A program made the position numbers and the translations under genes. DNA of 64,000 bases from Plumapathes pennacea (taxonomy: Eukaryota > Cnidaria > Anthozoa > Antipatharia > Myriopathidae), in assembly GCA_964036295.1 (NCBI GenBank), contig OZ038463.1, positions 29,189,069 to 29,253,068 of the forward strand. The letters run 5' to 3'. Under the pieces are notes generated by a model, which saw only the letters and a program-made list of their open reading frames with translations, did not search any database and was not told the DNA's origin. This document shows, piece by piece, positions 1 to 64,000 of this stretch. Position 1 is the first letter of the stretch. Each line of letters starts with the position of its first letter.

Positions 1-60
1 GGAGCTGTTTACATGAAATGTGACCAGATTAAAAAAAAAAAAAAAAAAAAAAAAACAGAC

Positions 61-288
61 CTTGGATTTCAAAGAGCCATCTGTTGATCCAGTTTTCTTG
101 CTCTTGGTTCCTGGCAGGACTGTTGTCGCTTTGCCAGCGACAACTGTGGGGGTGGTGGAAGATAGACTTTCTGTTGTAGACTGCGGCATTGCAGCTGGGC
201 TGCCGTTGCTGGGGGGAACTGTTTGGGATTCACTGAGTGCTGGTGCACTGCCGGGTATCTCTGTTTTCCTTTGTTTAGGTGGTGCTCC
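61..288 (-). CDS. TOX-like gene, exon 7 (post-HMG linker; gene continues off the left edge)
   Basis: A 228-nt, phase-0 exon. The acceptor has a good pyrimidine tract (TTTGTCTCTTCCACAG). The frame gives GAPPKQRKTEIPGSAP, then S/T/P-rich sequence ending SLKSK, typical of the low-complexity region after the TOX HMG box. The donor AAG followed by GTCTGT is weaker and is followed by poly-T (poly-A on the plus strand, 31-55). The seven exons total 930 codons in frame, and the stop codon is outside the window. A longer open frame in another phase exists here but has no matching acceptor. Confidence 0.65.
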
Positions 289-985
289 CTGTGGAAGAGA
301 CAAAGATGTCTACATACTGCACTATAACACAAGAAATACTGATTACATAATAACATTTATTACACGACTTCACATTTTTTAAAGTGCAACTAAAGGCCAA
401 AAGGAGGGAAACTTTGGGAGCGTATTGTACTAGTCAGGAACCAGAACAACTGGTTTATTAGCTTCCGTGATAAATTATCGAAAGCAAAGTTTGCAAACGC
501 GTCATCTTTTGTGACAAACGTTTAATCCATTTTACGCGGGGCTAAAATGTTTTCCTGCTTCGTTTCTCGTATAATAAACAATTTATTACACGTAAAGTCG
601 TGCAATACGGCTGTATTTTTACTCATCAGTTTAATTTTTTCTCGCCTGAAGCAGGCTCGTAAAAATACTCCGCCGTATTGCACTCCTTCGCGTGTAATAA
701 TCCCTTTTAACCTCTAGTCTTAAAGGGGCCCCATCAGCCAATTTAATGTTTTCGTTTACATCTAGAAGTGTATTTTAAAAATCTGGCTGAATTTGGTTTC
801 CAACACGAAATAACGTAATAAATCAAACGAAAAATAGGCAAGTAGTATAGGTCAAAGAAACTAAAATTCTGCTCAAACGAGTCGGATGGAAGTAGATTGC
901 TATTCATCTTTGGACTTTTGGGGCCCCTAAACATTCCCCAAGGGGGAGGGGGAGGGGGAGGGTACACCCTGTCACACTGCCTTAC

Positions 986-1063
986 CTGCTGCTCAGGGAC
1001 ATGTTGTGCCTTCGTCTCTTCAACTGCCTTTTGGTGCTCTATTCTGGCCTTATTGGCATACAT
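986..1063 (-). CDS. TOX-like gene, exon 6 (HMG box, helix 3)
   Basis: A 78-nt, phase-0 exon with acceptor CTTTCTGTAG and donor CAG followed by GTAAGG. It encodes MYANKARIEHQKAVEETKAQ then HVPEQQ. This matches the end of the HMG box, where TOX has VYKRKTEAAKKEYLKAL. It joins exon 5 directly (EDEKK to MYANK). Confidence 0.85.
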
Positions 1064-1602
1064 CTACAGAAAGAAAGTACGTAGAGCTCAGTTAGACGCG
1101 GGGTGCACCATTTAAGGGGACCCCCATGGGGAATCTTTATGTGTTAAGTGTACAATGATCTTATTGTAACCAGAGGTATTTCGTATCCTTCAGAGACACA
1201 AAGCAGCATTCCTGACTCAGTTCCTCAACAGTGACTGACACACATACTTGCAGTGGAGTATCCAAGCCCCCAACCCACACTTTATTACACACCCACACAT
1301 AATTATGTTGCGCATGGACAAGTAACCCAGTAACAAGAATACAGACTTGTGGTGGCGGGTATTGCAAGTAAAAATCTGACACTGTATGGTACGAGAGCTA
1401 GAACCAGGATGGCAAATATATCCTATCGCTCTCTTATATACTCCTTTTCCTGCCAAAAATCCATTTTTGCATAACACTAACACTAATCTGCCTAATACAT
1501 TTCGTCTATTTGTTAGGAAATCATTTCCTTTTCCACTCCACTGCGTTCCATTACAAAAGAAATGCCAGTTACTTTTGCAAACATGACATTCATACGTGTA
1601 TA

Positions 1603-1787
1603 CAGTAGAACCTCGCTATTTCGACCTCGGTTATCTCGAACTCCCCGCTACCTCGAACAGAATCCGATTTCCCTCAAAAATAACCTTGGTATAAATTTCC
1701 CTTGGTAGAACCCCGCTATCTCGATCCCCCACTGTCTCGAACTATTTCTCGCTTCCCTTGAGAGTTCGAGATAGCGGGGTTCTACTG
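1603..1787. mobile_element. 185-bp MITE, pogo/Tigger-like, TA target duplication
   Basis: Terminal inverted repeats start CAGTAGAACCTCGCTATTTC and end with the complement (GCGGGGTTCTACTG). The element is flanked by TA at 1601-1602 and 1788-1789. CAGT termini plus TA duplication fit the pogo/Tigger branch of Tc1-mariner. It is non-coding and lies in a TOX intron. Confidence 0.75.
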
Positions 1788-1952
1788 TATGAATCAGGTA
1801 AATATTATACCCAAAAAGGTTGGAGCCATCTGGTTTCTGATTGGCTAAATATTCGGGTAAAAATAGCTCAGATAATTTAATTTTTGTACATTGTAACTTG
1901 GCCATTTACATTAGGGAAATATTTGATAATACTGAAAATAGAAACACCATAC

Positions 1953-2021
1953 CTTTTTTTCGTCTTCGCTGAGTTTGTCCCACATGTGGCTAACAATTTT
2001 GGCGATTTCATCAAACTGAGC
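1953..2021 (-). CDS. TOX-like gene, exon 5 (HMG box, middle)
   Basis: A 69-nt, phase-0 exon. The acceptor is TTGTTCACAG and the donor is AAG followed by GTATGG. It encodes AQFDEIAKIVSHMWDKLSED then EKK, matching HMG-box helix 2 and the start of helix 3 in TOX ([20 protein letters not shown]). The Trp of the SxxW position is present. This exon is what identifies the gene as an HMG-box protein. Confidence 0.88.
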
Positions 2022-2426
2022 CTGTGAACAATACCATAACAACTGTTGAGTCTATCTGAAAGTGGTGATACTGTAAGGGATATCATACATTGAGAGGCCA
2101 CAGTATGGTGACTTCTTGTTGGATGCAATAATAACCATACCAGGAAAGTAACTGTATACATAAGCTGCAATCTTGGACAAAATGTTGAGACACAGCACTG
2201 AATGTGCAGTTCCACCCGAGTCGTGACACTTAAACTCCTCCCTCCCCCCTCCACTCAATGTTGTTTCTGTTTCAACAGACAGGCCAGATCAGTGTGCCCA
2301 CAAAAATGCAACATTGTATCTGGGGGGGGGAGGGACAATAATTATTTGTCGGCACGAAAATAGAAAAATGCTTCAGCGTGCCATTTGTCTCAACAGGTTT
2401 TGTCCAAGATTGTGGCTGCAACTCAC

Positions 2427-2493
2427 CGTGGGTTTCTGTTGCCGAATGGCCACCTGCGTTTCCTTGAAAAAAATCTGGTACGCTGAGTGGGTT
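2427..2493 (-). CDS. TOX-like gene, exon 4 (HMG box, first part)
   Basis: A 67-nt exon with acceptor TTTTGTACAG and donor ACG followed by GTGAGT. Its first base completes the Lys codon split at the end of exon 3. It encodes THSAYQIFFKETQVAIRQQ then KPT, which aligns with helix 1 of the TOX HMG box (SAYALFFRDTQAAIKGQNP). The aromatic and basic core is kept, but the usual DPNEPQKPV lead-in is absent, so the box entry is divergent. Confidence 0.85.
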
Positions 2494-3307
2494 CTGTACA
2501 AAATGAATCAGATAATAATTATTAGTTTTGAAAAACATGATTTGATGGTAACAGTTACAAGGTCAACAAATCTGCTTTTTAATCCTGGGTAGACATGCAT
2601 GTGCTGGTACTTAAGGAATCTCTGAGCTTTCCAAAGTACAGTACCTAATACAGTGCAACCTGTTGTATTTAACCCTTTTACCCCAAAGATTGATTATAAC
2701 TTCCACTTTCTCTTTCCAGTGTTTCAGCAGAAATATAGCATAACAGTTTTGAGAATTTGGATTTTGATAACTTGTTCAGATGACAACTGATTGAACTGTC
2801 AACTCTCGCTACATCCGTCATGCATTCTCTTCTTGAATGGTCGGGAGAATTTGTATTCAGTACAGTTCCCAGACACCTGAATCAAAACCTGGGAACTTAA
2901 AATTCTATCAAATTTAGTTACTCAACATTTTGGAACAAGGATGCACTGTGATTTATCAAAGAAAACTTGAGTTTCAGTGATCATTGTCAATGTATAACAT
3001 TGTACTAACTACTCACAAATTGTATTCAATTCTGAATCCTTCTAACATGATAAGTCCCTCGCAAGTACTCATTATATTAAATGAAATTAATGACAAACAA
3101 AATTAAAGGAACTTGTTTGATTAGTTTAACTGAGCTGATGTGAGTTTAGCAAAGGGAATGGATGATAGTCAATGCATCTGTTGAAGCTGTGTAACAGTAA
3201 ACTTTTGAACAAATTGAGTAGCCAATCAAAATATAGTACCCTTGGTGCTGGTAGTTAGTTGACAATAAATAGGGCTCCCAAAATTTAATGTAAAGAGAAC
3301 AAACATT

Positions 3308-3552
3308 CAGGGCCCGGTTTTTCAAAGGACGATTAGGCTAATCCTGGATTAGGTCTAAAATTTCATGTCATTTGTATGCCTGAAAATGTGAAAGTTTTAT
3401 CCACAACAACTTCCTTTATGCATTGTTAAACTGGAACAAGCTTTTTAATCCATCTTCGAACAAAACTCTGCAGTTTATTGGCAGAGAGGTTGAGAGAAAG
3501 CATTTTGTTAATCCTGGATTAGCTTAATCGGCTTTTGAAAAACTGGGCCCTG
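3308..3552. mobile_element. MITE family M1, copy 1 (about 245 bp)
   Basis: Inverted ends CAGGGCCCGGTTTTTCAAA and TTTGAAAAACTGGGCCCTG, with ATT on both sides as a 3-bp target duplication. Inner arms contain AATCCTGGATTAG near both ends. Related copies are at 3601, 34318 and 59463. Confidence 0.75.
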
Positions 3553-3600
3553 ATTAAAAAAAGGTATACTAGGCAAGAAGAAGAGTTTACTGTACAATAC

Positions 3601-3830
3601 CAGACCCGGTTGTTCAAAGCATGGTAAGACTAGCCCTAAATTTTGTTGTCATTTTGAGCCTGAAGTTGAAAACCTTAGCAAATAAAATGCCTGCCTTGCT
3701 ATATTTGAGCTGGAACTAACACTTCAGTTAGTCTTTGATCAAAACTCTGGAGTTTGCTGGCCAAAATCATGAGTGACAGAGTTTAGTTAACTGTGGGTTA
3801 GCTTAACCGAGCTTTGAACATTCAGGCCCT
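3601..3830. mobile_element. MITE family M1, copy 2 (diverged)
   Basis: Ends CAGACCCGGTTGTTCAAAGC and GCTTTGAACATTCAGGCCCT resemble copy 1. It lies 48 bp beyond copy 1 in the same intron and is more diverged, with no clear target duplication. Confidence 0.6.
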
Positions 3831-4255
3831 ATGCAGTGCAGTTATGTCTAACCGAAAGCACTGGACAGAATGACACGGGGTTGTAGCACAGCAGAACATC
3901 ATACATGTACTAATGATAATTTGGATACACAGTACTCTACAGTACATGTAACTGTACAATCTCTGTACAACCTCCAAATTGGTGACTCATTACCCTCTCC
4001 ACATTCAATGTTGATCGATAATTATATCTAGCCTGGGCTTATCCTCAAAATTCTGCCGGAACTTTTCCAAACTCACAACAACAACAACTTACATTTTTAT
4101 TATATAGTATTTTCTCTGGAACCAGATGACTCACAGCAAGGTAATTTTGTTCAAATTACAGAATATAAGTGATGTGTCAACACATTTTGTCTCAAGGTAG
4201 TACCACACATTACTGTAGCTATGGGACACAACAAAGATTACCAAAGTACACTCAC

Positions 4256-6333
4256 TTGCTAGTGTCTTCTGCCTCTTTGCTTTTCTTCTTCCTCTTGGTG
4301 CCTTTTTTTCTTGTCTTTTTCAAGGTCTGTGCTACTTGGGCCAGTGGTTTACTGTCATCGTCGTCGCTGTTGTCATGAGTGACTGAAAGTTGCGTATTGA
4401 CAACAGCACTGGAAGTGACTTGAGTGGAACTTGCTGCCACTACAGTGGTGGATGAGTGCGCTGTGGAGATTGGATAAACAGTAGTGACTGTAGGTGTGAA
4501 GGCAACAACTCGCCCAATTGTTGCTTCGTTTACAAACGTTATTGGCACAACTTTGCCAGTCACTGACGTAGAGGCAGTAGAAGTCAAAGTGGATCTACTA
4601 CTACCTATGGGTGCCGTGGTCATCACAGGGTTTGAGTGTGCACCAATGGGAGGGGCACTCTGAGCTTGCTGCTTCGTTTGCGATGTTCCCTGAGCTGGAT
4701 TTGAAGTAACAGCCGACATTTGCTGTCCCACTGTATGTACAAAAGGGGTTTTATCCTGAGTGTACTGCAAGTTTGAACTATTGTCTTTTGTGTCAGCCTG
4801 TGCTGACTGAGTTGCAAGTTTGTCTTTTGTAAGCGAAGCCTGTGTGGTCATACCCAGAGGAAGTTGAATTCTGCTGGCAATAGAAGTACTGACCGACTGT
4901 GTCAGGGTTGTTTGCGGTTTGGACTGTATTAGAGTCTTGTCTGCATTGATAAAGAACATTTTGACTGGATTTGCAGGTGCCCCAGACACCTTCTGTCCTG
5001 TTTGATTTGCCAGAGTGCCTGCCGTGGCATTGTTTGGAGGCATCACATAACATATAAGTTTCTGGTTCCCCTGTGAGGTACTAGCAGCACTTGTTTGGGC
5101 GCTACTGACCGGTATTCCACCACTGGGCATTCTTGGAGCTACAGCACGCATGATCTGTTGTAGAATAGCTGGGTCTTTGATAGTTGGTCCAAGCTTTATC
5201 CCTTGCAGTGTCTGTGCATTGCCTTGGTGAAGTTTAATTGGAAGAACACCACCAACGCCCTGAATAACTTTCCAGTTGACTTTATTAGCACTTGTTATTG
5301 GTGCAGTAGCCTGTACCTTGGCCTGACCAGGCAGCGGTGTCACATTCTGAGTACTTCGGTTTGGCACACTCATCTGCACTGACTGAAGGGCGGGGCTTAG
5401 CCTCTCAGAGGCTTGATTTGATGGCTGAGTCATCTGCGAAGAAGTGGATTGCCCAGTGGAGGACCTGACTGTGTTAAGTGACGGTTGAGAAAGTCCAATA
5501 GATGATGACACTGGCATCTGTGATGTAGGCAATTTTGCAGGTTGACCACCCTGCCGTATCTGGTGCACTTGAACATTTGGGCTCGGAGTCCGTGCTGGCG
5601 CCACTGGGCTTCCTGGGTTTTGGTTGTGTGGGCTATTCATGAGACCCATTGAAGCGGGTGACTGTGGCGATGTGGTCAAGTGCATTGATGCATGGTGCAC
5701 CATAGTACTTGAAGCCATTGTTTTAGGCACCAGTGTTGACTGCAGTGCTTTAGCTTGCATCTGCTGTGGATTGACTTGCAAAGCAGCGTTGGGAGTAGTG
5801 TTTGAATGTTCTGGGACTTGGGAGGTGAACATGATTGGTTCGCTAACACCCTGTGGCATATCACGCTCGACAATCTCATCCAAGAGCTTTTCGATTGAGC
5901 CTTCCTCCATCGATTCTTCGGAAGCACCAAGCGACTGCGTAAGAGGCATGTTGCCAACCGGTGTTGGCATGTTCTGACGATGATGTGTCATTTGTATGTT
6001 CCTTACTGACGATACCAGATTTGGCTGGCCAAAGGACTGCATAATCCTGGATGCTGCTTGTCTTGGACCTGCTTGGCCAGACGACATCAAATGACCAGTC
6101 ATTCTTGCACTGATGACTGAATGCCCCAAAGACTGGAACCCAGCTGAAAGGTTTCCTGTTGATGCAGGAGGTGTTATTGGTGGCAGATCAAAATTCTCTG
6201 ATGGAAAAGTAGGCGTTGGAGGAGTGCCAGAGCGACCTATTGTATGGGAATGCATCAGCTCCTGCCGAATGTCTGAGATCATTGGCCCACCAACAGGGAA
6301 CACAGGGTTCAGTAGACCAGAGGAACTTGGCAT
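4256..6333 (-). CDS. TOX-like HMG-box transcription regulator, large exon 3
   Basis: This 2,078-nt exon encodes most of a TOX-family nuclear protein, which would bind DNA through one HMG box and act as a transcription or chromatin co-regulator. About 692 residues are very rich in Ser, Thr, Gln, Pro and Val. Near the start (about residue 138 of the whole protein) is FDLPPITPP, closely matching the F-[DN]-[IL]-PPITPP motif before the HMG box in vertebrate TOX proteins. The exon ends in a basic tract (KKTRKKGTKRKKKSK) like the nuclear localisation signal ahead of the TOX HMG box. The acceptor is TTACTTTCAG just before ATGCC. An apparent TGA at 4252-4254 lies inside a strong donor (CAA then GTGAGT), so it is intronic and the frame continues at 2493. 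The N-terminal region is much longer than in vertebrate TOX. No other family fits both the motif and the downstream HMG exons. Confidence 0.85.
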
Positions 6334-6372
6334 CTGAAAGTAAGACAAAAGCTAGGTTTACACCCACTCTAA

Positions 6373-6783
6373 AGCCCTGGCCAAACAAGGAGCAAGTTGA
6401 CACAAGTTTTCAAACTTGCATGGACTTGTGTTTCGTTTGGACACCAAATTGCACAGACTTGCATCGACTTGCATTGACTTGCATCGAACTTGCACATGTT
6501 CAAATTTTCATGCAAGTCTACGCAAGATTTTCACCTATAACAGCAATGAGCGCGTTAGCAAAGGCAAGTCCAGACCAAAAAAATCAAAAGTAAAAAGCCT
6601 ACTCATTAAGTTCCAGCCCAAGCGAGACATCTGAGTCAGACTCTGACTCAGAACCATAAAAAATGAAAAAGTCTTATAAAACTTGCATGAGCTTACATCG
6701 ACTTGTGTCTCGTTTGGCCACCCTTGTGCAAGTCGATGCAAGTTTACTGTCATGTCGAACTTGCATCTCAATTGGCCAGGGCT
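6373..6783. mobile_element. 411-bp MITE with TAA target duplication (PIF/Harbinger-like)
   Basis: Inverted ends AGCCCTGGCCAA and TTGGCCAGGGCT are flanked by TAA at 6370-6372 and 6784-6786. The interior is full of short ACTTGCA/TGCAAGT repeats in both directions. A 3-bp TWA duplication suggests PIF/Harbinger. It sits in TOX intron 2, about 40 bp upstream of the large exon. Confidence 0.7.
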
Positions 6784-7827
6784 TAAAGGTCAAAAAACAA
6801 ACCATAGCTACCCTGAATGCTGGTCAGGGAATTTTACTTCATCTGCATCATAGGCACACGTTCCTCAAAGAAAATAATCATGATCTAATGTGTACACTAA
6901 ATTAATGGAGCTGAGTCAGTAAACTAAAAAAAAAATATAACAATATTGTCTCAAGAGCTCTGAAACCTGAAAAATTGGTTGTTCTATTATGTCTTTGTAG
7001 TTTGCCACCACCAAGTGGTCCCCACAAATTGATTGACACCATACAGTATTTCCCTCGTGTTGTGCAGGTAGACAGCTATGTTATAACCTAAAACAGTGCT
7101 AACTGATTGATATGAGATAGATCAAATTGATTACTGCTTGTTATAACTATCCACAGCCAATCACTACAAACACTTCTGGCATACCTTTCGAGAATGCCTA
7201 TTAGCCAAAAAATGAATGAAATGAAATACACAGGTACACTTTGCAGACCTGATTTTGACAAGGTAACCACTTTACCCTTTTTGCTAGATGAGTTTATGAA
7301 ATTGAAAAATGTCAAATTAATGGACTGTGACAGGCACATTTGAATGACCACACATTTTGCTTGTGTCATCCTGTTTTTCTATTTTGAGAAGTTACGAGAG
7401 CTGTCAGTTTTTAAAGCCACTCTCAATATTACTTGCCAACAATAAACATTGCACCTGGTATGTCTGTTTGCAGATGATGGGAAAATAATACTGCCTCAAC
7501 ATGTTTTAAAGGTTCTTGACAAAAACATCTGATACTGATTTCAGTAATCCAAGTGACGGAGGCAGATAAATATTTTAGAAAATATACCAAGAAAAAGTTG
7601 TTTGCCCATTGACAATAGTAGTGAATCTTGTTTTATATTATCAAAGGCATTTCAATTCTTACATGGTCAGAGATATTGTGAACAAATCCTCACAAGTTCC
7701 CAACATGACTTCACATCAGAACTTTCAGTTCAAATTACAAAATCTAAATAAAATATATACATGTACCATACCAACATTTTTCAATTCAAAGGGGTGAGAT
7801 TTTTACTTAATTGCATGGTGGTACAAT

Positions 7828-7874
7828 CATGCCTCCTGACCCTCCTGATAGGCACAGGAGGGTCAGGAGGCATG
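7828..7874. repeat. Perfect 20-bp hairpin in TOX intron 2
   Basis: CATGCCTCCTGACCCTCCTG and its exact reverse complement are separated by a 7-nt loop (ATAGGCA). Confidence 0.85.
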
Positions 7875-8399
7875 CTCACCCAGAACATTTTAAATTCTAG
7901 TCTCCCTAAAATGACAGTTCACTTTCACTGTAGTTTTGAGCCAAATTTAAGCGGTTTAAATCAACTATTTGAAGAGTGCCAGCCAGGTGCGAGAAATTTG
8001 TTTGTAGGTGTGAGTTGGCATGAGATCGAAGTTTTTGACCCACAGGCGTGAGACTCATGCATAAGGCGTGAGAATTGGCACATATACTGTACATAGCTCC
8101 TTTTCATAGTTGGAACTTATGTTTGGAAAATCAATAATACACAGTGCTCACCACATATTTTGAAGGTTAACCAAAATAATAATTATTGTTTTCACATATC
8201 ACCAAGCGTGGCTAGCCGCAGTGAGAGTGGCATTCTGGAGTCATGGAACTCAAATTTCTTAACTAGTGAGTTTATAGTGATGATTCTAATTTGCATGTGT
8301 CACACTTGCAGTAAAAGTAGCTGTTGGACAAGGAAAAGGTGTTCGATTCTTACTGAAACCAGCTTTTACATGCACTCGTGAATTTTTCCTAACTTCTAA

Positions 8400-8426
8400 C
8401 CCCCCCCCCCCCCCCCCCCCCCCCCC
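8400..8426. repeat. Poly-C tract
   Basis: An uninterrupted run of 27 C in TOX intron 2. Such runs are prone to assembly and length error. Confidence 0.9.
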
Positions 8427-8814
8427 GGTCAGGGTTGTAACTAATTATCCTTTTCACTCCCAAGAGTGATCAACTTCAATAGAAACAGAGACAACAGGCA
8501 TCTTGGAAATGGTTTATAGTCTTCTTCAGTTTCTCACCAAACATATATCACGTACAGTAAGGACAACCTGGATTGAAATGCCTTGCTCCGATTGAAAGCT
8601 AATAAACTAGCAATACTCTCAGTAGATCACTCATACATTTTCTTCTTCAGTATAAACAGGGTTGTGAGAATCTGTATTTTAAGCTTCACAGTGAAAGGGT
8701 TGTACAAGCATACCCAAGTCAATAGGTACACATATGGAGCAAGATAAAATACCAAATACCTCAGTAAATAGTTACATCTACAGAGCGAGTGAATGTGTGT
8801 AAAATGTCAAATAC

Positions 8815-9015
8815 CTGAGGCATGCCAACAATAGCAGGTCCCTGTTTCTGTGACGGCAATGAATTGGCATTATGTTGTGACTGCAGCAGTTGGCTAGCTA
8901 ATGCCAGGGTTTCCTGGGTAGCACCAGAAGTGGCCTGTGACGTGGACTGACTGGGCGTGGGATGGGATACATCAGATGTAAGATCAAGGTCTGGAAGCTG
9001 ATCAAACTCCAGATC
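8815..9015 (-). CDS. TOX-like HMG-box gene, exon 2
   Basis: A 201-nt exon of 67 codons, phase 0 on both sides. Its acceptor ends TGTACACAG and its donor is CAG followed by GTATTT. The product starts with an acidic stretch (DLEFDQLPDLDL) and then becomes rich in Ser, Thr and Gln. Acidic and S/T/Q-rich N-termini are usual in TOX proteins, where they act in transactivation. The frame stays open past the donor, but splicing to 6333 gives a smooth join (VGMPQ to MPSSS). Confidence 0.75.
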
Positions 9016-9159
9016 CTGTGTACAAACAAGACGCATTAAAAAGAAAAACAAAAAAAACAAAAAAACAAAAAACAAAAAAACAATATAGTGCTTCACTGAC
9101 AGTGGGTGTTTTGAATTGCTTTCCAGATGAACACAATGAACTAATCATAAATCAGATCA

Positions 9160-9391
9160 GGGGCCAATTCAATAAAGCATTTACAAGTGTATTTTACAAG
9201 TCAGATCAATTTCTCCACATGTTAAAACACACTTTAATCCAGTACAATGGTCAAATATTATTGTGGTTTTGCACTGGGGACCTGTATCTGTAATATTGTA
9301 CAGACTTTGCTGGAGTAGAGTCCATTTAGTGGTGTTTGAATAATGGTCCAACTTGTAAAATACACTTGTAAATGTTTATTGAATTGGCCCC
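9160..9391. mobile_element. 232-bp MITE with long inverted ends
   Basis: Starts GGGGCCAATTCAATAAA and ends TTTATTGAATTGGCCCC. The arms continue inward as CATTTACAAGTGTATTTTAC and its complement. It is non-coding and lies in TOX intron 1. Confidence 0.75.
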
Positions 9392-10467
9392 AGAACAAGT
9401 TTTTAGGTCAGAAAAGTACAAGATACATTTTCCCAAACTTCTTCACTGAAGCATGAAAATTTTCTGCAGTGAAGGGAATATTGATTATGAAAGATATTTT
9501 TAAGACTGCTACTAATTTGGTCAGACTGAAACCCAGCTGCAGAAGGCAGAAGAATGTCATAGGACACATAAACTAACTATTTGCACCGTGCAACAACACA
9601 CCAACACCGCATTAATCACTCATTCAAAGCTAATTGAGGGCAGGTGTTGTGCAATAATTTACACACGATAAATTATAAAAGTTTGAAAATTACACTTCAC
9701 ACAACATTCCACAAAACAAGAGCGATCCCAAGTGGCCCAATGTAAAACATAACAACAAAACTAGCCACTACAAAATAGCAGTAACCCGACCCAGCTGATT
9801 CAAATCGTTCAATTATTCACGACGTGCCAAAGGTTAGATTTTGTTTCCGTAGTAGCCGAAAAATTTCCGCTTTTAATTTTCCTTAACCATTTCTGTTACT
9901 ACCTCCCCCACTCCACGTAAACTTCTCTTTTGTTTTCATAGTACGTACATGCTTTGGAGCATTTTTCGATTCCCCACAACCGCGAGGCACCGGTTTTATG
10001 GTCCAAATTTGTTGTTTTAGCGTGTTCAGCCATGCTCTCGGCGACTGCTGCCGGTCGGAAATCTCGGTTATGCTATGGCCAAATCATTAATTATGGCACA
10101 GCGATATATATGTGACGACGCAAAAAGAGAAGGAAAGGGATAATACATCGAAAGCCACACTCGTATGGCTTCAATTTCCTCCCGCATGTGGAGACAAACT
10201 GATTGAACTCGCAAAATTCGCCGGGAATTTCTGGTTCCCAGCGAATCTTTGGTTTGCAGAGTGCTTGAAGATCTACCGGCACTTCAAAACCCCGATAAGA
10301 GCTGCTCTTGCCAGTACAGTCCATGCTAGCGGCTTCATCTTGTCTCTGCAGCATCTAGATGCATCTGTTACCGTCTCTCTCCCTCTTTCATGTTCATAAA
10401 CCCACTAAGGCCGGCTTATTTTGTCGTACTCTAGCTATAGAGTAGACTAAAGATAAACCTAACCGAC

Positions 10468-10536
10468 CTTTGAAGGATAATCACGCTTGTCCCAATCTAG
10501 AACTTCATCTATATCAAAATCTGACTCCGTCGCCAT
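10468..10536 (-). CDS. TOX-like HMG-box gene, exon 1 (start codon)
   Basis: First coding exon of the TOX-like gene, 69 nt, phase 0. It begins with ATG at 10536 and encodes 23 residues, starting MATESDFDIDEVLDWDKRDY, so the N-terminus is strongly acidic. The donor is AAG followed by GTCGGT. It joins the next exon at 9015 in frame. The start was chosen because it is the first ATG of the open frame and the acidic reading continues into the acidic exon 2. The gene lies just downstream of the minus-strand gene ending at 10908. Confidence 0.7.
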
Positions 10537-10616
10537 TTCCACACAAAATGGCTTTTCTCCAAAATGGCCTCGTGCGCATGATCAAATTATCAGCTGACAG
10601 CTTCTTGTGCCCGCGA

Positions 10617-10622
10617 TTTATT
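10617..10622 (-). promoter_or_regulatory. Candidate polyadenylation signal
   Basis: AATAAA on the minus strand, 286 bp past the stop of the minus-strand gene at 10908 and only about 80 bp before the TOX-like start codon. If used, the 3' end of one gene would reach the 5' end of the next. Assigned by motif only. Confidence 0.35.
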
Positions 10623-10872
10623 TTCGCCTCGTTCCTGTGTATCACCGCTTTACTTTGGACCCACGCCCCTTCGAGTGGCCTGCGGTCAGTTGTCAAAGTA
10701 GTTACTCTTGCTATTTGTTGTCACGGTAACTCTTGCTAATTAGCGCCCAGGACACTGGACGCTTCGGACATCGCTTAGGCCTGCAAAGCTCTAGAAAAGT
10801 AAACTGCCGTTACTATAATTTTTCTGCAAACTAGGCCTCCGAAAACTAACAGGATTTTCTCACCTTTGGAGA

Positions 10873-10898
10873 GCGCGAGACTTGCTTACGTCTCGCGC
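10873..10898 (-). repeat. Short 3'-UTR hairpin
   Basis: GCGCGAGAC, an 8-nt loop, and GTCTCGCGC, directly after the stop codon at 10908 in transcript direction. It could form a stable RNA stem. Its geometry does not match the histone stem-loop. Confidence 0.5.
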
Positions 10899-10907
10899 GG
10901 GACCGAT

Positions 10908-12341
10908 CTATTGGTCGTGCTCTCCCAGGATATCCGCCATCATTTGGAGTTCCTCGTTGCTATAAACCACGCCAGAAAATGACATGCCGCCAAATTTCTT
11001 AGGTTTCGATTTCTCTTGCTCTTTGATGGGATCAGGGATCACTCTCTTTTGACTCTCCACATGCTGCACAGCCGCCATCATTTGGAGTTCCTCGTTGTTA
11101 TACACCACGTTAGAAAATGACATGCATCCAGATTCCTTAGATGTCGATTTCTGTTGTTCTTTGATGGGATCAGGGATTACTCTCTTTTGACTCTCCAAAG
11201 CCGCCATCATTCGGAGTTCCTCGCTGTTATATACCACGCCAGAAAATGACATGCATCCAGATTCCTTAGATGTCAATTTCTGTTGTTCTTTGATGGGATC
11301 AGGGATCACTCTCTTTTGACTCTCCACATGCTGCATAGCCGCGCTTGGGGTGGAGTCCAGCCTCCTCTTTCCTCGCTTTTTTCGTGGAGGCTCTTCTTTT
11401 GTTTCCTCATCGGAGAAAATGCCTGACAGAGAAACATCCGGCGATTTTCCTTTAGGCTTGTGTAGTTCGCACGGAATCCCGCGGATTGTGAGCTGCTCAG
11501 GTCCTTTCTCTCTTTCTGGGGCCAATTCCACCTCTACTTCAGATTCAGTCTCACCACACTCGCTTTCATCCGACGACCAGTCTTCCATGTCCTCCAGGTC
11601 TTCGATGAAAAGAGGGGCTTCAAACTTCTCTTTGTTAAGCGGGCGAGAGTTTCTTGTCGCTCCAGCGCTGCTCGAAGAGTCAAATCCAGCGTCTGACTTT
11701 TCCTCTGCCCAAGAGCTCCTTCCTAGTTCTGAATACGTGCCGTCCAGGGAACTATCATATTCAGATGTGGTTGATTTGCTTGCGGAACTGTCCAAACTTG
11801 GCCTCTTGTCTTTTGAAGAAGCACTGAAACTCCGCCCATCCTGTGAACTGCCTCCAATCAGGATTGAATCACTTTGTTCTGGTCGCTGATCCGACTTCAT
11901 TAGCGGGAATCCTTCTCCGTTTTTTCTGCGGTCAAACTTTTTCTGCTGAATGGTCGTATCTTGAAGGCTCTGGATGAGGCGACTAGTCTTGGATGGAACT
12001 ATGTAGTTCCGCGCGGAAGCCGGTAGATTTTTCTGGGAAACCAGCTTGGCTGCTGCGGCCTCGACATTTTGTTCCAACTCTTTTGGTGAAATAATCTTCG
12101 AAGGATCGCGAAGAAATGCCTTGTAACAGGCAAGAAACTCCGAACTTGAAAAACTTTCGCCGCCAAACTCGGAGTGAGTCAAATTGCTGCCAAATTCGGA
12201 CTTAAAGTTGCTGCTGTTTTCGGAAGGCGCTCGGACTGCCGAGTGGAGCCCGACAGGAGCAGGATAACCCATATCATCTCCATCGACTAGTGGAGAGACT
12301 TTAGACTTTTTCTTGGTAAAAAATGAGACACACTGCCCCAT
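10908..12341 (-). CDS. Probable N-myristoylated acidic protein with three C-terminal repeats
   Basis: An intronless frame of 477 codons from the first ATG (12341). The longer frame starts at a TTG, so ATG was preferred. The product begins MGQCVSFFTKKKSK: Gly2 and a small residue at position 6 fit N-myristoylation, Cys4 could be palmitoylated, and the basic run could hold the inner membrane leaflet, so a membrane-attached cytoplasmic protein is inferred. The middle is Ser/Lys-rich and then strongly acidic (DLEDMEDWSSDESECGETES). The last 142 residues hold three copies of about 45 aa with the core ESQKRVIPDPIKEQ followed by MSFSGVVYNSEELQMMA. The DNA of these repeats is nearly identical (10930-11340), so the expansion is recent. 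I do not recognise the family; scaffold or adaptor would be a guess. It shares strand and orientation with the TOX-like gene 372 bp downstream. Confidence 0.8.
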   Translation of the reverse strand: MGQCVSFFTKKKSKVSPLVDGDDMGYPAPVGLHSAVRAPSENSSNFKSEFGSNLTHSEFGGESFSSSEFLACYKAFLRDPSKIISPKELEQNVEAAAAKLVSQKNLPASARNYIVPSKTSRLIQSLQDTTIQQKKFDRRKNGEGFPLMKSDQRPEQSDSILIGGSSQDGRSFSASSKDKRPSLDSSASKSTTSEYDSSLDGTYSELGRSSWAEEKSDAGFDSSSSAGATRNSRPLNKEKFEAPLFIEDLEDMEDWSSDESECGETESEVEVELAPEREKGPEQLTIRGIPCELHKPKGKSPDVSLSGIFSDEETKEEPPRKKRGKRRLDSTPSAAMQHVESQKRVIPDPIKEQQKLTSKESGCMSFSGVVYNSEELRMMAALESQKRVIPDPIKEQQKSTSKESGCMSFSNVVYNNEELQMMAAVQHVESQKRVIPDPIKEQEKSKPKKFGGMSFSGVVYSNEELQMMADILGEHDQ

Positions 12342-12619
12342 TTTGGCAACTCTCAAAAAACTCTGCTTCTAGTTTCTTGGACGTTGCGGTTATGACGCAA
12401 CAATCGGTCGTGTGACGTATGTGACGTGTATCTTAACCAATGGAACGAATTAGAACAGTTACGTTAAAAAATATTGCGTCACTTTTTTTTCAAAGGAACA
12501 TTTTTTGAACAGTCTTTTCGCTCGGGATTTACTCATACTTTCAAATATAAGCTACCTGTACCTTTCGGCCTGCCTCAGAGTCTAACACAACCAGATTTGA
12601 TATCCCGAGTATAGCACTG

Positions 12620-12686
12620 CACACTGGTGGTTCGTACAACTGCAAATGTAAGAGCGGTTACAAGGGAGATGGGATAAATTGCACAG
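12620..12686 (+). pseudogene. cbEGF exon fragment (3' half)
   Basis: TGGTGGTTCGTACAACTGC onward encodes [20 protein letters not shown] and a donor (ACAG then GTAGG), the second half of the calcium-binding EGF exon of the FREP genes. The first half is missing. The following sequence (to about 13050) matches the intron that follows the other cbEGF exons. Confidence 0.7.
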
Positions 12687-13054
12687 GTAGGTTTGTGTTT
12701 TTCTTTGTAATTATACCTCACACCTTGAAGCTGACGCAATGCTTGTTATTGGAAGGCTTGAAGCTTTTTTGCAATCCTTCCGTGCTGCTTTCTCAGTGGT
12801 CGAATGCCTATTCTTCTGCCTGGAGTGAATGCAGTTTAGATTATTACACCCTTGATCCTATAATGACTGTGAGTATGTCGTGTTTTTCTAGTCTAGTCCA
12901 ATTCCTGTTTCTTTCTACTGTATAATATGTTGATAATTAGTTTTTGTCCAGTCTTCGTCTATCCCATTCACAACGCGGCCATCTTATTCAGTTCAGTTGG
13001 TTAAACACATAACATGTAAAATTGTATTCTGAAATCGTTTTCCCGACTTCATGC

Positions 13055-13175
13055 CGACGAGTGTAAAGGAAAGAAACACAACTGCTCTTCAAACCCCACC
13101 TGCTACAACACTGATGGTTCGTACAACTGCAAGTGTAAGAGCGGGTACAAGGGAGACAAGATCAATATTGCGCAG
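13055..13175 (+). pseudogene. cbEGF pseudoexon
   Basis: Encodes [20 protein letters not shown] and onward, matching the FREP cbEGF exon. The acceptor and the first DV codons are deleted (ATGCC runs straight into GACGAG). A 2-bp change near the end replaces the last Cys and shifts the frame. It cannot be spliced as in the intact copies. Confidence 0.75.
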
Positions 13176-13201
13176 GTAGGTTTATACTTTTCTATGTAAC
13201 A

Positions 13202-13662
13202 AGACTGGCGTTGCCAGTGAGCTCGCGGCGTGAGTTGGGTCAAGACCAGAATATTCTAAAATGGAAATTAGGAACAAGAGCGGAACTGCCAAGAGACTTC
13301 CAGTTTCTCACCAGAAAAATATCACACAGTATAGAGAACTTAGCCTTTGACACCTTGCTCAAATGAAACCTGATTAAACTATAAATTATCATTACAATAC
13401 TCATACACTTGCTTCTTAAAGGTTGAGCGACTCTGCATTTTGAGCTTAGGAGGCAAAGGGTCAGCTAGCAAGAAGCTGAGTAATGGCATGCGTGACTTGT
13501 CTTTTTATGTACAATCGAATTTGACAGTTTGACTTCTAGTCAGAGGCCACGATTAATCCAACCATCGCGCTTCAATCTTATCTGTTGTTTTTTCTTTTAA
13601 ATAAAACGGAAAAAAAAAAGAATTTATAATTTTAAGCTCGCCGCATCCACGAGCAATTATAC
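13202..13662 (+). mobile_element. Dispersed repeat R1, internally deleted copy
   Basis: Starts with the R1 head (AGACTGGCGTTGCCAGTGAG) and ends with the A-rich stretch and TTTTAAGCTCGCC tail seen in the fuller copy at 61672-63167. The middle is missing. The sequence after it again matches FREP intron DNA. Confidence 0.65.
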
Positions 13663-14179
13663 CTCACATTTTAGAGCTAACGCACTGTTTTTCATTGGAA
13701 GGTTTGAAGCTTTTTGCCATCTTTTTCGTGCTGCTTTCTTGTTCGTCGAATACATGTTTCGGGGGATTGATACGAAGGGAAACTACTCGGTGTGGCTGCT
13801 TGAGAGGCTGCCGGAGGATCAGGAACGGAGGCCTTTTTCTTTTTCCCAAACACCGATTTATTAACTCAAACTAGAGTTACAAGTTATCAACTCTAGAACT
13901 AACTGCAAAACTTAATGAAAAAGGTGTGCTTCGCCTTAAGTAGTGATGCTTACGTAAATGACACTTTTGGCCGTCAATCACTACTACGAGCCAGTGATAG
14001 ACTAGCTTACGTCAGAACTTGACTACGAAGCAGTAGATGTTCAATGACATACGCACTAAGGAAAAACCTTAACTTTAGATTTTTAAACTAGTTACGCGTA
14101 AACGGAATAAGCTAGATTTAAGAACAGTGGTAAAGTAAATTACGGGCTACTATCCAGTGTAAAAATGATAAAGTCTTAA

Positions 14180-15127
14180 GGTGGCTCCATAGGGTATTTC
14201 CCTACACTTGCTTGTATTTAGTTTATGACACCAAAACCGTCATATTTTCATTTCATTATATTCTTTCTTGATCAAATTTGCAGGGTAGATGTTTCGAGAG
14301 GTCTGTTGCGTATACGTCTTACTTTTGTCACTCTAGTGTGGTTTCTATGGAAACAATACGTCCTTGAAATAAAGGTCTTCTACCCCGTTTTCAAACGTTC
14401 TGCTCTATTTTCTCGAGTTTTCTTTGTTGAATTTTTCTGAAACTTTCAGTATGTTTAGAAATTTGTATAAGGTAAACATAACTGTGAAAAAAGTTGGGGT
14501 TAGAGGAGCGGATTCCGAGCTAATTGGCAATTTAGGTTTTTTGCAGATAAAAAAAATTCTGCTCCATAAATTTCCATTAAAATCAAATATTACAAAACCG
14601 GATATAATCTTCGTTTGCCTGCAAATTTAAGACAGATTCACCGAAGGAAACTCGAGAAAAATGCAAAGAAAAATTTGATATTTTACGTGCGTATTGCGCC
14701 ATCAAATGCAAAATAATGACTCGACAAGATCGACAAGTGCGCATGCGTTAGCCGTAATGTCCTTGCGCGTGAAAACAAGTTGTGCATGTAAACACGAGGA
14801 GAAAGCGGCGATCGCACGCCTGACAGGATGTGCAGAAACAATACTTTCAAACTAATTCAGTAGAGTTATATACATTCGAAGGTAAAGTGATAAAGATCGG
14901 CGATCAAGTAAAGCCGGCGTGTACTTAGTTTGATTGAAAGGCTTGCAAGTTTGGTTTCTTCGTGACTCGAAGAACCGTGCACGCATCGTAAACTGTTTTT
15001 ATTCCGAGATTTTAGGATTTCCTGTTAAATTCAGATTTCCTCCAGAGAATTACAAAAGTCGGGTTTTTATTTCATTGTGATTTTGGTGCCCACGCGAAAT
15101 TGCGTCTGAAAAGCCTATGGAGCCGCC
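14180..15127. mobile_element. 948-bp non-coding element with TTAA target duplication
   Basis: Ends GGTGGCTCCATAGG and CCTATGGAGCCGCC are inverted and lie between TTAA at 14176-14179 and 15128-15131. TTAA sites are typical of piggyBac and Kolobok transposons. No transposase frame is seen inside. Confidence 0.65.
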
Positions 15128-15352
15128 TTAAACAGTGAAAACCAGTAAAAGTACCTAACAACAAATATTAGAAAATCAACATTAAGTAATGACGCTGTTC
15201 CAGGTAGGCTCCGCCTCTAAGGAGAGCCTGAACTTGGTCGTAAACAACTTAATGAATTTTCACACTTTCCAGGTTAAGTATAGCTCTCGGAAAATCAAGG
15301 AGGCTGTTCGCAGCTAAACAAGACAAAACGAACGAGCGACGGCTGCAGCGGC

Positions 15353-15697
15353 AACAACAAAAGGATAGGCAAAATACATTTGTTACAGTGGGTAATCTTT
15401 CGTGTGTCGTAATAGGCAATTGACTACAAGACGTGAACTGAAAACTGGAACAACTTATTTACCAAATATGATAGAGCAGACCCTCTTTCCATTTAATTGT
15501 AATCTGTATGCATATCTCTTTCTAGATCTATAAACAGGAAGGTAACTGCCAACAGGATACTGGCGAAAGTGTATATGCGCCGAAAATTGATCTGAACTGA
15601 CATATTTGGTAAATAAATTGTTCAAGTTTTGTTCACGTCTTGTAGTCAATTACCTATTACGACATACGAAATATTGCTTTGCCTATCCTTTTGTTGG
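15353..15697. mobile_element. MITE with long inverted arms
   Basis: Ends CAACAAAAGGATAGGCAAA and its complement. The arms extend about 80 bp (containing GTAATAGGCAATTGACTACA and its complement) with a central loop. Confidence 0.7.
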
Positions 15698-16818
15698 AGT
15701 TGTATAATAAAATTGAAAATTGATCTTCTGTTCGAATCATACGCGAAGTATGCGTCCGTTTTTGTCGCTTTTCAGCGGATGGAAAAGGGAAACTGGTGGT
15801 TAGATTTCTGATTTTCGAACACATCGGAAAGGAGAGATCGGAAAACTAAATTCAATTTTGGATTGTTGAAAATATACATCGATGCAAAGTCCAAGAGGAA
15901 TTTCTAATTTTCATTGCCGCATAAAAGATAAAATATGAAAATTGGAAACTTCAATATTCAATTTTTGATTTTGTAATATATACGAAAATTGAATGGGCGG
16001 AAGACCCACGAACCTATCGGGCCTCATGTGGTGATATTTTCAATTAAGCGACTATCTCTATTATGATTACAATTTCATGCACCAAGGGCGGTCATATAAT
16101 GGCGTTTGACTTTACGCAAAACAATCATTCGAAGAATATAACACAAAATAATAAGTTTTTTTCATAATTTTATATTTAATTTTTTATAAGATTGCGTTTT
16201 CGATGAGTTCGATGCAATGTTTATATAGTAGAGAGCTTAAGCACCAGGACGGGAGAGGACGACGGCAACGTCGGTGAAACAATAAAACTTATTGCAGAAG
16301 ACAAAATTGCGCACGTGAATATGTGAAATTTACACGATCTTGGGCTCGTCGTGCTCTCGCGTGCGACTCCAAATGCTTCTTTTCTAGGCTGTTGTCAGGA
16401 CGTGGACGACGTTTTTAAAAATTACGACAGTCGTTCTTCTTATTAGGAGACGATGAAACCAATAGAACTTCGGCAAACGGAACAAATTTGAGCATTCTAA
16501 GAGTAGACAAAGTGATGAAGACATAAAGGAATGCGGAGACACTTTTTTCCTGGTTCTTCGCGCTTCCATCGCCGTCCTACTCGACATGAAAACGCAACAA
16601 AATGTTTGCGCCCTTCTCAAACGTAAAAGCAGCCGTGTGGACGAGACTTAAACTAAAATTCAGGTGTTTTTAGTGGACATCTGTCGTTTTACCCACCTAA
16701 CTCTGGTAATAAGTTCTTTATTGTATACGATTTGCAAGGTGGCCTGCGGCTAAAAGAAATATGTTGTATATTCTCAAAAGTAACCCATGCATAATTCATG
16801 GCTATTGGCCACAGAATC

Positions 16819-17181
16819 ATGGCCACAATGGTTGGTAATGCTCTTTACATGATGGTCAGTCTATTTTGTTCGGCATATTCACTTACCGAACAAGAAAATG
16901 ACGGTATTGCACTAGCAAGAGATGCTGAGCATGGAAGCTTTCACGCTAACTTTGTTCAACATCCTTTCCACCACCTCGATGTCAACCCAATTGCATCAAG
17001 CCAAGTGACGAGTTCTTTGGATTGCTACTTCGCTTGTCTAAGCGTTGTAACGTGTTTTTCCTTCAATTTCGCGACAAAACCTAACGAAGGTCTAACTTTG
17101 TGTGAACTGCTGTCGACTGACAAGTATAACTCGTCCGACAACTTTAAGGCAAATCCGTTTTTCCACCACCACAGCATATAC
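16819..17181 (+). CDS. FREP A exon 1: signal peptide and PAN/apple-like domain
   Basis: 363 nt, ending TAC then GTAAGT. The Cys pattern [18 protein letters not shown] followed by LCELL fits the PAN fold. Confidence 0.85.
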
Positions 17182-20100
17182 GTAAGTACTCTACGTTTTG
17201 AACAGGTTATCACTTGTCTTTGTAAGTCATTGCTTAACTGTAGGCTAGGAAGTATTCAAAATGAAGGAACATAGTTTCCATCTTTCTATATGAGTTAATT
17301 TCTACGGCGCAAAACAATTCCTCGCCAATTTTAAGTTCTATTAAGTTTGTGACATTGCAAGCAATAAGGTCACCTCGCCATGCTCTAAACTTAAACAATA
17401 TCAAAAGATTGACCAGTTCTTTTTTGTGCTTGATTTGTTGTAGACTCCCTGTTCTCGAGACCCATGTGAAAACGGAGGGAAGTGCGTGGCTTTGTACTTT
17501 CTTGGCGACTTCAAATGCATCTGCGCCTCCGGGTTTGAAGGAAAGAAATGTGAGGCAGGTGAGTTGTATAACGCATGTGACTTGTAGATCTGATACATAA
17601 TTTTAGTACTTCTAACTATCTGAGCTTGCTGTGTGTTTTCCCGTGTGTTATTTGTGCGTTTTAAACGCCATTTGCCAAAAACATTAATATGGTTTGTGGT
17701 GACATTACTGCACAAAAGTGCACGAGTAGCCAAAGGTACTAAAACAGTTTGTATGGGAAATTTTAAATACCCCGTCTAAGCAATAAATATATCTTATATT
17801 GACCAAGCTCAAGGTTTGGAGTTTTTTTATTTTCCTTTTCTTTTTCTGGGTCGAGAATCAACAGTGATTGGTTTATGTTATCACGTGATATGCGATGACG
17901 TAATTGACCTCGCTAAACAACTCGAAATGTGGCCAGTGAATTGCTCGTTACTTGTATGTAAAAGTTAACTGCATCCCATCCAAACTCAACACCATTTGGC
18001 TCTGTGGAACATGCACGGATAAACTGGATTTTAGGGAAAGATTTTGGCTTGCGTTCTTAAGTTCGCACTGACTTGGTGTCCGAGCGGTTTGGGGGTGGTG
18101 GACCTGAAGATACCAGGCCGGCAAACGCAGGGTTGCTCAACCTTTAAGAAGCAAGTGTATGAGCGTTGTAATGATAATTTATAGTTTAATCAGGCTCAAA
18201 ATCTATGTTCTCTATACTATGTGGTATTTTTTTGGTGAGAAACTGGAAGTCTGTCTTGGGAGTTCCACTCTTGTCCCTACACTCCATTTTAGTATATTCT
18301 GGTCTCGACGCAACTCACGCCGCGAGCTCACTGGCAACGCCAGTCTAGTTCTATAATAACTTCGACATTTTCGAGTTTTTCAAGTTTTAGCTTTTGTCTA
18401 GTCTGCGTCTAATCCATTCTGCAGAACGCCATCTTATTCAGTTTAGTAACATGTAAAATTGTATTCTGAAATCCTTTACCCGACTTCATGCCGATTAATT
18501 TAAAGATGTAGGTGAGTTGTATAACGCATGTACTTGTAGATCTGATACATAATTTTAGTCCTTCTAACTATCTGAGCTTGCTGTGTGTTTTCCCGTGTGT
18601 TATTTGTGCGTTTTAAACGCCATTTGCCAAAAACATTAATATGGTTCGTGGTGACAACTGCACAAGGTGCACCAGTAGCCAAAGGTACTAAAACAGTTTG
18701 TATGGGAAATTTTAAATACCCCGTCTAAACAATAAATATATCTTGTATTGACCAAGCTAAAGGTCTGTACAGGACAATATTATATTGCCCGAGTTATACA
18801 TTTTTTTAGTTGCGTGTCTATGAAACGGACCGTATTGGCTAAGTCGACTGAAATGGGTCTTTTTTCATTTTTTCGTTTTATGATTAACAATGAAGATGTA
18901 GACGAGTGCAAAGGAAAGAAACACAACTGCTCTTTAAACGCCACTTGCCACAACACTGATGGTTCGTTCAACTGCAAGTGTAAGAGCGGTTACAAGGGAG
19001 ATGGGATAAATTGCATAGGTAGGTTTGTATTTTTCTTTGTAATTATACCTCACACCTTAGAGCTAACGCAATGCTTGTTATTGGAAAGTTTAAAGTTTTT
19101 TGCCATCCTTTTCGTGCCGCTTTCTCAGTTATCAAATGCCTGTTCTTCTGTAAGCTGATTCCAGAAATTGAACAAATATACACCAGTAAGACTTTTCATG
19201 GGGTGCGATTTTGTTTAAAAGTGTTGTCAACTTAAGCTATTTTATCACATGTTTTAAGTCAAACTGTCAACATCGGTTGTCTATGAGATAAGTCACACAA
19301 GACTTTTTCTTTGCTGGCCGACCTTTCCACTCCCAAGTTCAAAATGTCGATTATCAAAACTTTTTCAAAGAAATGTATGGGTGTTGTGATTATAATTTAT
19401 AGTTTAATCAGCTTTCATTTGAGCAAGGTGTCAAAATCCAAGTTCTTTATACTGTATGATATCTATTTGGTGAGAAACTGAAAGACAAAATGGAAGTTGA
19501 TCGCCCTAATGAGTCTCACTCTAGTCCAGAGATTGCTCATTGAAGAACTCTAATGGTGCGTGCGGATAGTTGCCACACTAAACTTGAATCCCAGCATTTG
19601 TCCCGCGGACGCGACACTAAACTTGTTAAATTGATGATGGTTGCAACTGATAACAAGAGGTGCACTGCATCTACTTTACACAACAGCTACAAACTGCTTG
19701 AAGCACTACAAGTCTGGTAACAAAGCCAACGGCGTGTACACGGTTAATTCCGACGGCCTGGGAGCGTTTGACGTTTTCTGCGACCAAACCACAGCAGAAG
19801 GATGCTGGACTGTTTTTCAGAAGAGACTCGACGGCTCCGTTGATTTCTACCGCGGTTGGGCCGACTACAAACAAGGCTTCGGTAACCTGAATGGCGAGTT
19901 CTGGCTCGGATTGGACAAGATACACCGACTGACAAGTCAGATCAACAGCAAACTGCGAGTTGAACTGGAGGATTTTGAGGGGAACACAGCTTACGCAGAA
20001 TACGACATGTTTGCTGTGTCAAATGAAGCAGCAAATTACAAGCTGAATGTGGGAGGATACACAGGTAGGTATAGATTTGAAATTAAGTCCCACGATCTTC

Positions 20101-20778
20101 ATAACCTTCCCTCTCATAATTCACTGTTATGAGTTAAGTGTTGACTGACCAGCTGCTTTTATGACGTACAATATTCAGTAAGTGATGTGCTTTTCTCACT
20201 AGCGCATTAAATAAAGGATTATAACTTGCGTATTTTTTTCATAATTTCACATTTTCGTTGCAAGTGCCAAATCTTGTATGATGAACTGGGTCAAAACCGG
20301 TTAGGAAGTGTTTCTCAATGACGTCGATTCTGCTAAACCTAACTAGTTGTTGCATCCAAGCACGATCCTAGTAAAGAGTCAATTGGAAAAAAATCCTTTT
20401 ACGTCACTCTTATATACCATAGTCTGTTGCATTTTTCCTGTCCAATCTATTGATACAAAATGCTTACTAAATCCCGGGAAAAATGAAACTTAACATAGCC
20501 TCGCTCCTGCAGGAACAGCAGGTGACTCGTTGACCTATCATAATGGAATGTCCTTCAGTACTAAAGACAGAGGCAACGATAACTACATGAATAACACGTG
20601 TGCTGTAAGATTCAAAGGCGCCTGGTGGTACAACGCGTGTCACTATTCCAACTTGAACGGTCTGTACCATCACGGTTATCACTCGTCTTTTGCTGACGGC
20701 GTTAACTGGTTCACCTGGAAGAGGTATCACTGCTCCGCCAAACGCGCCGAGATGAAGATCAGACCTGTTGACTTCTGA
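16819..20778 (+). CDS. Fibrinogen-related protein A (PAN-EGF-cbEGF-fibrinogen), complete gene
   Basis: Five exons join in frame: 16819-17181, 17444-17558, 18896-19018, 19687-20064 and 20513-20778, giving 415 codons (414 aa). Order: signal peptide ([21 protein letters not shown]), PAN/apple-like domain with four Cys (to residue 121), EGF-like domain (about 122-159), calcium-binding EGF (about 160-200), fibrinogen C-terminal domain (about 201-414). All junctions after the EGF exon are phase 1, as in shuffled extracellular modules. This is a secreted lectin-like FREP/ficolin-type protein; such proteins bind acetylated sugars or microbial surfaces and are multigene families in invertebrates. The start at 16819 is preferred over ATG 16798 because only the former is kept in copy C. 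The calcium loop reads DRGND rather than DxDND. Its EGF-to-cbEGF intron carries an extra duplicated segment and an R1 repeat. Copy C is the close paralogue. Confidence 0.85.
17444..17558 (+). CDS. FREP A exon 2: EGF-like domain
   Basis: 115 nt, acceptor TTTGTTGTAG, donor GGCAG then GTGAGT. Encodes [20 protein letters not shown] and then [16 protein letters not shown], six Cys in EGF spacing. Confidence 0.88.
17561..18770 (+). repeat. Duplicated intron segment in FREP A flanking an R1 copy
   Basis: Sequence after the EGF donor (GGTGAGTTGTATAACGCATG, 17557-17815) is repeated at about 18504-18770. Between the two lies a reverse R1 copy and a piece of the intron that normally precedes a cbEGF exon (CGACTTCATGCCGATTAATT). 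FREP C has only one copy of this intron segment. Confidence 0.7.
17825..18350 (-). mobile_element. Dispersed repeat R1, reverse copy with internal deletion
   Basis: Reads from the R1 tail (TCTGGGTCGAGAATCA) to the R1 head (CACTGGCAACGCCAGTCTAG) on the minus strand. The middle of the element is missing. Confidence 0.65.
18896..19018 (+). CDS. FREP A exon 3: calcium-binding EGF domain
   Basis: 123 nt, phase 1 to 1. Encodes [18 protein letters not shown] then [24 protein letters not shown] and the D-x-S-F-x-C part form the calcium site. NATC is a potential N-glycosylation site. Confidence 0.88.
19687..20064 (+). CDS. FREP A exon 4: fibrinogen domain, N-terminal part
   Basis: 378 nt, acceptor TACACAACAG, donor ACAG then GTAGGT. 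Contains [25 protein letters not shown], the [13 protein letters not shown] block and [15 protein letters not shown], all fibrinogen-C hallmarks. Confidence 0.9.
20513..20778 (+). CDS. FREP A exon 5: fibrinogen domain, C-terminal part and stop
   Basis: 266 nt. Encodes [33 protein letters not shown] and the end MKIRPVDF. The two Cys and the GAWW block are conserved. Confidence 0.9.
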
Positions 20779-20899
20779 TGACGTCACAACATGAAGAACT
20801 ACTGCCTTATGTAGCTATAGTGCGGACTTCGAGAATGATTTTAGATTTAGTGGAAGATGTAGAAAAGATACTTGGGCGTGAGAGAGCCGGATACAAGAA

Positions 20900-20929
20900 G
20901 ACAGACAGACAGACAGACAGACAGACAGT
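20900..20929. repeat. GACA microsatellite in the FREP A 3' UTR
   Basis: GACA repeated about seven times. Shorter GACA runs occur at the equivalent place after copies B (about 27332) and C (about 40537), so the repeat predates the duplications. Confidence 0.8.
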
Positions 20930-21154
20930 AACTTCCTTTGCATGTCTTTGTTTTAATTTGTAATGTAAGAACACAGTCAAAGGTTGCAGTACTGGCCTCA
21001 CCTTGTATACTGAGATTGACTACATATTTAGTGTTAGTTATAGCGAATTTGATGACGAGTAGAAAAGATAAATTGCCTGTAAGACAGTCTGATACAAGCA
21101 GAGTGACTTGCAGACGGTGATTATTAAATATGTGTTCCGTTTAGCAACATAAAA

Positions 21155-21160
21155 ATAAAA
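21155..21160 (+). promoter_or_regulatory. Candidate polyadenylation signal of FREP A
   Basis: AATAAA 377 bp past the stop. The same motif is at the matching place after FREP C (40782-40787). Confidence 0.45.
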
Positions 21161-22515
21161 AGGCAGTAGACTGTAGTGAAACAAAATGGAGTGTGACTTT
21201 AAATAGCTCCCTAAAATATTGCGACTATTCTTATTCTGGGATTAAGTTCCAATCAAACGCGCCCTAACTCATGGTTCAGTGTTTAGCTTATTCAGTATGT
21301 CAGGAAGATTAGAGCGCTTTGCGGATGATTATCAGCAAACAAAACCAAAGCAATCCCAGAGCCAATCAGTGAGGCAAGCACGTCCGACCAATTAGAAGTA
21401 CGAACAAAATCACAACCAAAAACAAGTGATTGTGATTGGTTTTACTAACCAATCAGCAGTGCGAGAACACGCGATCATAACTTGTATGCCCAAGAATATT
21501 ACAACCAGATTTTGCTCTTGGTTTTGGCCAAGAATGTTGTTAGGACCAATGAGAAAGCGAAGCAAACCCAGATATCACGCGATTACTTTCGGCAGTTAGT
21601 CTCGCTTTGAATCCAAGATGGCGACACCGTGCAAACCGACGCGGGATGTTTGGACCACAATCAAAGAAATTGTTAAGCTGCATAAGCAACTTTTGATCAT
21701 TTTGTGCTTTTTTGTTTTCTCTTAAATCCTTATTTACGGTAGTGTTTGAATGTAAATATTGGTGTGCATCTTGTAGCTTTAGTTTGAGCAGATTAGGCGG
21801 AGGAGGGGGAGGGGGGGGGGTGGGGTGGTGGAAGGTAACGACTGCTGTTCTGTTAACGAACCTTGGGACGTAGTACGGCCATTCCTCGATTCTCTTTATA
21901 TCGAACTCGAATTTTAAGATTTTAGCTATCAATATTCTGTAGTTTAATTGTCAAATAGTTTTTCAAATTTATTTAAAACTATGTGAATGACTTGTGTGCT
22001 GTTTATGTGAAGAGAAGTAAAGTTTATTTGACTCAAAATAAATATACACATTAAAATGTAAAAGTTGAGCTTGAGTACTGGACATCACTAATAGCAAATG
22101 CTAATCGAGAAGATACCCCTATGTTATAAATACTTAGGACGTCGAGAGATCAAACCCAAAACAAACCAAATACTTCAGCTTCTTCCGCTCTGGTTGCATT
22201 TCATAAACTCGGCCGAGAAAACAATAGCACGGTAATTATTAGTGTCACCAAGACGGCTCCAAGAGGCGTGACGACTCCAACAGATTCCTGCGCTGGACGT
22301 GTTACTAACCCGTTTCTTTGTGCAACGAATCTCTGAAGATGCATAGTTTCCTAACTTTGAAAACATAGGCAAGGATAATAACACCACAAACTAATCATGG
22401 TGTTATACCAGTAAGCGACGGTGTTATAAAAGTACTAAAGGAAGGGTTAGAATGAACACCGACAGACACTGGGAAATTCTATCCTCTTACATGTTGTGTA
22501 AAATGTCTGTAAACT

Positions 22516-24776
22516 AGACTGGCCTTGCCAGTGAGCTCGCGGTGGGTTGGGTCGAGACCAGAATATAAAATGGAAAGTAAGGGACAAGAGCGGAACTCCC
22601 AAGAGAGACTTCCAATTTCTCACCATAAAAATATCACACAGTATAGAGAACTTGGCTTTTGACACCTTGATTAAACTAAAAATTATTATTATAACACTCA
22701 TACACTTGCTTCTTAAAGGTTGAGCGACCCTGCATCTTGACAATGCGTGGCATCTTTTTATGCACAATCGATTATGACAGTTTGACCTTGACTCTTATTT
22801 CTAATCAGAGGCCACGATTAATCCAGCCTTCGCTTCACTACTTATGTGTTTTCGTTTATTAACTCAATACGTTTCTTCTATCAGGCTTTATAACATAGTC
22901 GCGATATAAGCCACGTTCTGATTGGTCGAAGAGCGTGCTCCATAACTTTATCGTGCACGCCTGTGCTCCATAATATGACGTGAGCAAATGCCGCTTCCTT
23001 TCGACTTTTTCTAGCTTTCTTCGTTTATAAAGTAACAGAAGCTTTACAACTAAGAAGAGAATAGATTTATTTTCCGAAGAAATTTGTACTACATGAAGTC
23101 AAACCGGCACCCAAAGGAAATTAGTATTCAAGTCTGAAAAATTCTGTATTTCAACGGTCGGCTCAGGAAATTGTAAGAATCAAAATTCACCTATTTCTCG
23201 ACGGCTTAATTCTCATGGACTAGTGAAATCCATCACAGCAAAGATAAATATCCGTCAAGCCTTCAATGGTTTTGAAATGAAACGGCGTTCATTCATTCCG
23301 AAAGCCGCTATACTTGCAGTGTTTACAGTACAGTTTGCTGGCAGCTCGAATCAAGTCCGCTCGGCAAACATTTCCATCTCTTTCGCTTATGGTGATTGTT
23401 TACATTCTTCGGCGGATCACTTTGCTTCTCCAGACCCTCATTGTCTGCTATAGTTCAAGGTGAATCTCACGTTGTTTTGAAGCGGCGACTTGAAGCGTTC
23501 ATCTTCAACCATTGTACCGTTCAAAACATTTACAATCGTCACGAATTCCAAAGTCACCGAAGGCTGCTGGCTTTCACCATGCCAGGTTAACAGTACTTTC
23601 GGTGTTTTCGTCGATTAAACGGCATTTTTTTCATCGACACTCATCAACTTTTAGCTGGCAGAAATGTTAGTAAGTTGTGGCGTGTTTTCAATCATCCAAT
23701 GAGAGAGTTTATTTTGCCTTTTGCGCGTCGAACGAGAATTTTGCATTCAATCAGAAAAGAAAATTTGTTTTCGCTCGTAATTTCGTGTGTCTATGTTATA
23801 AAAGAATTGGTTCATGCTTTTAGCTGTGCATCTATTGAGTTATGGATGCACTTGGGAAGTTGGGAGAGCACTCGTGAAGCTAAAGTTGCTCTCGGCTACG
23901 CCTCCAGCAACTCTTACGCTTCTCTCGTGCTCTCCCAACTTCCCGCGTGCATCCATAACTCGATAGACGCACGCTAAGCATGAACCGATTCTCAATTCGA
24001 GTATTCGTGCTCTGTAACAAATATAAAATTGAAAGCGAGGAATGTCACACGAGAGATGTTTACAATATTATTGCGCTTTTGTTCACAGTGTAGTCAGTCC
24101 ATTTGTGACTGCAAACTCAATCCTCAGAATTATTTCGGTGTATTTTTCATTTCTGGTATTCATCCAATGACCATTGCGAAACAAAGGCTACATGATCGAA
24201 TGAAAGAAACACTTCAACAGGGCAATGTACGATACGCAGAAGAATTTTATGAGGCAACAGCTGTCATATACAGAGTAAAGCATAAAGTGTCATTGTTTTA
24301 CGGCTAAAGCTCACCGTAGTTTTGGTTTCTGTTTTCGCCCTGTTATCTTCCCAAAAGTATTTCGTGTCGCCACAGAAAGCTTCGTCGGGACTAATTAAAA
24401 TACTTATCGGCGACAGAGATATTTGCAATTCCCCAGCGGTATCCATCAAATATTTGTTTGCGGCTATTCTCAAAGCTTCCGCGGTGAACGCAAATCAAAA
24501 TCGTTCCCGAAAATCCAGTTTATCCGTGCATATTCCACAGAGCCAAATGGTGTTGAGTTTGGATGGGATGCAGTTAACTTTTACAAACAAGTAACGAGCA
24601 ATTCACTGGCCACATCTCGAGTTTAGCGAAGTCAATTACGTCATCGCTTAGCACGTGATAATATGAACCAATCACCGTGTGCTGATTCTCGACCCACAAA
24701 AAGAAAAAAAAAAAAAAAAAAGGAAAATTTGCGTTTTTAAGCTCGCTTGGGCCTCAGGTCTCCGCGAGCAATTATA
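22516..24776 (+). mobile_element. Dispersed repeat R1 split by a nested insertion
   Basis: The R1 head runs from about 22516 to 22886 and the R1 body and tail from about 23997 to 24776. The uninterrupted sequence at this join is seen at about 29611-29625 (ATCAGGCTTTCGAGTATTCG). The 1.1-kb insert between them has no recognised coding. It includes the palindrome listed separately. Confidence 0.65.
23808..23984. repeat. Large imperfect palindrome
   Basis: TTGGTTCATGCTTTTAGC through GGGAAGTTGGGAGAGCAC is mirrored by GTGCTCTCCCAACTTCCCGC through CTAAGCATGAACC. The arms are about 75-80 bp with a short centre. Confidence 0.75.
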
Positions 24777-25128
24777 CCTAACACCAAAGCTGACGCAGTG
24801 TTTGTTATTGGTAGGTTTGAAGCTTTTTTGCCATCCTTTTCGTGCTGCTTTCTCAGTGGTCGAATGTCTGTTCTTTTGTCTAGGGTAAAAGCATGCAGTT
24901 TAGATTACTACGGCTTGATCCTATAATGACTGTGAGTATGTCGTGTTTTTCTAGTCTTCCAATTCCTGTTTCTTTCTACTGTATAATATGTTGATAATTA
25001 GTTTTTGTCCAGTCTGCGTCTATCCCATTCACAACGCGGCCATCTTATTCAGTTCAGTTAGTTAAACTCATAACATGTAAAATTGTATTCTGAAATCGTT
25101 TTTCCGACTTCATGTTGATTATTTAAAG

Positions 25129-25251
25129 ATGTCGACGAGAGTAAGGGAAAGACATACAATTGCTCTTCAAATGCCACTTGCCACAACACTGATGCTTTGT
25201 TCAGCTGCAAGTGTAAAAGCGGTTACAAGGGAGATGGGATAAATTACGCAG
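25129..25251 (+). pseudogene. cbEGF exon of copy B, degenerate
   Basis: The frame is open and the splice sites are present, but Cys 1 (DVDES) and Cys 6 (INYAG) are lost, so the fold would be damaged. Confidence 0.75.
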
Positions 25252-25613
25252 GTAGGTTTAAAATTTTTTTTGTAATTATACCTAACACTTTAGAACTAAC
25301 GCAATGTTTTGTATTGGAAGGCTTGAAGCGTTTTGCTTTCTCGTTCGTCGAATGCATGTTCTTATGTCTGGAGTGAAGCAGTTTTTAGATTACTATACAC
25401 GATTTTCCCATAGTAACTGTGACATTGTCGGGTTTTTTCTAGTCTTCCAATTCCTGTTTCTATCTATTGTATAATATTTTGATAATTAGCTTTTGTCCAG
25501 TCTTCGGCTATCCCATTCAGAACGCCATCTTATTCAGTTCAGTGGTTAAACTCATAACATGTAAAATTGTATTCTGAAAATGTTTTCCCGAATTCATGCC
25601 AATTAACTTAAAG

Positions 25614-25736
25614 ATATAGACGAATGTAAAGGAAAGAAACACAACTGTTCATTAAACGCCACTTGCCACAACACGGATGATTCGGTCAACTGCAAGTGCA
25701 ACAGTGGTTACCAAGGAAACGGAATATTCTGCACAG
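25614..25736 (+). CDS. cbEGF exon of copy B, intact
   Basis: 123 nt, phase 1 to 1, six Cys, beginning [18 protein letters not shown]. It has no intact upstream partner exons. Confidence 0.65.
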
Positions 25737-26964
25737 GTTACTGAAATCGTTTCTTCATTTGTCTTTTTACTTAATATTAAACTTGTATAACTATACAGTA
25801 AATGTACTGATTAAGAGCTCATGCAATGTGCTTTTTGTTGAAAACTGCTTAACTGGTCAGGGTAAGCTGATTCTAGAAATTGAACAAAAATACACCAGTA
25901 AAGCTTTTCATAGGGTACAATTTTGCTTAGAAAGTGCTGCCCACTTAACTATTTTATCACATGTTTGAAGTCAAACTTTCAAAATTGATTGTGCATGAAA
26001 GTGAAATAGGTCAGGCATTACTCTTTCCTTTGCTGGCCAGACCTTTTTACTTCCAAGCTCAAAATGCAGATTCTCTCAACCTTTTTAAACAAATGTATTA
26101 GTGTTTTAATTATAATTATTTTATAGTTTAATCAGGTTTCATTTGAGCAAGGTGTCAAAAGCCAAGTTCCCTATACTGTAGGATATATTTTTGTTGAGAA
26201 ACTATTAAAATGAGAAAATGGAAGTTGATCACTCTTGGGGTTCTCGCTCTGGTCCAGAAATTGCTCATTAAATAATTCTAATGGTGCGTGCGGATGTTGC
26301 CATATCAAACTTATAGCCAGCATTTGTCGATACACGATACACCGACTGACAAGTCAGACCAACAGCAAACTGCGAGTAGTTGAAGTGGAGGATTTTGAGG
26401 GGAACACAGCTTATGCAGAGTACCGGATGTTTGCTGTGTCAAATGAAGCGCAGCAAATTACAAGCTGAGTGTGGGAGGATACACAGGTGAGTAGATATTT
26501 GAAATTATGATTATGCGATACAATAAGGGAAACGCATCCTGTCCACAATCTTCATAACCTTCGCCCTCTCATTATTGACTGTTTTGAGCAAAGTGTCGAC
26601 TGACCAGCTGCTCTTAATTCATGACCTACAATATTCAGTAAGTGATATACTTTTCTCACTAGCGCATTAAATAAAGGATTATAACTTGCGTATTTTTCAT
26701 AACTTCACATTTTCATTGCAAGTGCCATATCTTATACTTGTTGAACCGGGTCAAAACCGGTTAGGAAATGTTTCTCAGTCACGTCGATTCTGTTAAACCT
26801 AACTAGTTGCTGCATCCAAGCACAATCCTGGTAAAAAGTCAACTGGAAGTACTTTTACGTCACTGTAGTATACTGTGGTAGCATTTTTGCTGTCCAATCT
26901 ATTGATATAAAGTGCTTGCTGAACCCCGTCAAAAATGAAACTTAATATAGCCTCACTCCTGCAG

Positions 26965-27230
26965 GAACAGCAGGTAACTTGTTGACCTGGCATAATGGAA
27001 TAGCCTTCAGTACTAAAGACAAGGACAACGATAACTACATGAATAACACGTGTGCCGTGATATTCAAAGGCGCCTGGTGGTACAACAGGTGTCGCCATTC
27101 CAACTTGAACGGTTTGTACCATCACGGTTATCACTCGTCCTATGCTGACGGTGTTAACTGGCTCACCTGGAAGGGGCATCGCTACTCCGCCAATCGCGCC
27201 AAGATGAAGATCAGACCTGTTGACTTCTGA
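26965..27230 (+). CDS. Final fibrinogen exon of copy B, intact
   Basis: 266 nt with a good acceptor (CTCACTCCTGCAG), ending MKIRPVDF and stop. Contains [18 protein letters not shown] and GAWWYNRCRHSNLNG. Confidence 0.7.
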
Positions 27231-28209
27231 TGACGTCACAACACGAAGAACTACTGCCACTGAGGTTGATTTCAGATTTAGTGGAAGATGTAGAAAAGAT
27301 ACTTGCAGCACGTGAGAGAGCCATACACAAGCAGACAGACAGACAGACAGACAGATGCCCAGTACCCAAAGCAGGGCCAAAAACGTGGTTTAACATGAAA
27401 ATGTTTAGCAATTCAGTTACCACGGTAATACTAAAAGATAACTTGCAAGCGCCAAAAACAGCAGTTAAACATGTGACCAAACAAGTCAATCCTCAAATTT
27501 GATTAACATTTGAAAAAACTCGCTCCCATAGATTATTTTGTATGAATATACCAATAGCAATGAAAAGAGAAGCCACTATCAGCTAAAAACAGTGTTGTCA
27601 ACTCATACCATTCCCCATGCAAGAGTAATCATAATTTCAATGTTTTCTTTCAGTTTTTAACCAGAGCTATATTGTATCAAATTCTCTATACTGTATGATA
27701 AATCTTTGGTTAGAAACCAATAGAGAAATTTGAAGTTGATCAACAGAGATCAAACCAAAGTAAGACCAAAGTAAGGACCAAAAGACGGTCCCGAAAGTTA
27801 TCCGTTTTGCAGTTTCATTCAAGGCATACGGGATTATGTTCCGCGATCGAGCGTAAATTTCGTTCAACAACAAAGCGGAGGATCAGAGCTTGAATTACAT
27901 CACTATTGCCATCCAGGGAAACGTGCAGAGGCTTCAATATACAATGACTGCCATTAGTTTGCATATTGGGCACATTCGTGGACGACAAAATAGCATTGTG
28001 CGAAACGAATTGCTCGTCATTGTTCAATGGTCACAATCTGGTTTTTCGTGTTTGTTTTTCTTAACAACAGAGAATACGAATGTCGACAGAAAAATTAAGG
28101 GCTAAAAATTATAGGCAAATAAGAACGTATTTTTGTTACATCGTGCTGAACTGACTAGCGGATTGACTGAGGTGACTCCCGCCCTTTGGAGCAACGTCTG
28201 TTTACAATA
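27231..28209. other. Flank of copy B
   Basis: The start matches the FREP 3' UTR, including a GACA run at about 27332-27354. Beyond about 27360 I see no recognisable gene or repeat. Confidence 0.5.
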
Positions 28210-30652
28210 GAGTGATTTCGTATAACTTTCTCACTGTAGGCTAACGAGTTCCACTAAATTCTAAAGGCTAGTATACACACATACAGTATACAGACATAGA
28301 CAGAGGGAAGAGACTGAGAGACATGGGAATAACACTCTTAAGCGCGGAAATTATATACTAGGTTTTGTTCCACGGTTATTTAGCGTATTTCGGAATTTAA
28401 GGCACCTAACTCGAGAACGCTCATTCCTAAAAGGCTATGAGCGAGCTAATTTCTTACAAGAGGTCTCTTGTTTCTTAGTAAAGCTTGCGATACTAAAATA
28501 ATGCTGATCGTGAAAGTTAGGTTTCAACCGTGCATTGTTTTCTTAACAAATCATATTTTTGATTATTGTTCCATCTTATAGCATTTAGAGGAGATTATTG
28601 CTCGCGGAGGCCTGGGGCCCAACGCCCAACGCGAGCTTAAAAACGCAAATTTTTCTTTTTTTCTTTTTCCTTTTTGTCGGTCGAGAATCAGCACACGGTG
28701 ATTGGTTCATATTATCACGTGCTAAGCGATGACGTAATTGACCTCGCTAAACAACTCGAGATGTGGCCAGTGAATTGCTCGTTACTTGTGTGTAAAAGTT
28801 AACTGCATCCCATCCAAACTCAACACCATTTGGCTCTGTGGAATATGCACGGATAAACGGGATTTTTGGGAACGATTTTGGCTCGCGTTTACCGCGGAAG
28901 CTTTGAGAATAGCCGTAAACAAATATTTGATGGATACCGCTGGGGAATTGCAAATATCTCTGTCGCCGATAAATATATAGTCCCGACAAAACTTTCTGTG
29001 GCGACACAAAATACTTTCGGGAAGATAACAGGGCGAAAACAGAAACCAAAGCTACGGTAAGCTTTAGCCGGAAAACAGTGACGCTTTTTGCTTTACTCTG
29101 TACATGACATCTGTTGCCTCATAAAATTCTTCTGCGTATCGTACATTGCCTGTTGAAGTGTTTCTTTTATTCGATCATCTAGCCTTTGTTTCGCAATGGT
29201 CATTGAATACCAGAAATGAACTAGACTGGCGTCGCCAGTGAGCTCGCGGCGTGAGTTGGGTCGAGACCAGAATATACTAAAATGGAAAGTAGGGACAAGA
29301 GTGGAACTCCCAAGAGAAACTTCCAGTTTCTCACCAGAAAAATATCACACAGTATAGAGAACTTGGCTGTTGACACCTTGCTCAAATGAAACCTGATTAA
29401 ACTATAAATTACCATTACAACACTCATACACTTGCTTCTTAAAGGAGAGCGACCGTGAATTTTGAGAATGCGTTACATATCTTTTTATGCACAATCGATT
29501 TTTGACAGTTTGACGTCGACTCTTATTTCTAACCAGAGGCCATGATTAATCCAGCCTTCGCTTCAATACTTTTGTGTTTTCTTTTATTAACTGAATACGT
29601 TTCTTCTATCAGGCTTTCGAGTATTCGTGTTCTGTAACAAATATAAAATTGAAAGCAAGGAATGTAACACGACAATTGCTTACGTTATTATTGCGGAATA
29701 TGTACGGATAAACTGGATTTTAGGAAAAGATTTTGGCTCGCGTTCACCGCGGAAGCTTTGAGAATAGCCGTAAACAAATGTTTGATGGATACCGCTGGGG
29801 GATTGCTAATATCTCTGTCGCCGATAAGTATTTAGTCCCGACGAAACTTTCTGTGGCGACACAAAATACTTTTGGGAAGATAACAGGGCGAAAACAGAAA
29901 CCAAAGCTACGGTGAGCTTTAGCCGTAAAACAATGACGCTTTATGCTTTACTCTGTACATGACATCTGTTGCCTCATAAAATTCTTCTGCGTATCGTACA
30001 TTGCCTGTTGAAGTGTTTCTTTCATTCGATCATGTAGCCTTTGTTTCGCAATGTTCATAATACCAGAAATGAAAAATACACCGAAATAATTCTGAGGATT
30101 GAGTTTGCAGTCACAAATGGACTGAACACACTGTGAACAAAACCGCAATAATATTGTAAACATCTCTCGTGTGACATTCCTCGCTTTCAATTTTATATTT
30201 GTTAAAGAGCACGAATACTCGAAAGCCTGATAGAAGAAACGTATTGAGTTAATAAAAGAAAACACATAAGTAGTGAAGCGAAGGCTGGATTAATCGTGGC
30301 CTCTGATTAGAAATAGGAGTCAAGGTCAAACTGTCATAATCGAATGTGCATAAAAAGATATGTCACGCATTCTCAAGATGCAGGGTCGCTCAACCTTTAA
30401 GAAGCAAGTGTATGAGTGTTGTAATAATAATTTTTAGTTTAATCAAGGTGTCAAAAGAGCAAGGTGTCAAAAGCCAAGTTCTCTATACTGTGTGATATTT
30501 TTATGGTGAGAAACTGGAAGTCTCTCTTGGAAGTTCCGCTCTTGTCCCCTACTTTCCATTTTATATTCTGGTCTCGACCCAACTCACGCCGCGAGCTCAC
30601 TGGCAAGGCCAGTCCAGTTAGCATATAAAAAACGGGTTATACGAAATCACTC
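28210..30652. mobile_element. 2.4-kb region bounded by TA and 17-bp inverted ends
   Basis: GAGTGATTTCGTATAAC at the left and its exact complement at the right are each flanked by TA (28208-28209, 30653-30654), as in Tc1-mariner elements. The interior holds the palindromic cluster of R1 fragments and no transposase. Confidence 0.55.
28606..30608. mobile_element. Palindromic cluster of three R1 fragments
   Basis: A minus-strand R1 tail and body (28606-29217), a plus-strand R1 head (29219-29690) and a minus-strand R1 body and head (29691-30608). Short frames in it recur in every R1 copy, but I recognise no protein. Confidence 0.65.
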
Positions 30653-32066
30653 TAATAATCCGTAAAATTTCCTTATAGTTACTTTTGTTAGCATTTTTTA
30701 TGTTAGCGTCTTGAGCATGCAAATGCTAAGTTCACAGTTAAGACGTTACTGGAATCTAATAAGGCGTGCTTAAAGAACCGATTTGTTTGACCAACGACAA
30801 ACGGGTAATAATACTTTTGGATTATAAATTAAAATTGCGTTTCAATTAGCATCTGAGGGTCGCGTTAAAGAGCCGATAACCTCTGCGAATGACATAAGAA
30901 ACACTATCAACTTCTGTACTTTGGTCCCATACCTATCGCTTTTTGATTTCAGAATGTTAATAACTATGTTTTTGTCGTTGTTGTTTTTTTGTTTTTTGTT
31001 TGTTTGTTTGTTTGTTTTTTTATGCCACCGTTCAAAGCAAGACGGGCAATATGAAGGGTAATAATTACATTGACAATTATTTTTTTTATAAAAGATGAGT
31101 CTGTTTAGACACTATAAGTGTTCTGGTGAAAGTTTTAGCCATAATTTGCAGGTTCATACAATTCATTAACAACTGGATTTCAAAAGATTCGTGAGTTATT
31201 GGGCTTCATGTGGTGATATATAAACAATAAACTACTTTTGGCGAGGAAATATGCAGGGATAGTTGTCCGAGGATATTATCTGTGCCGAGAAGCGAACAGC
31301 TGCCCGAGAGCAAAGCTCGAGGGCAACTTTGAGCTTTGAGCTTATTTCCAAAGCCAAAAGTAGTTTATTGTCTTTATTATCCTTCAACTATTTCCTCTCG
31401 CAGCGCAAATAATGGCGCAAGGACTGTGAAGGTTTTTGGTCCTTTCCTGAACTGCTTTTTTGACAAATGAATTGATGTCCTCCTTGGTAGTCATCTCGTA
31501 ATGTTTTTTTTTGTGCTATTCACCTCCACTTCGGCGAATAATTGTTAAATAACGTCCGCTCGTGAGCGGACGTCATTCGGTCACGTGTCACGATTCCACC
31601 AATCACGCGCGGGAGGAAATATTTGATGGGTCATATTTTCTATTAAACGACTATCTCTATTATGATTACAATTTCATGCACCAAGGGCGGTCAGATGACG
31701 GCGTTTGACTTTACGCAAAACAATCATTCGAAGAATATAACACAAAATAATAAGTTTTTTCATTATAATTTTACCTTTTTTATAAGATTGCGTTTTCGAT
31801 GAGTTCGGTGCAATGTTTACATAGTAATTGTGAGGAGGACATGAAAACGCAACAAAATGTTTGCGTTCTCAAACGTAAACGCAGCCGTGTGGACGAGACT
31901 TAAACTAAAAACCAAGTGTTTTTAGTGGACATCTTTCTTTTTACCCACCTAACTCTGGTAATAAGTTCTTAATTATGTACGATTTGCAAGGTGGCCTGCG
32001 GCTAAAACAAATATGTTGTATATTCTCAAAAGTAATCTATAATTCATAGATATTGGCCACAGAATC
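30653..32066. other. Upstream region of FREP C
   Basis: From about 31185 it matches the FREP A upstream (from about 16010), apart from the insertion at about 31220-31635. FREP A in turn has extra DNA at about 16228-16580. A T-rich GTTT tract is at about 30985-31020. No gene is seen. Confidence 0.55.
31222..31376. mobile_element. Short foldback repeat upstream of FREP C
   Basis: ACAATAAACTACTTTTGGC and its complement at 31224-31242 and 31353-31371. With sequence to about 31630 it interrupts the FREP upstream region that is continuous at about 16030-16050. Confidence 0.6.
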
Positions 32067-32429
32067 ATGGCCAGAATGTTTGGTAATGTTCTTTACATGA
32101 TGGTCAGTCTATTTTGTTCGGCATATTCACTTACCGAACAAGAAAATGGCGGTATTGCACTAGCAAGAGATGCTGAGCATGGAAGCTCTCACGCTAACTT
32201 TGTTGAACATCCTTTCCACCACCTCGATGTCAACCCAATTGCATCAAGCCAAGTGACGAGTTCTTTGGATTGCTACTTCGCTTGTCTAAGCGTTGTAACG
32301 TGTTTCTCCTTCAATTTCGCGACAAAACCTAACGAAGGTCTAACTTTGTGTGAACTGCTTTCGACTGACAAGTACAACTCGTCCGACAACTTTAAGGCAA
32401 ATCCGTTTTTCCACCACCACAGCATATAC
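32067..32429 (+). CDS. FREP C exon 1: signal peptide and PAN/apple-like domain
   Basis: 363 nt, the same length as in FREP A, with donor TAC then GTAAGT. Confidence 0.85.
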
Positions 32430-35400
32430 GTAAGTACTCTACGTTTTGAACAGGTTATCACTTGTCTTTGTAAGTCGTTGCTTAACTGTAGGCAAGGAAA
32501 CTTTCAAAAAGAAGGAAATGTTCATTATTTTATATGAGTTAACTGAATTTCTACGGCGCAAAACAATTCCTCGCCAGTCTTACTTTCTATTAAGTTTGTG
32601 AAATTGCAAGCGAGAAATTAAACCACTTAGCCATTCTATAAAACTATACAAGATCTAAAGGCTGACCAGTTCTTGTTTGTGCTTGATTTGTTGTAGACTC
32701 CATGTTCCCGAGACCCATGTGAAAACGGAGGGAAGTGTGTGGCTTTGTACTTTCTTGGCGACTTCAAATGCATCTGCGCCTCTGGGTTTGAAGGAAAGAA
32801 ATGTGAGGCAGGTGAGTTGTATAACGCATATACTTGTAGATCTGATACATATTTTAATCCTTCTACTTATATCTGAGCTTACTGTATATTTTCTCGCGTT
32901 ATTTGTGCGTTTTAAACGCCATTTGCCAAAAGCATTAATATGGTTCGTTTTGATAACTGCACAGAAGTGCACGGCTAGTACGCCAAAGGTACTACAGTTT
33001 GTATGGGAAATTTTAAATACACCATCTATACAAAAAACATGTCTTACATTGACCAAGCTCAAGGTCTGTACAGGACAATATTATATTGCTCAAGTTCTAC
33101 ATTTTTAGTTGCGTGTTTATGTACCGAGCCGTATCGGCTAGGTCGACTGAAATGCGTTTTTTCATTTTTTCGTTTTGTGATTAACTATGAAGATGTAGAC
33201 GAGTGCAAAGGAAAGAAACACAACTGCTCTTCAAACGCCACTTGCCACAACACTGATGGTTCGTTCAACTGCAAGTGTAAGAGCGGTTACAAGGGAGATG
33301 GGATAAATTGCACAGGTAGGTTTTTTTCTTCATCGTAATTATACCTCACACTTTAGAGCTAATGCATCGGTTTCTTATTGGAAGGCTTGAAGCTATTTGC
33401 CATCCTTTTGGTGTTGCTTTCTCAGTGGTCAAATGCCTGTTCGTCTGTGTGGAGTGAATGCAGTTTACATTACTACAACTTTTACAGTAATAACTTTAAC
33501 ATTGCCGTGTTTTTCTAGTCTTCTACTGTTTCTTTCTACTGTATAATATCTTGACAGATATCATTTTATCATCATGACGTCACGCGTTTTCGAAAAGCTC
33601 CGTTTTCGCTGTCCACACTACAACATGAAACCGGAGTTTTCGAAAATATTCACTCTGGAGAGCGTTTTCGAAAACATCCGTTTAACGCGTCTTAGTGTGG
33701 ACGGGAGGCCAAAACGGATAAATAAATAAATAAATAAATATGTGAGTAGACGAAGCCACAGTCTTCATTGTCTCAACTTTTGAGCAGCTCCAAAATATGA
33801 GGAAATATGTGTGACTGCCAAGATGTGGCTAACAAAGAGATTTATCGTTATTTATTTTTTTCAGTAGTAGTAGCAGTAATAAATTTAATTACCCACGTAT
33901 CACCGATGAACATGAGCTCATTTATAATGTATAAGTGCAGGGTAAGAGCATCAAATATTTTCCATTGTTTTCGAGGCATAGAAGTTCTGCCTTTGGCCAT
34001 GAGTAGCTATCAAACTAATTACAAGGCTAAAATAATTATTGAATTTCTTACCATGGAAACAAAAATATGTAGCACCGCACGGTCCAACTCACGACAACAT
34101 AAAAAATTAATAAATAGTTTCGTAGAGGCAAGCAACAGTGAGGTGGACTGATGTTTGCGTAAATAAGCCGTGGTCACAGATTATTTATGAAGCCTGCTTC
34201 TTCTGTCAAAGAGTGGCTTGCACCATAATATGAACAGTAGACGCAGGAAAAAAACATTAAGTGAGAAGCCAAGAATACTTAGCGTGTTTTAAAAGAAAGA
34301 GCGAAGTCGTTAGCACTCAGGGCCCAGTTTTTCAAAGCACGATTAGGCTAATCCTGGATTAGGTCTAAACTTTCTTGTCATTTATAAGCCTAAAAACGTG
34401 AAAGTTTCGTCCACAACGACTTTCTTGATAACGTTGTAAGCTGGAACAAGCTTTTTATTCCATCTTCGAACAAAATGCTGCAGTATATTGGCAGAGAGGT
34501 CGAGAGAAAGAATTTCGTTAATCCTGGATTAGCTTAATCGACTTTCGAAAAACCGGACCCAGTCCGTTTTTGTTTGAAAGCAGAGTTTTCATACGAAAAC
34601 GTATCGAAAGTTTTCCGTCTATACTATTGTTTTCGCTGTACACACTACGTTAAACCGACCAAAAATGCTAATTGCCTGGATTGAACATGGCCAGATTTCT
34701 TGACATAGATCATATGCTCATCATGACGTCACGTGTTTTCGAAAAGCTCCGTTTTCGCCGTCCACCTACAATATGAAACCGGAGTTTTCAAAAATATCCA
34801 CTCTGAACTAACGTTTTCGAAAACATCTGTTTTTGGTCACCGAAAAACGCGTCTTAGTGTGGTCGGGAGGCCAAGTTTCAAATTTTGAGCAACTCCAAAA
34901 TATGAGAAAATCTGTGTGACTGCCAGGATGTGGGTTAACAACGAGATTCATCGTTACTTGATTTTATCACTGGTGGTAGTAGTAATTTATTTACTCACGT
35001 TTGATCGAGGAGCATGAGCTCGTTCACAATGTGTACGTGCAGGATAAGAGCAAGCCAATATTTTCCATTGTTTTCAAGGCATAGAAGTTCCGCCTTTGGC
35101 TATGAATAGCTACCGAATTTCTATTGCATAAAATTTCGTTAGACTACACGGGATTTGCATCAGGGCTGTCAGAATTTTACTGTTTTTATTTTTTGGTTTC
35201 ATTTATTTTACTGTTCTTTGGAATTAGCTAAGAATATTAAAATAGCTCTTAAGCTTCCTTGGCGCTTCTAATTAAACTGAAAATTCTGACTGCCAGGATA
35301 AAATTGAACAGTTACGGCGTGATCGTCAACGTCTTTATGAATAGTAGCATCCAGTTATTCTTTTCGTTATCTTTTAGCCGATAACATCACATCAACAACA

Positions 35401-38400
35401 TACTTGTGACGCAGCCACACTAAGAGGCTGAAAGTTCCGTCTTTGGCTTTGAATTACCTGACACCTGACTTAATCATACGGCTGAAATAATTTTTTGGTA
35501 TTTATACTGCATGTACACAAGGTCACAGAAAATTTACATCAAACAACTGGAATTGTTTAAAAGTCTTAGTTCATAGTAGACTACAGTAATACTAAAATAA
35601 ACGTCAACCGGTTGTAGAGTCAGACTGAAGTATAACCCACTTATAATCATGCTAAAACAGGCAAAAGTATTACAGCAAGATTTCTATACTACCAGTCTTC
35701 TATCACAGCAGGGATGAATAAATATATTAGATATTGAAATAAATTTTAAAAAAATGAGTCGTTGCATGGCTTGACAGAGCAGACAAGCGAGATAATAGTC
35801 ACATTCATACATAAAAACAAGCCTTTCTTAAACAATAGATCTGTCCGAACGAGTTCTGTGTTCGTTTAATAAAAATATTTTTGAACATCAACTTGATTCA
35901 AGTACATGCATGTTTCATATGTTAAAACACAAGTTCAAGAAACAACAGGCAGTCGTGAAAGCTTTTCACCGATTCTTGATGTCAACTCAGTAGTATATTT
36001 AGAATCTCTGATGCAAATGGAATGATCACTGTGATCACTTTGTGGTTACCTAACTTTTACACGAGAAACCCGACTAAAGTTAAGCACGTAACTTATACTT
36101 CGCTTATCGATCATCATTCTCGTAACTCTACGCAATACAATGGTGCAATATGGCGCATAAAACAAAAAATGATCGAGACTTTACAAACTATATTAGTTAA
36201 AACGTTTTCAAGTCGGAAATTCTATGCTCTAGGACCATACAATTTAAACAGCCTGTTTAACTTCAGTACAAAAGTCCTAAAAACTATAAGCAGCGAAAAC
36301 CACAGAAATACGAAGAAATAGTACTAAAACAGTTGTCAGAGTCATTCGTTTGCTATTGTTCAGTTCAAATCGCGCAAAACAATATCGGTACCCTAACGGT
36401 GACTCGTGCCACAATAGTATATGGAATGAAGTCATAAAGCACTAGTTATCAGAAAGTCATGTTACTTTACTATGTTCAAAATCTCTCTGGTGCGTTTCCT
36501 TGCGGAATTGAACGGAAATTTATATACGGAAGTAGTTACAGTTCTTGCTCAGACGTGCTTATGTGGACACCCGTTTTTTCTGATGTTCTATACCTTTCTT
36601 CCGTCATAATTAATTTGGAGCCTGAGTTAGTTACTATGGAATGTCTGCAATAAACTACGAAACGACCAGTCCAGTTTCAGTTTCAAAAGAACTTTTCCGA
36701 AGAATGCAACTGAGATCTTTCGAGAAAGGGTGGCTGATTGGACCTTATTATACCAAACTAACCATCCCAATGATCAAATGATTTATTTTACGAAAATAAT
36801 TATCGACATCTACGATAGCTTGTTTCCAGTAAAATCGATAAAAAGGACAAATAAATTATATCGGATTAAAACTAAGAATCCGTCAGCTAAAAATATTGCC
36901 AAATTCAAGAATTATCGTAATAGATTAAATCATATTGCTAGATTTAGTAAGCGTTATTATTACCAGAAACGTATCGAAGATAACTGGGGGAATTTGAGAG
37001 CAACGTGGGGAATTATAAGAAGTTGATGAAGTTCTTAAGAAACGAAAGAGTTCTTCTGATATTTCAGAGATTTTAGTAGATGGCTGCAAAAAGACTAATA
37101 AAACAATAATAGCTAATGCATTTAATAAGTACTTTACAAACCTAGGTCCCTCTTAGCCAATAGATTGACTAAAGCTAGTCGCTCATTTAAGTGTTGGATG
37201 AAGTCAGCGTTTTCGGGTAACTTTACGTTAAGTAACGTATTGCCTGCAAAAGTTCTGAATTGTTTTTATAATTTAGATAATACTAAAGCGACAGGTTTTA
37301 TGCCAGTTGCTAAATTTATTCAAAGTTCGGCGGAATATTTTTGTATTCTATTGTGCCATATTATTAATTCGTCATTTCAATCGGGAATAGTCCCGGATAT
37401 TATTAAGATCGCAAAAGTGACAACCTATTCAAAGGCGGTGAAAAGTTACAAGTTTCTGATTATAGACCTATGTAGATCTCTGTGCTTTCTCCGTTCTCTA
37501 AAATCCTGGAAAGGTTAGTGTGTGATCAATTAATAGATCATCTTGAAAGTAATTCATTATTGTACAAGTTTCAGTTTGGTTTTCGTAAAAGGAGGAACAC
37601 CACAATCTCCATTCTTCATTTTACTGAGAGGATATCAGAAACAATTGATAAAGGTGAAATATCTATTAGGGTTTTTTTGGACTTATCAAAGGTATTTGAC
37701 ACAGCGAGCCATGAAATTTTTCTACAGAAGTTACCTTATTATGGCATTCGAGGAAAAGAGCTGGATTGGTTTCAAAGTTACTTAAAAAATAGAGAGCGAT
37801 ACGTAGCTATTAACGACATCTCATCTAATTTCCTTGATATAAAATGCGGTATACCTCAGGGATCAATATTAGGGCCAGCTCTTTTTCTCGTTTATATAAA
37901 AGACGTTCATTATTTTACAAAGATTATTCGTATAACTTTATTTGCGGATGATATAAATATTCTCCACTCTGATAAAAGTAAAAAAGAAGTTATCTTCTAC
38001 TATAAATAAAGAACTGTAATCATTACAGGGATGGCTTTTAGCAAATCGATTAACGGTTAATATTAAGAAAACTAACTTTATGTGTTTCACTACGGCTCAA
38101 AAGAAAGCTTCTCAACAGAATCTTCTCTCTAACATTTCAATAAAATTGTTTGGACAAAATATCTGTAGGGTTTCTCAAACAAAGTTTCTTGGAATGTTTA
38201 TTGATGAACATCTTAAATGTGAATTATATCTCAACTGAAATATCTAAATCTATAGGGATAATATATAAGACCCGAGAATACTTTGATGAGGATATTCTAA
38301 AGCAGTTATACTGTAATCTGGTATACACTCTTATCTATCTTATGGTACGGTTATATGGGGTAATACATACTCCTCTATTTTGCAGCCCTTGTATATTCTA

Positions 38401-40414
38401 CAAAAAAGGGTTTTAAGTGCAATGACTTTTTCTCATTTCAGAGCCTCCAGTAAACCTCTTTTTGATAAACTGCATGTTTTGAATATTTTTCAAATCAACC
38501 AGCAACAACTTGGTGAAATAGTTTACAGGCACCAAAATAACTACCTTCCTGAAATTTTCTCAGATTATTTCAGGCTTAATTCATCTGTACATAATTATAA
38601 CACACTTTCTGTTTCTAAGCAAAATCTTTATCTTCCTAAGTGTCCGCTTAATTATGGTAAGTTTAGTGTCAGGTTTTCTGCCAGTAAAGTTTGGAATTCC
38701 TTGCCTCTAGAAATTAAACAATCTCCTTCTATATCAATATTCCGTAAAAGACAAAAAAAAATTCTCCTCTCCATACAATAATGTCCGTACATTATAGGAT
38801 CAATCGATAGATAATTGATGAATAAGTTGTCTCATCAATATTATTAATCTAGTCCAATTTATGATGATGTACATTACTATTTAGTTCCACATATTCTACA
38901 GTATTCAATGTAAATAGATTTGTTCCTTGTAAGGATTGGCTTGCCAGCGCTTCTTAACTTTGATAGGTTTTTTGCTGGTAAGCCACCACAGAAATGGTTT
39001 ACCTGTAATTGTAAATGGTACTTTAAGGTGGAAATAAAATGAATTATGAACTATGAACTATAATTTTTCAGTGAGAAACTAAAAGAGAAAATAGAAGTTG
39101 ATCACCCTTATGAGCCTCGCTCTAGTCCAGAGATTGCCTATTAAAAAGTTCTAATGGTGCGTGCGGACAGTTGCCACACTAAACTAGCCTGAATCCCAAC
39201 TTTTGTCGCGTTTTCACGCGACAAAACTACTTAAATTAATGATGGTTGCAACTGCTTAACAAGAAGTGCACTGATTTAAGAACTACATTTGCTTTTTACA
39301 CAACAGCTACAAACTGCTTGAAGCACTACAAGTCTGGTAACAAAGCAAACGGCGTGTACACGGTTAATCCCGACGGCCTGGGAGCGTTTGACGTTTTCTG
39401 CGACCAAACCACAGCAGAAGGAGGCTGGACTGTTTTTCAGAAGAGACTCGACGGCTCCGTTGATTTCTACCGAGGTTGGGCCGACTACAAACAAGGCTTC
39501 GGCAACCTGAATGGCGAGTTCTGGCTCGGATTGGACGAGATACACCGACATACAAGTCAGACCAACAACACGCTGCGAGTTGAACTGGAGGATTTGGACG
39601 GGAACACAGCTTACGCAGAGTACGAGATGTTTGCTGTGTCAAATGAAGCAGCAAATTACACGCTGAGTGTGGGAGGATACACAGGTGGGTATAGATTCGA
39701 AATTATGATTATGCGATACAATAAGGGAAAAGCATCCTGCCCACGATCTTCATAACCTCCCTCTCATAATTCACTGTTATGAGTTAAGTGTTGACTGACC
39801 AGCTGCTTTTATGACCTACAATATTCAGTAAGTGATGTACTTTTCTCACTAGTGCATTAAATAAAGGATTATAACTTGCGTATTTTTTTCATAATTTCAC
39901 ATTTTCATTGCAAGTGCCAAATCTTATTCTTGATGAACCGGGTCAAAACCGGTTAGGAAGTGTTTCTCAATGACGTCGATTCTGCTAAACCTAACTAGTT
40001 GTTGCATCCAAGCACGATCCTAGTAAAGAGTCAATTGGAAATCCTTTTACGTCACTCTTATATACTATAGTCTGTTGCATTTTTCCTGTCCAATCTATTG
40101 ATACAAAATGCTTACTAAATCCCGGGAAAAATGAAACTTAACATAGCCTCGCTCCTGCAGGAACAGCAGGTGACTCGTTGACCAGTAAGCATAATGGAAT
40201 GGCCTTCAGTACTAAAGACAGAGGCAACGATGCGTGTGCCGTACGTTTCAAAGGCGCCTGGTGGTACAACGCGTGTCACCAATCCAACTTGAATGGTCTG
40301 TACCATCACGGTTATCACTCGTCTTTTGCTGACGGCGTTAACTGGAAGACCTGGAAGGGGTATGACTACTCTGCCAAACGCGTTGAGATGAAGATCAGAC
40401 CTGTTGACTTCTGA
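32067..40414 (+). CDS. Fibrinogen-related protein C (PAN-EGF-cbEGF-fibrinogen), complete gene
   Basis: Five exons join in frame: 32067-32429, 32697-32811, 33193-33315, 39307-39684 and 40161-40414, giving 411 codons (410 aa). Domain order matches FREP A: signal peptide ([21 protein letters not shown]), PAN/apple-like, EGF-like, calcium-binding EGF, fibrinogen C-terminal domain. A secreted lectin-like protein is inferred. Intron 3 is about 6 kb because of a LINE and duplicated repeats, against 668 bp in FREP A. The last exon has a net 15-nt in-frame deletion that removes most of NYMNNT after DRGND, so the calcium-binding loop is shortened, while both Cys and GAWWYNACH remain. The two genes are otherwise very similar, which points to recent duplication. 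Confidence 0.83.
32697..32811 (+). CDS. FREP C exon 2: EGF-like domain
   Basis: 115 nt, acceptor TTTGTTGTAG, donor GCAG then GTGAGT. Same product as FREP A at almost every residue. Confidence 0.87.
33193..33315 (+). CDS. FREP C exon 3: calcium-binding EGF domain
   Basis: 123 nt, phase 1 to 1, [18 protein letters not shown] with all six Cys. Confidence 0.87.
33570..35110. repeat. Direct duplication of a repeat about 450 bp long
   Basis: About 33570-34020 and 34722-35110 are related over their length. Each begins with CGTTTTCGAAAAGCTCCGTT and runs through CTCCAAAATATGAG to CCATTGTTTTC. An AAAT microsatellite is at about 33720-33740. No coding is seen. Confidence 0.65.
34318..34562. mobile_element. 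MITE family M1, copy 3
   Basis: Begins CAGGGCCCAGTTTTTCAAAG and ends CTTTCGAAAAACCGGACCCAG. It lies between the two units of the local duplication. Confidence 0.7.
35111..36659. other. FREP C intron 3, upstream of the LINE
   Basis: No gene or named repeat recognised. One 99-codon frame at 36022-36321 shows no recognisable features and lies next to the LINE. Confidence 0.5.
36660..39060 (+). mobile_element. Degenerate non-LTR retrotransposon (LINE), 5'-truncated
   Basis: Several frames together give a reverse transcriptase. 37482-38009 holds [44 protein letters not shown] and the catalytic LFADD. Upstream pieces (36730-37026, 37165-37518) match the thumb-proximal region and downstream pieces (38150-38781) the C-terminal region of jockey/CR1-like LINEs. 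Frameshifts and stops separate the pieces, and no endonuclease is seen, so it is dead and 5'-truncated. It ends in ATGAACTATGAACTA repeats. FREP A lacks it at the same intron position. The clade is not resolved. Confidence 0.8.
39307..39684 (+). CDS. FREP C exon 4: fibrinogen domain, N-terminal part
   Basis: 378 nt, acceptor TACACAACAG, donor ACAG then GTGGGT. It has [10 protein letters not shown], where FREP A has an unusual Cys ([10 protein letters not shown]). Confidence 0.88.
40161..40414 (+). CDS. FREP C exon 5: fibrinogen domain, C-terminal part and stop
   Basis: 254 nt. Reads [17 protein letters not shown]: six residues after GND are replaced by one relative to FREP A. Ends MKIRPVDF. 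Confidence 0.88.
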
Positions 40415-41400
40415 TGACGTCACAACATGAAGAACTGCTGCCTTATGTAGTTATAGTGCGGACTTCGAGAATGATTTTAGATTTAGTGGAAGATGTAGAA
40501 AAGATTCTTGGGCGTGAGAGGGCCGGATACAAGAAGACAGACAGACAGACAGACAGTAACTTCCATTGCATGTCTTTGTTTTAATTTGTAATGTAAGAAC
40601 ACAGTCAAAGGTTGCAGTAATGGCCTCACCTTGTATACTGAGATTGACTACATATTTAGTGTTAGTTATAGCGAATTTGATGACGAGTAGAAAAGATAAA
40701 CTGCCTGTAAGACAGTCGGATACAAGCAGAGTGACTTGCAGACGGTGATTATAAAATATGTGTTCCGCTTAGCAACATAAAAATAAAAAGGCAGTAGACT
40801 GTAATGAAACAAAATGGAGTGTGACTTTAAATAGCTCCCTGAAAAAACGCGCATGCGTATTATTGCGACTATTCTTATTCTGGGATTAAGTTCCAATCAA
40901 ACGCGGCCTAACTCATGGTTCAGTGTTCAGCTTATTCAGTATGTCAGGAAGATTAGAGCGCTTTGCGGATGATTATCGGCAAACAAAACCAAAGCAATTC
41001 CAGAGCCAATCTGAGGCAAGCAAAACACGTCCGACCAATTAGAAGTACGAACAAAATCACTACCAAAAGCAAGTTATAGTGATTGGGTTTATAAACCAAT
41101 CAGCAGTACGAGAATACGCTATCGCCACTTGTATGCGCAAGAATATTACAACCAGATTTTGATTTTGGTTTTGGCCATGTTGTTAGGACCAATTAGAAAG
41201 CGAAGTTTCTGGTAACCGAGCGATGCAAATGCGAATAAGCCTTTATCCCCCGAGCGAAGTGAGGGGTTACTAACCGTGACAGCATTTGATCGAGTGAATG
41301 TTCGTCTGTCAGTCAGTCAGTCAAGGGGCGGACAACACTTCATATAAAGACTAACGGAAAACTATTCTGCTCCTTATAAGGCAGTTCGTTCCTCACGAAA
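40415..41400. other. FREP C downstream flank
   Basis: Matches the FREP A flank up to about 41207, then enters inserted DNA that begins near CCCCGAGCGAAGTGAGGGG. A GTCA microsatellite lies at about 41315-41330. Confidence 0.55.
40782..40787 (+). promoter_or_regulatory. Candidate polyadenylation signal of FREP C
   Basis: AATAAA 368 bp past the stop, in 3' UTR sequence shared with FREP A. Confidence 0.45.
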
Positions 41401-41685
41401 ATGAATTTGAAAAAAACTGGAAAACGTGAAACAGAATGGTCTCGCGAAGCTCGTCTTCAAAAGAGAAGGGAACAGGCACGAGCAAGGCGAAATCGTGAAA
41501 CAATCGAACATCGCCAAAAGACGACAAACATGTTTTTCCGACAGCATCATGAACGCGGGAAGCGTGCCGAAGAAACGGCTCCGCAAAGGGAACAGCGCTT
41601 GAAAGCAAATCGGGAGCTTCACATCGCCAGAAATTTCAGACATCCGGTTGCGCCATCTCGGAAGAGGCATCAGGTTTCACGCTGA
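41401..41685 (+). CDS. Small Arg/Lys/Glu-rich repeat ORF, copy 1
   Basis: 94 aa from ATG, starting MNLKKTGKRETEWSREARLQ, with repeats of the type TPQREQRLKANRELH. Very basic and probably helical. It resembles the R/E-rich repeats at the N-termini of some transposon (Helitron-type) proteins, but that is only a likeness. It lies in 3.8 kb of DNA absent from the equivalent position after FREP A (21567-21597). Confidence 0.35.
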   Translation: MNLKKTGKRETEWSREARLQKRREQARARRNRETIEHRQKTTNMFFRQHHERGKRAEETAPQREQRLKANRELHIARNFRHPVAPSRKRHQVSR

Positions 41686-42389
41686 CAGCCGCTCAAGAAA
41701 TAACAAAGAAATGTATGGGATCTGATAATAAATTGCGCTTTTCGCTTAACTGAAGCACGTTCGTAAAAATGTCTGGGCAGCATTCGGAAGAGGAAAGCTT
41801 CCTAAACACAACAGTACAAAAAATATTTATCTCCGGTAAAATTCGATGTGTACTTTTTTGAATTTAAAATTTCGGCCGACGTAAGAAGGGATTGATAGCA
41901 GAATACGCTCAAAACCGGCTACTGTCACTTTTTAAGCTGCATTTAATACAAGAACCTTGGGTACAACGCAAAATGTCTACCCCGTACCTGATTGTCGAAG
42001 GATTGAACATCTCCTGTGAAGCCTCAGTCAGTCCGCTGGAGCAAATTCGATGTGTACTTTTTGTGTTTGAATTTGCAGTTCACAGCCAGCCATGGCGAAT
42101 ACCTCCCGTGAAATACGCTGACTTCGGATGTTGATATTTTGGGCTGGGAAGCTCCAAATCGCATGAAAATTGCACCAAACGAAAGCTAATTTCAACTAGG
42201 TCGTTCAGCGGTACGTCTCCTAAACGTAGCGGTCTCTTTTTGAATCGGAGAAACCCATCCCTCCCCCACCCCACTGAGGCAAAGTACGTAACAATGTTGA
42301 ATGTGTGAATGGCGCATGCTCATACCGCACGCCGCTGGGAAAGACCGGAAGCAATCGTGGACGCAAAATGTCCGGAATTTCTGGCGATG

Positions 42390-43358
42390 AGACGCCGTTT
42401 TGTGTTAAACACAGATACTTATTCAGAAAGGACAAGCAACAAAGGTCAGTCAGTGGAAATCGAACAATCACCGTGACAAATATATTCTATCCCGTATCTT
42501 GTAACTCGATCACTTCAAGAATGTATTAAAATCTGTATGCTGATCATTTCCCTCGAAGTATTGTTTTAATCCCCGAACGAAGTGAGGGAAATATTTACGA
42601 CGCTAATGCATCATAGTCGGCTCATTTGAAGACTCCAAGCGCGTCGCCATCTCGAAATCTAATGTTCGTGTGTTTGTTTGTGTGTTTGTGTGTTTGTGCG
42701 ATGCGACCTTTTTAGGCCAGGTGCCTAAGGCAATGTCCAAATAAGGCTATCGACGCGTCACCGCCATGTTTTTAAGAAAGATTTGAACAAAGCAACAATT
42801 GTACGTAACTGCGCTCACGAAAATGAATTTGAAAACTAGAAAACTTGAAACAGAACGGTCTCGCGAAGCTCGTCTTCAAAAGAGAAGGGAACAGGCACTT
42901 CAAGAGCAAAAGCGGACCGAAGAAAAGACTCCGCAGAGAAAACAGCGCATGAATGCCGATCGAAAGCGACATGAAGAGAAGCGGGTAACACAGACAACTC
43001 CGCAAAGAGAACAGCGCTTGAAAGCGAATCGACACCTTCAGGAGAAAAAGCGGGCCGAAAAGAAGACTCCGCAAAGACAACAGCGCATGAATGCCGACCA
43101 AAAGCGACATGAACAGAAGCGGGTAACACAGACAACTCCGCAAAGGGAACAGCGCTTGAAAGGAAATCGGGAGCTTCAGACGCCGTTTTGTGTTAAACTC
43201 AGATACTTATTTAGAAAGGACAAGCAACAAAGGTTAGTCAGTGGAAATCGAACAATCACCGTGACAAATATATTCTATCCCGTATAGCTTGTAACTCGGT
43301 CACTTCAAGAATGTATTAAAATCTGTATGCTGATCATTTTCCTTCGAAGTATTGTTTT
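42390..43358. repeat. Direct repeat pair around the second basic ORF
   Basis: About 42391-42570 and 43179-43358 are nearly identical (from ACGCCGTTTTGTGTTAAAC to GAAGTATTGTTTTA). Confidence 0.7.
42823..43287 (+). CDS. Small Arg/Lys/Glu-rich repeat ORF, copy 2
   Basis: 154 aa from ATG, starting MNLKTRKLETERSREARLQK, the same beginning as the frame at 41401. It holds alternating units like EKKTPQRQQRMNADQKRH and KRVTQTTPQREQRLKANR. The C-terminal part (TPFCVKLRYLFRKDKQQR) is also encoded at about 42390-42500. The repeat structure is clear at DNA level. No known domain is recognised, and it could be a transposon-borne remnant. Confidence 0.4.
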   Translation: MNLKTRKLETERSREARLQKRREQALQEQKRTEEKTPQRKQRMNADRKRHEEKRVTQTTPQREQRLKANRHLQEKKRAEKKTPQRQQRMNADQKRHEQKRVTQTTPQREQRLKGNRELQTPFCVKLRYLFRKDKQQRLVSGNRTITVTNIFYPV

Positions 43359-44756
43359 ACTACGCTTCTGTCGCCAGTTTCGGCTACCGTATTTGCTCAG
43401 AGCAATCGGAACTTGGAGCCTTGAATGATTTAGTCAGATGTCTTATTTTTCTGTAATCTGACACGCGGTGATTGCAGCGAGAATCGTTCACAAGCCCTTA
43501 GAAGTATTACTGGGTCTGAAGCCCGTGTATAATTTGAAGTAAACTGTTCAAGTTTTGCTTTGATTCTGGGAGAAATCTTGCTGTTTTGAGTGGGTTCACA
43601 TGCAAAACAATTCGAGCCTATTAAATATGCATGCCTGAGTCTGGTGAATGCCTTCCAGAGTAAAATCAAATCGCACAGGAAGCCTATTTAATTGTACTGC
43701 CTATGAATTCAAAATTAGAAAATCAGTGTTCCTTTTTTACCAACTTCAAACTTTGAGTATTAAATTTTGAGAACGTGCTTGGCAGACTGTATGAATTAAT
43801 TTGACGTGCCGACCGTGGGAAATACGTACTTCGTCACGCAATCGATTCTTTTTTCAACGCAAAAGTATAACACACCATTCTTTTTCTCCTTCCTTTGCGT
43901 GTAGCACTTGAGTTCGAAGAAAAGATTGAGTCGTCATTTCGGTAAAACAAAGGCTACTCTTGTTGGGAGTTACCAAAGTAAAAGTCCCATCAATGGCAGA
44001 GTGAGGGGGTTTCTACGATTATCGTATTTCTAGTACGCTTCTGTTGCCAGTTTCGGCTACCGTATTCGCTCAGAGCAATCGGAACTTGGAGTCTTGAATG
44101 ATTTAGTCAGATGTCTTATTTTTTCTTTCAAGACAAAAACTGTAACAAATTCTGTAATTAGAGACGCGGTGATTGCAGCGAGAATCGTTCACAAGCCCTT
44201 TGAAGTATGACTAGGTCTGAAGCCCGTGTATAATTTGAAGTAAACCGTTCAATTTTCACTTTGATTTTGGGAGAAATCATGCTGTTTTGAGCGGCATACA
44301 AAACAATTCGAGCTCATTAAATATGCATGTCTGAGTCTAGTGCATGCAATCCAGAGTAAAAAAAGGTATCGCACAGGAAGCCTATTTAATTGTACTGCCT
44401 ATGAATTCAAAATTGGAAAATCAGTGTTCCTTTTTTCCCGTACTACGGCGGCCGACCAACTTCAAAATTTAAGTATTAAATTTTGAGAACATGCTTAGCA
44501 GACTGTATGAATTAATTTGACTCGCCGACCGTGGGAAATACGTACGGCGTCAGGCAATCGACTCTTTTTTCAACGCAAAAGTACCGCAAAACAGACCATT
44601 CTTTTTCTCCTTCCTTTGCGTGAAGCACTTGACTTCGAAGAAAAGATTGAGTCAGCATTTCGGTAAAACAAAGGCTGCTCTTGTTGAGCAGTACCAAAGT
44701 AAAAGTCCAATCAATGGCAGAGCGAGGGGGTTTCTGCGATTATCGTATTTCTAGTA
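43359..44756. repeat. Tandem duplication of about 675 bp
   Basis: 43359-44030 and 44033-44756 start with TACGCTTCTGT and GCCAGTTTCGGCTACCGTAT and end with CGATTATCGTATTTCTAGTA. Similarity is high with small indels. No coding is seen. Confidence 0.75.
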
Positions 44757-45364
44757 TAATTAGTAGTATAACACGTTTGGCTGTGGCTTTGTTTACCAAG
44801 GGCTTTTTGCACGGAAACTGGCACGAGCTTCAAAGCAAGGCTGTCCTGACATAAATGAGAACGTTACCTTGGAAATTTGTTCACGTAACTCTTCAAACGA
44901 AATAATTGCATATCTGAAGACGCCCTGGCACTATAGAGCGATAGGAAACTCTCTTGGTTCATGTCTGGCGAATTAGGTGCCAGGTTAGCCTCACTTTGAA
45001 TCCAAGATGGCGACACCATGCAATGAGTGAAATATAACCCGACGCGGGATGTCTGGACTGCAATCAAAGAAATTGTTAAACTGCACGAGCCACTGTTAAT
45101 CGTTTTGTGCTTGTTTTGTTTTCTCTGGAACCCTGGTTTACGGTAGTGTTTGAGTATAAATACTGGTGTGCATCTTGCAACTTTAGTTTTAGGAGATTAG
45201 GCCGGGGGGGGGGGGGGGGAGTAATCTCTGCTGTTCTGTTAACAAACCTTGGAACGTAGTACGGCCATTCCTCAATTCTCTTTATATCGAACTTGCATTT
45301 TTAAGATTTTAGATATCAACATTCGGGTTTAATTGTCAACTAGTTTTTTTATTTTTTATTTTTA

Positions 45365-45830
45365 TGCCTTTAATCCTCTCTGTAAAGGATAAGTGCAGCT
45401 TTCGCCTGAGCTCCGTTTACTGGGCAGAAACAATACACAAAGTAACCACCTTATGGAATATTTTGGCTATGCGCAAAGGCACACAGCCACTTTAATTAAG
45501 CAAATAATATCAGGAGTAACCTGATACAACCAATTTAGATACAGCAATCTTTGGCCCAGTAAAGGTGAGGGCAACAAACGCCAACATTATCATAAGAAAA
45601 TAAGCTGTGAATCATGGACGGAAGATGGGGAGGAGGTGGGGTTGAGCAAATTGCGTCCGGCCTTGAAGACACCCTGAAAAGAGTGAATGATTGTAATGAC
45701 CCACGTGTTATCCCCAGGTCTCCTCGCCATCGGCCAATCCCCAAAGGAATACATTGTGCAATCTAGCGTTACTATAATAAGGCAGATCTAATTAAAGGCA
45801 TAAAATTCCTATTTGCGGGCAAATATTTTC
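45365..45830. mobile_element. Short element E (466 bp) bounded by TTTA
   Basis: Begins TGCCTTTAATCCTCTCTG and ends CGGGCAAATATTTTC, flanked by TTTA at 45361-45364 and 45831-45834. The first 219 bp and last 190 bp are the same as the two ends of the long element that follows, so it looks like an internally deleted version. ATTAAAGGCATAAA near the right end is the inverse of the left edge, TTTATGCCTTTAAT. Confidence 0.65.
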
Positions 45831-46439
45831 TTTATGCCTTTAATCCTCTCTGTAAAGGATAAGTGCAGCTTTCGCCTGAGCTCCGTTTACTGGGCAGAAA
45901 CAATACACAAAGTAACCACCTTATGGAATATTTTGGCTATGCGCAAAGGCACACAGCCACTTTAATTAAGCAAATAATATCAGGAGTAACCTGATACAAC
46001 CAATTTAGATACAGCAATCTTTGGCCCAGTAAAGGTGAGGGCAACAAACGCCACAGCATCATGCAATGATGCCGCCCCACCCCAGGCGAAAGCAGCACCA
46101 GAAAAAAAGGAGACCTGTACAGCAGCCAACTGCAGGCCAGCACATATACCAAAAATATATGATTGCTGACACCATAAACAATACAGTGGACAAACAGGGA
46201 CCAACAGAGTATCCCTTGCAGACTGCAACTGCCACCAAATATGTAATGTGGATAAAGTATAAGATAACAGTAACCCTGGAGGGATGGGAGCAGCTGCCCT
46301 TGCTATTCTGTCCCATCACTCCCGAGACACTGGAGCGCCACTGCCCCAATGCACAACTGGAGTGATGCCTAATACCAAACATGAAAACCAGTGAGGAGAA
46401 AAACCAAGCCTAAAAGGTACCCTTACTAACTGCATAAGT

Positions 46440-47720
46440 ACACTGAAATCAGTGACTGTTGCAGCAGAGCAGCCGTCCATGCTAACTGCACCTCTAGGTG
46501 CTAAGTACACTGCAAAGCAAAGCAAAAATGGAAACCCAGCAGCACAGCCGCCCCTGCTAACTGCACCACTAGGTCCACTAAAATTCAGTGAAATCAGTGG
46601 AAGAAACATAAGCAAGCAAAAATGGACACCTACAGTAGCTGTGCAGCCGCCCTTGCTAGCTAACTGCACCACTAGGTCCACTAAAGACACTGAGACAAAT
46701 TATTGTAGCTATAGCAATAAAACCAGTGGAAGAAACATAAGTAAGCGAAAATGGAAACCTAGCAGCACAGCCGCCCTTGCTAACTGCACTACTAGGTCCG
46801 CTAAATACACTGGCAATAAAATAAGTGGAAGAAACATAAGTAAGGAAAAATGGAAACCTACAGTAGCTGTGCAGCCGCCCTTGCTAGCTAACTGCACCAC
46901 TAGGTTCGCTAGATACACTAATATAAATCATTGTAGCCATGGCAATAAAAAGAGTGGAAGAAACTTAAGTAAGCGAAAATGGAAACCTAGCAGTGCAGCC
47001 GCCCTTGCTAACTGCACCACTAGGTCCACTAAATACACTGATATCAATTAATGTAGCCATGGCAATAAAACCAGTGGAAGAAACGTAAGCAAGCAAAAAT
47101 GGACACCTACAGTAGCTGTGCAGCCGCCCTTGCTAGCTAACTGCACCACTAGGTCCACTAAATACACTGAGACAAATTATTGTAGCTATAGCAATAAAAC
47201 CAGTGGAAGAAACATAAGTAAGCGAAAATGGAAACCTAGCAGCACAGCCGCCCTTGCTAACTGCACCACTAGGTCCGCTAAATACACTGGCAATAAAATA
47301 AGTGGAAGAAACATAAGTAAGCAAAAATGGAAACCTACAGTAGCTGTGCAGCCGCCCTTGCTAGCTAACTGCACCACTAGGTTCGCTAGATACACTAATA
47401 TAAATCATTGTAGCCATGGCAATAAAAAGAGTGGAAGAAACTTAAGTAAGCGAAAATGGAAACCTAGCAGTGCAGCCGCCCTTGCTAACTGCACCACTAG
47501 GTCCACCAAATACACTGATATAAATTAATGTAGCCATGGCAATAAAACCAGTGGAGGAAACGTAAGCAAGCAAAATTGAAAACCTAGCAGTGTAGCCGCC
47601 CCTGCTAACTGCACCACTAGGACCACTAAATACACTGATATAAATTAATGTAGCCATGGCAATAAAACCAGTGGAAGAAACATAAGCAAGCATAATATTG
47701 AAAACCTAGCAGTGTAGCCA
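46440..47720. repeat. Minisatellite with a higher-order unit of about 478 bp
   Basis: Units of roughly 110-130 bp carry CTAACTGCACCACTAGGTCC and AGTGGAAGAAAC. Groups of four recur, for example 46600-47050 and 47080-47530. Open frames through it (CTTCTAGG-derived LANCTTRS and SGRNISK repeats) follow from unit lengths near multiples of three. Confidence 0.8.
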
Positions 47721-48289
47721 TTACTCATTAGTGGAGTAGCACCATCTTGAACCCTCAGGTTGGTTGTGGAGTGGGTGATACAGCAGAACCCTTAGTGGAC
47801 CCCTGGGTGGCAGACTGGAGGCCCTGCATAAGTTGCAATGTGACAAGCGCAGCAGCCAGTTCCAAATCCACAACGAAGGGGGGGGGGGGGAGGGGGGGGA
47901 TTCTGTCACTGAGAATATCCGGTGGCATCTGTCAACTAAGCCGAAACAACAGCTGCGGAAGAGTGCTTCTGGTGGTGTGGGTATCTGAAAAATAATTTAG
48001 AAGCAAACTTCCAAGCCACAGAAGCTGGTTAGCTCTGACACAACTAAAATAAACACCATTATATGACAGGAATATACGTGCAATAAGGCACAAGGCCTAA
48101 ACATGGTGAGACAATAAATAAATAAAAAGGAAACACTATGCATAACAATGATAATGTATGTCTGAACAGGAATAGTACACAGTCTAAATATGCTGTACTT
48201 ATGCACTAAAATAAAGAGGCTGAAAGGGTCCAATACATAGAGGATGAGGAGAAAGCCTGTGTCCTGTGGTACCAAACCTCATCGGTGTT

Positions 48290-49137
48290 TCTGCTAATTG
48301 CAATGAAACAGAAGGATCCAAGTTGTTGACCATATAGTCATAATCCTCCAGAATAGTGAAACAAAGGCAAGCATGAGAGCAAGACACAATAATGATAAAA
48401 ATGATACTGATAATAATAATAATAATCATAATCATAATCATAATACCAACAACATAGCAATGATGAGAGTGTTACTAACAAGGATATAATATTATAAATA
48501 TGACAATAATACATGTAATAAATCTTATCATACAGTAATCAGTGGGGCACCAGGCCACCACAGAAACTCTAAAAGGCACTAAATTACAAATAGGCACAAA
48601 GCCTACACGCACTGAGAAATGAAGCCTCAGGCAAGCAAAATGTGGAACGAAGCCACATAAATAGGCATGAAGCCTACAATAACATGCACTGAGAAGCATA
48701 GCCTCAGGCATACAAACTGCGGAACAAAGCCGCATAAACAGGCACAAAGCCTTATACCAAAACGGAAACAACAAGCAGCGACAATCACAGACATAAAGCC
48801 TAGCATATTGGCAGACAACAGTGGTCGCCGCAGCAGCAAGGGAGCATTCCCTCATACTACTACTACTACTAATAATAATAATAATCATCATCCTCATCAT
48901 CGAATAATTAATAATGATAATAAGAGTAATAATAATCATACTGCAATCATAATATTTATGCTAATAATGATATCAAATACTGTACCTCATCAGTGTTTCT
49001 TCTAAACGCCATGAAACAGAGGAATCCAAGTTGTTGACCATATATTCATGATCCCCCAGAATAGTGCAACAAAGGCAAGCAAGAGAGCAAGACACAATGA
49101 TAAAAATGATACTGATAATAATAATAATAATAATAAC

Positions 49138-49180
<43 letters not shown>

Positions 49181-49925
49181 GTAATAATAATAATAATCAT
49201 AATACCAATAACATAGCAATGATGAGAGTGATACTAACAAGGATATAATATTATAAATATGACAATAATACATGTAATAAATCTTATCATACAGTAATCA
49301 GTGGGGCACCAGGCCACCACAGAAACTCTAAAAGGCACTAAATTACAAATAGGCACAAAGCCTACACGCACTGAGAAACAAAGCCTCAGGCAAGCAAAAT
49401 GTGGAACGAAGCCACATAAATAGGCATGAAGCCCACAATAACATGCACTGAGAAGCATAGCCTCAGGCATACAAACTGCGGAACAAAGCCGCATAAACAG
49501 GCACAAAGCCCACATGCACTGAGAAACGAAGCCTCAGGCATACAAACTGCGGAACAAAGCCGCATAAACAGGCACAAAGCCTTACAACAAAACGGAAACA
49601 ACAAGCAGCGACAATCACAGACATAAGCCTAGCATATTGGCAGACAACAGTGGTCGCCGCAGCAGCAAGGGAGCATTCCCTCATACTACTACTACTACTA
49701 ATAATAATCATCATCATCATCATCCTCATCATAGAATAAATTAATAATGATAATAAAAGGAGTAATAATAATCATACTGCAATCATAATATTTATGCTAA
49801 TAATGATATCAAATACTGTACCTCATCAGTGTTTCTTTTAAACGCAATGAAACAGAGGGATCCAAGTTGTTGACCATAAAGTCATACTCCCCCAGAATAG
49901 CGCAACAAAGGCGAGCATGAGAGCA
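48290..49925. repeat. Repeated segment, two full copies and one partial
   Basis: About 48300-48980 and 49020-49820 match, and 49830-49925 is the start of a third. Each contains AAT-rich tracts and short units such as GGCACAAAGCC and GAAGCCTCAGGCA. Frames here are low-complexity by-products. Confidence 0.75.
49115..49199. repeat. AAT microsatellite
   Basis: Nearly pure AAT repeats inside the second copy of the repeated segment. The first copy has a much shorter tract. Confidence 0.9.
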
Positions 49926-50601
49926 AAATAATGTGTTTGCAAACACATACAGTATATGGCAGAACCGTGTAATAAGCCATCTCCGGATACCTCAATTAAC
50001 TTGTGAGGGGATATATCCAAAAATGATATTTCTAGTAATAATAATAATGATAATAGTACCAAATATTGCACCAAAGTATGAGGACGAGTCATTGATAACA
50101 ACAAGCACAACAACGAGGAACCAAGATATAAACAACAGTAAACAATTGCCAAGTACAAGCACAATAATACTGCCACTTGTAATGTAATGAAGCAAGACCA
50201 GAGGCCCTTTGATAAAAGAGCAACAAAGCTTATCAATGACAATGGATGCACAATATCATATCCTACGTCCAGCAAAACTTCGAACTTGGAAGGGTTGGAA
50301 TGAAAAGTTTGAAGCATGACTAAAACCTTCTGGATAGCTATAAGCATAACAGCCACCGAAAATTCAGATATTTAGCGGGGAGGGGCTGTAGAGAACAGTT
50401 CATCATTAGCTAGGAACGGAAGTAGTTTCTCCAGCCTCATTGTGAGGCCGCCATGCTTTCCGCAATGTGATAGCTGGCAATTAGTTTTGGAGTAATCGTG
50501 ATAAAAATTTTTCCTCGATGAGTATAAAACCGTAACTATGTAGTGCGATCACAACCAAAACATTCCCGTCAGGGCGACTAATTTTTAGAGAGACCCCGCC
50601 A

Positions 50602-51835
50602 GGTTGTTACGAAAACTAAGACCCATGAAAACGAAGACCTAAGACCTAAGACCTAAGACCCAAAAACGAAGACCCCCCTAAAACTCTCGTAAGACGGCTC
50701 ATAGGAGCCCGCGCTGTGTTCTGTTACTTTGTGCGAGTGTCTGTTTGATTCCACGTGCGTTTTAACGGGGGGTCTTAGTTTTCGTAATAGCCCCTTCGTT
50801 TTACGAAAACTAAGACCCTATCACAAATTAGCCGTAACAAGCATAACTGCTTCCGTGCTGCGACCAGAGCGAACAGTCAAACGAATAAAGTCAAGCGGAG
50901 TTGTCTGTTTGATTCTACGTGCGTTTTAAGAGGGGGTCTTAGTTTTCGTAATAACCCCTTCGTTTTACGAAAACTAAGACCCTATCACAAATTAGCCGTA
51001 ACAAGCACATCTGCCTCCGTGTTGCGACCAGGGTGAACAGTGAAACGAATAAAGTCAAACGGAGGTGTCTGTTTGATTCCACGTGCGTTTTAAGAGGGGG
51101 TCTTAGTTTTCGTGATAACCCCTTCGTTTTACGAAAACTAAGACCCTATCACAAATTAGCCGTAACAAGCACATCTGCCTCCGTGTTGCGACCAGGGTGA
51201 ACAGTGAAACAAATAAAGTCAAACAGAGGTGTCTGTTTGATTCCACGTGCGTTTTAACGGGGGGTCTTAGTTTTCGTAATAACCCCTTCGTTTTACGAAA
51301 ACTAAGACCCTATCACAAATTAGCCGTAACAAGCACATCTGCCTCCGTGTTGCGACCAGGGTGAACAGTGAAACAAATAAAGTCAAACAGAGGTGTCTGT
51401 TTGATTCCACGTGCGTTTTAACGGGGGGTCTTAGTTTTCGTAATAACCCCTTCGTTTTACGAAAACTAAGACCCTATCACAAATTAGCCGTAACAAGCAC
51501 ATCTGCCTCCGTGTTGCGACCAGGGTGAACAGTGAAACGAATAAAGTCAAACAGAGGTGTCTGTTTGATTCCACGTGCGTTTTAACGGGGGGTCTTAGTT
51601 TTCGTAATAACCCCTTCGTTTTACGAAAACTAAGACCCTATCACAAATTAGTCGTAACAAGCATATCTGCTTCTTTGCTGCGACCGAGGCGAACAGTGAA
51701 ACGAATAAAGTCAAACGGAGGTGTCTGTTTGATTCCACGTGCGTTTCAAGAGGGGGTCTTAGTTTTCGTAATATCCCCTTCCTTTTACGAAAACTAAGAC
51801 CCTACCACAATTTAGCCATAATAAACATATGTAAT
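50602..51835 (+). repeat. Left arm of the foldback element (seven 164-bp units)
   Basis: The unit hairpin starts near 50771, 50935, 51099, 51263, 51427, 51591 and 51755, exactly 164 bp apart. The outer part contains a GACCTAA sub-repeat (about 50635-50660). Confidence 0.9.
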
Positions 51836-52698
51836 ATTGATGGGAGGCTGTGCTGTATTTCTTCCTCTAAGTGCGTTTCAACAGAACAGTTTAGCGGATG
51901 TTTTAGTCTACGGTGACGTCCGAAGTACTGGGAGTTCGTAAATACGTAACCAGACAGGAAGCCTCATTGCTTGTGACGTCACAAGCTATAAAATGCAGCG
52001 ATTTTTTTTTTTTTTTATTTTTCTGGGTTAGAGATCTGCATGCGATGATTGGTTGATATTATCATGTGATTTGTGATGACGTTGTGATCACGTGACTTGT
52101 CGAGCAAGCAGTTTCGCCATTTTGAAGACAGCAAGTTGCTTGCCTTAGTTGGCTCTGTGGATTATTTTATGGACCGCTCATCTTACTTACAAACGCATAC
52201 GCCGGCTGCGGTAGACCCATACTAAATTTCATTGAGCGGTTTTGGCTTGGGTCGGTCCGTTCAGCCTCAAAAGCCACATTGAAAGCCATGAAAACAAATG
52301 CAATGAATTTATCAATGAACTGCATAACTATGCACAACTGTACAGAAATGTACGAAGAATCTAATATCCAGAACCTTGAGAACTTGAAGGAACAAGCTGA
52401 ACGAAGGCGCTCGAGATACAAAGACGAGAACCTGTGTAAAGACGGCGATTCTTGACAAGCGCTTGATAGCGGATTATATGGAACTGTTTAGTATGAGGGT
52501 GAACTTGAAGGTACTTTGTATTCTTTTACTTTGTATTATTCTTGCTGATACAAGTAAAGCGTCAGAAAATCTGACTTTTGTTTGGAATCAAAATTTCACT
52601 CTGCGTGCATTTATGTTGTTGTTGCGAGATTTTGGCTCGGTGCCATGAAGGTCAAACAATCAGTGGAACAGATGGCGTTATTATTTGAAAATTAGGAA

Positions 52699-53034
52699 AT
52701 GGCTGAGGAAAAAGTGACCGTTGGTAGATCTTGCTTCGCTCAGTTTTATTGTATTCCCATAAATGTTTATGTGAAAGAAAACCGAAGTCCTCCAAGAAGA
52801 AGTCGTGAGCCAAGCCACGTACCATTGAATTACCTTTCACGCATTTTGAACAAGAGTAGAAAAAGCAGGCGACTAATACAAGAATACATTTCAAAGAATG
52901 TCCCAAAGTCGTCAAAAGTTCATGATTATACCCGAGCTTACGTACTTCACAATGCTAATGCGTTCCGTGAACGTGCATGGAAACAACATGGAAACAATAA
53001 AAAGCCACAGATGGAAATGGAAAGAGAAAATTAG
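52699..53034 (+). CDS. Unrecognised ORF in the foldback core
   Basis: 111 aa from ATG, basic at the C-terminus, with LNKSRKSRRLIQEYISKN. A related stretch, FNKSRKDRQAITSRIFVTEY, is encoded at about 53795-53860, so the core contains two diverged copies of one module. No known domain is recognised; expression is unsupported. Confidence 0.3.
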   Translation: MAEEKVTVGRSCFAQFYCIPINVYVKENRSPPRRSREPSHVPLNYLSRILNKSRKSRRLIQEYISKNVPKSSKVHDYTRAYVLHNANAFRERAWKQHGNNKKPQMEMEREN

Positions 53035-53527
53035 GATCAATAAACCATCGCTGCGAGAAAGCTAGAAGCTCAAAAAGAAGATTGCCAAAAGTAACCGAGG
53101 TGCTAAGATACGTTTGTATTTTAAAATGTGTTAAAACACAGGCATTGCAAGATCAGACGTATTCAGAGATCAAAATCACAGAACCAAGTACAATGGGTTT
53201 TCTCTGTCAAGGGATATAGAAAAAAATTCCGGTCCTTCAGTTGTTGATCCAAACAAAACGATCATCGGTTGGCTTTCTGGATGCACGGAAGCCATACTTT
53301 AGGAGCGATTTTGGCTTGCATTGTTTTTAAGCGTCGGAAGACTTGAAAATAGCCGTACCCAAATGCTTGATGTGTTACCAGCGGGACCCCCGTAAAGTAC
53401 GAAGGGTTGTGTTTTGCAAATGCTCGATTATAGATACCGCTTCAACCAATGTATCTGTGTTCTGAGCAATATTTGTGTGAAAGAACATCGAATAAGTAGT
53501 AGAAGACGTGTCGAAACTTGATAGAAC

Positions 53528-53902
53528 TTGAACTTTTCCCTGCGGGCAGAGCGTCTCCCTTTGTCGGAAACTCTGCGGCTTTGTGTAACGCGCGGCGTAT
53601 ACGAACAGTCGGCGTTTAACTTCGTTTTGCGTGCAGTAAAGGTTCTTTGTTTATTGTCTGAGGATATTGAATTACTAATAGGATTGAGGCAAATATCACG
53701 CGAGATTAAGATACAAGATCTGTCAATGAAATGTCACGAGCATAATATCATAGAACGGGGAATCCCGAATCATCAGGTACTTAGCTTTCACTCACGCCGC
53801 TTTAACAAAAGCAGGAAAGACCGGCAGGCGATTACATCGAGAATATTTGTCACTGAATACCTCGAAGTCTTCAAGGTTGATATCCGACTATCCGAGCCGT
53901 AA
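53528..53902 (+). pseudogene. Second, diverged module copy in the foldback core
   Basis: An open frame without a good ATG start. DNA similarity to 52795-52940 is visible through TTTCAC-CGC, AACAA-AG-AG-AAA and onward. It may be the remains of a larger coding region carried by the element. Confidence 0.3.
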
Positions 53903-54127
53903 TGTTCGCTCCACAAGCCCGTGATGCACGCCTTTGTTGTCACGGTATTCAAACGTCTGCAGCTTCCGATAGAGATTAATTTCGTATCGACCCAGAATTT
54001 TGCGTTAAAGCTTAATGCATAGCAGTCTTGAACATATTAGTGATCAGACTTGTACATGTAGGATGCGTAACGTCTGAGATGGCTTTTTCATACGAAGTAA
54101 TTTCATCATGGGAAGTGTCATGTTTTA

Positions 54128-54460
54128 GGCCCCGTCCACACTACGCCGGATAAATTTGAAAACGCAACTTTATTCTTACGGTTAGGAAAACGCTCTTCAA
54201 AGTGGATAAATTTGAAAGCGCCGGCTTTGCGTTTTGGTGTGGACGAAAAACATTTTGAAAACGGAACTTTTCGAAAACCCTGACTCACGTGGCCACGTCA
54301 AGTGGTTTCAAAGATTGTCAGGGACGTTTGTAGAGCAATAACAATACATTTGGGCCCGGAAACATTTTATCCGTTTTCCAGTGTGGACGGAAAACATTTC
54401 TTGCGTTTTCAGAGTGAAAGTTGCGTTTTCAAATTTATCCGGCGTAGTGTGGACGGGGCC
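54128..54460. mobile_element. 333-bp MITE, PIF/Harbinger-like, TTA target duplication
   Basis: Inverted ends GGCCCCGTCCACACTACGCC, continuing inward through GGATAAATTTGAAAACGCAA, lie between TTA at 54125-54127 and 54461-54463. It is nested in the foldback core, so it inserted after the core was assembled or was carried in. Confidence 0.8.
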
Positions 54461-55297
54461 TTAATGTGTTACAGCTACTTGAACATGATGCACACGCTGG
54501 GAAGATGAGATAAGGCTATTACGCTGTCTTACAGCTACTTAAGATGTCGGGTATTCCCCAGTCAATCCCATTACAAAATGACAACACAGTTCCTCCACAA
54601 AACATGTCAGCTTGAAAATTCACTCAACAAGGTTGCCAGGTTGTATAGAAAGCGTCACACAAGTACTGTCACGTGCATCGGAAAGCAATGAAAACTGGGT
54701 TGTTGCAAACGAAGAATATTCCTACGGGGCCTTCGATAATTGTTTTCTCTCAATTATTATAATACACTTTTTCGTGAATATCTGTTTGACCAAAATTAGA
54801 AGAAAAGAGGGCAAGAAAAATAAAGGGAGCTCTTGGATCCGTCATTTGCAAAAACTGACTCGGCTATAATATCTTTTGCATATAAACGCACGACAAAAGT
54901 TCCTCTCCCGGGACCCCGCGTGTCTCTATTCATTGTACTAATGACGTCACAAGCGCACTGGCCACGGGCCTGTCTTGTTCATTGTAAAATCACGTATATT
55001 CATCAATAACAGCATAATTGGCATTGTTATGGAATGTGATACAATATTTTGATTTACGATTTATACATTATGGCGAAAAACAGGTTACAGGCTCGAAAGA
55101 ATCGAAAGAACATAAATTGTGACATTGTAGAGAATACCTCAATCTTATAGCAATTAACACTTGTCAATGGTGAATAAAAGCTTACAAAGTATTGTTTCCT
55201 TGGGGCACCGCTTCATAAGACAGCAATTTAAAAAGTTCTCTGCATAATGTTTAGAGTTCATATATTTCAAATTTGAAAACCAAAAAAAGAGAAACTT

Positions 55298-55568
55298 TTA
55301 AAAATCCTTGAGAAAAAGGCATTGCTCGTACGTCTCCTTGCTCAAAATTTTCTTAATGACAACCTTCTCTCCCTCACAGCTTCCTCTTTTCGCAACAAAC
55401 ACAGAGCCGAACGTGCCTTGACCAATGGGATCTTCTTTTTCTATTTATACTACGATCTTCTTTTTCGAACAGCTCCGTCCAGTTGAATAAGGGAACATTT
55501 GCGCCCAACAGGGATCCTAGCGCGTCTGGTGCCGTAGATGGCTTCAAAGTTGGAAACTTGGAAGACAT
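55298..55568 (-). pseudogene. Captured protein-kinase N-lobe fragment
   Basis: From ATG at 55568 the frame runs through ALGSLLGANVPLFNWTELFE. After a 25-bp tandem duplication (GATCTTCTTTTTC at 55429-55441 and again at 55454-55466) the kinase frame continues as DPIGQGTFGSVFVAKRG and then EKVVIKKILSKETYEQ. GxGxFGxV is the glycine-rich ATP loop and VVIKK holds the ATP-binding Lys of the VAIK motif. The reading stops soon after (LKDF, TAA), so the rest of the kinase is absent. The duplication shifts the frame by one, so even this piece is broken. It looks like a gene fragment picked up by the transposon. A transposon-native kinase is a less likely alternative. Confidence 0.65.
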
Positions 55569-56035
55569 ATTTGCTCTATCAGGTCACATTGCGAAGAGTA
55601 TAGTGTGGAACTAAACATGCAAATTTTGTATGTGCGACGCGAACCCCAGGAGCGTGAGATTTTCTTTTTGTCCGATTGATGATGTCAACTTCCGGTTTAA
55701 AAGGCTTCTCGATTTGGACAACTGACAGTTATCGAAATACCTTTACTGTTTTTATTTATTTTTTATCATTAAGCAAATGAAATAGTAAGCTAAAATATCA
55801 AAAGTCATTTACGAAATCAGAATGACCACACGCTAATTTTTATTACTCCTGACTTCTTTACTCTTTTGCATCTGTCAAAGGTGCGAATGTCGCAGGAATG
55901 TGCGACATTTCTTCGTTTAATTAAATTGATAATGCATGCAATTATACTTCCTCGCACTTCTGACCGCAAATATGCTTGTTATTTGTACCAACCTATTGGG
56001 GTCTTGTCTAGATGTGCTTGTTATGGCAAAGTTGT

Positions 56036-57076
56036 GATAGGGTCTTAGTTTTCGTAAAACGAAGGGGCTATTACGAAAACTAAGACCCCCTCTTAAAACG
56101 CACGTAGAACCAAACAGACACCTCCGTTTGACTTTATTCGTTTCACTGTTCGCCTCGGTCGCAACACGGAGGCAGATGTGCTTGTTACGGCTAATTTGTG
56201 ATAGGGTCTTAGTTTTCGTAAAACGAAGGGGTTATTACGAAAACTAAGACCCCCTCTTAAAACGCACTTTGAACCAAACAGACACCTCCGTTTGGCTTTA
56301 TTCGTTTCACTGTTCGCCTCGGTCGCAGCAAAGAAGCAGATATGCTTGTTACGACTAATTTGTGATAGGGTCTTAGTTTTCGTAAAACGAAGGGGTTATT
56401 ACGAAAACTAAGACCCCCTCTTAAAACGCACGTGGAATCAAACAGACACCTCCGTTTGACTTTATTCGTTTCACTGTTCACCCTGGTCGCAACACGGAGG
56501 CAGATGTGCTTGTTACGGCTAATTTGTGATAGGGTCTTAGTTTTCGTAAAACGAAGGGGTTATTACGAAAGCTAAGACCCCCTCTTAAAACGCACGTGGA
56601 ATCAAACAGACACCTCCGTTTGACTTTATTCGTTTCACTGTTCACCCTGGTCGCAACACGGAGGCAGATGTGCTTGTTACGGCTAATTTGTGATAGGGTC
56701 TTAGTTTTCGTAAAACGAAGGGGTTATTACGAAAACTAAGACCCCCTCTTAAAACGCACGTAGAATCAAACAGACAACTCCGCTTGACTTTATTCGTTTG
56801 ACTGTTCGCTCTGGTCGCAGCACGGAAGCAGTTATGCTTGTTACGGCTAATTTGTGATAGGGTCTTAGTTTTCGTAAAACGAAGGGGTTATTACGAAAAC
56901 TAAGACCCCCCGTTGAAACGCACGTGGAATCAAACAGACACTCGCACAAAGTAACAGAACACAGCGCGGGCTCCTATGAGCCGTCTTACGAGAGTTTTAG
57001 GGGGGTCTTCGTTTTTGGGTCTTAGGTCTTAGGTCTTAGGTCTTCGTTTTCATGGGTCTTAGTTTTCGTAACAACC
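56036..57076 (-). repeat. Right arm of the foldback element (six 164-bp units)
   Basis: Unit hairpins near 56041, 56205, 56369, 56533, 56697 and 56861, inverted relative to the left arm. The outer tip mirrors the left tip through the GACCTAA sub-repeat (here TTAGGTC). Confidence 0.9.
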
Positions 57077-57591
57077 GACCCCGCCATGCATATACTGTAC
57101 ACATACAATTGTGAGAACGGTGAATACGACGGACAGCAACTGACCTAACACACAATCGGGTAGCATCAGAAATATTATGCTGAGCAATTGCAGGCCGAGG
57201 GTATGATGGAGAATAAATTAACACTCGGCGATAATATAACCCGAACACACCAACATGTGGCGGCGGTGAAACAATAAAACTAAACGGAGTACGATCGAAT
57301 TGGCAAACATATGGAATGGGAAACATATGTAACATGCCATACATAAGTTCGTTGCAATGTGGAATACAAAGAGGGGTAAAATACATCACCTCACCGCGTT
57401 GAGCAAATTGCGTCCGGCCTTGAAGACACCCTGAAAAGAGTGAATGATTGTAATGACCCACGTGTTATCCCCAGGTCTCCTCGCCATCGGCCAATCCCCA
57501 AAGGAATACATTGTGCAATCTAGCGTTACTATAATAAGGCAGATCTAATTAAAGGCATAAAATTCCTATTTGCGGGCAAATATTTTCTTTA

Positions 57592-58866
57592 AATTATTTG
57601 ATTGACTTGTGTGCTGTCTATGTGAAGAGAAGTGAAGTTTATTTGACTCAAGAGAAATTTACACATTAAGTGAAAACTAAGGAATTAAGAAATTAGGCTT
57701 AACAATTATATTATTTCAGTCATAAGCAAAGACAAAAGAAAAAGGAGGTAAATTTTGAACTTGTATGAGTACAGAGAGAATACCCCTATGTTATAAATAC
57801 ACAGGACGTCGAAAGATCAAACCCAAAACAAACCAAATACTTGAACTTCTTCCACTCTGGTTGCATTTCATAAACTGGGCCGAGAAAACAATAGCACGGC
57901 TCCAAGAGGCGTGACGATTCCAACGTTTTCCTGCACTGGACGTGTTACTAACCCGTTTCTTTGTGCAATGAAACTCTGAAGATGCATAGTTACGTAACTT
58001 TGAAAACACTAGGCAAGGATAATATGTGTTATAAAAGTACTAAATATTAAAAGGGTTAGAATAAACACCGACAGACAACAGATTCCTGCACTGGACGTGT
58101 TATTGACCCGTTTCTTTGTGCAATGAAACTCTGAAGATGCATAGTTACGTACCTTAAAAAAAAATTGGTAAGGAGAATATAATCGAATACTAATCATGGT
58201 GTTATACCAGTAAGCGTTGGTGTTATAAAAGTATTAAATAATAAAAAGGTTAGAATAAACAACGACAGATCAGACAACAGATTCCTGTGCATTGAACGTG
58301 CCATCCACCAGTTTCCTCTTTGTGCAATTATCTGGAGATGCCTTTCGTCGATCACATTTTGAAAGTCAGTCGTTAAACGACAGTCGCTCCATTAATTGAG
58401 GTAGGTCAGTATGTCATTGTTTTATTGATCCATTTTCATTGAATCTGTTTTCTCTGTTTTATTTCACTTTAGTTCTTTGTGCTTTTTCCCGCCCTTAGGA
58501 TATTTGAAGCCCACGTTTATTGTGGGAAATAGGGTTCCCGTTGTGAAATCGCCGAGTTTTGCGTGGAGAAAAAAACTTGTTTTGTACCTTTCTTGAGGAG
58601 CAACAATAATATCCTTTGCTACCCCATAAATTAAAGTAGCTAATTAAATATTACATATACAAATCAAAAATAGCTAAGGGATGCTGGCATCCTGAAATAG
58701 ATATAGGAGATAAAAATGCCATGAGGTCACACTTAGGCTTTAAATTTTTAGAGTTCCGTTTAATTTTTTTTACTTTTAGACTTGACTGCGAATTTTCTTC
58801 ACATGTCCTATTTTGTTGCTTTGTTTAGTAAACTGCTGCTCGTAATTGCTGTTCAGTTGTTCCACA
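57592..58866. other. End of the segmental duplication and upstream of the secreted-protein gene
   Basis: 57592-58075 matches 21976-22465. A second partial copy of the same stretch is at 58078-58220 (GATTCCTGCACTGGACGTGT). From about 58260 to 58866 I see no repeat or clear promoter motif. Confidence 0.55.
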
Positions 58867-60257
58867 ATGAAGAAGAATCTCTGGATATTTTGTTCCTTGC
58901 TAATTTTCTTCATCAGCATTCCAAGAGGTAAAATTACAATTATTGTACTTTGCTAAGATTTGGCAATAATCTTTCAATCTGCCGTCTAAGCTTCTTAACG
59001 ATTCCTAGTTCTAAGATTACAACTATTAACGAACGTTTCCGACAAAAATGGTCCAGTTATTAATAATTAGTTAGAATTGCAATTGTTATGATTTTAGTGA
59101 ACCTAAACCGGTTTTCCTCGGGAGATCATTTTGGAAGGATTAAATCCTTTAGGTATTCCATACGTACCTGTCTGACGTTTTAGAATTAATTTATTTCAAT
59201 CAGGCGATGTTGCTGTGAATGCAAAACATCAAGTTCCAAACAAGAACGACAACCACGTGAACAAGGCAGCTAAACTGGTGGCGACACCAAAGGTATTTAT
59301 ATTATGAATGGGTTTATTTTAGTTATTTTGGTAACTACTTAGTTGCCCTTTCTCGAATACTGTCAGGCCTTTGAATGTTTACTTTAAGAAAAAAGAAAAC
59401 ACGAAGAAAATCAGAAGGCACAATTTTTTCTCTCCCAAGGAGTGTTGAACAGTTTTACAGTTCAGGGGCGGGTTGTTCACAGCCAGGTTAAGCTAACCTA
59501 TATGGTTAAGCAAATTCTTTCTCTCGCGTTTTTGGTCAACAAACTGCAGAATTTGAGGAAAGGCTATCGAAAAAGTTTGTTCTTGCTTAAAACATAGCGA
59601 TGTAGTCGTTTTGTGAGCAAACGGTTGTATCTGTAGGCCTAAAGTGACAAAAAAGTTTAGCCTGGGGTTATCCTAACCGGGCTTTGAACAACCGGGTCCT
59701 GTTGTAACGGATCCCAGATTGAATTATTTTCGACACGAGGTAAAGTCCACGACAGACAACAGCGAGTACCACCGTGCCCTACTAGGGATCTTGGGAACAT
59801 GGAGATAACACGGGAAGGGACTAAAATAATGAGCATAAAACTTATTGTTCACATGTGGTAACAAAAACTAAAACGATACGGTATATTGCGTCGATATATT
59901 GTCATTCTCCTCATTTTTGTATTCTGGCAAATTCTATAATCATTTGCTTTGCAGGAACCGTTAGATTCTGACGAGGACAACGAGAAACACAATTCGGGTA
60001 AGTTGGCAGAAGAAACGAACTAAATATTTTAGCCACTCTTGTCTGTTGGTATCTTATGCAGATGTTGGATTGCGTTTGTGATTTTGTCGATGGAACTAGT
60101 AACGTTTACTTCATACACTTGGTCAATCTAACGCCATGTGACTGGACAATAACTCGTAATGATAGTCACTTTTTTTTCAGATATTTTTTTGCTGAACAAT
60201 TTGGATTCATTAACTTCCTCGCATGAAACATTTAATAATAATGATAACTAGAAATAC

Positions 60258-60313
<56 letters not shown>

Positions 60314-63300
60314 AGGTTCTTATATAGCGCACATATCACACCGTCTCATGGCGCTTAACAGTTGTAGTGTGTCGATGAGATGAGACCGGACGTCAGCTTG
60401 TATACAGAGGCGCGTTAGGCAGCCGCTATCAGTCCATGTATGATCTCATCATACCTTCTAATCACTTGAGGGTGGTCACTGCCAGAGATTTGATTACGTC
60501 CTCAGTGGGTCTTTTAAGTCCCCGTGGTTCTTTTTCATCGAGAGACGGGACCGCCATTTTACGTGGTCATCCGAGCCCCGAGTTAGAGAGCCAGGTTTTC
60601 ACACCTTGAAAAATTCTTGCCTTGAATGGGGATTGAACCCGCACCTCCGCATAAATGTGAACCGTGCTAACCGCTCGTCCACCGTGGCTCTCCTTTCAGG
60701 TGAAGCTGATGAAGAGTCTGAGAAAATCGACATCTTGACGAGCGAAGGAGAACCAGGATGGCTGGAAAAACTTAAGGAGCAGGTACGGGAAAATAGAATT
60801 TTAGATTTATCTAGTGTTGCACTTGAGTGAGTCATTACATGTTTTTGGTAATACAATGGTATTAAAATGCCCCTTGTACTAAATATAATTGTTGTTAGGT
60901 TGTTGTAGATTAATTTGCTGAGAAAAATGTGTTGGGACTGATCTTTTTTAGCATGTTGAGCGTGATACTATCATTCTGAGGTTGGCGTTACTTGTCTCCA
61001 TTTATCTTAACTTATTTTATTGCATTTAGGTATTTATACCTACAAACGTTTAATCGACCTCTCTTATCTTGTTTTTCTGTTCCTAAAGTAGACACAACGA
61101 ACAAAAACAAGAATGATCAGCGGCTGCCTTTTTAATGCTTCGTGAAATTTCGTTCTGTCTCGTTCATGTTGTAGTTTACTCTAATCCAAATTTCAACGCT
61201 GTTTGGATCACGCTGGCGTAGCTGTGTTAGCATTATTTCGTTTGTGTTGTATCCGTGTTTGATGACTTTTTTAATAATTTCTGCTCAGCCACAAGTACGT
61301 TAAATGGCGATTTCCCTTTTCAAATGTAGGCCAAAAACAAGAACAAGAACAAGAACAAGAATAAGAATAAGACCGAGAAAGAAGAATCAGATGACTCAAG
61401 CACAGAAAATGGCACCAAAGGTTCAGGGGAGACGACCCGTAAGTCACGAGCAACAATTATCAACGTGTAAAAATTGTTTAATCAATAAAATAACAAGCTT
61501 TTGTTTTCCTCTTTAAAGCCTTGGTTGGAAGACTGTTTCCTTTTGTCCGATCGTGTCACAGCAAGTAATATAAGAACCTGCGTAAATTTTGTCGTAACGA
61601 TTACTTCACTCGTAGTCATTCTAAACGCTGTTCAATTGGGCAATCACTCGTAATAGTAATCACTAACTAGACTGGCGTTGCCAGTGAGCTCGCGGCGTGA
61701 GTTGCGTCGAGACCAGAATATACTAAAATGGAAAGTAGGGACAAGAGTGGAACTCCCAAGAGAGACTTCTCACCAGAAAAATATCACACAGTTATAGAGA
61801 ACTTGGCTGTTGACACCTTGCTCAAATGAAACCTGATTAAACTATAAATTATCATTACACTCATACACTTGCTTCTTAAAGGTAGAGCGACCCTGCATTT
61901 TGAGAATGCGTGACATATCTTTTTATGCACAATCGATTTTTGACAGTTTGACTTCAACTCTTATTTCTAACGGGAGGCCACGATTAATCCAGCCTTCGCT
62001 TCAATACTTTTGTGTTTTCTTTTATTAACTGAATATGTTTCTTTTATCAGGCCTTCGAGTATTCGTGTTCTGTAACAAGCGAGGAATGTAACACGACACT
62101 TGTTTACAATATCATTGCGGTTTTGTTCACAGTGTATTCATTCATTTGTGAACTGCAAACTCAATGCTCAGGACTATTTCGGTGTATTTTTCATATCTGG
62201 TATACAATGACCATTGCGAAACAAAGGCTGCATGATCGAATGAAAGAAACATTTCAACAGGCAAAATACGATAAGCAGAAGAATTTTATGAGGCAACAGA
62301 TGTCATGTACAGAGTAAAGCATAAATCGCCATTGTTTTGTGGCTAAAGCTCATCGTAGCTTTGGTTTCCGTTTTCGGCCTGTTATCTTCCCAGAAGTATT
62401 TCGTGCCGCCACAGAAAGTTTCGTCGGGACTAAATATTTAGCGGCGACAGAGAAATTTGCAATCCCCAAGCGGTATCCATCAAACATTTGTTTACGGCTA
62501 TTTTCAAAGCTTCGATGGTGAACTTAAGAACGCAAGCCAAAATCGTTCCCTAAAATCCAGTTTATCCGTGCATGTTCCACAGAGCCCAATGGTGTTGAGT
62601 TTGGATGGGATGCAGTTAACTTTTACACACAAGTAACGAGCAATTCACTGGCCACATCTCGAGTTGTTTAGCGAAGTCAATTACATACATACATACATAC
62701 ATATTTGTATTGATGCTCCCCTCAAGGGGCTTTTCAGCAACAATTTGGCTTCGCCATATTACTGTGGAGTACAGGCACTGAGGGTGGCCACTGCCAGAGA
62801 TTTGTTTACGTCCTCGGTGGTTCTTTTACGTCCCCCTGTAATCAAGTATAGAAGTATAGGGAGACGGGACCGCAATTTTACGTAGTCAGCCGAGCCAAGT
62901 GAAGACCTTACCATTTGCTGATAGAAACAAAGGCAGCATCTTCTCTTCAGTTATTTTGAGACCCTGAGTGCTGGTCCGGCCGGGGTTCGAATCCCACGAC
63001 CTCCCGCACGAAAGACCGGCACTCAACCAACTGAGCCAACCGGGCGGCGGTTTACGTCATCGCATATCACGTGATCATATGAACCAATCACCGTGTGCTG
63101 ATTCTCGACCCAGAAGAAAAAAAATCTCCATTTTTAAGCTCGCCGGGGCCACGCCCCTGCGAGCAATAACTGGCAAATGTCAGCAGAAAATGGTGAACTC
63201 GGAATAGTGTCAATGCCAACGTCCAAAAAAACTATGTGAAACATGTGTTCACACGTCCTTGCCAGATATGTTCTCTTGAAGAGCTTGAGTTCACTAATTC

Positions 63301-63402
63301 CTTGCATAAAACATTTTAGATGAAGCTGATGAAGAGTCTGAGAAAATCGACATCTTGACGAGCGAAGGAGAACCAGGATGGCTGGAAAAACTTAAGGAGC
63401 AG
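58867..63402 (+). CDS. Small secreted charged protein gene, six exons visible, 3' end outside the window
   Basis: Exons 58867-58927, 59204-59292, 59955-59997, 60700-60782, 61330-61438 and 63320-63402 keep phase throughout (156 codons). The product starts with a signal peptide (MKKNLWIFCSLLIFFISIPR) and is then cysteine-free, with alternating acidic and Lys/Asn-rich blocks: PLDSDEDNEKHNS, EADEESEKIDILTSEGEP then GWLEKLKEQ, and a KN repeat (AKNKNKNKNK) followed by TEKEESDDSSTENG. Exon 6 repeats exon 4 almost exactly. Secretion is inferred. The function is unknown; an extracellular-matrix or mineral-associated role would be speculation. It is on the opposite strand to the TOX-like gene and close to no other gene. 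Confidence 0.65.
59463..59701. mobile_element. MITE family M1, copy 4
   Basis: Begins CAGGGGCGGGTTGTTCACAG and ends GGGCTTTGAACAACCGGGTC. It lies in intron 2 of the secreted-protein gene. Confidence 0.65.
60259..60690 (-). mobile_element. tRNA-derived SINE abutting a splice acceptor
   Basis: On the minus strand it begins with a tRNA-like head (GCCACGGTGGACGAGCGG, with box-B-like GGGTTCAATCCC), continues through a conserved body and ends in an AAT-repeat tract at about 60259-60311. The body shares GCCAGAGATTTG and GGGAGACGGGACCGC-type sequence with the SINE at 62684. Confidence 0.75.
60700..60782 (+). CDS. Secreted-protein gene exon 4 (acidic module, copy 1)
   Basis: 83 nt, phase 1 to 0, acceptor CTCTCCTTTCAG directly after a SINE, donor CAG then GTACGG. 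Confidence 0.7.
61330..61438 (+). CDS. Secreted-protein gene exon 5 (Lys/Asn repeat)
   Basis: 109 nt, acceptor CAAATGTAG, donor CCC then GTAAGT. AACAAG codons repeat at the start, so length variation by slippage is likely. Confidence 0.6.
61672..63167 (+). mobile_element. Dispersed repeat R1, most complete copy
   Basis: Runs from AGACTGGCGTTGCCAGTGAG to an A-rich stretch and GCTCGCCGGGGCCACGCCCC then TGCGAGCAA, with TAACT at both edges as a possible 5-bp target duplication. Apart from the nested SINE it is about 1.1 kb. It holds no long frame. It lies in the last visible intron of the secreted-protein gene. Confidence 0.65.
62684..63052 (-). mobile_element. tRNA-derived SINE inside R1
   Basis: Minus-strand head CGCCCGGTTGGCTCAGTTGG (box A TGGCTCAGTTGG) and GATTCGAACC (box B), with an ATAC repeat at the other end. 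It interrupts the R1 tail: R1 sequence GCGAAGTCAATTAC continues after it as GTCATCGCATATC. Confidence 0.8.
63320..63402 (+). CDS. Secreted-protein gene exon 6 (acidic module, copy 2)
   Basis: 83 nt, the same as exon 4 except its first base (ATGAAG against GTGAAG). The acceptor is AAAACATTTTAG and the donor is the same. The shared intron sequence after it (GGAAAATAGAATT) shows the duplication includes intron DNA. Confidence 0.7.
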
Positions 63403-63593
63403 GTACGGGAAAATAGAATTCTAGATTTATCTAGTGTTGCATATGCCGTGAATCTTTTACATTACTTTTGTGGTAATGCAATGGTAATGCCCCTTGTATG
63501 CTAACTATAGTTGTTGTAACACGTATAATATAGCATTGTTAGGTTGTTGTAGGCGTTGCTGTGCATTATTTTGCTGAACGCTCAAAAATATGT

Positions 63594-63911
63594 TAGGCAT
63601 TTTATATGTTAGTGCTTTTTATATGTTAGGCCTTTTATATGCTAGTGCTTTTTATATGTTAGGCCTTTTATATGTTAGTGCTTTTTATATGTTAGGCCTT
63701 TTATATGTTAGTGCTTTTTATATGTTAGGCCTTTTATATGTTAGGCCTTTTATATGTTAGTGCTTTTTATATGTTAGGCCTTTTATATGTTAGGCCTTTT
63801 ATATGTTAGTGCTTTTTATATGTTAGGCCTTTTATATGTTAGGCCTTTTATATGTTAGGCCTTTTATATGTTAGTGCTTTTATATGTTAGGCCTTTTATA
63901 TGTTAGTGCTT
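63594..63911. repeat. Minisatellite, 16- and 17-bp units
   Basis: Two alternating units, TTTTATATGTTAGGCC and TTTTTATATGTTAGTGC, in irregular order, about 19 copies. Confidence 0.9.
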
Positions 63912-64000
63912 TTTGCGCATGATACTATTATTCTGCAGTTGTCGTTGCATATGAGTGAGTCATTTCCTTTTTTTTGGTAATGCTCCTTGTATTATAGTTG

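Follow-up and report, generated by a model that had tools for sequence, protein, structure and literature searches.

Foldback elements were recognised decades ago, in many cases with neither an enzyme nor an explanation for their repeated arms. Mutator-like elements (MULEs) generate target duplications of 8-11 bp, and a SWIM zinc finger is frequent among them, though not universal; duplications of 10 bp are also a feature of IS4EU elements. Foldback or tandem-repeat arms have been published for MULEs before, namely in Tm1, Tetris and the tandem-TIR MULEs of plants. Tm1, a Mutator/Foldback element of root-knot nematodes, is described as having inverted arms in which the tandem repeats vary, target duplications that are mostly of 9 bp, and non-autonomous copies alongside a copy with a MULE-type transposase (PMC3169594). 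The foldback element Tetris of Drosophila virilis is reported to build its arms from tandem repeats of ~220 bp, to be flanked by duplications of 8-10 bp and to have an anatomy similar to that of the locus presented here (PMC4079207), while in plant tandem-TIR MULEs the end sequences are described as duplicated in tandem at both ends of multiplication-competent elements flanked by duplications (PMC3310237). Further likenesses are offered by the published accounts of Galileo, of the P superfamily, with long arms holding ~210-bp internal tandem repeats in varying number and proposed secondary binding sites (PMC3573991), of Rehavkus, which makes duplications of 9 bp and has a minisatellite close to one of its ends (PMC6446971), and of Ghost MULEs, with a 177-bp TIR in cnidarian members and SWIM in arthropod members (PMC6446971). 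In corals, MITEs forming tandem arrays are reported as piggyBac-related (PMC2872659).

The window analysed here, i.e., 64,000 nucleotides from the antipatharian Plumapathes pennacea, contains an element at positions 50602-57076 whose tips are exact inverses of each other and which is flanked by a perfect 10-bp target duplication. The 64-kb window contains the duplicated sequence GACCCCGCCA in two places, 50592-50601 and 57077-57086 on the forward strand, and the duplication is supported both as a sequence repeat and by paralogous element-free sites: the flanks joined with one 10-bp copy have matches at seven further loci in the genome, spanning query positions 1-135, six of them at 96-99% identity and one at 87% with gaps. 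The left outer terminal domain (50602-50766, forward strand), with tip GGTTGTTACGAAAACTAAGACCC, has at least 42 matches in the genome; the right outer terminal domain and tip lie at 56912-57076 on the reverse strand. The element thus inserted precisely, and the edges, inverse tips and 10-bp duplication placed to the base by a first-pass annotation stand. From the loci of the tip and unit searches, 20 stretches (two being halves of one element, E1) gave 10 two-ended copies, the window element being the 11th. Shared tips, with a few base changes at the edges, and duplications of 9-10 bp, a length that fits MULEs, occur in all 11, and no copy with different edges or without a duplication was met among them; nine duplications are perfect at 10 bp, one of 10 bp has a mismatch and that of E1 measures 9 bp. 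As the copies were selected by their tips, this count is not a random sample, and it leaves out nine stretches in which the two tips are not both visible (L037, L039, L040, L043, L044, L046, L048, L049 and L050), single ends being shown for four of them. The related but divergent family A likewise includes an element with a 9-bp duplication.

Considerable confidence can be placed in reading the window element as a non-autonomous cut-and-paste MULE whose arms are Foldback-style and whose transposase is supplied in trans by a larger relative, such as E1. Located on contig C9 of the same genome, E1 measures ~9.9 kb, carries the arms and tips of the window element, and contains an open frame of 945 codons that resembles those of MULE transposases. 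The first-pass annotation had seen no transposase and considered the partner unknown; a candidate coding partner with the same tips, the right one altered, has now been found; as the last bases of that tip are changed, E1 may not move itself.

The Foldback character resides in the arms, i.e., long inverted arrays of tandem units in variable number. In the window element, the left array (50737-51830, forward strand) and the inverted right array (56010-56941, reverse strand) are built of 164-bp units, a period also returned by TRF at 50737-51821 (6.6 copies) and 56010-56941 (5.7 copies). Every unit contains two terminal motifs head to head, like two abutted element ends, and the seven and six units first annotated are correct as head-to-head pairs, the complete units by our cut being six on the left and five on the right. 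With up to two mismatches allowed, the 17-bp tip core is found in the window only inside the element, 14 times in each orientation; for a 13-bp core, 200 letter shuffles of the element gave a mean of 0.01 matches. Folded as single-stranded DNA, a single unit reaches z = -3.25, equalled by one of 200 shuffles. The two arms are 96.3% identical over 1066 bp by BLAST, and from the tips inward the successive matches are 163/164, 163/164, 164/164, 160/164, 147/164, 156/164 and 75/83. The suggestion that recombination keeps the arms alike accordingly holds for the outer ~500 bp, near-identical between arms, but not for the inner units, which were amplified separately in each arm. The expected variation in unit number was found, the central left-arm unit being present in three identical copies in E2, two in E3 and four in E4, and therefore arm length shifts by single units. 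Arms would grow or shrink by unequal exchange or replication slippage, with their outer parts possibly equalised via inter-arm conversion or copying during repair.

What the arms are for can be read in two ways. The transposase may bind the 17-23 bp tip motif, in which case each 164-bp unit would present two such sites, arranged as in a pair of abutted ends, and their large number would raise the likelihood of end pairing. Unlikely, though the best surviving of the alternatives, is that the arms are a satellite parasite of the ends, their tandem units spread by slippage with no role in transposition. Such a satellite would fit the varying number of central units (2, 3 or 4), as well as small copies of 482, 500 and 648 bp that have two to three motifs per strand and are nonetheless flanked by duplications. 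It sits poorly with the conservation of the pair: between the arms of the window element, family A and a further family, B, no alignment spans a unit (the longest being 19, 54 and 71 bp, the last at E 0.09), yet the head-to-head pair is kept at 36-37 bp in 25/25 pairs of E1 and the window element, 12/12 of A and 4/4 of B, which suggests constraint on the pair. Unit lengths across these elements range over 154-167 bp, for which nucleosome phasing is only a thought, and in E5 an arm holds as many as eleven motif pairs. Since one genome holds sister variants whose arms differ by single units, small derivatives of two to three motifs per strand, coding relatives and element-free sites, the growth and role of the arms are directly testable.

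Upstream of the transposase, the coding relatives hold a kinase frame followed by a protease-like frame (ORF2), in an order and on a strand that recur in E1, A and B. Compared with solved structures, the kinase frame matched 93 distinct sequences, with kinases among the 60 listed, while ORF2 matched none at E up to 1. The conserved N-x-CAFL and DTH columns of ORF2 make it a possible cysteine protease. A likeness to herpesvirus-type deubiquitinases, with their Cys and Asp-x-His, is presumed. Kinase and possible protease probably play an accessory part, either in transposition or in evading control by the host. It is doubtful that they are instead chance captures of host genes in the manner of Pack-MULEs, functionless for the element, although host gene capture is described as frequent in MULEs (PMC6446971, PMC6431247) and the kinase motifs of the relatives are imperfect, with NFG in A and HRN in B. 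On the side of capture, too, the kinase pN/pS is below 1 in the four stretches with synonymous changes but at p<0.05 in only one, with six more short stretches lacking synonymous change. Against chance capture, the common order and strand persist despite E1-A identities of 38% (kinase), 37% (protease-like part) and 47% (transposase), and in A one open frame of 610 codons covers both the kinase and the protease-like part. A DNA transposon that has kept its own signalling or protein-processing enzymes with its transposase through such deep divergence would be uncommon.

The transposase frames comprise 945 codons in E1, 899 in A and 900 in B, those of A and B being each 47% identical to that of the E1 family, with one and two stops, respectively, in their matches; E1 is the only full-length open copy of its family's frame among 50 matches. 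Columns invariant in the three aligned proteins, namely D339, D408, E550 and C741/C743/C752/H754, are read as DDE and SWIM. Matches to the Pfam MULE profile are weak, with E 0.002 for E1 and 6e-5 for a 31%-identical relative, and all fall below the curated cut-off of 27.6 bits (E1, 18.9; A, 13.4; B, 14.1; L055, 23.8), while the 24%-identical protein of L056 matches nothing in Pfam up to E 1; SWIM scores in the three families (E 0.0044-0.11) are also below cut-off, with the Cys/His columns conserved. No solved structure matched the transposase by sequence at E up to 5, and no viral relative of it or of ORF2 was confirmed in two scans of viral contigs with two short patterns each. Transposase fragments compared with E1 give pN/pS of 0.22-0.53 in all eight stretches, with one-sided p<0.05 in five and 7.9e-7 for the longest, some stretches overlapping and thus not being independent. 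From the sub-threshold matches, the motifs and the duplication length, MULE is the best reading; IS4EU is a further candidate, considered on account of the 10-bp duplications. That E1 is a Foldback-type element with an inserted or captured unrelated MULE gene, another transposase moving the family, is very improbable: Foldback-like arms did arise around different transposases, e.g., the P-type of Galileo (PMC3169594), and the MULE scores are under cut-off, but 12 of the 13 loci with transposase matches of at least 75% identity (E1 included) lie within ~1.8 kb of a tip or unit match, the two 47%-identical transposases also lie beside arms of paired-tip design, and duplications of 9-10 bp fit MULEs.

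Mutator-like and Foldback features are thus both present, as the first-pass annotation had it, but their combination is not new, Tm1 (PMC3169594) and Tetris (PMC4079207) having been published. The differences from the described systems lie in the details. As described, Tm1 has units of 13-15 bp with asymmetric outer motifs, against units here of 154-167 bp that each bear a head-to-head tip pair, and a 496-aa Phantom-like transposase with FLYWCH, against frames of 899-945 codons; the portion of its description considered mentions no kinase, unlike the coding relatives here (PMC3169594). The Tetris account has a flanking domain sharing a 37-bp stretch with the unit, against two tips per unit here, and reports no autonomous partner, whereas here a coding relative is identified (PMC4079207). 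Plant tandem-TIR MULEs are described with two, sometimes three, whole ends, against up to eleven head-to-head pairs per arm in E5 (PMC3310237), and the Galileo transposase is assigned to another superfamily (PMC3573991). Neither the PHD finger reported for Rehavkus (PMC6446971) nor the N-terminal FLYWCH finger of Phantom MULEs gave a Pfam match up to E 1 in the transposases of E1, A and B, although FLYWCH in unannotated upstream exons could be missed. In the literature searched, no report of a kinase gene in a MULE or of a paired-tip unit was found. The 'Ovarian Tumour Gene' of the cnidarian MuDR-6_HM is taken here to represent a protease family, and an accessory protease may thus have a precedent among animal MULEs. 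MuDR-6_HM is listed with that gene in a survey (PMC6446971) from whose main text the word kinase is absent.

A tentative joint reading is that the elements belong to an undescribed MULE lineage set apart by two linked traits, i.e., arm units made of end pairs and an upstream accessory kinase with a possible cysteine protease. In such a lineage, the unit body would be replaced while the 36-37 bp geometry of abutted ends stays, units would derive from head-to-head end joints, e.g., a captured circular or end-joined transposition intermediate, subsequently amplified, and the accessory protein would act on host proteins, modifying them to permit transposition.

As for its interior, the window element derives from an E1-like parent by deletion and is non-autonomous. 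The left interior flank (51831-51968) is homologous to E1 beside the E1 left arm (95.4% over 152 bp, the end running into an insert), and the right one (54978-56009) joins E1 positions ~1388 and ~7982, its 1032 bp being common to E2 (99.8%) and E4 (99.6%); E2, E3 and E4 have one common deletion joint, 99.6-99.8% identical over 1.03-1.17 kb. Between the flanks lies a later insertion (51969-54977) of an unrelated, high-copy repeat of ~3.0 kb, with TT common to both edges, no inverted ends seen and the site empty in E1, E2 and E4; it contains a MITE-like repeat with 48-bp inverted ends (54124-54464). With 2138 of its 3009 bp searched, 40 matches at 98-100% were listed, the window's own included, out of 1868 candidates. 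A captured host gene was rejected for this insert because it is a high-copy repeat; the Pack-MULE feature of host gene fragments inside would call for a unique gene. Of note, the interior also retains the 5' end of the kinase frame, namely codons 1-85 at 55304-55583 on the reverse strand, in two pieces broken near codon 40-43 by comparison with the kinase frame; both this remnant and the 3.0-kb insertion had been missed at first pass.

The element at window 50602-57076 is very probably a non-autonomous transposon of the MULE type with Foldback-style arms, moved by the transposase of a relative resembling E1, a larger coding element; confidence in this reading is slightly reduced, as no Pfam MULE score reaches the curated cut-off. 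A perfect 10-bp repeat flanks the element on both sides. When its flanks were joined (135 bases) and searched against the genome (290 Mb, 24 contigs), full-length matches appeared at seven other loci, six at 96-99% identity and one at 87% with gaps, and the window's own site was matched only as two separate halves. The element was thus inserted into one copy of a dispersed repeat; the target duplication reported in the first-pass annotation is real and exact to the base, with seven genomic loci carrying the site without the element. Window 50540-50601 and 57087-57140, on either side of the element, belong to this dispersed repeat, which has at least seven other copies. The inverted tandem-repeat arms were likewise borne out, TRF recovering the 164-bp period and the left and right arms matching, from the tip inward, at 163/164, 163/164, 164/164, 160/164, 147/164, 156/164 and 75/83 positions.

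As genome queries, the outer 165 bp and the 164-bp unit gave at least 42 and at least 182 matches, respectively. Together with the window, the 20 stretches fetched yielded 11 copies showing both tips, the shortest measuring 482 bp and the longest about 9.9 kb, and further copies of the kind envisaged from the sequence alone do exist: the tips are common to 11/11, apart from a few base changes, and the duplications measure 9-10 bp, namely a perfect 10 bp in nine, 10 bp with one mismatch in the copy E9, and 9 bp in E1, the right tip of which is altered.

E1 (contig C9, about 9.9 kb) is a candidate for the coding partner that the first reading had lacked. It carries (i) a 945-codon open frame on the minus strand (L031:2341-5178), taken as the transposase, with sub-threshold Pfam matches to MULE (E 0.002, 18.9 bits against a 27.6-bit cut-off) and SWIM (E 0.11), (ii) a 423-codon kinase frame (Pkinase, E 1.2e-35) retaining the motifs VVIKK, HRD, DFG and APE, and (iii) ORF2, a 285-codon possible cysteine protease frame for which Pfam gave no match. 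Among the 50 listed genome matches of the 945-codon frame, which include shorter open fragments, E1 alone within its family is both full-length and open. By a manual tally resting on the unit matches listed, out of at least 182, 12 of the 13 loci with at least 75% identity to the E1 transposase (E1 included) have a tip or unit match no more than about 1.8 kb away; C1:41998113 does not. Pieces of the kinase frame also occur in the window, in the copies E2, E4 and E5, and in two further stretches (L037 and L050). Taken together, these results suggest that both genes belong to the family and did not arrive by a single chance insertion. Compared with E1, transposase fragments gave pN/pS of 0.22-0.53 in 8/8 stretches, some of which overlap, with p<0.05 in five, whereas kinase fragments gave 0.14-0.33 in the four stretches with synonymous changes, with p<0.05 in one; another six short kinase stretches (two apiece from the window, E2 and E4) lack synonymous changes altogether and are uninformative. 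Constraint is therefore well supported for the transposase but only suggested for the kinase.

E2, the window element (E3) and E4 have a common joint of E1 positions ~1388 and ~7982, around which they are 99.6-99.8% identical over 1.03-1.17 kb; the window copy's short left flank gives 96.7% over 152 bp, in an alignment partly extending into a later insert. The common joint and this identity indicate that one deletion derivative multiplied recently, giving all three. The insert, a high-copy repeat of ~3.0 kb at window 51969-54977 that entered after the deletion, is young and abundant, with at least 40 matches (own copy included) to 2138 bp at 98-100% identity and 1868 candidates; its left edge bears the 18-bp palindrome GCTTGTGACGTCACAAGC, and TT alone is common to both edges of the insertion site. 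Unit number varies among copies with the same tips, as had been expected. In the same orientation, left arms comprise unit 1, unit 2, identical central units (two in E3, three in E2, four in E4) and two distinct inner units, while every right arm holds five full units, which show 0-1 differences when units at corresponding positions are compared. Unit 1 is equal between arms in E2, E3 and E4 (0/164 differences; one in E5) though it differs from unit 2 at 11 positions in each of the three. Two processes are thus probably at work, namely stepwise gain or loss within the array and another keeping outer parts alike between arms; the first units of E1 show 9 differences, so no such likeness exists between its arms.

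Two related families have transposases each 47% identical to that of E1, A at C1:10267492 (899-codon open frame) and B at C3:7566805 (900 codons), with one and two stops, respectively, within the matches to the E1 frame. The arms of A, about 1.0 kb and 95.9% identical, have a 154-bp unit, and the element has a 9-bp target duplication, ATAATATTG, read by eye; B has a 167-bp unit, seen on one side of the element. Among A, B and window arms no alignment spans a unit: the longest measures 19 bp between A and the window, 54 bp (74%) between A and B, and 71 bp (72%, E 0.09) between B and the window. In A, a single 610-codon frame encodes both the kinase and the ORF2-like part (38% and 37% identical to E1, respectively); B keeps the order kinase, ORF2-like frame, transposase on one strand. 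Catalytic kinase motifs are altered to NFG in A and HRN in B.

Each unit contains a pair of tip motifs. In the window element the tip core, a short motif of the element ends, occurs as 13 head-to-head pairs besides the two tips, and the 13-bp core is spaced 36 bp start to start in 13/13 pairs (12/12 in E1). In A (12/12) and B (4/4), where the 13-bp core differs by one base, this spacing measures 37 bp, A giving 36 with a 12-bp core. The core starts at base 11 from the end in both tips of the window element and of A and in the left tip of E1, and at base 10 in the altered right tip of E1. By eye, each joint resembles two abutted element ends separated by 3-4 bp. One half of the window joint differs from the true 23-bp right end at a single base and the other half is further degraded; degradation affects both halves of the joint in A. 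The unit may have derived from a joint of element ends, and transposase would be predicted to bind at many sites along the arms. For Galileo, arm repeats have been proposed as secondary binding sites (PMC3573991).

More distant transposase relatives were found in L055 (31% identity) and L056 (24%, 861-codon open frame), and the 9 kb of sequence searched for each contained neither a kinase nor an ORF2 match. L056 1960-7255 carries the 9-bp duplication TTGGGAATC, its arms are built of the 7-bp repeat CGGGTAR, and its protein has no Pfam match; L055 gave the best MULE score (23.8 bits, still under cut-off) and no arms of such tandem repeats. Direct 741-bp repeats, 99.5% identical, lie on either side of the latter relative (L055 103-843 and 8010-8749) and resemble a long-terminal-repeat arrangement or a recent duplication.

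The family is ordinary in kind, i.e., MULE-like with Foldback arms, such combinations being described for Tm1 (PMC3169594), Tetris (PMC4079207) and plant tandem-TIR MULEs (PMC3310237); its unusual features are the paired-tip satellite units and the accessory genes. No MULE with a kinase gene was found in searches of open-licence papers, and the word "kinase" is absent from the main texts of PMC6446971, PMC13359780 and PMC6431247. One cnidarian MULE group carries an "Ovarian Tumour Gene" entry (PMC6446971), so a protease accessory may have precedent.

Other tandem repeats in the window comprise a complex array at 46515-47719 (periods 99, 120, 129, 228, 249, 348 and 477 bp), ten copies of a 33-bp ATATGTTAGGCCTTTT-like repeat at 63588-63914 and a repeat of 138-bp (69-bp) period at 42898-43169; a repeat pair spaced 138 bp lies at L054 994-1204.
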